This document shows, in pieces, positions 1 through 31,952 of a stretch of 31,952 bases of DNA. The notes under the pieces are model-generated. The model saw nothing but the letters and a program-made list of their open reading frames with translations, was not told where the DNA came from and did no database searches. How positions within the stretch are numbered: position 1 is the stretch's first letter; every line of letters begins with the position of its first letter. This DNA is from a virus. The DNA is taken from the IMG/VR virus record IMGVR_UViG_3300037296_000283, positions 1-31,952 of that record, one strand, 5' to 3'. The position numbers and the translations under genes were made by a program.

Positions 1-2
1 CG

Positions 3-404
3 GGGCGCATTACAGGACGACCGCTCAAGCGGCCAATACTCCCAGAAATGGCAACATTGATTAAGCAAGTTATTCTGACATCGCCAAGTGACTATGTTTA
101 TGCGTTTTCACACCCCAAAGAAGACCGGCCGACAAATGACCGAGCGCATTTATCGCTGCCCACAAACATAGATCATTGGATTAAAAAGCGCTTGTCGATA
201 GATATTCAGTCTTGGTCCATCCATGATTTAAGAAGCACTGCACGGTCGCGTTGGTCAGCGTTTGCGCCACCGCATATTTGCGAGATCGCTCTTGGTCATG
301 CGTTGCCAGCGATGTGGCAGACGTATGACCATCACGATTATCTTGAAGAGCAAAGGGCGCTTTACGAGCAATGGATTATGAAGCTTCACGAGATTATTTC
401 TTAG
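3..404 (+). CDS. Tyrosine recombinase/integrase, C-terminal part (5' end outside window)
   Basis: The frame is open from the first bases, so the gene starts left of the window. The visible 133 residues contain the catalytic end of a tyrosine recombinase: box II HDLRSTARS (H-x-x-R), an LGH motif, and a candidate nucleophile Tyr in MWQTYDHHDY followed by the E-Q-R-x-L-x-x-W helix usual at the C-terminus of P4-like integrases. It would cut and rejoin DNA at att sites. It runs convergently into the excisionase-type gene, overlapping it by 11 bp, so the two may form an int/xis pair. An internal ATG at 48 is not a credible start because the motif-rich frame continues upstream. A second, complete integrase lies at 14955-16121. 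Confidence 0.85.
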   Translation, partial: GRITGRPLKRPILPEMATLIKQVILTSPSDYVYAFSHPKEDRPTNDRAHLSLPTNIDHWIKKRLSIDIQSWSIHDLRSTARSRWSAFAPPHICEIALGHALPAMWQTYDHHDYLEEQRALYEQWIMKLHEIIS

Positions 405-633
405 CGTTTGCTTGCTCCCACGCGATAACATCATCCAGCGACCATCTTGCCTCGACGCCCTCCCCAAACAACGGCTTGGGGAATTTAAACGCGTGGTCGT
501 CTTTCTTCCAGCGCCAGAATGTTGCAGGGCTTATTCTGTAACGCTCTTGAATTTGCTTGCCCGATAGGTATTCGCTTGGCAGTCCGTTTAATGCGAATGC
601 GTCGACTAGGCTTGCTGTTTGAGGTTGGCTCAT
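394..633 (-). CDS. AlpA/excisionase-type HTH protein
   Basis: A 79-residue MerR/AlpA-like winged HTH. Residues 20-60 hold the pattern YLSGKQIQERYRISPATFWRW, with a following positively charged stretch and a C-terminal ARWSLDDVIAWEQA typical of AlpA-family proteins. Such proteins act as recombination directionality factors or activators of excision in P4-like and lambdoid elements. It is the last gene of the leftward operon, and its start overlaps the upstream stop (ATGA). It meets the integrase tail head-on, which supports an Xis role. It could instead be a transcriptional regulator only. Confidence 0.75.
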   Translation of the reverse strand: MSQPQTASLVDAFALNGLPSEYLSGKQIQERYRISPATFWRWKKDDHAFKFPKPLFGEGVEARWSLDDVIAWEQANAKK

Positions 634-1223
634 TTTCCTTGCTCCTGTGCTTTATCTAATGCGTTTTTGGCGATGTCGCCAGCACCTGGCCACTTGCGGC
701 CGTAGTTGCGGATTTGCTGTAATGCTTCTTTCATTATTTCGTTTTGTTTTTTGTGCATTGCGAATTCAGCGTTAGCGGCGTCCATGATTGGACCTAGCTC
801 CTTGACGCCGCGAAGAGTGTCTAGAATTAAACGCCTTTGGTTATGCATGGCCTCCTCTTTATTTTCGTACCCTGGGGAAATGCCAAGGAACAACATGGCA
901 TCGAGCAGCTTTTCGAGGTCGTTATAGTCCAAGCCGTATTTGTCGTAAGGGGTGGGCATCTCTGTTTTTATTAACTCGGCAATTTCAGCATTATTGAGTA
1001 AGTTGTTTGAAAAGTCGCCTTTATGGTTGCTGTGCCAAAGCTTGTTGTCCATGTTCACGCCAAAGTATTTATGGGAACTAAAGTTAAGCTTTATAATGGC
1101 TTCTGATGCTGTTTGAACCGCCCCGCTGGCTTTCGCTAGCTTCATGATGTGCTCATATGTATCAAACGAAACGATGCGCTTATAGATGCAGAAACCTGCA
1201 GGATGCTTATTTAGAATACTCAT
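630..1223 (-). CDS. Phage protein of unknown function
   Basis: A soluble, mostly helical 197-residue protein that I do not recognise as a whole. The C-terminal 40 residues (MKEALQQIRNYGRKW then an A-x-x-A-L-D-K helix) resemble the tail seen on many small phage early proteins of unknown function. No membrane segment or metal motif is visible. The ATG overlaps the upstream stop (ATGA), and its own stop overlaps the excisionase start, so translation is probably coupled along the operon. Probably an accessory early protein; no function can be assigned. Confidence 0.65.
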   Translation of the reverse strand: MSILNKHPAGFCIYKRIVSFDTYEHIMKLAKASGAVQTASEAIIKLNFSSHKYFGVNMDNKLWHSNHKGDFSNNLLNNAEIAELIKTEMPTPYDKYGLDYNDLEKLLDAMLFLGISPGYENKEEAMHNQRRLILDTLRGVKELGPIMDAANAEFAMHKKQNEIMKEALQQIRNYGRKWPGAGDIAKNALDKAQEQGK

Positions 1224-1522
1224 ACTGCGTTCACGCCCTTTAATCTAATGTTCAACTGACGGTTTTGAGCCTTCTCTTTTTCAAGCTCTTTTACCATCAC
1301 TCTGCATTTCGATTCGTTGAGTGCGACAACTGCCCAAAGCAGGCCGCTTTTTACTTCGCCACCTGAGCCATGCCCGACGGTGACGTCGTGCAGTTGATCG
1401 ATGGTGTTTAGCTTGCTATCACCGATCACTTTGATTAGTTCGTTGGCAATCCATCGTGCGTGGGTGCTGTTACCTGTTTTTTTGAACAGTTCTAGTTCTG
1501 ATTGTATGGTTGGATTCAGCAT
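1220..1522 (-). CDS. Hypothetical operon protein, C-terminal coiled coil
   Basis: A 100-residue protein with no recognised family. The N-terminal half is mixed. Residues 75-95 form a short charged helix (VKELEKEKAQNRQLNIRLK) that may be a coiled coil. It lies between the membrane protein gene (12 bp upstream) and the 197-residue gene (4-bp overlap), so it is part of the same leftward transcript. Coding is supported by the tight packing and by the ATGA overlap rather than by similarity. Confidence 0.6.
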   Translation of the reverse strand: MLNPTIQSELELFKKTGNSTHARWIANELIKVIGDSKLNTIDQLHDVTVGHGSGGEVKSGLLWAVVALNESKCRVMVKELEKEKAQNRQLNIRLKGVNAV

Positions 1523-1534
1523 TGTTTCGTCCTG

Positions 1535-2491
1535 TTATTTAATGAAATATTTGTTGTTTTCTTCGGTCAAAAAGCCTTCTTTTATTAGCTCTTCAAGCGC
1601 TTGTTTTGTTCTGTTGTAGTTTGTTGTTTCGGCTGTTCGCATGGCGGCTCTTACGCCTACTTGACCTGCTGGCATTTGCTTGATTGCCTGTTTTATTTCG
1701 TGCAGTGTTGGGCGTCCGTTGTCGGTGTTTGTTTGGCTTTCGTCTGACTGTTCGTTTGGTGTTTGGCTTACTGTTGCGTTCTGTTGCTCTGGTGTTTGGC
1801 TTGGTGTTTTTTCGTCTGTAACGCCTGCTTTTACTGGTGTTTGGCGCACTGCGTAGCATGCAAAGGCGACGAGCGGGCAAAGGTCAACAAGGGCGGCTAA
1901 GATGATCCAAAGCGCCCAACGGCCAGCGCCAATAACAGAGACTAGGGCGGTTGTTGCGTCGGTGTTTGGTGTTGTTTGGTTACCAAGTTGAGCAATAGCA
2001 ATGCGGCGGTTTTCGCTGGCTTCGGTGGCTTTTATGAGCAGCTGGCCAGCGTACCAAGCATTGCCTTTTTTGTTGGCGGCTTTGGCGGAATCTGTCAGTG
2101 TTTTTTCTTGTTTTTCTAGGTCATCAATAACGGACTTTTTAAGTTTGTAGTCGTTGGAATTGTGCAATTGTGTCTGCTGGCTTTCCTGAAAGCGAGACTC
2201 GAAAAAGCCCGCCGTGGCCGATAGGCTGATGGCAAATAACACGGCGGTAATTAGGTACATGGCGCTAGCAATAGGGCGCTTGTTTGCTTGCCAAAACTTG
2301 GCGGCGGTCGCTGCAAATAGGAACTGAAAGCAGACCAACGCCAAGCCGATGATCGCCGCGAGGGCGGTATCGATCGGCATAACGGTTTGCTCGGTGAATA
2401 GCAGCACTTCACACACAACCGACACAGCGGCCAAGACTAGCGCTAGGGCAAGCATGGTAAAGCGCTCTGTTTTGTTTAAGACTAAAGACAT
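1535..2491 (-). CDS. Four-TM membrane protein with coiled coil and C-terminal winged helix
   Basis: The 318 residues divide clearly. Three hydrophobic helices lie at about 10-30, 42-64 and 76-97; a polar coiled-coil-like segment at 105-165; a fourth hydrophobic helix at 185-213; a Gln/Thr/Asn/Pro linker at 220-262 with repeated S-Q-T-P; and a compact winged-helix-like end (PTLHEIKQAIKQM, then RTKQALEELIKEGFL) at 262-318. The last part looks like a DNA-binding or replication-control wHTH tethered to the membrane on the cytoplasmic side. I do not know a named family with this layout. Possible roles are membrane anchoring of element DNA or signal-dependent regulation. Confidence 0.7.
   Translation of the reverse strand: MSLVLNKTERFTMLALALVLAAVSVVCEVLLFTEQTVMPIDTALAAIIGLALVCFQFLFAATAAKFWQANKRPIASAMYLITAVLFAISLSATAGFFESRFQESQQTQLHNSNDYKLKKSVIDDLEKQEKTLTDSAKAANKKGNAWYAGQLLIKATEASENRRIAIAQLGNQTTPNTDATTALVSVIGAGRWALWIILAALVDLCPLVAFACYAVRQTPVKAGVTDEKTPSQTPEQQNATVSQTPNEQSDESQTNTDNGRPTLHEIKQAIKQMPAGQVGVRAAMRTAETTNYNRTKQALEELIKEGFLTEENNKYFIK
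1723..1845 (-). repeat. Degenerate short repeats encoding S-Q-T-P linker
   Basis: GGTGTTTGGC occurs on the plus strand at 1758-1767, 1791-1800 and 1836-1845, with variants near 1723-1737 and 1962. On the coding (minus) strand these give repeated S-Q-T-P units in the linker between the last membrane helix and the winged helix. Such runs can change in length by slippage or unequal recombination. Confidence 0.6.
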
Positions 2492-2501
2492 GCCTGGCTC
2501 C

Positions 2502-2981
2502 TTATGCGGCTTTGGTTTGTTTGTTGCTGAATCGTTTTAAGTGATTCGTTTCAAAAAAGTGGTAGCCGTAGTTCGCCCCGACATAGCCCATTCTTAAATC
2601 GTCGTATTGAACATACGCCAGATATTTATGCTTAAATTTCATGCTCCAATCATTTGGCTCGCCTTTTCCGCTTGACGCATGAGTGGCGCTGAATAATTTA
2701 AACTCCGTGACTTTGCCGTTTTCTAGAATGACTCGAATGATGCCTTCGTATGTTTGATACCAGCCATCAGCCAGCATAATTCCGTTTTTATAAGAGCAGC
2801 CTTTCGTACCGAGCTGAGTAAAACTATCACCGGCTTTCAAGCGTTCGCCATTTCCTAGAATCAGATCAGGCATACCCATTTTTTTCTTGTCATCGAAAGC
2901 AATGACGTAGCAAGTTTCCGCTGCGATGGCATCAACTTCTTCGCTGAACAGTGTTGGCCACTGAAGGCATGGCTTTGACAT
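2502..2981 (-). CDS. Hypothetical phage protein
   Basis: A soluble 159-residue protein of mixed alpha/beta character with many aromatic residues (for example SMKFKHKYLAYVQYDDLRMG near 117-136). No signal peptide, TM segment or catalytic motif is recognisable. It sits 10 bp upstream of the four-TM protein gene and 23 bp downstream of the next gene in the same leftward operon. Function unknown; the coding call rests on length, lack of a competing frame and operon position. Confidence 0.6.
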   Translation of the reverse strand: MSKPCLQWPTLFSEEVDAIAAETCYVIAFDDKKKMGMPDLILGNGERLKAGDSFTQLGTKGCSYKNGIMLADGWYQTYEGIIRVILENGKVTEFKLFSATHASSGKGEPNDWSMKFKHKYLAYVQYDDLRMGYVGANYGYHFFETNHLKRFSNKQTKAA

Positions 2982-3004
2982 AATTACTCTCCCTGTTAGG
3001 CGGT

Positions 3005-3472
3005 TTAGGCCGCTTGTTCTTTGGTTTGTTGCAGTACGGATGCCGCGAGTTCGAAGCCGTGGAAGCCTTTGAGAAAGGTGTTTCGTTGGTCGGCTTTAAG
3101 GTCGCCATGCTCGTTGCGCGGGTTCGCCCAGCTTTGTGGGTTGGCGTATATCGCTAGTGCAGATAGTGCCGCGTCACGCTGGATTTCTGCATGGTCGTTT
3201 AGCAAGTTACTTGCATGGGCGTGGGCGTTGTTTAGAGCGCTTTCTAGCTCTTTTATTGTGCGTTGCTGCTGCTGGTTTTGCATTTTGATGCGGTAGTTTT
3301 CTCCCGCTTGAGCGGCCAACGCATCGCGCATGCTTTCAGACATGTTGGCGATTTTTTCAATGGCTTCGTAGCCTTCCAGCGCTGCGACCAACTCGCGTAC
3401 GCTGATTTCGTTTCCGTGTTTGTCGTGGCCAGCAAGGCCGCTCAAGTTCCAATCTATTGATGGCGTGTTCAT
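3005..3472 (-). CDS. Hypothetical phage protein with coiled coil
   Basis: A 155-residue protein. A central heptad-like helix spans about residues 55-95 (KMQNQQQQRTIKELESALNN). The C-terminal part (ALSALAIYANPQSW, then D-Q-R-N-T-F) resembles the ending of several lambdoid early-operon proteins of unknown function. The ATG overlaps the stop of the ASCH-like gene (ATGA), which implies translational coupling. The opposite-strand frames in this interval look like shadows. No function assigned. Confidence 0.65.
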   Translation of the reverse strand: MNTPSIDWNLSGLAGHDKHGNEISVRELVAALEGYEAIEKIANMSESMRDALAAQAGENYRIKMQNQQQQRTIKELESALNNAHAHASNLLNDHAEIQRDAALSALAIYANPQSWANPRNEHGDLKADQRNTFLKGFHGFELAASVLQQTKEQAA

Positions 3473-4191
3473 GCTGCTTGCTCCAATTTTTTACCGTTTA
3501 GTTCAGCTATTTTGAACTCGATTACCCACACCCATTCGTTTTTTTTCCATGAGTTCGGATAAACCTTGTCCCACATATCTTGGAACTGTTTGCGATCACC
3601 AAAGCGCCAAGCTAAGCCAGCCTTTGCAGTCATTTCTTCTGTGATGGTGCCTTCAGCTTTGGCGTCGTCTTCGGTGATGTCTTGAACTCGCTCAAGGCGA
3701 ACGTTGGTGATTTCCAGCTCTAGACGGCAAACCCAACGAGGCATGTGGATTGATGGCTTCCATCGGCATACAAGCTCTCCTAACTCAATGTCGTAGAATT
3801 CGCATGAGTCACCAGATGCCTTGTAAGAGCAGTATTTCGGATTCTGAAAGCCTTCTCGGTCGACCATAAATGCGCCTTCATCTTCCTGATTTACTAGCGG
3901 CCCCTGCCAAGTCTCACGCACCCATAGGCGGTCGCCTGGCATCCCGAATGGGGAAACTTCAATATCCGTTTCTGGAAAATCCGTTCCAACGCCACGACGG
4001 ATAAATGCCCCAAACTTACCTTTCTTTGGGTGGCTAGACTTAATTCGGCCAAAAGCCCCACCAGATGCCGCGTCTTCAAACGCCCAGCCATTTGATGGCT
4101 GGTTTTTCACTGGTCGACGTGTTTGGGTTTTGCGGCCATCAAGGATGGCTTTCACCATGTCGGTGTTGAATAGGATAGGGCGCTCTTTCAT
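3469..4191 (-). CDS. ASCH/PUA-like phage protein
   Basis: The 240-residue protein opens with MKERPILFNTDMVKAILDGR followed by KTQTRRPVK, a very recognisable start of a widespread phage family. It continues with GDRLWVRETW, HMPRWVCRLELEITNVRLER and WVWVIEF, in the usual order. The family has an ASCH-like (PUA-related) fold thought to bind RNA or nucleic acid. Its role in the phage cycle is not established. It is coupled by 4-bp ATGA overlaps to RdgC upstream and to the coiled-coil gene downstream. Length agrees with the family. Confidence 0.85.
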   Translation of the reverse strand: MKERPILFNTDMVKAILDGRKTQTRRPVKNQPSNGWAFEDAASGGAFGRIKSSHPKKGKFGAFIRRGVGTDFPETDIEVSPFGMPGDRLWVRETWQGPLVNQEDEGAFMVDREGFQNPKYCSYKASGDSCEFYDIELGELVCRWKPSIHMPRWVCRLELEITNVRLERVQDITEDDAKAEGTITEEMTAKAGLAWRFGDRKQFQDMWDKVYPNSWKKNEWVWVIEFKIAELNGKKLEQAA

Positions 4192-5102
4192 GCCGCTTGC
4201 TCCTGCTGATTCACGGTAATTTCAAGCCAAACAGCTAGACTTCCGAATAGCTCTCGGGTGGTGAGTGTGGCTAGGGCGAACGTGGCGTCCATGTCGGATA
4301 AGCCACCACCTTGCGAATCGTTAAAAGCAGCTTCTTTGATAGCGTCGTCCCATTTCACTTTACGAATGGTTAGGTCGTCGTGTAGCACGAATGACAGTTT
4401 GTCTGACCAGCGTAGGGCGAGGCTTTTCACGCTCATGCCTTGCTGCAAATGGCGCGTAACGTCGTCGCTCAGTGGCTCTAGCGCTTTGAAGCGAATAGAG
4501 GCCTTGTCTTCGCTGCGGTCTTGAATGTCGCATTCGTCGCCTGTTTCTAGGCTGGATGGAAGCTCGTTCATCATGAGCCAATGTGTCATGGTGGATGACG
4601 GTGACACTTGCGCTTGCAGCGGTGTCATGGCGAAGCTGCCAAGCATGGTTTGCAGGTGCTTGAATGTTTGCTCGATCATGCTGGCGTTGGTTGTGTAGAT
4701 CACGAAAATGCCGGCTTTGCTGTCGATGTGCATCCATACGTCGCTGCGCTTGGCGTACGCTGTTGGGCGCATGGTAAAGATCAGCTCGTCTTTCATGTCG
4801 GCTTTTTCTTTACGACCTACTTTGCGGCCTTCTATTAGTTCGATTTGCGCCACTTTCTCTTCCAGCGCTTCGCGGACGATGGCGCTTGGTAGGTTCTTTT
4901 CTTCTTTACCAAACCGCATTAACAAGCAATCGCCAGAGCGTAGCGCGAAGGTTTCGCTGTTGCGGATTAGCGGCATAGAGCCGAATGTAAACTCTTCTTG
5001 CGAGCCGCATTCTTTTAATGCGAACTCAGGAAGCGCGGCTTCAAGTACATCGAAATCGACGGCTTCTTTTAACTGGAAAATTGTTGCGGATTTGAAAAAC
5101 AT
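4188..5102 (-). CDS. rdgC: RdgC-family recombination-associated protein
   Basis: The 304 residues match the usual RdgC length (about 303). The N-terminus (MFFKSATIFQL, then F-A-L-K-E-C-G-S-Q-E-E-F-T-F-G) carries the characteristic CGSQE-x-F-x-(F/Y)-G signature. Further family patterns are LPSAIVREALEEKVAQIE, EGRKVGRKEKADMKDE and the C-terminal KLSFVLHDDLTIRKVKWDD. RdgC forms a dimeric ring on double-stranded DNA and restrains RecA-dependent recombination. A phage copy beside CsrA-type regulators and under a likely SOS promoter suggests it modulates host recombination during induction. ATGA overlap with the downstream gene. Confidence 0.93.
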   Translation of the reverse strand: MFFKSATIFQLKEAVDFDVLEAALPEFALKECGSQEEFTFGSMPLIRNSETFALRSGDCLLMRFGKEEKNLPSAIVREALEEKVAQIELIEGRKVGRKEKADMKDELIFTMRPTAYAKRSDVWMHIDSKAGIFVIYTTNASMIEQTFKHLQTMLGSFAMTPLQAQVSPSSTMTHWLMMNELPSSLETGDECDIQDRSEDKASIRFKALEPLSDDVTRHLQQGMSVKSLALRWSDKLSFVLHDDLTIRKVKWDDAIKEAAFNDSQGGGLSDMDATFALATLTTRELFGSLAVWLEITVNQQEQAA

Positions 5103-5111
5103 GGGCGGCTC

Positions 5112-5543
5112 CTATTTGTTTGCGTCTACAGAGACAGCGTCTTCGAATTTAATAATCTGGCGTGAGTTGCTTTCTGCTGTATCACCGTTTTTAATCACTC
5201 TGTAGCGAGCAGCCTGGTATTCATAGACGCCATCAATGATGCCTTCTTCGATTCTTGTGCCATCGCTCAGTGGTTGTTGAATGTTGTTTCGAGCAACCCA
5301 TTCGTATTCAAGCGCTTTAAGCATGTCTTCTGCGCCAAAGATAACCTCGTCGAGTTCGTCTACTGTTTCGCTGCTAGTATTCCAAAATCGATTTTTGTCT
5401 AGATCTTTAGCAAGGCCATAGCCGTCCATGTGGATGCTATATTCATCCGCTATGTCTTGGGCTTCATCACTGTCATAGCCGTTACTGATTGCCGCAGCGA
5501 TTAAAATTTCGCTGGTTATGGTTGGGCGTTTTTCAGAAAACAT
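5112..5543 (-). CDS. Hypothetical operon protein
   Basis: An acidic 143-residue protein lying 9 bp upstream of rdgC and 13 bp downstream of the divergent CsrA-like gene. The N-terminal half is helical and Asp/Glu rich; the C-terminal half is predicted beta-rich. No metal, nucleotide-binding or membrane motif is seen, and I do not recognise a family. Its position in the operon is the main support for it being a gene. Confidence 0.6.
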   Translation of the reverse strand: MFSEKRPTITSEILIAAAISNGYDSDEAQDIADEYSIHMDGYGLAKDLDKNRFWNTSSETVDELDEVIFGAEDMLKALEYEWVARNNIQQPLSDGTRIEEGIIDGVYEYQAARYRVIKNGDTAESNSRQIIKFEDAVSVDANK

Positions 5544-5556
5544 ATAACTCTCCCTA

Positions 5557-5877
5557 TTAATTCGCTTTTAAAGCGGTTTGGTAATTTTCGTGGCGCACGA
5601 CTTGTAAGTAGTGCGGGAATTTATCGATCGTGATCGCTGTGCGGTGTGGCTTGCTGTCTGCATTAACAGAAAACACCACTTCACCGACTGCGAATTGGTC
5701 GCCATCGCTGCGCGTGTGGTCTTTCCTGCTCACTACGCCAGCAACAATGGTGGCGATTTTTAAGCGGGTTTGATGACCTTTGCGGCTGACAAATTCGATG
5801 ATCGATAGCGGTACGGCCTGATCATTTAAAATCATGATTTTCTGGCCTTTCTTACGAGTCATCGTGAAGCCGCTCAT
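5557..5877 (-). CDS. Divergent CsrA-like RNA-binding protein
   Basis: Residues 5-45 keep a CsrA-like core: T-M-T-R-K-K-G-Q-K-I-M-I-L (compare the usual L-T-R-R-x-G-E), an inserted loop, then IIEFVSRKGHQTRLKIAT in place of the V-K-G-N-Q-V-R-I strand pair. The protein is longer than CsrA (106 versus about 61 residues), and the classical R-E-E-I strand 5 is not obvious; an extra beta-rich C-terminus follows. Its start overlaps the stop of the canonical CsrA gene (TAATG). It may form a heterodimer with, or antagonise, the neighbouring CsrA; that is inference. Confidence 0.65.
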   Translation of the reverse strand: MSGFTMTRKKGQKIMILNDQAVPLSIIEFVSRKGHQTRLKIATIVAGVVSRKDHTRSDGDQFAVGEVVFSVNADSKPHRTAITIDKFPHYLQVVRHENYQTALKAN

Positions 5878-6086
5878 TACTGCACGCCTTGTTCTAGTGC
5901 GGCCTTGCGGTCACGCTCTATCACTTCATCACGCATGATTTTTACGTCACTCGATGCTGTGAACTTTAGGTGCGTTTGCTGGCCTTTTACTGCCGCGCTT
6001 TTGATGTTAAACGTGGTTTCGTTTTCACTCGCTGGCACAGTGACGGTGATGCTTTCGCCTACGCGGCGAGTTAGTGTTAAAGACAT
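5877..6086 (-). CDS. csrA: CsrA/RsmA-family translational regulator
   Basis: A 69-residue CsrA homologue. It starts SLTLTRRVGESITVTV, with the conserved L-T-R-R-x-G-E. It then has an inserted acidic loop, VKGQQTHLKF in place of V-K-G-N-Q-V-R-I, and IMRDEVIER matching the functionally key R44-E-E-I region (Glu45 replaced by Asp). CsrA dimers bind A-N-GGA motifs near ribosome binding sites and change translation or stability of mRNAs. A copy in an early operon could retune host or phage translation. Unusual: a second CsrA-like gene follows directly with a one-base stop/start overlap. Confidence 0.88.
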   Translation of the reverse strand: MSLTLTRRVGESITVTVPASENETTFNIKSAAVKGQQTHLKFTASSDVKIMRDEVIERDRKAALEQGVQ

Positions 6087-6094
6087 ACTGCCCC

Positions 6095-6481
6095 CTATCC
6101 TCTATGCGGCTGGTTGAAACCGCCCTGTTGTCCGTAGCCTGGCGCTTGCTGCTGAGGCGGTGCTGGCTGTGGTGCTTGTTGTGGCGCATTGCCCCAACTG
6201 CCGAATGATTGCGGTTCTTGTGGGTGTCCAGTTTGTTGCTGGTTTTGGTCGTCCCAGAAAACAAAAAGTTTGGTTGATCCGCTCATTCCAACAGGCAGGG
6301 CGTCCATATCAATGCTGATTTGCGGCATTGGGGAATTATTTTCCGCTGGCCATGCGGTCACTCGGCCAAGCGTGGCATAACGGTTCTTCTCTTTTTGTTG
6401 GCGGTTATGGTCCAGCTCGTTGCTTTGGTACGTTTCTGCAATGTAGGCCAAGCGGCCTTTTGCTAAAGGTTGTCTTGCCAT
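6095..6481 (-). CDS. Pro/Gln-rich tailed phage protein, possibly ssDNA-binding
   Basis: 128 residues in two parts. Residues 1-83 are a folded, beta-rich domain (RYATLGRVTAWPAENNSPMP, then KLFVFWDD). Residues 84-128 are a disordered Gln/Pro/Gly tail (APQPAPPQQQAPGYGQQGG). A small beta domain plus a flexible low-complexity tail recalls SSB-type proteins, and the neighbour RdgC also acts on DNA, but no OB-fold signature or acidic SSB tip is present. The ssDNA-binding idea is a guess. It lies 8 bp upstream of csrA in the leftward operon. Confidence 0.65.
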   Translation of the reverse strand: MARQPLAKGRLAYIAETYQSNELDHNRQQKEKNRYATLGRVTAWPAENNSPMPQISIDMDALPVGMSGSTKLFVFWDDQNQQQTGHPQEPQSFGSWGNAPQQAPQPAPPQQQAPGYGQQGGFNQPHRG

Positions 6482-6492
6482 GGGTAATTCTC

Positions 6493-6918
6493 CTAAACGA
6501 TTAATAGATCAAGTGGGTTGTCGCGACGTCCGCCTTTGTGGCCGCGTACGTGTCGTGTTGTTCTTACAAGTGAATGATTGGCATCGCCAACGAATGGGGT
6601 ATCGATGATGCTGACGAACCCAGCGAGCAGGCCGAAGAAAAGAGCGCCACAGCGAAGGGTGCCTGCATAACTTGATTCGATTTTGAACTTGATGTCACCC
6701 AGCGCAATGGCAACCGCAACGGCATGAATGTTGTTGCGAGCGCCGTAATGTTCGCGAGCAGCAACAAGGTGATGCACGATAGTTGGTTCGGCCTTGCCAA
6801 GGTTGTACGCGATGGTTTTGGCGGGTAGGCCGTGAGCGGACATGACTAGTGGTTCTAGTTGTGTTGCTTTGAGTGAAGCGGTTTTAGATGGATAAAACGT
6901 TATGTTTTCGCGTGACAT
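6493..6918 (-). CDS. LuxR-type HTH protein with hydrophobic C-terminal segment
   Basis: Residues 20-70 carry a LuxR/GerE-type HTH pattern: GLPAKTIAYNLGKAEPTIVH, followed by R-N-N-I-H-A-V-A-V-A-I-A-L-G. There is no receiver or autoinducer domain. After it comes a hydrophobic stretch (residues about 85-103, LRCGALFFGLLAGFVSIID), then a basic tail rich in Arg, His and Gly. It is the first gene of the leftward operon, with the ribosome binding site AGGAGA about 8 bases before ATG and the LexA box about 86 bp upstream. A membrane-associated DNA-binding regulator is plausible; the DNA target is unknown. Confidence 0.7.
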   Translation of the reverse strand: MSRENITFYPSKTASLKATQLEPLVMSAHGLPAKTIAYNLGKAEPTIVHHLVAAREHYGARNNIHAVAVAIALGDIKFKIESSYAGTLRCGALFFGLLAGFVSIIDTPFVGDANHSLVRTTRHVRGHKGGRRDNPLDLLIV

Positions 6919-7003
6919 CGTGTCATCTCCTGTTTTGTTGAATATAAATTACTAAAAATGTAATTTTAAGTCAACAAAGAATACAAAGAAAACAAACCAA
7001 ATT

Positions 7004-7023
7004 TACTGTATGTTTATACAGTA
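7004..7023. promoter_or_regulatory. LexA (SOS) box
   Basis: TACTGTATGTTTATACAGTA is a 20-bp near-perfect palindrome with CTGT-N8-ACAG. It matches the gammaproteobacterial LexA operator (TACTGTATATATATACAGTA) everywhere except the central bases. It lies between the leftward LuxR/csrA/rdgC operon (first ATG at 6918) and the rightward small gene at 7146. Nearby leftward hexamers (TTGACT on the minus strand near 6965-6970) and a rightward TAGGAT at 7033-7038 could belong to promoters. LexA would repress one or both until DNA damage. Confidence 0.85.
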
Positions 7024-7145
7024 AAGTGGTGGTAGGATAGATGGAAAAAGGGATTGGCTCTTTAAAAGGGTTCTTAAATTAATTTAATTTTTTATAAAAT
7101 AGGATGAGTTTAAGGAAGTAAGGTGTGATGTATGGAGTATTCACG

Positions 7146-7268
7146 ATGGATAATCGCAAGAAAATACAGGCATTAAAAAGCCTCTTGAAGCGTGCTCAAG
7201 AGGCTAAAAAGTGGGGGATGGTAGTTTATTATCAGGTGTTGATTGATGAGCTTGGCGCTTGTTGTTAG
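7146..7268 (+). CDS. Small phage protein (40 aa)
   Basis: ATG at 7146 is preceded by GGAG 8 bases upstream and opens a 40-residue frame ending at TAG 7266-7268. The product (starts MDNRKKIQALKSLLKRAQEA, then KKWGMVVYYQVLIDELGACC) is a basic helical hairpin. It resembles the many 35-45-residue phage proteins with L-x-x-L-L-x-x-A-x-x-x-x-x-W-x-x-V-x-x-Y-x-x-x-I-D. It is the only rightward gene between the two leftward blocks and may be driven from the SOS-box region. Function unknown. Confidence 0.55.
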   Translation: MDNRKKIQALKSLLKRAQEAKKWGMVVYYQVLIDELGACC

Positions 7269-7313
7269 TGCGCATAATGGCTGACGAAGGGCGGTACGTT
7301 ACCAATCAGAGTG

Positions 7314-7814
7314 TTAAAGTAGGGCGTTGGGTAGGCCATAAATGAGCGTTTGTAGAAACTCGTATTGCGTCATAGTCTTTATGGCGTGATAGCGATACCC
7401 GCCTTCGGATTTTTTGAAAATCAGGAAGTCCACTAAGCCGTAATCGATTAAGTTTGATTCCTTTACTCGTCTTACCGAATTCGACATCTTCACTTGTAGA
7501 TTGTAATTTCCGCACTTTGACGTGAGTAAATCACCCTCTTTAAAATAGATGTAAGGGCTTTGTGTCCATATCATGTACGGTTTTTTATTTTTCTTGCGCT
7601 GATCATATGAAAGGCCTAGAGCATCCCTAAAGGCGTAACCCACGCAAAAAGCCCAGTGTTCATTGTTTAAATTACCGCTCTGCTGTTCTTGATCGTAGCT
7701 TACTTCATTGATAATTAACTTTACGGATTTGTCTGCCCGATAGTATCTTTCTCCTGTTTCACCGTTGGTGGCGAGCTTCCATAATGTGTCTAAGTACTGG
7801 GCCTCTGCGAACAT
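7314..7814 (-). CDS. Hypothetical protein, last gene of repressor operon
   Basis: A 166-residue soluble protein with many aromatic residues and no TM segment or recognised motif. It follows the SWIM-domain gene after one base and shares its orientation with the repressor, so it is likely transcribed in the lysogen. Genes placed like this often serve lysogenic functions such as superinfection exclusion or defence, but nothing in this protein shows such a role directly. No promoter or terminator is obvious on either side. Confidence 0.6.
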   Translation of the reverse strand: MFAEAQYLDTLWKLATNGETGERYYRADKSVKLIINEVSYDQEQQSGNLNNEHWAFCVGYAFRDALGLSYDQRKKNKKPYMIWTQSPYIYFKEGDLLTSKCGNYNLQVKMSNSVRRVKESNLIDYGLVDFLIFKKSEGGYRYHAIKTMTQYEFLQTLIYGLPNALL

Positions 7815-7815
7815 A

Positions 7816-8160
7816 TTATTTACCCTCCATGATTCTTGCTAGTTTTCGCTTAGCGTTTGTCAGTTCTTTTTTCCACTCGTCTGCCTTTTTTTGGCATTCA
7901 ACCATGTAGCTATGCGCGGATTCTAGTTTAGTGTTTGGTATCCATGATTCGAGCAATTCAAGATCATTTTTTGTGGTATCTGTATAGATGACGTTACTGT
8001 AGCTTCTTGTTAATACAGAAATTCTATGTTTACAGTGAGTGCCATTAATGCCTGCCTGGCAGTTGCAGCGCATCTCCAGCTGTCCATCATTATGATTAGC
8101 GATCTCGATTAAATAGGGTTCGGATTGGGAGCCTTTAAACAGAATTTCCATATACTTCAT
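7816..8160 (-). CDS. SWIM zinc-finger protein
   Basis: The 114-residue protein has C32-x-C34-x8-C43-x-H45 (within MRCNCQAGINGTHCKH), a textbook SWIM zinc-finger (CxCx(n)CxH). This motif mediates DNA or protein binding and is found in Shu2-type, MuDR-type and SWI2/SNF2-linked proteins. A Lys/Glu-rich helix occupies residues 85-114. It lies 20 bp downstream of the repressor gene in the same direction, with the 166-residue gene following at once. It may bind nucleic acid in the lysogen; the partner is unknown. Confidence 0.75.
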   Translation of the reverse strand: MKYMEILFKGSQSEPYLIEIANHNDGQLEMRCNCQAGINGTHCKHRISVLTRSYSNVIYTDTTKNDLELLESWIPNTKLESAHSYMVECQKKADEWKKELTNAKRKLARIMEGK

Positions 8161-8180
8161 TATTATTCCCTTTTAAGATT

Positions 8181-8933
8181 TTAGTGCTTCCAGAGGCCAT
8201 CTTGCATTTTTAGCTGCATGGTGAGTTGTTCAAATACGGCTTGAAACTGTGCGGCGTCGGTTTCTGGGTCGAAGCCATCTTTTGTTGCGATTCGAGCGTT
8301 GTAAAGCTGCGATACGGCTGTTAGGTATGGCACAAGCAATTCACTGTCTACATTGAAGCCGGCCTGTTTTACTGCACCAATCAATTGACTACTTGTTTTA
8401 GCGATCAGATCGGTATTAATCTGTTGGCCTTTGGGTGGTGTCATTGGCTTGCGGTCTAACCACTCTTCTGGAAGTCCAAGACGCTGTTCGACTACACGAC
8501 AAATTCGTCCGATCAATTTCCCTTTTCCTGCCAATATCTTGCTTATCCAGCCTTTTGTATAGCCACACATCTCAGCGATTTGAGTTTGTGTCATACCTTT
8601 TTCGGCTTCAAGGTGTGCAACATATTTAGCTAGGTTTTGGCGTCTCCATTGATAAATCCATGCGTTTTGGAATTCTTCATCCGACATATCGGCAATTTTT
8701 AATGCATCAGCCAGCGGTATATCCATCAATCTGCAAATCAACATAGCCTCTTCTAGTGCAAAACTCACAGCACCACGCATACGGCGATCTATTGCTGCAA
8801 CCGATAAGCCTAAATACTCTGCTACATCACTCTTCTCATAGCGGGAGGCATTGATAATTCGCTGCATAGCAAGTGAACAAGCCGCTTTAGAGCTCTCGAC
8901 TACTTCTTTTTCTAGCGCTTTTTGTGCTGCCAT
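8181..8933 (-). CDS. Prophage repressor-type protein with two HTH domains
   Basis: A 250-residue protein with a first HTH near residues 28-60 (EKSDVAEYLGLSVAAIDRRM) and a second, Xre/Cro-like HTH near 110-150 (MTQTQIAEMCGYTKGWISKI, then L-A-G-K-G). The C-terminal 90 residues are helical and lack an S24 protease motif, so RecA-driven self-cleavage is not expected. It is leftward and faces the rightward operon across a 243-bp region holding an inverted repeat, the position of a CI-type repressor. It could instead be a Cox/Apl-like or activator protein. Downstream genes in the same direction are the SWIM protein and an unknown. Confidence 0.7.
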   Translation of the reverse strand: MAAQKALEKEVVESSKAACSLAMQRIINASRYEKSDVAEYLGLSVAAIDRRMRGAVSFALEEAMLICRLMDIPLADALKIADMSDEEFQNAWIYQWRRQNLAKYVAHLEAEKGMTQTQIAEMCGYTKGWISKILAGKGKLIGRICRVVEQRLGLPEEWLDRKPMTPPKGQQINTDLIAKTSSQLIGAVKQAGFNVDSELLVPYLTAVSQLYNARIATKDGFDPETDAAQFQAVFEQLTMQLKMQDGLWKH

Positions 8934-8967
8934 CGCGAAACCTGTTGAGTGGATATTGCTATTTTTG

Positions 8968-9002
8968 ATGTTTCAAATCGCTTTATCTGCTAATTGAAAC
9001 AT
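8968..9002. promoter_or_regulatory. Inverted repeat, probable repressor operator
   Basis: ATGTTTCAA (8968-8976) and TTGAAACAT (8994-9002) are exact inverted copies separated by 17 bp, 35 bp upstream of the repressor start and upstream of the rightward promoter. The symmetry and location fit binding by a dimeric HTH repressor. Which protein binds is inference. Confidence 0.6.
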
Positions 9003-9041
9003 TGTGGGTTGTTTTTACAACACAACAAAAATAATAAACAG

Positions 9042-9070
9042 TTGAATATAAAATACACTAGGTGTTATAT
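9042..9070 (+). promoter_or_regulatory. Candidate sigma70 promoter for rightward operon
   Basis: TTGAAT (9042-9047), a 17-bp spacer, and TTATAT (9065-9070) form a reasonable -35/-10 pair pointing right. It sits just downstream of the inverted repeat and about 107 bp before the first rightward gene. Not tested against other candidates numerically. Confidence 0.5.
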
Positions 9071-9084
9071 TCAGTATCAATGTG

Positions 9085-9119
9085 ACGGCAAGGTAAATGG
9101 TAAAGTTTTACCAAGCCGT
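9085..9119 (+). other. Leader hairpin upstream of first rightward gene
   Basis: ACGGC (9085-9089) pairs with GCCGT (9115-9119). Inside it, TGGTAAA (9098-9104) pairs with TTTACCA (9107-9113). A further ACTCTG/CAGAGT pair flanks a CGCT-GTGA-AGCG hairpin at 9139-9150. No U-run follows, so it is not an intrinsic terminator. It could be an antitermination or stability element. Confidence 0.45.
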
Positions 9120-9176
9120 TAAATTAACTCTGTTTTCCCGCTGTGAAGCGCCACTCAGAGTACATTTGGAGGGGTT

Positions 9177-9494
9177 ATGTCTAGCAAGATTAATACATTG
9201 GATCACGCTGTCATGGGGCTTTTATTAAAGTCTGATCGGTCGCTTTCTATACCGACCATGAGGAAGCGTTCTAAATCGTCCGCGAAACGGGTGTTGAAGT
9301 CAGTTGAAAAACTGATGGCGCTGGGTTTTGTGACGTGTCGTGTTGGTTCTGATGATTTGCCTCTTCATTCTGCTGTTCTCGATTGCCTCTATTTCCCGCC
9401 CGTCACTTGTGTGGCGTCGCGGGTTTTTTCTTTTGAGGATACAGAGCTAAAAACGCTTGTTGCGGAATGCGATAAGCAATTGTTAACCCAATAA
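9177..9494 (+). CDS. Small winged-helix-like protein
   Basis: A 105-residue first gene of the rightward operon, with a clear ribosome binding site (GGAGGGG) before ATG. Residues 8-60 look like a winged helix: MGLLLKSDRSLSIPTMRKRS, followed by V-L-K-S-V-E-K-L-M-A-L-G-F-V. The position matches Cro-like or early regulatory proteins. The C-terminal half is not recognisable. The interval from 9495 to 9836 that follows holds the C4-type RNA region. Confidence 0.65.
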   Translation: MSSKINTLDHAVMGLLLKSDRSLSIPTMRKRSKSSAKRVLKSVEKLMALGFVTCRVGSDDLPLHSAVLDCLYFPPVTCVASRVFSFEDTELKTLVAECDKQLLTQ

Positions 9495-9587
9495 TAAGAG
9501 CTGAAACACGACGTTTTTCGGGGACACGATGTCCGCAGTTCTGCACCTTTATTTGACAGGTACAGAGCAATGATTAATAATTTAACC

Positions 9588-9607
9588 GTTACTGCAAAAT
9601 CAGTAAC
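9588..9607 (+). other. Perfect hairpin in C4 target leader
   Basis: GTTACTG (9588-9594) and CAGTAAC (9601-9607) form a 7-bp stem with a six-base loop just upstream of the second antisense target segment (9613-9636). It probably belongs to the attenuator fold of the leader. Confidence 0.5.
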
Positions 9608-9643
9608 CTGGATTACCACCCAGCAAAATTACAAGGGCAGACG

Positions 9644-9668
9644 AACCGCCCATAAAAGCGGTTTTTTT
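9644..9668 (+). terminator. Intrinsic terminator/attenuator in leader
   Basis: AACCGC (9644-9649) pairs with GCGGTT (9658-9663), and a run of seven T (9662-9668) follows. It lies between the target segments and the C4 RNA, where P4-type systems stop leader transcription in the immune state. An alternative pairing of GGGC (9635-9638) with the same CCGCCC bases could act as anti-terminator. Confidence 0.7.
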
Positions 9669-9675
9669 ATGTCTG

Positions 9676-9763
9676 CGCGCCTGTACCTACCTGTTATGGT
9701 CGGATTGGCGGGGCCGTCTTCGGGCGGACCAGTTTACCTTGTAGCTGGTTGTGGTAACCCTGT
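9676..9763 (+). ncRNA. C4-type antisense immunity RNA
   Basis: The RNA segment contains two hairpins: a stem with a C(UUCG)G tetraloop at 9711-9730 and TTACC/GGTAA at 9734-9757. Two stretches are complementary to the leader just upstream, the hallmark of C4 RNAs of phages P1/P7 and the CI RNA of P4. CTGTACCT plus CTGT (9681-9694) pairs with GACAGGTACAG (9555-9565). CCTTGTA-GCTGG-tt-GTGGTAA (9737-9757) pairs with TTACCAC-CCAGC-(5 nt)-TACAAGG (9613-9636). In known systems the RNA is cut from its own leader transcript and blocks leader translation, so transcription ends before the replication genes. Exact ends are estimated. Confidence 0.82.
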
Positions 9764-9769
9764 TAGTCC

Positions 9770-9810
9770 GGCCACCATATTCTCGAAATTACCACTTCGA
9801 CTTGGTGGCC
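9770..9810 (+). other. Hairpin before the winged-helix gene start
   Basis: GGCCACCA (9770-9777) and TGGTGGCC (9803-9810) are exact 8-base inverted copies with a 25-base loop. They end 13 bases before the AAGGGG ribosome binding site of the gene at 9837. This may close the C4 domain or modulate access to that start. Confidence 0.5.
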
Positions 9811-9836
9811 CCAAAAAATATACAAGGGGTTCCATC

Positions 9837-10127
9837 ATGGCACAGTTACGTCAAAAATCTGATCAATTGTCTGTATACGGTAAACGTGTACGCAACGCTA
9901 TCCAGTTCAACCTTCCTAAATTTGGCGACTCGCCACGCATCCTGTTAGACCCTAACGAGATTTCTACCTTATCCAAGATTTCTGTTGATAACGTCATTCG
10001 TGGTGTCCGAGAGCTAGAACGCGAGGGTTATATCGCTCGCATGTTCAAAGGCCGTCGCAGTAAAGCGCATGTGTTTGCATTGTTGAATCCTGAATTAAAA
10101 GGGTCTGTTGTGGAGGTGTGGGCATGA
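9837..10127 (+). CDS. Winged-helix replication/regulatory protein (96 aa)
   Basis: Start chosen at ATG 9837 because AAGGGG lies 7-8 bases upstream; the same frame is open back to 9570. Residues 30-85 form a winged helix: ILLDPNEISTLSKISVDNVI, R-G-V-R-E-L-E-R-E-G-Y-I-A-R, with a basic wing KGRRSKAH. The arrangement resembles the DNA-binding domain of replication initiators and marR-like regulators of phages. It is the first gene after the C4 RNA and so is likely its controlled target. The next gene starts at an ATGA overlap. Confidence 0.7.
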   Translation: MAQLRQKSDQLSVYGKRVRNAIQFNLPKFGDSPRILLDPNEISTLSKISVDNVIRGVRELEREGYIARMFKGRRSKAHVFALLNPELKGSVVEVWA

Positions 10128-10417
10128 GCGCGACTAACTTTTACGTTTCTGCTTGGACTTGCTCTATAACGGGTTTGATCATCGTAGCGACTCAGCTAAA
10201 CAGTGATAACAGCATGCAGTTTGCTGTGCGCAATGAGAGTGGTGAGTGCCTTGATACCGACGGTGACATGGTTGTTGAACGCCACCCTTCTGAATGCACG
10301 CCTGAATACCTTAAATACCATCGATTCAATACTTTTTACGAAGCTCAAATCGCCGCAATTCGCTACGTGGATATAGTGAGCGAAGGGACTGTTGCTTTTG
10401 CGGGAGGTGAGTCATGA
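10124..10417 (+). CDS. Hypothetical protein with N-terminal hydrophobic segment
   Basis: A 97-residue protein. ATG 10124 is preferred over GTG 10118 because GAGG lies 7 bases before it and it overlaps the previous stop. Residues 7-25 are moderately hydrophobic (VSAWTCSITGLIIVATQLN); the rest is acidic with several aromatic residues. No family recognised. It is coupled to both neighbours by short overlaps, so it belongs to the rightward operon. Confidence 0.6.
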   Translation: MSATNFYVSAWTCSITGLIIVATQLNSDNSMQFAVRNESGECLDTDGDMVVERHPSECTPEYLKYHRFNTFYEAQIAAIRYVDIVSEGTVAFAGGES

Positions 10418-10749
10418 GCGTACCTTCTGCATTCCGTTCTGTTGTCCGCAAAGCTCGCAAGCTTCATACGTGCTGCGAGTGTCACGAGGCCATTAATATT
10501 GGTGACCGTTATCAATATTCATCCGGTGTTTGGGATGGTGGTCCAGACAGCTATAAGCAATGCCTTGGCTGCGGTGAGATTTTCGAGGCCGTGATCCGCG
10601 ATGGTGGAGAGCCTTGCTTTACACAGTTACGTGACTATTTGTTTGATAGTGATTGCGAGCTTGCCGTTGAACGGTTGGTGTTCGCTAAAAATATCGGTGT
10701 TGATGCTGATGCCATTGCGAGATTGATTGGTGTTGAGGTGGTGGCATGA
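10414..10749 (+). CDS. Zinc-ribbon phage protein
   Basis: The 111 residues carry C20-x2-C23 (HTCCECHE) and C50-x2-C53 (KQCLGCGE), a four-Cys zinc ribbon of about 35 residues with an aromatic middle (DRYQYSSGVW). This arrangement, with A-R-K-x-H-x-C-C-E-C near the N-terminus, is common in phage early proteins of unknown function that probably bind nucleic acid. The helical C-terminus has no known match. ATGA overlaps link it to both neighbours. Confidence 0.7.
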   Translation: MSVPSAFRSVVRKARKLHTCCECHEAINIGDRYQYSSGVWDGGPDSYKQCLGCGEIFEAVIRDGGEPCFTQLRDYLFDSDCELAVERLVFAKNIGVDADAIARLIGVEVVA

Positions 10750-10889
10750 GTGTTCAACTTCTTATCGCTGCGGTAGTAATTTTTACTACCTTCTGGGGCT
10801 TCTATCCGTTTAAAAAAACGGCTGAACGAGTCCTTTTGGCTGTTCTTATTGTCTTCCATTTGATTTGCATTTTGGGAGACTGGTCATGA
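10746..10889 (+). CDS. Small membrane protein (47 aa)
   Basis: ATG 10746 overlaps the previous stop (ATGA), and the frame ends at TGA 10887-10889, overlapping the next ATG at 10886. Two hydrophobic helices (LLIAAVVIFTTFWGFYPF and VLLAVLIVFHLICIL) are joined by a short basic turn KKTAER, so it should sit in the inner membrane as a hairpin. Both overlaps argue strongly that it is translated. Role unknown; small two-TM proteins in phage early operons include exclusion and host-takeover factors. Confidence 0.7.
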   Translation: MSVQLLIAAVVIFTTFWGFYPFKKTAERVLLAVLIVFHLICILGDWS

Positions 10890-11914
10890 GTATCACTCAA
10901 ACTGTGGCGGCCATCGGTCGCCTTGGTTTCACTGGTAATGTGACGCCTAAAATCTGGTACAAGCAAATCTCTTTGCCTTCTGGTCGTCCTGATCACAAAG
11001 CTATTACGTTGCTTTCTGAAATTCTCTATTGGTATCGCCCAACTGAAATTCGTGATGAACACACGGGGCAAGTTGTTGGGCATCGAAAGAAGTTTTCAGA
11101 CGATAAATTGCAGCGCTCTTATCAGTCGTTTTCTGATGATTTCGGCATGACTAAGCGTGAAGTTCAGGACTCTCTAAAGCGCCTTCGTGATGCGGGTTTG
11201 ATTACGCTAGAGTTGCGCTCTAAAACGGTAGGCGGTAACTACATCGCAAATCTTCTTTATATTGAGCCTGTTGCCTTTGAAATTGATCGAATTACTTTCC
11301 CCATTGCCGAATTGGAGTCTGCCTCAGAAAGCGAACAACCTACGCCAAACCGTAGGACTACCTCCGAAAATTCGGAGGTAGTCCTACGTGAAAATGTAGA
11401 TGCACCTACGTTGAAACGGGGGACGTATACAGAGATTACTACAAAGACTTCTACAGAGACTAAGAGCTTAGATCTCTTGTCCGATTCTGCCGAATCGAAC
11501 GTACCAGCCGTGGTGGATGATTCCGTTCCATTCGATGCGAAAGCCAAACGCGAGTTATTGGCCGAGGCGTTTGAGCGTGTTTGGGTTGGTTACGGTCGAC
11601 GAGGTAGCAAGAAACCTGCCGAGGATAAATTCCTCAAACTCAAATTGCCAGCCAACCGATCCGAGGCGATTGGATTGCTGCAAAACATTATCGACAAAGC
11701 GAAGCAATGGGGTGAGCTATACGCTCAACACCCGAGCGAGGTGCAATTTCAACCGCACACTGTTCGATGGGTCAAAGAAGAAAAATGGAACGACGAGGAG
11801 CTTCCGACAATCCGACAGCCGCACAGCGGTGGCTCTGCGTTGCCAGTGATCGGCAGTGATCGACAAGACGTTAACGACGCACTTACGAATATTCACGATA
11901 CGGATTGGATGTGA
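10886..11914 (+). CDS. Replisome-organizer / phage replication protein O-like
   Basis: A 342-residue protein; start ATG 10886 has GGGAG about 8 bases upstream and overlaps the small membrane protein stop. Residues 30-125 form an N-terminal winged helix (HKAITLLSEILYWYRPTEI, then FGMTKREVQDSLKRLRDAGL), the pattern of phage replication initiators that bind iterons. A variable Ser/Thr/Glu linker (about 140-215) separates it from a C-terminal helical domain (AFERVWVGYGRRGSKKPAED, then H-T-V-R-W-V-K-E-E-K-W) seen in many replisome organizers. It should recruit the host helicase. No helicase loader or helicase gene is recognised next to it. Confidence 0.75.
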   Translation: MSITQTVAAIGRLGFTGNVTPKIWYKQISLPSGRPDHKAITLLSEILYWYRPTEIRDEHTGQVVGHRKKFSDDKLQRSYQSFSDDFGMTKREVQDSLKRLRDAGLITLELRSKTVGGNYIANLLYIEPVAFEIDRITFPIAELESASESEQPTPNRRTTSENSEVVLRENVDAPTLKRGTYTEITTKTSTETKSLDLLSDSAESNVPAVVDDSVPFDAKAKRELLAEAFERVWVGYGRRGSKKPAEDKFLKLKLPANRSEAIGLLQNIIDKAKQWGELYAQHPSEVQFQPHTVRWVKEEKWNDEELPTIRQPHSGGSALPVIGSDRQDVNDALTNIHDTDWM

Positions 11915-11921
11915 GGTTGCC

Positions 11922-12281
11922 ATGATTGATTCTAATAATGATTTGTTTAACGAATTTCCGAAAGAAAATGACGCCTACACCGAGGCTGCGAACAATGCCC
12001 ATGACGTGGGTAGCTGGAAACCGAGCCACGCGGTGGTGATGGAAACAGCGCGACGTGTTGGGTTTCAAGCATTGCGTCGCCGTGATACGGGTGCGGGCAA
12101 GCGTGGGTTTGGCAAGCATTACCGCGATGTTTGCAAAGCGTATTTGCGCGGTGAACGGTTTAAGCCGGTTGTGATTGATAAGCCAAAATTAGAGCGATTG
12201 AGCGAGCGTGAATTGCATCAGCGCAAAATGGTTGGTCGTAGCCGTGTTGGTGATTTGAAAGCGCTGTTGGGGGGTGGGTGA
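11922..12281 (+). CDS. Basic hypothetical protein after replication gene
   Basis: 119 residues. ATG 11922 is chosen because GAGG lies 5-6 bases upstream; a longer in-frame extension back to 11856 overlaps the replication gene and is unlikely. The middle is basic (RRRDTGAGKRGFGKHYRDVC), suggesting nucleic-acid binding. It occupies the place of a helicase loader but has no Walker motif, so it is not DnaC-like. Its last 55 bp are duplicated at 12606-12660. TGATG overlap with the next gene. Confidence 0.65.
   Translation: MIDSNNDLFNEFPKENDAYTEAANNAHDVGSWKPSHAVVMETARRVGFQALRRRDTGAGKRGFGKHYRDVCKAYLRGERFKPVVIDKPKLERLSERELHQRKMVGRSRVGDLKALLGGG
12225..12280 (+). repeat. Direct repeat copy 1 (gene end)
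   Basis: This is the 3' end of the 119-residue gene, starting AAAATGGTTGGTCGTAGCCG. A copy with about seven differences lies at 12606-12659. In copy 1 it encodes the C-terminus K-M-V-G-R-S-R-V-G-D-L-K-A-L-L. Confidence 0.8.
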
Positions 12282-12586
12282 TGGGTGAAAAGCCAGTTCA
12301 AATTGTAAAAATGCTCAAGCGTGATGTATGGGTTGAGTGGTGTATGAATGGTGATGTAACTGTGAATTTTCAGTATGAGGGCAAAGAGCCAATGTGCTTT
12401 GCTAGGTTCTTTTATATTCCAATGCTAACTGACCGAAGCGGACTAGATATCGCTGCAAAAGCCGCGGCTTTGAGAATTGGTGCGAAAGAGCCTGTTGAGC
12501 AAAGGCAGCAAAGCACTTCCGATTGGATGACTGAGCTTTCTAAAGAAGAGATTAAGCGAAATATTAGAAACAGTTCCGAAGAGTGA
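12281..12586 (+). CDS. Hypothetical protein within the repeat-bounded insert
   Basis: A 101-residue protein. ATG 12281 is preferred over GTG 12278; it overlaps the preceding stop (TGATG). The N-terminal 70 residues are beta-rich with aromatic residues (VWVEWCMNGDVTVNFQYEGK), and the C-terminus is a charged helix (DWMTELSKEEIKRNIRN). No family recognised. It lies exactly between the two copies of the 55-bp repeat, so it seems to have been added to the operon by a duplication-linked event. Confidence 0.6.
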   Translation: MGEKPVQIVKMLKRDVWVEWCMNGDVTVNFQYEGKEPMCFARFFYIPMLTDRSGLDIAAKAAALRIGAKEPVEQRQQSTSDWMTELSKEEIKRNIRNSSEE

Positions 12587-12605
12587 TGTGAGTCATTCAC
12601 CAATG

Positions 12606-12659
12606 AAAAATGGTTGGGCGAAGCCGTGTTGGCGATTTGAAAGCATTGTTGAGGTGGGT
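12606..12659 (+). repeat. Direct repeat copy 2 (relic gene end supplying a ribosome binding site)
   Basis: AAAATGGTTGGGCGAAGCCG and what follows match copy 1 closely but are not part of a complete gene. Copy 2 ends in GAGGTGGGT directly before the ATG at 12660, so it provides the Shine-Dalgarno sequence of the next gene just as copy 1 does for its own downstream gene. Confidence 0.8.
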
Positions 12660-13058
12660 ATGAAAAAGAAACTGGTTTTGGTCAGCATCCATAGAAGAAT
12701 TGATAAGTTTCTTTATGAATTATCAACAGGCGATGAATGGTTCTTTGATAAAGATCGGAATCGTTTAAGCCTTAATCTTGATGATGCTGACGGTATTTTT
12801 TATGCAATCAAAGCGCTAAAGGCTGGCGAGGTTTACCAAGAAGTTGAGCTAAAAGAGCATGCTGAATATAGAGGTCTTGCCATTGTTATGAATGAGTATG
12901 AAAAAAATGATTTTCAAATAAGTACGGTGACCGACTTCGCCGATAGAACAAAGAGTTTTAAAACTGAGCAAGGCTTTTTTGATTACATCATTCCAATTGA
13001 TGGGGGGGTTACTGTTTCTCAGGCGTTAGAGGTTCATAAGCAGTATTTAGAGAAGTAA
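12660..13058 (+). CDS. Hypothetical protein after repeat copy 2
   Basis: 132 residues. Start ATG 12660 is chosen because GAGG at 12651-12654 is well spaced and because the upstream in-frame extension to 12588 runs through the relic repeat. The protein is acidic and mixed alpha/beta (starts MKKKLVLVSIHRRIDKFLYE), with no TM or metal motif; not recognised. Composition is more AT-rich than the flanking replication genes, as in the preceding small gene. Confidence 0.6.
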   Translation: MKKKLVLVSIHRRIDKFLYELSTGDEWFFDKDRNRLSLNLDDADGIFYAIKALKAGEVYQEVELKEHAEYRGLAIVMNEYEKNDFQISTVTDFADRTKSFKTEQGFFDYIIPIDGGVTVSQALEVHKQYLEK

Positions 13059-13094
13059 TTTAACCAATCATCGCTGTGAAGCGAGGAGGTCATT

Positions 13095-13415
13095 ATGTTG
13101 AACATTCAAACCCCAGCGGCAAAGAGCCGCGATCCAGAAACCAGTCATTTGGCGGCGGAGGCGATCACGAAAAGTGGCGCGCGTCAGAAACAGATAGAGC
13201 GTGTTGTTGATATGGTCCACAAGACCAACGGCATGACAAGCCGAGAGTTGGCGGATCATCACAAGGAAGATCGCTACATGGTTGCCCGTCGATTGAGTGA
13301 AGCAGAAACCGCGCAAGAAGTGGAAAAAGGCCAACCCCGAACCTGTGCGATCGGCAATTGCAAAGCGGTGGCCTGGTGGGTGAAAGGGTCGGCTCCAGCT
13401 GCTTCGGTTGGGTAA
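13095..13415 (+). CDS. Phage winged-helix-like protein
   Basis: A 106-residue protein with a strong GAGGAGG ribosome binding site. Residues 8-75 contain SRDPETSHLAAEAITKSGAR, then RVVDMVHKTNGMTSRELADH and Y-M-V-A-R-R-L-S-E-A-E, a pattern shared by small phage regulators: an N-terminal D-P-x-T-S capping motif and a winged helix. Gly/Trp/Val C-terminus. It probably binds DNA; target unknown. A 12-base hairpin-forming sequence (CGCTGTGAAGCG) directly precedes the ribosome binding site. Confidence 0.65.
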   Translation: MLNIQTPAAKSRDPETSHLAAEAITKSGARQKQIERVVDMVHKTNGMTSRELADHHKEDRYMVARRLSEAETAQEVEKGQPRTCAIGNCKAVAWWVKGSAPAASVG

Positions 13416-13474
13416 ATTAATGTTACAGGCAAACAAAGTTTACGTGGTCAATTTTGGTAAATAGAGAGGGTTTT

Positions 13475-14362
13475 ATGTCAAAAGTTATGTTGGTTGGGTG
13501 TGATTTAGAAACGGGCGGCTTGAATGGCTACGAGACGTTAGCGAGTGGTGAGCGTGTGCATGGGGCGTTGCATTACCCGATTCTGGAAATGGCGTTTGTA
13601 ATTTGTGATGACAGGCTGAGTGAGCTTCTTCGCTTTAGTGTTGGTATTTGGGACGAATCCTTTTTAGATCGCATGGATCCGTGGGCATTAAATAAACATA
13701 CCGAGTCAGGATTGATTGATCAGTTGCGCAATAAATCGGGTGAATATTTGGACGTGTTTTCTGACGTTAAATCGGCCGAGCTTTTTGTAATTGAAATGTT
13801 ATTGCATTTTGGTGTGTCGAAATACGACCGAAAGGCGAAAACAGGCGGCGTTTTGCTGGGTAATAGCATTGGCTTTGATGTGTCGTATCTCGATGCGCAA
13901 ATGCCATCGCTTAAAGACTTTTTTCACTATCGAACGATCGATGTATCGAGTATTGATTTGCTACGTCAGACGGCTTGGGCGAGTGTTGGCCTGCCGAAAG
14001 TTGAGAAGATCTATGCGCATACGGCCATGAGCGATATTAAAGAGACGCTGAAAGAGTTGGGGGCCTATACGGATACATTTCGCCCTGTTTGTGTTGAAAC
14101 CGGAAACAGCGATGTGCTCATGAGTCGCGACAATCCAAACGGCTGGAAGCTGGAAGAGTTATTGGGGGAAGTGGAACAAGAGTTGAGTGTCAAAACTAAG
14201 CGGCTGGAAGAATCATTGGCGGGCGATTTGGCTGATGAAGCTATTCGCAACAATCTAAGAATTAGAGACCTTCTTTTGAAAGCTCAGTCTATTCAGTTTT
14301 CCACTATGCGACGCTTTGAAAAATTAGGCCCTGATCGTGGACCCTCTAACCCGCGTATTTAG
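13475..14362 (+). CDS. DEDDh-family 3'-5' exonuclease
   Basis: 295 residues from ATG 13475, with AGAGGG upstream; an in-frame extension to 13454 lacks a ribosome binding site. All DEDDh motifs are visible: Exo I D10-x-E12 (CDLETGG), Exo II N130-x4-D135 (GNSIGFD) and Exo III H182-x4-D187 (HTAMSD). The N-terminal 185 residues resemble oligoribonuclease/DnaQ-type nucleases. Residues about 215-275 form a charged coiled-coil-like extension that Orn lacks. The enzyme should degrade single strands or short oligonucleotides with two metal ions, in phage replication or nucleotide salvage. The substrate is not deducible from sequence. Confidence 0.88.
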   Translation: MSKVMLVGCDLETGGLNGYETLASGERVHGALHYPILEMAFVICDDRLSELLRFSVGIWDESFLDRMDPWALNKHTESGLIDQLRNKSGEYLDVFSDVKSAELFVIEMLLHFGVSKYDRKAKTGGVLLGNSIGFDVSYLDAQMPSLKDFFHYRTIDVSSIDLLRQTAWASVGLPKVEKIYAHTAMSDIKETLKELGAYTDTFRPVCVETGNSDVLMSRDNPNGWKLEELLGEVEQELSVKTKRLEESLAGDLADEAIRNNLRIRDLLLKAQSIQFSTMRRFEKLGPDRGPSNPRI

Positions 14363-14454
14363 TTTCCATTTTAAAGGGCGCTCACTGAGTGCCTTTCGGA
14401 ATGCTCTCTATCAAACAGAAAATCAATCATCGTCGTGATGACGAGGAGTAAATT

Positions 14455-14958
14455 ATGCGTTGGAAAGATTCTACTAAAGTCGGTTCTTTGGGTTGGTTGT
14501 CGTGGACGGTTGTTAATAAGCACATTGATACGTTAATCAGTACGTCTGCGGATGCAGGTTGGCGCGGTGTAAGTAACGCGGGGAAGATCTGCGATATGTT
14601 GGAATCGGGTATCGTTCCTGAGTTTGGTGGCGGTGGTGACTCTAACGCAAAGATGATTAAAGCCATTGAGCAGCTGACGACGAAAGAGAGTGGCTTCGCG
14701 CATTTGTTTGATTCGTTAACGCCTATGCAGCGTTTGTGCTTGTTTGCGTCGGTGCTGGCGGAAGGGCGACGAGATGAGCGCGGTATGGCGCCGCTGAATG
14801 CTTCAGTTGCGGCGTTGATTGGTCGTTATGCGGCCGAGTTGAGGATGAAAGCACCTCTTAAGCGCCTGTCTGCTGTAAATTACTCTGTGCATTCGTCGCG
14901 TGGTCGTGATGCGTTTATTAAAGCGTTGCTTGCGAAGATCGCAGCGGTGTCTGAATGA
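14455..14958 (+). CDS. Helical hypothetical protein before integrase
   Basis: A 167-residue, mainly helical protein with a GAGGAG ribosome binding site. Residues 100-165 (MQRLCLFASVLAEGRRDERG, then IKALLAKIAAVSE) suggest a helical bundle, possibly with an antitermination or sigma-like fold, as in Q-type or DUF1133-like lambdoid late regulators. That assignment is speculative. Its stop overlaps the integrase start (ATGA), so integrase synthesis is coupled to it. The 92-base gap upstream (14363-14454) holds an imperfect hairpin (GGCGCTC/GAGTGCC) without a U-run. Confidence 0.6.
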   Translation: MRWKDSTKVGSLGWLSWTVVNKHIDTLISTSADAGWRGVSNAGKICDMLESGIVPEFGGGGDSNAKMIKAIEQLTTKESGFAHLFDSLTPMQRLCLFASVLAEGRRDERGMAPLNASVAALIGRYAAELRMKAPLKRLSAVNYSVHSSRGRDAFIKALLAKIAAVSE

Positions 14959-16121
14959 AGCGCATTACGGATACCTCTATAAAATCGTTTTTGGCAAACA
15001 GTGATAAAATGTGGTGCTTTGACTCGCGCCGCGTGGAATTCCGAGCCAATCCATCGCGCACGGGTGGCACGTTTTACGATGTGGTTTATCAGGGTAAATT
15101 GAAGAAGCGCACGGTGCTGGGCAAGTGGCCGGCACTGAAAGCGTCTGATTTGTTCAAGCGGTTATCTGAAATTCGCACTCAACTAATGGCGGGTGAGCGA
15201 ACAGGCAGTAAGGTCAATTCGGTAACTGATTGCGGCACATTATTATTATGGTTTGTGGATCACATTGAGCAAGATAAGACATTCAGTGAGGGTTACATCG
15301 AGACAGCTTCACATCGGATACACAATCATTTATTGGGGTGTTTTGAAGGGCTGCCTGTACGTGGATTGACTCGCAATGCAGTGTATAAACGATTGTATAA
15401 AGTAAAAATGGATGTGTTGGCATTGTCGACTATTCGCACGACTTGGGGCGTATTAAAGCGCGCTTGTTCGTTGGCAGCTAAGCTGGAAGTGATCGCTTCC
15501 GATCCGTTGGCTGGCGTTGGTTGGCGTGATTTTTCTACAGCCAAACAGGTGCATTTATCAGGTCGCTTGAAGGTGCCGGATTTACCAATTGTTGCAGAAG
15601 AAATTAATAAGGCTCAATCATTGAGGCGTTTGTTTTTTACGCTGCAGCTTTGTCATGGTACGCGGATCAATGAAACGTGTTTGGCAAAATGGTCTCATTT
15701 TTATTTAGATCATGCTGAGTGGGTTATTCCTGCCGAAAATACGAAAACAGGTGTTGAGCTTCGTACTCCTTTGGCACCTGGTGTTGTTGATCTTTTACGC
15801 GCCGCCAAATCTAAGCGTAAAGGCGACTTTGTTTTCACTCGCTGCGGTAAACAATCGATAAGCAGAGCGACCGCAAGTGGTTGGTATAAGGACTTAAGAA
15901 GCGGTACTGATCTTTATTTCACTTCGCACGATGTCCGTAAATTGGCGCGAGACTATTGGCAAGTGACTGGCGTTGATAGTGATGTTGCTGAGATGCTGCT
16001 GAATCATTCCCGCGGTGACTTGAAAGGGCGCTATACGAGTCAGTATGCTTGGCCGTTAATGGTGGAGGCTGTGGGGAGGTTGGCAGGGGAGGTGGTTTTT
16101 GTCCTATATAAAAAATCGTAA
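14955..16121 (+). CDS. int: P4-like tyrosine integrase (complete)
   Basis: 388 residues. The N-terminus is an arm-binding DUF4102-like domain (FDSRRVEFRANPSRTGGTFY, then L-G-K-W-P-A-L). A SAM-like core-binding domain follows at about 90-190, then the catalytic domain with R237 (HGTRINE), K264 (ENTKTG), H325-x-x-R328 (SHDVRK), H351 (LLNHS) and nucleophile Y360 (GRYTS). Length and motifs fit P4-type integrases. Start overlaps the preceding stop, so it is the last gene of the rightward operon rather than separately expressed. It may be the true integrase of element 1, with the attachment site just beyond its end; the partial integrase at the left edge would then belong to a neighbouring element. 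Confidence 0.93.
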   Translation: MKRITDTSIKSFLANSDKMWCFDSRRVEFRANPSRTGGTFYDVVYQGKLKKRTVLGKWPALKASDLFKRLSEIRTQLMAGERTGSKVNSVTDCGTLLLWFVDHIEQDKTFSEGYIETASHRIHNHLLGCFEGLPVRGLTRNAVYKRLYKVKMDVLALSTIRTTWGVLKRACSLAAKLEVIASDPLAGVGWRDFSTAKQVHLSGRLKVPDLPIVAEEINKAQSLRRLFFTLQLCHGTRINETCLAKWSHFYLDHAEWVIPAENTKTGVELRTPLAPGVVDLLRAAKSKRKGDFVFTRCGKQSISRATASGWYKDLRSGTDLYFTSHDVRKLARDYWQVTGVDSDVAEMLLNHSRGDLKGRYTSQYAWPLMVEAVGRLAGEVVFVLYKKS

Positions 16122-16148
16122 GTTAGGACGGTACACTTATACTAAACT

Positions 16149-17387
16149 TCAGCTCAATCCAGTTATAATAAGGTGGTAACTTACTGGCTCGCTTCCGGCT
16201 AAATAGCACAGCCATCCAGTTAGCAAAACAAGTGATACGGCTATTGCTATAGAGCAGTATAATTTGAATTTCACTCGAAATGCAGCCGTATCAATATTGT
16301 CTTTTTTATCGATTATACTATTTTCTTCTTCTTCAAATTTTCTGGAGAGAGCATCGAATATATCTGAATATTCTTCTATCGTATTTTTTATAATTGAAAA
16401 CTGTCCACATATATTCATGATTAACAATGCAGCTAATAGTATTACTGTTATTAGAATTACTAGGTTTTTATGAAAATCTACCTGAGATGTGATATTACTA
16501 TTGATTTGAGAAGTTGCAAACCAAAGTCCGGCTGGCAATGATAAAAGTTTTAAGGCTATCCCGTCAAAAACATTATGTATTTTAGAAATGTATTCGGTTT
16601 GTTTTTCAAGGTACTCTTTTCTGATTTTATCGAATGAATAATTTTCTACATACCCTTTATAATCAAGTAGAACATCAGCTACAAGCATCCCAGAGTTTTG
16701 TACAAGATGAGCAAATCTTCGATCAATGCTCACATCTTTAAGCCTCTTAACTATTTGAGTGCAGATCAAATGATTCATTGCTTCTTTATGAACATCTTTA
16801 TCTAGTAGTCTTTTTATGGCATCTATGTCTATGTGGTAATCTAGATCTTCTGACTCTAAGGTGAACTTAAATGATAACGGTCTTTCAAAGTAGATTGTGT
16901 CAGTAGTTCCTTCATTTCTATCAATTAATTCTTCAACAAGTTCATAAAGTTTATGTACATTTTGGTAGTTTTTGTATTTTTTTTCTTCACTTTTTGCTGT
17001 TAGGTGTACTCCAGTAGATGTGAAAAAAATATCTACTAGAGGTCTTTTTATATGACGGCTATCTTTGAGTAGATCATTCCAATCTTCAAATATAGGGCAG
17101 TCAATTCTGTTTGATTTTTTGGATAAGGATATTTTGAAAAGTAAATCATCTCTATAGTGTTTTTCACTTATAGTTTCTAGACTGAGAGGATCATCTTGTA
17201 AACAGCCTTTTAATGAATAAAAATATACACCATTAGTCAATTCAATATTTTCAAGATACTTTAGAGTTTTAACTATGTTTTCATTAAGTTGAACCCAGCC
17301 AAAAAACTCATCATTAATGAGCTCTCTTTCATTAATGATAAAGTATATATTTTTATATTTTTCTACTGTTTCATTTTGATTATTCAT
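16149..17387 (-). CDS. 412-aa membrane protein, partner of the NdpA-like gene
   Basis: Residues 1-270 are soluble, charged and Asp/Glu/Lys rich with no recognised domain. Hydrophobic helices follow at about 308-328 and 376-398, with a weaker one at 274-292; between the two strong ones lies a charged coiled-coil-like loop (340-370). The large domain should be cytoplasmic and membrane-tethered. Its ATG (17387) overlaps the stop of the NdpA-like gene by 8 bp, so the two were translated together. Composition is much more AT-rich than on either side, a sign of transfer. It lies convergent to the integrase with a 27-bp gap, a typical cargo position. Family unknown to me; a role in phage defence is only a guess. 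Confidence 0.75.
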   Translation of the reverse strand: MNNQNETVEKYKNIYFIINERELINDEFFGWVQLNENIVKTLKYLENIELTNGVYFYSLKGCLQDDPLSLETISEKHYRDDLLFKISLSKKSNRIDCPIFEDWNDLLKDSRHIKRPLVDIFFTSTGVHLTAKSEEKKYKNYQNVHKLYELVEELIDRNEGTTDTIYFERPLSFKFTLESEDLDYHIDIDAIKRLLDKDVHKEAMNHLICTQIVKRLKDVSIDRRFAHLVQNSGMLVADVLLDYKGYVENYSFDKIRKEYLEKQTEYISKIHNVFDGIALKLLSLPAGLWFATSQINSNITSQVDFHKNLVILITVILLAALLIMNICGQFSIIKNTIEEYSDIFDALSRKFEEEENSIIDKKDNIDTAAFRVKFKLYCSIAIAVSLVLLTGWLCYLAGSEPVSYHLIITGLS

Positions 17388-17917
17388 CTATTTCTCTATC
17401 TTGTATTTCTTTTTTTATCTCTGCTACTAATTTTTCAGGAGGTGATGATATTCTCACTTCATTGTCTACTAAATTAATAGATTTCCCGACAAGTTCTCTT
17501 TCAAAGCTAATATTTAAAAGCTTACTTTGTACATATATTCTTTTATATTGTTTGAGGGCGCTATTGTCGATAGTTAATTCTTCAGATAAATTGTATATTT
17601 CTCTAGCTTCTTTTGCGAACTCTTTTGCCTTATCTGGGAAAACAGCATTCGCTACACTTTCTATAAGTATAGGCTCATTATCTTGCTGCTTCTCTGTTAT
17701 ATGTTGATGCGCTTTTGCAACTCTATTTGTTATTTTTTCTTGATCATATCCTTGTTGTGCACCAAATTGCTGAATTGCTTTTTTTAATGTGTTTGTTTCG
17801 ATCTTTGCCGCAAGCTTATCTTGCTGACAACCAATGAACTTCTGGAAATAATCTCGTACCTGAGCAGCTCGACCTGTTTTAAACCTAATGTAGCGACTAT
17901 CTAAGTCAAGACTCCAT
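17380..17917 (-). pseudogene. YejK/NdpA-like nucleoid-associated protein, 5' half removed by Mu-like insertion
   Basis: On the minus strand a frame without any ATG runs from 17931 to TAA at 17380-17382. Read from 17916 it gives about 178 residues matching the C-terminal half of 37-kDa nucleoid-associated proteins: W-S-L-D-L-D-S-R-Y-I-R-F-K-T-G-R (compare the W...S-T-R-Y-L-T-F-L-K-G-R of E. coli YejK), RDYFQKFIGC, then ERELVGKSINLVDNEVRISS and PPEKLVAEI. The first homologous residue, Trp, lies just at the Mu-type end at 17918. The missing N-terminal half should lie beyond the right end of element 2, outside the window. The downstream membrane protein gene is intact but has lost its upstream promoter. 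Confidence 0.82.
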
Positions 17918-17990
17918 TGTATAGAGACTACTTAAATGATCAATCTAGGGATTAACCGGAATTGAAGTGGATTGTGCGGGATTAAATCCA
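17918..17990. promoter_or_regulatory. Mu-type left end with probable MuA binding sites
   Basis: The end starts TGTATAGAGACT. Two related copies, AGGGATTAA (17947-17955) and CGGGATTAA (17977-17985), are 30 bp apart, with GTGGATT (17967-17973) between, consistent with repeated transposase sites like L1-L3 of Mu. The rest of the non-coding stretch to 18167 contains a nested hairpin (CGGGG 18009-18013 / CCCCG 18036-18040, inner GTCTG/CAGAC). A TTTAAAC/GTTTAAA hairpin at 18148-18164 lies just past the repressor stop. Confidence 0.7.
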
Positions 17991-18167
17991 ACGAACATAG
18001 AGAATAAGCGGGGTTGAGGTCTGTTCAGACGTTGGCCCCGTTTGCATTTTAGCAGCGTGGAAAATTTACGCCAGTTTGAGCAGTGGCTTTAAAACGTTGC
18101 ATTTGAGTCTTGTTAGTTGAGCAACGGCAACGGATGCCGGACGAATCTTTAAACACCGTTTAAACGT

Positions 18168-18839
18168 TTAATCAATCTGCTTAGCTCTTTGCAATACTCT
18201 TATCATTTTACCGAGCACTGCAAAGCGACCGTTAAATTCTTCGCCAACGAAAAATGGCTTGTATGCTCTGTTATCGCTAGATACATGATAGCCATTTGTT
18301 GCATAGTCGTATTGCAGCCTTTTGACTAAAATTTCATCATCAATTCTTATAACACATATCCCATCTCTAGCATGCTTAGGATCAGTTACTAGCTCTACAA
18401 GCATTAGATCTTCATCTATCAGTGTTGCTTCCATTGAGTCACCAGAAACAGGCACAACGGCCAGCTGCTTGCCTCTTAGTCCCTGTTTATTAAGCCAATC
18501 TTCTGAGAACTCGAATTTAGCCACAGGGTTCTCGGACACAACTAAACAACCAGAACCTGCGCTGGCTTTGAGGTCATATTGATATGCTTCAATAAATTTG
18601 TTCTGTATTGGTTTTTCATTAGTCTCAGATTTTGATGAACTACTATAGGTCTGAGTATTTTCAGAAACTAAATCATAACTAGGAACTAAATATTCCACGC
18701 CTGAACCCTGAACACCTTCTTGCCGCCTGCTTTCCCATCCCTCTCTCTTTGCTTTTTTGTGTACACCTGGGCCGCTAGACGGCATTCCTTTGATTTGAGC
18801 TATGTCTTTTACAGACATCCATTGGTTTTTCAAAACCAC
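18168..18839 (-). CDS. Mu-type repressor with S24 (LexA-like) peptidase domain
   Basis: Up to 223 residues. The N-terminal 50 residues form a Mu c/MuA-type DNA-binding domain (GMPSSGPGVHKKAKREGWES, then E-G-V-Q-G), parallel to the transposase N-terminus. The C-terminal half is an S24 peptidase: catalytic S135 in GDSMEATL and K173 in ILVKRLQ, with a possible Ala-Gly cleavage site at 94-95 (ASAGSG). So the repressor may be self-cleaved with RecA, making the prophage SOS-inducible. Start is uncertain: GTG 18839 has AAAGGGG touching it, TTG 18833 is better spaced, and ATG 18818 lacks an SD. Confidence 0.9.
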   Translation of the reverse strand: MVLKNQWMSVKDIAQIKGMPSSGPGVHKKAKREGWESRRQEGVQGSGVEYLVPSYDLVSENTQTYSSSSKSETNEKPIQNKFIEAYQYDLKASAGSGCLVVSENPVAKFEFSEDWLNKQGLRGKQLAVVPVSGDSMEATLIDEDLMLVELVTDPKHARDGICVIRIDDEILVKRLQYDYATNGYHVSSDNRAYKPFFVGEEFNGRFAVLGKMIRVLQRAKQID

Positions 18840-19050
18840 CCCCTTTAGAAAACTCTGTCATCTAAAATAAATTAAAAGAAACTTTTTAAGAAACCATAAT
18901 GAAATCAAAGGTTTATTGTTTCTCAATAAGGTGCGATTGAAAAACTTTTAAAAAACCTTTTGACAAACTATAGTTTTCCAATAAACTGATTATTAGAAAC
19001 ATTAAGCGAAACTGATTATTAGTTTTGCAAATAAGATAAACCAAACAGGA
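18840..19050. promoter_or_regulatory. Mu-like operator/early promoter region
   Basis: This 211-bp AT-rich gap lies between the divergent repressor and ner genes. AAACTGATTATTAG occurs exactly twice, at 18983-18996 and 19009-19022, 26 bp apart. AAGAAAC motifs recur at about 18874 and 18887, and an inverted form (GTTTCT) at about 18918. TTGACA at 18960-18965 is a good -35 hexamer but I see no well-spaced -10. In Mu this region holds operators for repressor and Ner and the internal activation sequence for transposition. Confidence 0.7.
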
Positions 19051-19060
19051 GATGAATGGA

Positions 19061-19288
19061 ATGGGTGAAACAGATTGGCACCGCGCTGACATCATTTCAG
19101 CTTTAAAAAAACGTCGAACTTCAATGGCTGCTTTATCTAGAAATCACAACCTAAGCAGCGGTTCTTTGTATAACGCGCTAGTAAGGCCGTGGCCGAAAGG
19201 TGAGCGGATTATCGCGGAAGCCCTAGAAGTTGAGCCATCAGCAATTTGGCCAACTCGATACGAAGAACAGTTTCTGAAAACCGCGTGA
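19061..19288 (+). CDS. ner: Ner-like early regulator
   Basis: 75 residues from ATG 19061, the same length as Mu Ner. ATG 19052 is also in frame but abuts the AGGAG, whereas 19061 has 9 bases of spacing. The sequence MGETDWHRADIISALKKRRT, then A-A-L-S-R-N-H-N-L-S-S-G-S-L-Y-N-A-L, ending WPKGERIIAEALEVEPSAIW, is the signature of the Ner/Nlp family. Ner turns down early transcription and repressor synthesis during lytic growth. It is first in the rightward early operon, 14 bp before the transposase. Confidence 0.93.
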   Translation: MGETDWHRADIISALKKRRTSMAALSRNHNLSSGSLYNALVRPWPKGERIIAEALEVEPSAIWPTRYEEQFLKTA

Positions 19289-19302
19289 GTGAGGCAGTCG
19301 CA

Positions 19303-21291
19303 ATGGAATTTATATCAGCAAATGAATTGATAGGTCTGAACGGTGTTCCAAACACTGGGCCTGGCATTCGTAAGATGGCCGCTCGCGAGAACTGGGAAGT
19401 CCGTAAAAAAGATGGAGTGCAAGGGCGTGCAATTGAGTATGCAGTGTCTTCATTACCTGCTGCCACTCAAGCGGCTTTGTACAAGCGCGCTGGTCAAATC
19501 AAAGTCGGTGAAAAAGTCTTTGATATTCCAGAACCAAAAGCCGATCGCTATTGTCGCGAGGCGCTATGGTCGCGCTGGAATAATGCGGGCACTAAGGCCC
19601 AAGCCAAGGCCAAAGCGAAACTGTCTTACCTGACCGTATTGCAGCAGCTCATCAACAGCGGCGTAGCAAAAATGACGGCTTACGAATCCGTATGTGAAGA
19701 ATATGCCGTTGCCTTCGCTAGCGTTCGTCGTGAGTTTGCCAGCCTTAAAAACTTCGCTGAGCAAGATTGGTTGCCAGTACTTCTACCAAAAAACAAAGAA
19801 GCCGCTGTCGGTGCTCGCAAAGCACGCTTTGCCTTTATCACGCCAGACGCGTGGGACTTCATCAAGTGCGATTACCTTCGCAAAGAAGAGCCAGCGTTCA
19901 GCGTTTGCTATGAGCGCTTAAAAGACGCAGCCAAGAAAAACGATTGGATTGTGCCCAGCAAAAAAAGCCTCGAACGTCGTATGCAGTTTGAAGTACCACA
20001 AGAACACCGCGTGCTGCTACGCAAAGGCGAACATGCCTTAGTACTGCTTTACCCACCACAAGAGCGAACCGTTGCAGACTTGCAAGCGCTTGAATGGATC
20101 AACGGCGACGGCTACCAACACAACGTGTTTGTGCGTTGGTTCAATGGTGAAGTACTTCGCCCTAAAACATGGTTTTGGCAAGACATCTACAGCCGCAAGA
20201 TTATCGGCTGGCGTTGTGATGTGAGCGAGAACACAGACTCTATTCGTCTGAGCATGATGGACGTATGCGAGAAATACGGCATACCAAAAGAAGTCACCAT
20301 CGATAACACCCGCGCAGCCGCGAATAAGTGGATGACAGGCGGCGTACCAAATCGTTACCGCTTCAAAGTCAAAGAAGATGACCCGCTAGGCATCATCCCC
20401 ATGCTCGGAATGAAGTTGCATTGGTCTAGCGTCATTCTCGGGAAAGGTCACGGCCAAGCCAAGCCTATCGAGCGCGCGTTTGGTGTTGGTGGCTTAGAAG
20501 AATACATCGACAAACACCCAAGTTTGGCGGGTGCCTACACTGGCCCGAACCCAATGGCGAAGCCAGACAATTACGGATCGAAAGCCATTGAAGCAGAAGT
20601 GTTTCTTGCTGCGATAGCCAAAGGTGTCGAAATGTACAACGCCAAGGCAAACCGCAACTCAGAAATGGCACAAGGCTTTCAGTCGTTTAACGATGTATTC
20701 AACACAAGCTATCAGTATGCCGCGATCCGCAAGGCCACATCAGCGCAATTGCAAATGATGATGCTGCAAGCCGAAGCGACGACTGTCAGCAAAAACGGCA
20801 CGATCACGCTAGACGCTGGCGGATCAATCAAGGGCCAGAAGAACCGCTACTTTAATCAACTTCTAATGGACATGGTCGGCAAGAAACTGGTTGCACGATT
20901 CGACCCGCTGCGCCTGCACGATGCCGTCGAGATCTACACACTAGATGGTGTGCATATCTGCCAAGCCGAATGTCTGCAAAAAGTCGGATTTGGCGATACT
21001 CAAGCCGCCCGCGAAACCAAGCGCCACCGCACCCAGTTCACCAAAGCGACAAAAATCGCAGCCAAGGCACATCAATCAATGGACGCTCTCGAACTTGCTG
21101 CACAAATGTCGCCGCTTGAAGAAGAGATCATTCCGGATACTAAGGTCGTTATGCCGTTCCGCCCAGCGGTGGCTTACGGAAACGTCGCTGTCGCACACAA
21201 CCCAGCTCACGACGAAGAGACAGAGTACGAACAAAACTTTGCGGCATCCATTGCCGACTATCGCGAACAACTAAAGAAAAACAAACTGTAA
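19303..21291 (+). CDS. A: Mu-type DDE transposase A
   Basis: 662 residues from ATG 19303, with GAGG about 9 bases upstream; MuA has 663. The longer in-frame start at 19246 overlaps ner and is rejected. Residues 1-70 are the Mu N-terminal DNA-binding domain (GVPNTGPGIRKMAARENWEV). The DDE triad falls at D269 (INGDGY), D334 (VTIDNTRAA) and E390 (AKPIERAFG), within two residues of Mu D269/D336/E392. The C-terminal part should hold the MuB-binding region. It pairs the phage ends and performs strand transfer for integration and replicative transposition. Confidence 0.97.
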   Translation: MEFISANELIGLNGVPNTGPGIRKMAARENWEVRKKDGVQGRAIEYAVSSLPAATQAALYKRAGQIKVGEKVFDIPEPKADRYCREALWSRWNNAGTKAQAKAKAKLSYLTVLQQLINSGVAKMTAYESVCEEYAVAFASVRREFASLKNFAEQDWLPVLLPKNKEAAVGARKARFAFITPDAWDFIKCDYLRKEEPAFSVCYERLKDAAKKNDWIVPSKKSLERRMQFEVPQEHRVLLRKGEHALVLLYPPQERTVADLQALEWINGDGYQHNVFVRWFNGEVLRPKTWFWQDIYSRKIIGWRCDVSENTDSIRLSMMDVCEKYGIPKEVTIDNTRAAANKWMTGGVPNRYRFKVKEDDPLGIIPMLGMKLHWSSVILGKGHGQAKPIERAFGVGGLEEYIDKHPSLAGAYTGPNPMAKPDNYGSKAIEAEVFLAAIAKGVEMYNAKANRNSEMAQGFQSFNDVFNTSYQYAAIRKATSAQLQMMMLQAEATTVSKNGTITLDAGGSIKGQKNRYFNQLLMDMVGKKLVARFDPLRLHDAVEIYTLDGVHICQAECLQKVGFGDTQAARETKRHRTQFTKATKIAAKAHQSMDALELAAQMSPLEEEIIPDTKVVMPFRPAVAYGNVAVAHNPAHDEETEYEQNFAASIADYREQLKKNKL

Positions 21292-21303
21292 AAGGAAGCC
21301 ACC

Positions 21304-22251
21304 ATGACCAACGTATTGAACCTACAGAACAGCAATGCCGAAGACCAAACAGCCGTGCTCATGCGCATCAAAGCAAAGCTCGATGCAAAAGAAGTGACCA
21401 GTGCCCAACTGGCTCGTGAAATCAGCTCATCACCCGCCACAGTGAGCCAGATTTTAAACGGAAAATACCAAGCGGATGCCACAGCAATTGTCACCAAATT
21501 AGCCAAGTGGTTAGCGCGTGATGAACAGAAGAAATCTAGCCCTGTTGTCAACCCTGGCTTTGTCATGACGACCACAGCAAAACAGATCATGGACGACATG
21601 ACCTACGCGCAAATCAGCGAGTCTATCGTTGTGATTTATGGCGCATCAGGTGTGGGCAAATCCGAAGCATTACGCGAGTACAAACGCAATAACAACAACG
21701 TTTGGCACGTTACCGCCAGCCCTTCACGTAGCAGCTTAACCGAGTGTCTTTATGAACTCGCCATGGAACTGGATATGGAACAAGCCCCACGTCGTAAAGG
21801 GCCGCTGTCTCGCGTGATCCGCAAGCGCTTAATGGGTACCGAGGGGCTTATCGTCATCGATGAAGCTGACCACCTTGATTACCCAACTCTAGAAGAGCTT
21901 CGCATCCTGCAAGAAGAGACAGGCGTCGGCATGGTGTTAGTCGGTAATAACCGTGTTTACACACAGCTCACAGGCGGTCGACGCAATGAGGATTTTGCCC
22001 GTCTGTTCTCACGCATCGCAAAGAAACGCGGCATCCACAAAACCAAAGTAGCCGATGTGAAAGCCATCGGTGATGCGTGGAATGTCAGCGGCGACAAAGA
22101 GCGCACCCTAATGCAACAGATCAGCGAGCGCCCTGGGGGGCTTCGCCTACTAACCAAAACCCTAAAGTTGGCAGCGATGTTCTGCAAAGGCGAACTCATC
22201 AACGAGAAAGCCCTGCGTGCTGCATTCAATGAACTAGAAAACAACGATTGA
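21304..22251 (+). CDS. B: Mu-type transposition ATPase B
   Basis: 315 residues against 312 for MuB. An N-terminal HTH (residues about 28-60, VTSAQLAREISSSPATVSQI) precedes an AAA+ domain with Walker A at 113-121 (GASGVGKSE) and Walker B near 182-190 (LIVIDEADH, D186/E187). A later VLVGNNRVY carries the sensor-1-type Asn. The protein binds DNA non-specifically as ATP filaments, selects targets and activates MuA; target immunity depends on it. It lies 12 bp after A with a GGAAG ribosome binding site. Confidence 0.96.
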   Translation: MTNVLNLQNSNAEDQTAVLMRIKAKLDAKEVTSAQLAREISSSPATVSQILNGKYQADATAIVTKLAKWLARDEQKKSSPVVNPGFVMTTTAKQIMDDMTYAQISESIVVIYGASGVGKSEALREYKRNNNNVWHVTASPSRSSLTECLYELAMELDMEQAPRRKGPLSRVIRKRLMGTEGLIVIDEADHLDYPTLEELRILQEETGVGMVLVGNNRVYTQLTGGRRNEDFARLFSRIAKKRGIHKTKVADVKAIGDAWNVSGDKERTLMQQISERPGGLRLLTKTLKLAAMFCKGELINEKALRAAFNELENND

Positions 22252-22259
22252 GGTAACGC

Positions 22260-22439
22260 ATGAAAAGTGAATTTGTATGCCCAGAAAATCAGACAGTTTT
22301 AATCGTTAACAACCGTGGAGATGACCTTAAAACGATCAGCGTACTAACACCATGGGAAGGCAGAGGACGCTGGGAATATGTTGTGTGTTTGGAAGGTGAA
22401 GAACTAGAAAGATTCAAAGAAGCAGTAGCCAAGCTATAG
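22260..22439 (+). CDS. Small early protein (59 aa)
   Basis: ATG 22260, 8 bases after the stop of B and preceded by GAGG, opens a 59-residue frame ending at TAG 22437-22439. The product (MKSEFVCPENQTVLIVNNRG, then WEGRGRWEYVVCLEGEELER) is acidic with two Cys and a helical end. The next gene starts 10 bases later. Tight packing and a good ribosome binding site support translation. No family recognised. Confidence 0.65.
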   Translation: MKSEFVCPENQTVLIVNNRGDDLKTISVLTPWEGRGRWEYVVCLEGEELERFKEAVAKL

Positions 22440-22449
22440 GAGCAAAGCA

Positions 22450-22752
22450 ATGACTAAATCAACACGCTATGCAGGCTGGCACGTCCAGCCAAATCAACAA
22501 AACGCCCATATGCTGGAAAGTCTTTTGAACGTCAGCAAGACAACACACCAGCTCGTAAAAATGGGCATCACCATTACGGGCACAGTAATGGGAACCTCAC
22601 ACCCGACCATCTTAGTAATGGCCACAGGAGAAACCAAAAAGCTAAAAGGCGCGGTCATCAAAACCCGCAATTTTAACGGTACTCGTACCAGCGTTTACAG
22701 CGCACAACTAAACCACTGCAACATCGAATGGGAGAGCAAGAATGTCCACTAG
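22450..22752 (+). CDS. Small early protein of Mu-like phage
   Basis: A 100-residue basic protein with AGGAGC before its ATG. The middle (MGITITGTVMGTSHPTILVM, then A-T-G-E-T-K-K-L-K-G-A) is beta-rich; the ends are polar. No catalytic, metal or membrane motif is seen. Its 3' end overlaps the DUF3164 gene by 11 bp, implying coupled translation. Function unknown. Confidence 0.65.
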   Translation: MTKSTRYAGWHVQPNQQNAHMLESLLNVSKTTHQLVKMGITITGTVMGTSHPTILVMATGETKKLKGAVIKTRNFNGTRTSVYSAQLNHCNIEWESKNVH

Positions 22753-23380
22753 CAACCAACAAGATAACGTCATCAAAGTGCCAGCGGGAATGCGTGTAAA
22801 CGCTGATGGACACTTCGTGCCAGAAGCCAGCATTCGTGAGCAAGATTTGCTACGCGATCAGATCGTCATGGCGCTGGTGCCAGAGGCGCTTTCTCTTAGC
22901 TGTAACATGGCCGCATACAAAGCAAAAGCCCTTGCTGATATCTCGGATCTAATCGAAATAGCCGCTGATAAATACGGCGCAAAGCTTGGCGGTAAGAAAG
23001 GCAATGTCAGCTTAGTGTCGTTCGACGGACGCTACAAAATCCAACGTACTTATCGCGAAGTGGTTGCGTTTACAGAAGAGATCGAAGCCGCCAAAGCCTT
23101 GATTGACTCTTGCCTTATCCGCTGGAGCGAAGGCGCAAATGACAACATTCGTGCCGTGGTATCTCAAGCATTCCGCAAGAACCGTAATGGCGAAATCAGC
23201 ACGGGCAAAGTGCTCGATCTTATGCGTATGGAAATCGACGACGAGGAATGGAGCCGTGCGATGAACGCATTAAAAGACGCGCTCAAATCAAACGGTACCG
23301 CTGTTTATATTCGCGTGTATGAACGCATCGGCACCACCGATCAATACAAACCGATCTCGTTAGACATCGCGTCTCTTTAG
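22742..23380 (+). CDS. DUF3164-family Mu-like phage protein
   Basis: 212 residues carrying the family pattern: M-R-V-N-A-D-G-H-F-V-P-E near the start, F-K-A-type helices (ALADISDLIEIAADKYGAKL), the strongly conserved GGKKGNVSLVSFDGRYKIQR, then ALIDSCLIRWSEGAN. These proteins are nearly always found just downstream of the B gene in Mu-like prophages. They are sometimes labelled as sulfate-transport regulators without evidence. The role in the early phase is unknown. Confidence 0.9.
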   Translation: MSTSNQQDNVIKVPAGMRVNADGHFVPEASIREQDLLRDQIVMALVPEALSLSCNMAAYKAKALADISDLIEIAADKYGAKLGGKKGNVSLVSFDGRYKIQRTYREVVAFTEEIEAAKALIDSCLIRWSEGANDNIRAVVSQAFRKNRNGEISTGKVLDLMRMEIDDEEWSRAMNALKDALKSNGTAVYIRVYERIGTTDQYKPISLDIASL

Positions 23381-23393
23381 GAGCAGCACCACC

Positions 23394-23597
23394 ATGGCAA
23401 ATACACACACCGTTCGTACCGCTGCACAAAACGCGCTTAACCAGCCTGTCGCCGTCAGCGAATACAAAGAATATCTAATGGAAGTCATCGCCTTGGCCAG
23501 CGCCAACTTAAGCGAAATTAAAAGCCCAGAGTATGCCACGGCCTACCTAAGCGGCATCAAATGCATGATCGAAAAACCAGCCATAAAAGTGGCCTAA
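23394..23597 (+). CDS. Small early protein (67 aa)
   Basis: 67 residues with AGGAGCAGC upstream. The helical C-terminal part (EYKEYLMEVIALASANLSEI, then YATAYLSGIKCMIEK) suggests a two-helix bundle with a buried face. It lies 13 bp after the DUF3164 gene and 15 bp before the next, in the early operon. I do not recognise a family. Coding is supported by spacing, ribosome binding site and codon use similar to its neighbours. Confidence 0.65.
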   Translation: MANTHTVRTAAQNALNQPVAVSEYKEYLMEVIALASANLSEIKSPEYATAYLSGIKCMIEKPAIKVA

Positions 23598-23612
23598 ACC
23601 GGAGAGACAGAT

Positions 23613-23891
23613 ATGTGTAATTGCATTCAAGAAACAAAAGAAAAAGTAGTTGAGCACATGAAGACTCGCCTGCCTGATGGTGTCATTGATGGCACGTTCG
23701 AGGCGTCAATTGCGGGCCAAGTATTTAGGTTTGATGGTAGCAACAACACCATTCCCGCGATGACGATTAACGCTGAATTCAGACAGACAAAAGTGAACGG
23801 CGAACCGATGAAATCAGCTAAGAAAATATCCATGCCAGTGTTCGGAACTCACTGCCCATTTTGTGGAGAGGCTCATAAAAAACCTGAATAG
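23613..23891 (+). CDS. Small Cys-pair early protein
   Basis: 92 residues with a C-x-C at the N-terminus (MCNCIQ) and a C-terminal zinc-knuckle-like HCPFCGEAH. The two Cys pairs may together bind one zinc. The central part is beta-rich (GQVFRFDGSNNTIPAMTINA). GGAGAG precedes the ATG. A pair of strong hairpins follows the stop directly. Function unknown; one of three Cys-pair proteins in this early operon. Confidence 0.65.
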   Translation: MCNCIQETKEKVVEHMKTRLPDGVIDGTFEASIAGQVFRFDGSNNTIPAMTINAEFRQTKVNGEPMKSAKKISMPVFGTHCPFCGEAHKKPE

Positions 23892-23895
23892 CGAA

Positions 23896-23934
23896 ACGCG
23901 GTTCGCCGCGTCTGCCTAGCGTAGTGGCTAGGCA
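23896..23934 (+). other. Two adjacent perfect RNA hairpins inside the early operon
   Basis: ACGCGG(TTCG)CCGCGT at 23896-23911 is a 6-bp stem with a stable UUCG loop. Two bases later TGCCTAGC (23913-23920) and GCTAGGCA (23927-23934) form an exact 8-bp stem with a six-base loop. No U-run follows, so this is not a simple terminator. The spacing between genes (68 bp) is larger than elsewhere in this operon. Confidence 0.7.
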
Positions 23935-23959
23935 CTGATGAGCAGCTAAGGAGATCACT

Positions 23960-24373
23960 ATGATAGTACCACCGATGCAAAAAAGCCCTTCTCACGTAAA
24001 CCAAGAAAAGGCGTTGGCTAAAGGACACAGCCTAGAAAGAAAAGTACTGGATTGGATGGCCAACGAGAACACAGGAATGAGTTCACTGGCAATGGCGTAT
24101 TGCGCCTTTGGCGAAGAACTAAAGTGTAAGGCAACACCGAGCGATCCAGCTGACTTTAATCGCTGTTTAAACCTCGTTCATATCATCCCTGAAATTCGTG
24201 AGCACTTTCCAAAGATCGCGCAACTATCACCAGAGTGGCGAGTGTTTATCACGAATTGGGATCGTTTAGAAAAATCCTTTCTCAATGAAGCGGGTTTGAA
24301 CTTTAGCAAGAGATCTAGCGCCCCGATCACCAACCAATTGCTAAGAGATCTTAGAGCAAGGAAAGCGTCATGA
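23960..24373 (+). CDS. Conserved Mu-like early protein of unknown function
   Basis: 137 residues. The pattern KALAKGHSLERKVLDWMANE, N-T-G-x-S-S-x-A-M, then FNRCLNLVHIIPEIREHFPK and LSPEWRVFITNWDRLE recurs in a protein family that I associate with early regions of Mu-like phages. No enzyme motif is visible; it is helical. A GGAGAT ribosome binding site precedes the ATG, and the stop overlaps the next start (ATGA). The family association is from memory and should be treated as moderate. Confidence 0.7.
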   Translation: MIVPPMQKSPSHVNQEKALAKGHSLERKVLDWMANENTGMSSLAMAYCAFGEELKCKATPSDPADFNRCLNLVHIIPEIREHFPKIAQLSPEWRVFITNWDRLEKSFLNEAGLNFSKRSSAPITNQLLRDLRARKAS

Positions 24374-24594
24374 AAGCCTTTGTCGTTAAGTGGCTAAGAC
24401 AGACAAAGCTTGTTCGACGTTTAAATAAGTTGAGTCAGTTAAAGCAAGACTACGCGAGAGTCGCTGTCATGAAGCGAATGCTACCAACCAGCGCATTATT
24501 TGTAAGGCTTCAATACGACTTAACTTTGTTGGGCATTGCTTTTGAATTTGAAAGCCAACGCTATTGGTGGATAAAACCACTTCGCCAAAAATAG
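24370..24594 (+). CDS. Small basic early protein
   Basis: 74 residues, very rich in Lys and Arg (starts MKAFVVKWLRQTKLVRRLNK), followed by a helix and an aromatic end (FEFESQRYWWIKPLRQK). Start overlaps the preceding stop (ATGA). The charge suggests nucleic-acid or membrane-surface contact. No homology recognised. Confidence 0.6.
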   Translation: MKAFVVKWLRQTKLVRRLNKLSQLKQDYARVAVMKRMLPTSALFVRLQYDLTLLGIAFEFESQRYWWIKPLRQK

Positions 24595-24609
24595 GCGAAA
24601 GGAGGCTTT

Positions 24610-24846
24610 ATGTTTGGTGAGTACACGCCACTAATGAAAATTGGATTAATGGAACGCCGTCTTGCCAATGGCAAAGCCCTCCTGGACAACGAGCTTGGCT
24701 TGCAAAAATGGTGCTCTGATTGCCAAGAGTTTTGGCCGCAAGACACTTTATTTTGGGGAATATCAATACACAAACCCGACGGCCTGCAAAGCACATGCAA
24801 AGCCTGTCAACTTGGAAACAAACGAGAAAAGCGCAACGCCGCTTAG
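24610..24846 (+). CDS. Zinc-ribbon early protein (C35/C38/C63/C66)
   Basis: 78 residues with AGGAGG before the ATG. After a helical N-terminus, W-C-S-D-C at 34-38 and C-K-A-C at 63-66 enclose a 24-residue loop with FWPQDTLFWGISIHKPDGLQ. This matches a four-Cys zinc ribbon such as those in HNH-associated or recombination endonuclease VII-like proteins, but no nuclease His/Asn is present. Two other frames are also open over this stretch; this one has the ribosome binding site and the motif. Function unknown. Confidence 0.7.
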   Translation: MFGEYTPLMKIGLMERRLANGKALLDNELGLQKWCSDCQEFWPQDTLFWGISIHKPDGLQSTCKACQLGNKREKRNAA

Positions 24847-24855
24847 GAGATAGCA

Positions 24856-25104
24856 ATGTCAGATTTAATGAGCGAATACTTAGAGTGGATCAAAAAATTA
24901 GAGGCTCGAAATGCCCATGTATTGGTCTTTAGCTGCCCATCATGCAGCGAGCCAATTAAAACAATTGCACCTGATGTAAAAGCAGGACATTGGGACTCTA
25001 TTTCTCAGTGTCCGCATTGTGAAGATATGTTTCTAAAAGATACTTACTTTGATCGTGTAGAAGTGAGAACGCTTGAACCTTACCCAAGCGAAGCCGATGC
25101 ATGA
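24856..25104 (+). CDS. Zinc-ribbon early protein (C27/C30/C52/C55)
   Basis: 82 residues: an N-terminal helix, then VFSCPSCSEPIKT and SQCPHCEDMF, a classical two-knuckle zinc ribbon spaced by 21 residues. GGAGAT lies before the ATG. It follows the previous zinc-ribbon gene by 9 bp. It resembles small DNA- or RNA-polymerase-binding ribbons, but no specific family is recognised. The next start lies within its last codons. Confidence 0.7.
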   Translation: MSDLMSEYLEWIKKLEARNAHVLVFSCPSCSEPIKTIAPDVKAGHWDSISQCPHCEDMFLKDTYFDRVEVRTLEPYPSEADA

Positions 25105-25327
25105 CCTCATGGCCCAGACAGCGGGGGTGATCAAAACATTAGAGTTAGCGGGGGCGCACGTTATCGCAGTACGTGCAAAACCCAGCGGCTCACAAGTACA
25201 GATTAACGTGCCTTTACCTGAAATATTGCAAGAGCATGTAGAGGAAGAAAGCGACGCAGGACTAAACCTATTTGGAGTGTGGATACAATGCAAACACAAC
25301 ACGACAACGGACGACGAAACCGAATGA
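25097..25327 (+). CDS. Small early protein overlapping gemA
   Basis: 76 residues from ATG 25097, overlapping the zinc-ribbon gene by 8 bp; a TTG start at 25073 is possible but overlaps more and has no better ribosome binding site. Helical N-terminus (MHDLMAQTAGVIKTLELAGA) and a beta strand with I-A-V-R-A-K-P-S-G-S. The C-terminal 40 bp overlap the GemA-like gene. No family recognised. Confidence 0.55.
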   Translation: MHDLMAQTAGVIKTLELAGAHVIAVRAKPSGSQVQINVPLPEILQEHVEEESDAGLNLFGVWIQCKHNTTTDDETE

Positions 25328-25836
25328 TTGCCGCGATCAGCATCGGCAAGAAAAACCTTAAGCTAGACGATGACATCTATCGCCCAATGCTAAAAAGGTT
25401 GACGGGGAAAGAGAGTTTAAAATTGATGACCGAGCATCAGTTAAGCCTTGTTTTAGACCATTTTAAAAAAGCCCTTGGCTTTGTTCCCGCGCCACCAAAA
25501 GCCAACACCAAGAGCAATGCTAAACCGAAACCACGCTCGCCAGCGGCCAACAAAATAAGAGCGATCTGGATCACAATGCACAAACAAGGATTTCTAGAAA
25601 ACGGCAGTGACCGCGCGCTAGATGCCTATTGCCAGCGCATGACAAAAACGAAAAACGGCCAAGGCGTCCAGTACCTCGTTTGGTTGGATAACTGGCAAGC
25701 ACAAAGCGTACTCGAATCGCTCAAGCGCTGGCACTTTAGATTGATGAAAGAACATCTACAAAAGTGCCATGCCGATGTGCCTCCGATAACGAGTTATGAG
25801 GTACTATCAACGTATTACGCAAACACAAAATTTTAG
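25288..25836 (+). CDS. gemA: GemA/Mu gp16-like regulatory protein (DUF1018)
   Basis: 182 residues from ATG 25288 (GGAG 10 bases upstream; GTG 25279 is an alternative). The family pattern is clear: IAAISIGKKNLKLDDDIYRP, M-L-K-R-L-T-G-K-E-S, then a Pro/Lys linker, then KIRAIWITMHKQGFLENGSD and VQYLVWLDNWQAQSVLESLK. Mu GemA alters host gene expression and DNA topology and is the gene preceding mor. Its position here, two genes before the Mor-type activator, agrees. Mode of action remains poorly defined. Confidence 0.88.
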   Translation: MQTQHDNGRRNRMIAAISIGKKNLKLDDDIYRPMLKRLTGKESLKLMTEHQLSLVLDHFKKALGFVPAPPKANTKSNAKPKPRSPAANKIRAIWITMHKQGFLENGSDRALDAYCQRMTKTKNGQGVQYLVWLDNWQAQSVLESLKRWHFRLMKEHLQKCHADVPPITSYEVLSTYYANTKF

Positions 25837-25845
25837 GGGTGGGTT

Positions 25846-26118
25846 ATGAAACAAGAATCGATTGATGCATTGGTGCTGGATGAAAAACATAAAAGACAAG
25901 AAATTGTTTTAGATGCCGCGAAAATAAGATTGGGAAATGACATAAATTACGAAGACATTGAAGGTTTGCTTCATACTGAAGCTGATGAGAGATCAGGGTG
26001 TATAACGGTTTTTCTGAACCGACTTCCGCTTGTAACATTTTTGCCGATGCAGAACCATATCAATGGGCGATCAGGAACAGGGTTAAGTTTTCAACTGCAT
26101 AATGAATACAATACCTAA
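25846..26118 (+). CDS. Hypothetical small protein
   Basis: 90 residues, with AGGGGTGGG before the ATG; acidic N-terminal helix (LDEKHKRQEIVLDAAKIRLG) and a beta-rich C-terminus (GCITVFLNRLPLVTFLPMQN). More AT-rich than gemA. It is the last gene before the terminator at 26153 and so closes the early operon. No family recognised. Confidence 0.6.
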   Translation: MKQESIDALVLDEKHKRQEIVLDAAKIRLGNDINYEDIEGLLHTEADERSGCITVFLNRLPLVTFLPMQNHINGRSGTGLSFQLHNEYNT

Positions 26119-26152
26119 AGACTGAATCCCACTACCGCCGGACTTACAATAG

Positions 26153-26180
26153 AAGCCTTCCTAATACGAAGGCTTTTTTT
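26153..26180 (+). terminator. Intrinsic terminator at end of early operon
   Basis: AAGCCTTC (26153-26160) and GAAGGCTT (26168-26175) form a perfect 8-bp stem with a 7-base loop, running into seven T (26174-26180). It lies 20 bp before the mor start, so mor would need read-through or its own promoter beyond it. Confidence 0.88.
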
Positions 26181-26199
26181 ATGAGCCGAGGGGCGAACA

Positions 26200-26607
26200 A
26201 TGAAACCACAAACGAGAGACGAAACAACGATAGATGCGTTCGGATACAGCAACGTATCTATCGATGCAATCGAACACATAGATGACGAGAATTGCCGCTG
26301 GCCCGAAGCCATGCGCCAAATCTACGACATACTGAAACACGAACTGAATAAAGCAGAGCAAGACGAAACCGTTGCACTGCTACAGCTAAGCGCCATTTGT
26401 GATGCGTTTGGTGGTATGCAATTCTACTTGCCGCGTGGCCATCGGTTAGAAAAAGAACTAAAGCATCTTAGAATTTGGAATGAATTTAACGGTCACAACG
26501 TGCAAGAGCTTTGCCAAAAATATAAACTGTCGATGCAGCAAATATACAGAGTGATCGCGAACATGCGCCAACACGAAACCAACAAGCGCCAAGCGCAACT
26601 TTTTTAA
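26200..26607 (+). CDS. mor: Mor-type middle transcription activator
   Basis: 135 residues (Mu Mor has 129). N-terminal dimerisation part (WPEAMRQIYDILKHELNKAE), the conserved beta strand GGMQFYLPRGHR, and the C-terminal HTH (WNEFNGHNVQELCQKYKLSM, then Q-Q-I-Y-R-V-I-A) are all in place. Mor binds the middle promoter and recruits RNA polymerase. Ribosome binding site GAGGGG at 26188-26193. A perfect terminator ends only 20 bp upstream. No separate C activator was recognised in the window, so this protein may control late genes too. Confidence 0.93.
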   Translation: MKPQTRDETTIDAFGYSNVSIDAIEHIDDENCRWPEAMRQIYDILKHELNKAEQDETVALLQLSAICDAFGGMQFYLPRGHRLEKELKHLRIWNEFNGHNVQELCQKYKLSMQQIYRVIANMRQHETNKRQAQLF

Positions 26608-26618
26608 GGGAATAGAAC

Positions 26619-26831
26619 ATGAGTTTTTTTGAAGTATTGAGAGGTGTAGTTGGCATATTATCAGCCTTGATAGGGATAGCTTTTACATTCTTTATTATGT
26701 TTATTATTTCAGGGCTTTTTAATCACTTCACATGGGATATAAAGGATTTCGCTATTAAAGCATCAATTCCTTTTGTTGTGATTTTAGGTATAGCTGGGTT
26801 GATTTGGTGGTATAAAAGTAAGAGAAAATAA
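26619..26831 (+). CDS. Small two-TM membrane protein
   Basis: 70 residues, nearly all hydrophobic: helix 1 at about 7-35 (VGILSALIGIAFTFFIMFII), a short polar stretch with DIKDFAIKAS, and helix 2 at about 48-65 (IPFVVILGIAGLIWWYK), ending in a basic tail KSKRK. It will be in the inner membrane with the tail inside. It starts 11 bp after mor and is AT-rich relative to the rest of the phage. It could be an exclusion or lysis-related protein; nothing decides this. Confidence 0.7.
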   Translation: MSFFEVLRGVVGILSALIGIAFTFFIMFIISGLFNHFTWDIKDFAIKASIPFVVILGIAGLIWWYKSKRK

Positions 26832-26832
26832 C

Positions 26833-27273
26833 ATGAAAGCATTAATAGTTTTGTTTGTCGTTTTGTTCATGCCATTGAAAGCTTTAAGTAGCGAAGGTGT
26901 CTGGAAATACAATGAAAAAAGAAGAGCGTTCTTGTCTACTGATCTTGTAGGGAATAATGTGCAAGCGATGGTTAGGTTGTTTGAGGATGGAGATATGAGG
27001 TTCGGTATATTTCTTCCACATGACCAATGCTTTGTATCAGAAGGTTTCCCTGAACCATTTGGAGAACTATATGTACTTGGCGGCTATCAAGAGTTTAAGC
27101 TTCAATGTCTTGGTGCAAAGCAAGCGGTAGTTTTTCCTTCGGATAATACAGTGTCTGATGGAATTATTGATTCATTAAAAACAAACGGTAACGTATGCCT
27201 AATCGTTGATGAAGATAATAAAATGTGTTTTTCGGGTGAAGGTATTAAAGACTTAAAACTACCGAACGCCTAA
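26833..27273 (+). CDS. Exported protein with signal peptide
   Basis: 146 residues. The N-terminus MKALIVLFVVLFMPLKALSS is a good Sec signal peptide with cleavage likely after about residue 19-20. The mature part is beta-rich with four Cys (DQCF, LQCL, NVCLI, KMCF) that could make two disulfides in the periplasm. It starts one base after the small membrane protein gene, so the two are a pair. AT-rich composition hints at recent gain. It may change the cell surface or block superinfection; not demonstrable from sequence. Confidence 0.7.
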   Translation: MKALIVLFVVLFMPLKALSSEGVWKYNEKRRAFLSTDLVGNNVQAMVRLFEDGDMRFGIFLPHDQCFVSEGFPEPFGELYVLGGYQEFKLQCLGAKQAVVFPSDNTVSDGIIDSLKTNGNVCLIVDEDNKMCFSGEGIKDLKLPNA

Positions 27274-27312
27274 AAACAGCAAACAAGGTTAATCCGCCCC
27301 CGCTCCACTTAA

Positions 27313-27353
27313 AAAGCACAATCAAATGAACTAATTTGATTGTGCTTTTTTTT
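27313..27353 (+). terminator. Strong intrinsic terminator
   Basis: AAAGCACAATCAAAT (27313-27327) and ATTTGATTGTGCTTT (27334-27348) form an exact 15-bp stem with a 6-base loop, followed by T to 27353. The A-run at the 5' side makes it potentially bidirectional. The endolysin ATG follows with no gap at 27354. Confidence 0.93.
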
Positions 27354-27920
27354 ATGTCTATACGTTACTGCTTTAACACCAAGCCTTACTCAGAAGTCTT
27401 CCTGTTCGCCGTCGTCTTTGTACTGATCAAAGAAGGCGCATTGTATGCAGACGGTACACCCAAAGCTGACCTTGGTTACGTTAACGATCCTAAAGACTTA
27501 GGTGGCGAAACCAAAGGCGGCATTAGCAAACGCGCCTTTCCTCATCTTGATATTGCGGCTCTTACGCTTGATGAAATCGTTCGTATTTATCACACGCGTT
27601 ATTGGCGTGCGGCTTACTGCCCTGACTGGTCGCCAGCCGTCGCGCTGTATGCGTTCGATGCGGCAGTTCAGCATGGCTCTATTACCGCCATTAAGTTGCT
27701 GCAAGAAATCAGCGGCTGTAAAGACGATGGCATGGTGGGGCCAAAGACCCGCGCCGCTGTTACATCGCTCGATCAAGAATATCTACTCGCTCGGTTCGGG
27801 CTACGCAGGGCGCGCTTCTATGCTCGCATCATCCAAAGCAACACATCACAAGTGCGTTTCATTGAAGGCTGGCATAACCGTCTAGTCGATCTCACAAACG
27901 CCGCATGGGAGATCATCTAA
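27354..27920 (+). CDS. Endolysin, glycoside hydrolase family 108-like
   Basis: 188 residues from ATG 27354. The GH108 pattern is present: V-L-I-K-E-G with the catalytic Glu, then GYVNDPKDLGGETKGGISKR, and VALYAFDAAVQHGSITAIKL. The C-terminal part with DGMVGPKTRAAV is a peptidoglycan-binding (PG_binding_3) segment. It cleaves the glycan backbone of murein at lysis. A hydrophobic stretch at residues 14-25 may act as a weak signal anchor. The start has no Shine-Dalgarno: the upstream bases are the U-run of the terminator; earlier in-frame TTG/GTG codons lie inside its stem. Confidence 0.88.
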   Translation: MSIRYCFNTKPYSEVFLFAVVFVLIKEGALYADGTPKADLGYVNDPKDLGGETKGGISKRAFPHLDIAALTLDEIVRIYHTRYWRAAYCPDWSPAVALYAFDAAVQHGSITAIKLLQEISGCKDDGMVGPKTRAAVTSLDQEYLLARFGLRRARFYARIIQSNTSQVRFIEGWHNRLVDLTNAAWEII

Positions 27921-28408
27921 TGAGCTGGTTTACGAATTTATTCACGGGTGGCGCTGGTTCTGTTGTGGACTCCATTGGTGGTCTAGCTGATAGATTCATC
28001 CAGACCGATGACGAGAAAAGTGCCTTTAAAGTGCAAGTCGAAACATTGCTGCAAAAGCGTGACAGCGAAATCGAGCAAACCCTTAGACAGACATTGCAGT
28101 CCAAGGAAAAAATCTTAGTCGCGGAGTTAAGCCAGGGCGACAACTACACCAAGCGCGCTCGCCCGACCGTCGTTTATGCGGGGCTTGTTTTTATCGGTAT
28201 TAACTATGTTGTTTTTCCTCTGATCGGCCGCATGGCTAACGTGGTTGACGTCTCGCCATTGGCTGATTTGCCGCCTGACTTTTGGTACGCCTGGGGCGGC
28301 ATTTGTTCCGCATGGTGCGTGGGCCGCTCGTTCGAAAAGCGCGGCATTCAAAACCCCGCAACTCGATCTATAACGGGCAACGCCCCAACATCAAAACTAT
28401 TGGACTGA
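27920..28408 (+). CDS. Holin (3-TM, GTA-type)
   Basis: 162 residues. ATG 27920 overlaps the endolysin stop (TAATG). The N-terminal soluble part (MSWFTNLFTGGAGSVVDSIG, then AFKVQVETLLQKRDSEIEQT) is followed by ARPTVVYAGLVFIGINYVVF and WYAWGGICSAWCVGRSFEKR, the layout of the holin family first described in gene-transfer agents. It should open the inner membrane to release the endolysin. It is adjacent to the endolysin, as usual. Membrane helix count is approximate from hydrophobicity by eye. Confidence 0.85.
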   Translation: MSWFTNLFTGGAGSVVDSIGGLADRFIQTDDEKSAFKVQVETLLQKRDSEIEQTLRQTLQSKEKILVAELSQGDNYTKRARPTVVYAGLVFIGINYVVFPLIGRMANVVDVSPLADLPPDFWYAWGGICSAWCVGRSFEKRGIQNPATRSITGNAPTSKLLD

Positions 28409-28411
28409 TAC

Positions 28412-28633
28412 ATGGACGAATTTGACCGCGCCGCCCAGCTAGAGCAAGAGTTTCGTGACCGTGCTTTAGCAGCGCACCGCAACCGCCAAATCGAAGAGCC
28501 AGACGAAGATGTGTACGGCGTTCGTTACTGTCTTGATTGTAGTCACATCATACCCAAGCAGCGTGTTGAGTTAGTACCGCACGCCGTGCGTTGCGTCGCG
28601 TGCCAGAACAAAAAGGAACGAACGCATGGGTGA
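28412..28633 (+). CDS. TraR/DksA-family zinc finger protein
   Basis: 73 residues: an N-terminal helix (FDRAAQLEQEFRDRALAAHR) and a four-Cys finger with C40-x2-C43 (YCLDCSHIIP) and C61-x2-C64 (RCVACQNKKE). Phage TraR/DksA proteins enter the secondary channel of RNA polymerase and mimic ppGpp/DksA. Mu-like phages commonly have one at this place among lysis and head genes. The DxxDxA-type tip is only partly preserved. It overlaps the next gene by 8 bp. Confidence 0.87.
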   Translation: MDEFDRAAQLEQEFRDRALAAHRNRQIEEPDEDVYGVRYCLDCSHIIPKQRVELVPHAVRCVACQNKKERTHG

Positions 28634-28928
28634 ATTTATCCTCAAATATTGGGCGCCGATCTGGGCGCTGTTGACCACCACCGCGATCATTGTCATGGCG
28701 TTTTTGACTAAGACCTACGCTAAGAAAGAAGACGTACAAGCGGTGGCGAGAAAGGTCGATCACTTAGAATCAAAGTTAGATTCTATGCCGACACAGCAAC
28801 AGATGACTGAGTTGCTTATTGAACTGGCAAACACGCGCGGTGAAATGAAAGAGTTGCGCGCACAAATCCAACCCGTACAGCACTTATCTCGTTTGCTGCT
28901 AGAGCAGCGACTCAAAGATGATAAATAA
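28626..28928 (+). CDS. DUF2730-family protein (Mu gp25-like)
   Basis: 100 residues: one N-terminal TM helix (PIWALLTTTAIIVMAFL), then an extended coiled coil (KKEDVQAVARKVDHLESKLD, then LLIELANTRGEMKELRAQIQ). The layout and neighbours (TraR, then gp26/gp27-like) match the DUF2730 protein of Mu-like phages. It may act as a spanin-like or membrane scaffold component; function is not established. Confidence 0.85.
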   Translation: MGEFILKYWAPIWALLTTTAIIVMAFLTKTYAKKEDVQAVARKVDHLESKLDSMPTQQQMTELLIELANTRGEMKELRAQIQPVQHLSRLLLEQRLKDDK

Positions 28929-28942
28929 ACAGGAGCGATTAA

Positions 28943-29233
28943 ATGTCGTTTAAAGACCTTTTAAAAGAAGACCAACGGCTTGTCATCTTGCGCTCGCTGA
29001 ACGAGATGCCAGCATACGAAGCCAACGAATCTATCCTAGATACTTGCTTAGAAAGCTATGGCCATAACATTAGTCGCGACGCGGTGCGTACGCACTTGGC
29101 TTGGTTGCAAGAACAAGACCTGATCGTAATCCGCGAAACAGGCGGCTATCAAATTGCCAAGCTAAGTGGTCGCGGCCAAGACGTCGCGACAGGCCAAGCC
29201 GACCAGCCAGGCGTGAAGAGGCCAAGAGCCTAA
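28943..29233 (+). CDS. Mu gp26-like winged-helix protein
   Basis: 96 residues with CAGGAG before the ATG. Residues 10-72 are a winged helix (LVILRSLNEMPAYEANESIL, then S-R-D-A-V-R-T-H-L-A-W-L-Q-E-Q-D-L). The last 20 residues are a polar tail. The family sits between gp25 and gp27 in Mu-like phages and may take part in DNA packaging; the role is not known. Confidence 0.85.
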   Translation: MSFKDLLKEDQRLVILRSLNEMPAYEANESILDTCLESYGHNISRDAVRTHLAWLQEQDLIVIRETGGYQIAKLSGRGQDVATGQADQPGVKRPRA

Positions 29234-29242
29234 GGGGCGGTT

Positions 29243-29827
29243 ATGTTAAAGCGCGCTAAGAACACAAAATCTAAAGTCGATCTATTGCCCGACGACATAC
29301 GCACCGCTATTGGTGCGTTAATTCGTTCCGGCAACATGATGCAAAAAGACATCCTCGCTGCTGTCAACGAAATGATTGATGAAGCGGGATTGCCTGATGA
29401 TGCAAAAATCAGCCGCACCAGCTTTAACCGCTATGCACAGCGCATGGAAAAGAACGGTGCGCGCATTCGTGAAGCCCGTGCCGTGGCAGAGGTCTGGACG
29501 GCCAAGCTTGGCGATGCGCCTGTGTCAGAAGTAGGCAAAGTGCTGCAAGAGTTTGTTAGAACCATGGCGTTCGAAACCTCCATGCACATGATGGATCAAG
29601 CAGGCGAAGAAGGTGCTGATCCAGTACCGCCCAAAGCCCTTGGTCAGCTCGCACTTGTTGTTCAGCGTATCGAGAGCGCGGCAATGATAAGCACAAAAGT
29701 AGAAAAAGAAATTCGTAAAGCGTTTGCAGAGCAAGCCGCCAGCGAAGTCGAAGCCGTGGTCAAAAAAGCGGGTATCTCGGCTGACACCGCCGCCGACATT
29801 AAGAAACATATTTTAGGGATCGCGTGA
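29243..29827 (+). CDS. DUF3486 protein (Mu gp27-like), probable small terminase
   Basis: 194 residues. The N-terminal DNA-binding region contains LLPDDIRTAIGALIRSGNMM and ISRTSFNRYAQRME, followed by a long helical region (VLQEFVRTMAFETSMHMMDQ) and a C-terminal helix rich in Ala/Lys. This is the DUF3486 family, generally viewed as the small terminase subunit of Mu-like phages that recognises the pac site. It lies two small genes before the large terminase. GGGGCGG serves as ribosome binding site. Confidence 0.9.
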   Translation: MLKRAKNTKSKVDLLPDDIRTAIGALIRSGNMMQKDILAAVNEMIDEAGLPDDAKISRTSFNRYAQRMEKNGARIREARAVAEVWTAKLGDAPVSEVGKVLQEFVRTMAFETSMHMMDQAGEEGADPVPPKALGQLALVVQRIESAAMISTKVEKEIRKAFAEQAASEVEAVVKKAGISADTAADIKKHILGIA

Positions 29828-30012
29828 TGAATCCAGAGATTTTAAAGTTCTTTAAGTGGCAGCATTTGCCGTTGCATTTGCAGCTAGTTAGCAAGCCATT
29901 TTCAGATATGGCCGATTTGATCGTTGAGCGTCTACCCGACAATGAAGAAAGAACAGTCGCGCTTCGTAAGCTGCTGGAGTCAAAAGATGCAGCCGTGAGG
30001 GCGATGGTATGA
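29827..30012 (+). CDS. Small protein, possibly Acb2-like
   Basis: 61 residues from ATG 29827, overlapping the previous stop by one base (GTG 29824 is an alternative). The pattern is F-K-W-Q-H-L-P, then SKPFSDMADLIVERLPDNEE, R-T-V-A-L-R-K-L-L-E-S-K-D-A-A-V-R-A. It parallels the layout of the anti-CBASS nucleotide sponge Acb2 (aromatic-H-x-P, helix, P-x-x-x-E-(K/R)-x-x-A-L-x-x-L-E, A-x-x-A). Identity is low and the parallel rests on spacing; it may be just a helical phage protein. Placed between the two terminase genes. Confidence 0.6.
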   Translation: MNPEILKFFKWQHLPLHLQLVSKPFSDMADLIVERLPDNEERTVALRKLLESKDAAVRAMV

Positions 30013-30206
30013 AGTATAAATTGCAAGAAATTCAAAACGGCATACTGATGACTAATGCAGACGATAGCGTTGTGTACTATCCAAACATTGATGAAGTCAT
30101 GGCTGTTATCACGGAGTCACTAAGAAAAGACTTTAGAGAAAGTCGTCAGTTCGAATGGGATGGTGCTTGTACTGTTTCTCTATCTGTATCTGGATTGCCA
30201 GTATGA
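30009..30206 (+). CDS. Hypothetical small protein between terminase genes
   Basis: 65 residues, starting at an ATGA overlap and ending at an ATGA overlap with the large terminase. N-terminal beta strands (LQEIQNGILMTNADDSVVYY) and a following helix. No family recognised. The overlaps on both sides make translation likely. Confidence 0.6.
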   Translation: MKYKLQEIQNGILMTNADDSVVYYPNIDEVMAVITESLRKDFRESRQFEWDGACTVSLSVSGLPV

Positions 30207-31807
30207 TCACGTCCGAGCTAAAGCAACTCACCAACCAATCCACCGCCGCCATCTTAGACGGTGCATTCGATCCTAATGAAGTGTTGCTTGGTTATCAAAA
30301 ACGCTGGATTAACGATACTAGCCAATTAAAGATTGGCGAGAAATCCCGTCGTACAGGTTTGACGTGGGCAGAAGCCGCAGACAGTACATTGACCGCCGCC
30401 AGCGCCGTCGACGCTGGCGGTGATGATGTATTTTATATTGGTTCTAACAAAGACATGGCGCGGGAGTTTATCGACGCCTGCGCGATGTGGGCCAAGTCGT
30501 ATAACCTCGCATCGGGTGATGTAGGTGAAGAAGTTTTTGTTGATGAAGGCAAAGATATTCTCACCTACGTCATATATTTCTCGTCAGGCTTTAAGATCAA
30601 AGCCCTGTCGTCTAATCCTAAAAACATGCGAGGCATGCAGGGCAAGGTCATCATTGACGAAGCCTCATTCCATGAAAAGCTCGCCGAGGTCTTGAAAGCT
30701 GCACTAGCGTTGACTATGTGGGGTTCTCGCGTTGTGTTGATCTCAACGCACAATGGTATTGAAAACCTATTTAACACTCTGATCAACGACAGTCGCGCGG
30801 GGAAAAAACGCTACTCGATTCACACGATCACGCTAGACGATGCCTGTGCCGATGGCCTGTACAAACGTATCTGCCAAGTCAAGAAAGAAGAATGGTCACA
30901 AGAAGCCGAAGACGAATGGAAAGCCAATTTAATCAAAGATACGGCCACCGAAGAAGACGCGCTAGAAGAATATTACTGCGTTCCTAAAAATGGCGGTGGC
31001 GCTTATATCTCTCGCGGCCTGCGTGATCGTGCGGCCCGTCTACTTGATGCGCCTGTTCTACGATTCACAGGAACCTCTACGTTTAACACCGCAAGCGAAC
31101 ACGCTCGAAAAGGTGAAATGCAAGAGTGGTTAGAAGAGTTCGTACTGCCAGAACTGGAAAAGCTGCCACCCGATTTACGCCACTGTCTAGGGGAAGACTT
31201 CGCGCGTAATGGCGACTTAACAGTATTCGCCCCGATAACGGTCGAGGCCAACACCAAACGCATCGTGCCTTTTCTTGTTGAGTTGGCGAACGTGCCATTC
31301 AAGCAGCAAGAGCAAGCGCTGTATTTTATCTGTGATCGTCTGCCGAAACGTGACGGCATTGCGCTGGACGCGCGAGGCAACGGCCAGTATTTAGCGGAAC
31401 AAGCCAAATACAAATACGGTGATGAAGTGGTCGAGGTCATGCTGTCTGTGGGTTACTACCGCGAGAACATGCCCGTATTTAAAGCCGCTTTTGAAGACGA
31501 TGACATCATCCTACCCAAGCATGAAGACATCGTGACTGACCTCGGGCAAATCCAAATCGTGCGCGGCGTGCCAGGCATTAATGACAGCCGCACAAAAGGC
31601 ACTGACGGCAACAAACGTCACGGTGATAGTGCGATCGCTATCTTTCTTGGCTATCTCGTTTCAAAACAAGAAATGATCCGTTACGAACTGCATACGATCG
31701 GTACCCGTGGCGACGACATTAACCGCCGTTTTTTTGGTACAGCAGAAGAAAACAATTTATACGATGACGTTAGTCAAGCGTCTGGACGCCAAGGAATTAC
31801 ACTATGA
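30203..31807 (+). CDS. Terminase large subunit (Mu gp28-like)
   Basis: 534 residues from ATG 30203, which overlaps the previous stop; a longer in-frame start at 30155 is rejected. The ATPase domain has the divergent Walker A of this family at 48-55 (SRRTGLTW) and Walker B at 149-154 (VIIDEA, D152/E153), then VVLISTHNG as coupling motif. The C-terminal nuclease domain shows GEDFARNGD and GIALDARGNGQYLAEQ, with acidic residues suited to metal binding. It cuts and packages host-flanked phage DNA by the headful mechanism. Confidence 0.94.
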   Translation: MITSELKQLTNQSTAAILDGAFDPNEVLLGYQKRWINDTSQLKIGEKSRRTGLTWAEAADSTLTAASAVDAGGDDVFYIGSNKDMAREFIDACAMWAKSYNLASGDVGEEVFVDEGKDILTYVIYFSSGFKIKALSSNPKNMRGMQGKVIIDEASFHEKLAEVLKAALALTMWGSRVVLISTHNGIENLFNTLINDSRAGKKRYSIHTITLDDACADGLYKRICQVKKEEWSQEAEDEWKANLIKDTATEEDALEEYYCVPKNGGGAYISRGLRDRAARLLDAPVLRFTGTSTFNTASEHARKGEMQEWLEEFVLPELEKLPPDLRHCLGEDFARNGDLTVFAPITVEANTKRIVPFLVELANVPFKQQEQALYFICDRLPKRDGIALDARGNGQYLAEQAKYKYGDEVVEVMLSVGYYRENMPVFKAAFEDDDIILPKHEDIVTDLGQIQIVRGVPGINDSRTKGTDGNKRHGDSAIAIFLGYLVSKQEMIRYELHTIGTRGDDINRRFFGTAEENNLYDDVSQASGRQGITL

Positions 31808-31952
31808 CCAGTCCAATTTTAGATCAAGATGGAAAGCCATTCGAAGCAGAGAAAGCCATTCTCAGCGAACAGGTCAGCCGCGCTTATACGACAGGAGTGC
31901 GCAACCCTCGCCCTGCTAGCGTTGCGTCTGTGCTAACACCGCTAAAGCTGAC
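31804..31952 (+). CDS. Portal protein (Mu gp29/DUF935-like), 5' part only
   Basis: The ATG at 31804 overlaps the terminase stop (ATGA), and the frame is open to the end of the window (49 residues). The visible part, a polar N-terminus followed by VSRAYTTGVRNPRPASVASV and L-T-P-L-K-L, fits the start of DUF935 portal proteins, which form the ring for DNA entry. Assignment rests mainly on position after gp28. Confidence 0.8.
   Translation, partial: MTSPILDQDGKPFEAEKAILSEQVSRAYTTGVRNPRPASVASVLTPLKL

Follow-up and report, generated by a model that had tools for sequence, protein, structure and literature searches.

A probable P4-type C4 RNA immunity module beside a repressor-like gene in the early region of a tailed Marinomonas prophage

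The window, that is, the whole stretch of 31,952 nucleotides analyzed here (IMG/VR record IMGVR_UViG_3300037296_000283), combines sequences of two kinds. The first 16 kb are for the most part colinear with the early region found in 49-kb prophages, and from ~18 kb onwards it corresponds to a Mu-like phage, with the tailed-phage early region meeting the Mu-like phage between 16121 and 18168 (S24 repressor at 18168, MuA at 19246). The record gives the appearance of two prophages lying side by side rather than of a single virus. The one colinear 49-kb prophage that was checked encodes terminase, portal and tape measure proteins, and the element therefore differs from P4-like satellites, which are small genomes with no structural genes of their own. 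Homologs of the replication gene described below point to a host in Marinomonas, in agreement with the non-enteric setting proposed beforehand from the bare sequence.

Other features of the window lie outside the RNA locus. One prophage carries two tyrosine recombinases, an integrase fragment at the left end (48-404, plus strand) and a gene at the end of the early genes (14955-16121, plus strand) with homologs in all seven relatives compared. Between the two phages, 16149-17387 (minus strand) gives a sub-threshold match to the NCBIfam anti-phage model DS1_2 (30.8 bits, cut-off 315), and the Mu-like part contains a Type II hammerhead ribozyme (23889-23951, plus strand; 66.3 bits, gathering score 37). 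A CsrA-family protein (32.6 bits, cut-off 27) and an adjoining small, similar-looking ORF with no Pfam match, at 5877-6086 and 5557-5877 on the minus strand, are both kept in related 49-kb prophages.

The early region includes a minus-strand gene (8181-8933) for a protein with two HTH-like regions, a probable lysogeny repressor (HTH_3, 40 bits; HTH_26, 32 bits; several PHROG repressor families), homologs of which, 38-92% identical, are present in all seven relatives compared. A protein repressor acting besides the RNA had been claimed, and with this repressor-like gene adjoining the locus two control layers appear likely. A consensus scan identified a weak candidate early promoter on the plus strand (TTGAAT-18-TATATT with TG, 9042-9071), of a kind found at about chance frequency, which is overlapped by a 9-bp inverted repeat (9043-9051/9065-9073); in three relatives the extended -10 is similar and the inverted repeat is not. 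By analogy, this candidate is a possible equivalent of the upstream promoter PLL of P4. Between it and the leader RNA lies a small gene of 105 aa (9177-9494, plus strand), homologs of which are found at the corresponding position in the 49-kb prophages as well as in relatives L006 and L009, and whose product matched no family above cut-off. The operon presumed to be under control of the locus continues downstream with a replication initiation (O-like) protein (10889-11914, plus strand; phrog_270, E 3e-26) and a possible P-like helicase loader (11856-12281, plus strand; weak match to phrog_109, E 0.003).

An isrK/seqA-type leader RNA with terminator (9588-9668, plus strand) was recognized by Rfam model RF01394 at 60.4 bits (gathering score 50), and its fold comprises two hairpins followed by the terminator (MFE -20 kcal/mol, z = -3.1). 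The predicted leader promoter, TTGACA-N17-AATAAT (9553-9581, plus strand), agrees with the consensus at 11 of 12 positions and places the predicted start at ~9588. It is kept in nine clade members (as TTTACA in L012), and TTGA-type promoters similarly precede the leaders of the seven other Marinomonas C4 loci checked; comparison with P4 suggests that it may be the equivalent of the constitutive promoter PLE. The intrinsic terminator of the leader (9643-9668, plus strand) consists of a 7-bp stem (9643-9664) and a T run, as had been noticed in the form of a U-tract terminator between target and antisense segments.

Beyond the leader, the C4-type antisense RNA suggested by the sequence-only reading was borne out by the Rfam C4 model RF01695, which matched in full (model positions 1-87) at 9692-9779 on the plus strand with 69.6 bits, above the gathering score of 45 bits; the limits first given for this RNA, 9676-9763, have to be moved accordingly. 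Its minimum fold (-43.9 kcal/mol, z = -4.5) takes the expected three-stem form and includes the UUCG hairpin already pointed out. Complementarity and covariation identify two antisense segments on the plus strand, a' (CCTTGTA, 9737-9743) in the loop region of the third hairpin and b' (GTGGTAA, 9751-9757) in the unpaired junction. A feature of the C4 family is RNase P processing to an RNA of ~77 nt, and by analogy with published C4-like RNAs (PMC5320573) the cut would be expected at the GGU beginning at 9698, where a GGU is indeed present. The c4-a1b1 model (RF03163) scored below gathering, with 27.4 bits at 9575-9627 vs 46.7 needed, and a distant DNA search of phage and plasmid records with the region returned no homologous C4 locus. 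C4 matches turned up in 24 of 50 Marinomonas genomes, and the C4 RNA of locus L019 is nearly identical to the one described here. The occurrence of C4 outside the enteric bacteria is not new: C4 RNAs across Proteobacteria have been listed (PMC2864571), and non-enteric groups carrying C4 have been named (PMC5320573).

Both antisense segments have targets on either side of the C4 RNA, all on the plus strand. Upstream, b1 (TTACCAC, 9613-9619), complementary to b', is presented by the loop of the leader's second hairpin, and a1 (TACAAGG, 9630-9636), complementary to a', is single stranded between this hairpin and the terminator. Downstream, a second, seqC-like b2 (TTACCAC, 9789-9795), again complementary to b', is followed by a2 (TACAAGG, 9821-9827), which overlaps the Shine-Dalgarno sequence AAGGGG (9824-9829) of an ATG at 9837; this second pair was absent from the earlier reading. 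Within the window, the composite pattern TTACCAC-N(4-34)-TACAAGG occurs only in the leader, in the C4 RNA (on the opposite strand) and at the ribosome site, and it was not recovered in any of 100 shuffles. Among relatives, the match to a2 is poor in L004v and L013.

Pairing of 9737-9757 with 9613-9636 had been described as three blocks of 7, 5 and 7 bp. All three can be drawn and the outer two stand, but the middle block draws on the 3' strand of one of the C4 stems, and no such block appeared in the few relatives that were looked at. A further proposed RNA pairing, between CTGTACCT (9681-9688) and 9558-9565, is probably wrong. The two octamers are complementary, but CTGTACCT falls outside the C4 model and its partner lies upstream of the predicted start at 9588; since 9558-9565 sits within the promoter match and the leader hairpin begins at 9588, this octamer is probably untranscribed from the leader promoter. 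Most of the clade has nevertheless kept the inverted octamers, which may form a putative protein site.

A long open reading frame of 185 aa, here called eta-like (9570-10127, plus strand), starts at an ATG in the spacer of the leader promoter and runs through leader, terminator and C4 RNA into the downstream gene; its Shine-Dalgarno sequence is weak (AGAG). It is open in eight of nine clade members, in which the other frames contain 2-10 stops, and in these eight the distance from ATG 9570 to the inner ATG is 267-276 nt, always a multiple of 3 despite indels; in the ninth, L013, the frame is shifted. Substitutions at codon positions 1, 2 and 3 number 442, 446 and 364, a distribution with no coding signature, and because there is no third-position excess it is the frame, not the peptide, that looks conserved. 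In simulations in which substitutions fell at random, about 17-27% of the trials for each divergent relative preserved the open frame, and conservation of the open frame across these nine related sequences is suggestive, not conclusive. At other Marinomonas C4 loci the frame is usually closed.

The terminal part of the long frame constitutes a kil-like gene (9837-10127, plus strand) for a predicted 96-aa winged-helix protein, present in all C4-bearing clade members aligned. Its structural model has a pLDDT of 71 and its PDB matches are weak and of winged-helix type (best E 2e-3), so that the fold is assigned to the winged-helix class weakly and no further. The protein has no PHROG match, no AntA or KilA-N match and, in Pfam, only a sub-cut-off match to HTH_36; it shares no recognized family with P4 Kil. 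The N-terminal part of the eta-like frame gives a sub-threshold match to Phage_ASH (21.3 bits, cut-off 26), a family that P4 Eta matches at 82 bits. The P4 sequence itself contains nested frames of 199/198/197 aa and 65 aa across its C4 match, and these frames of 197-199 and 65 codons correspond in size to Eta and Kil (Forti et al. 1999, cited in PMC10111431). The stretch of the frame matched by Phage_ASH (PF10554) and PHROG 6928 is the one lying over the leader and the C4 RNA, so that matches to these two families may flag hidden C4 loci. The annotation 'Ash protein', and some annotations as 'transcriptional repressor', may mark a frame that runs across a C4 RNA.

The assignment of targets was examined by comparing the a' and b' segments of each locus with its own flanks and with the flanks of other loci. 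Among 54 mainly Marinomonas loci, at least 7 Watson-Crick pairs were formed with the locus's own downstream a site in 41 cases and with its own downstream b site in 50, against 7.7% (a) and 10.6% (b) when segments were swapped between the 54 loci at the same threshold. Among 80 loci from 11 further genomes, at least 6 pairs were formed at the four sites in 71, 77, 77 and 76 loci, against 28, 27, 34 and 21% with swapped segments. The loci are related, and these counts are thus not independent, but the variable C4 segments fit their own flanking sites far better than those of other loci. The same two-site layout was read by eye in P4 and P1. Specificities are many, with 117 distinct combinations among 131 loci.

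C4 RNAs were found in at least 62 of 392 genomes of the order, with ten candidates per genome scored, and three genomes of the same order (G297, G335 and G363) hold 24, 22 and 15 C4 RNAs each; nearly all C4 loci read in these three have matched flanking targets. No identical co-resident C4 RNAs were observed among 324 within-genome pairs; since 0.64 identical pairs were expected by chance, we make no claim of orthogonality for co-resident C4 RNAs. At three loci (L058, L053 and L065) a' and b' no longer fit their own flanks, and the downstream sites of L058 are of another specificity, as if recombined. At four Marinomonas loci (L044, L045, L046 and L020) the C4 RNA lies directly 5' of an AntA or KilA-N gene.

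The close relative L006 has kept the repressor, the 105-aa gene and the replication gene, and its leader, C4 RNA and kil-like gene are all missing: its sequence diverges just inside the leader promoter, and Rfam detected no C4 or leader in it, checked down to E 10. Because this relative has none of the leader, the C4 RNA and the 9837 gene, the RNA layer seems to be a dispensable cassette.

The layout of the locus is that of the P4 immunity module (CI RNA, seqA, seqC, eta/kil). Common to both are a C4-family RNA with a leader target and terminator upstream, a second target at the ribosome site of an inner gene, nested long and short frames, and replication functions downstream. As in the P4 control, targets flank the C4/CI RNA on both sides, corresponding to seqA before it and to seqC after it, and the nested eta/kil arrangement running through C4 recurs here as 9570-10127 containing 9837-10127. 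Of the P1, P7 and P4 layout recognized by the sequence-only reading, the P4 type (leader target, terminator, C4, second target, nested frames) is thus the part that stands, and the antirepressor operon of P1 is the part that does not. Unlike P4, the element is a tailed phage: it has structural genes of its own as well as a repressor-like HTH protein, its long frame begins inside the leader promoter spacer, and its inner gene encodes an apparently unrelated 96-aa winged-helix protein. According to the P4 model, an internal constitutive transcript is terminated by CI/seqA, and translation of Eta from an upstream promoter prevents this termination (PMC10111431).

The C4 RNAs of P1 and P7 belong to the same Rfam family and likewise have two pairs of flanking targets for a' and b', but P1 C4 represses an antirepressor operon, whereas the first gene here has no antirepressor family match. 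Gifsy-1 of Salmonella (IsrK/STnc1160; RF01394) shares an isrK-type leader with terminator just 5' of a processed RNA. There, STnc1160 lies just downstream of IsrK, and the authors compare the processed RNA with P4 CI and discuss the relation between isrK, seqA and CI (PMC4825925). Gifsy-1 has antQ upstream and anrP downstream, in contrast to the 105-aa gene upstream and the winged-helix gene and replication operon downstream in our element. The Group 1 C4-like sRNAs of Acinetobacter baumannii are built on the same C4 scaffold, their a' loop likewise varies, and a genome carries several of them (PMC5320573). Host mRNAs have been proposed as their likely targets (PMC5320573), whereas in all lineages that we tested (the mainly Marinomonas loci and those of the 11 further genomes) the variable segments fit the element's own flanks.

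What the DNA shows directly is the presence of the C4 and leader families, the two pairs of targets and the way these covary with C4, the open frame and the order of the genes. We consider it probable (roughly 80%) that the locus, lying among the early genes of a tailed temperate prophage, is a P4-type RNA immunity module that controls the replication operon beside a repressor-like protein. How the promoters are used, how the RNA is processed and terminated, the translational override and the immunity itself would follow P4 by analogy. In the lysogen, the leader promoter (9553-9581) would always be on, producing a transcript from ~9588 that does not contain the start codon of the long frame and from which the C4 RNA would be cut out, presumably by RNase P. 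Pairing of a' and b' with a1 and b1 in the leader would favor early termination, and pairing with a2 and b2 at the kil-like ribosome-binding site would block translation from 9837. Because C4 would act at both sites as proposed, by termination and by translation block, the replication operon behind the module would be silent, and so would that of a superinfecting phage whose a/b sequences are the same. Upon loss of the protein repressor, transcription would start further upstream and include ATG 9570, and ribosomes translating the eta-like frame would cross leader, terminator and C4, disrupting their structures and allowing the replication genes to be expressed.

Control of the P1/P7 type only would have C4 block the first downstream gene as an antirepressor, with the operon silenced through polarity and the long frame accidental. 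The overlap of a2 with the Shine-Dalgarno sequence of ATG 9837, the presence of the same target-site pair in P1, and the AntA or KilA-N genes preceded by C4 loci in other Marinomonas elements are all compatible with such control; against it, the gene at 9837 matches neither family, a replication gene follows, and the frame left open in eight of nine clade members is usually closed at the other Marinomonas C4 loci. We regard this reading as unlikely. Less probable by a clear step is activation of the IsrK type, by which the short leader RNA would turn on downstream translation in trans and the module would be an induction trigger rather than an immunity function. The isrK model does match at 60.4 bits, and IsrK of Gifsy-1 activates orf45-anrP translation (PMC4825925), but repression is what the covariation between C4 and its two targets directly fits, and IsrK is described in that study as a structural homolog of P4 seqA (PMC4825925); activation by IsrK and repression by C4 can, moreover, coexist.

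That the locus is a decayed, inactive relic, in which a truncated early region has become joined to a Mu-like phage, has very little to recommend it: the left-end integrase is truncated by the end of the record and the window contains no late genes, but the locus has kept intact its promoter, its terminator, the C4 fold, the long frame and each of the four target segments, whereas decayed copies elsewhere (such as L053, L058 and L065) have broken pairings.

The P4-type immunity module that we favor represents a switch that is ordinary in kind, belonging to the known C4/CI type. What the locus adds is the full set of parts in a tailed prophage that also has a repressor-like protein, together with a covariation test that can be transferred to other elements. 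A broader proposition, to which we give even odds, is that selection holds the frame of this clade open for the act of translation, not for the peptide, with ribosomes on the lytic transcript erasing RNA-based repression, and that C4 loci generally constitute diverse, self-matched specificities, up to 24 per genome, whose segments address their own element only. The comparison of ~130 relatives shows unusually clearly how the C4 switch reaches its specificity, and four-way covariation across these loci provides a simple sequence test of C4 RNA targets, applicable to the C4-like sRNAs of A. baumannii. The P4-type immunity module would thereby be extended to tailed prophages of a marine genus, in which a repressor-like protein and an RNA layer lie side by side in one early region.
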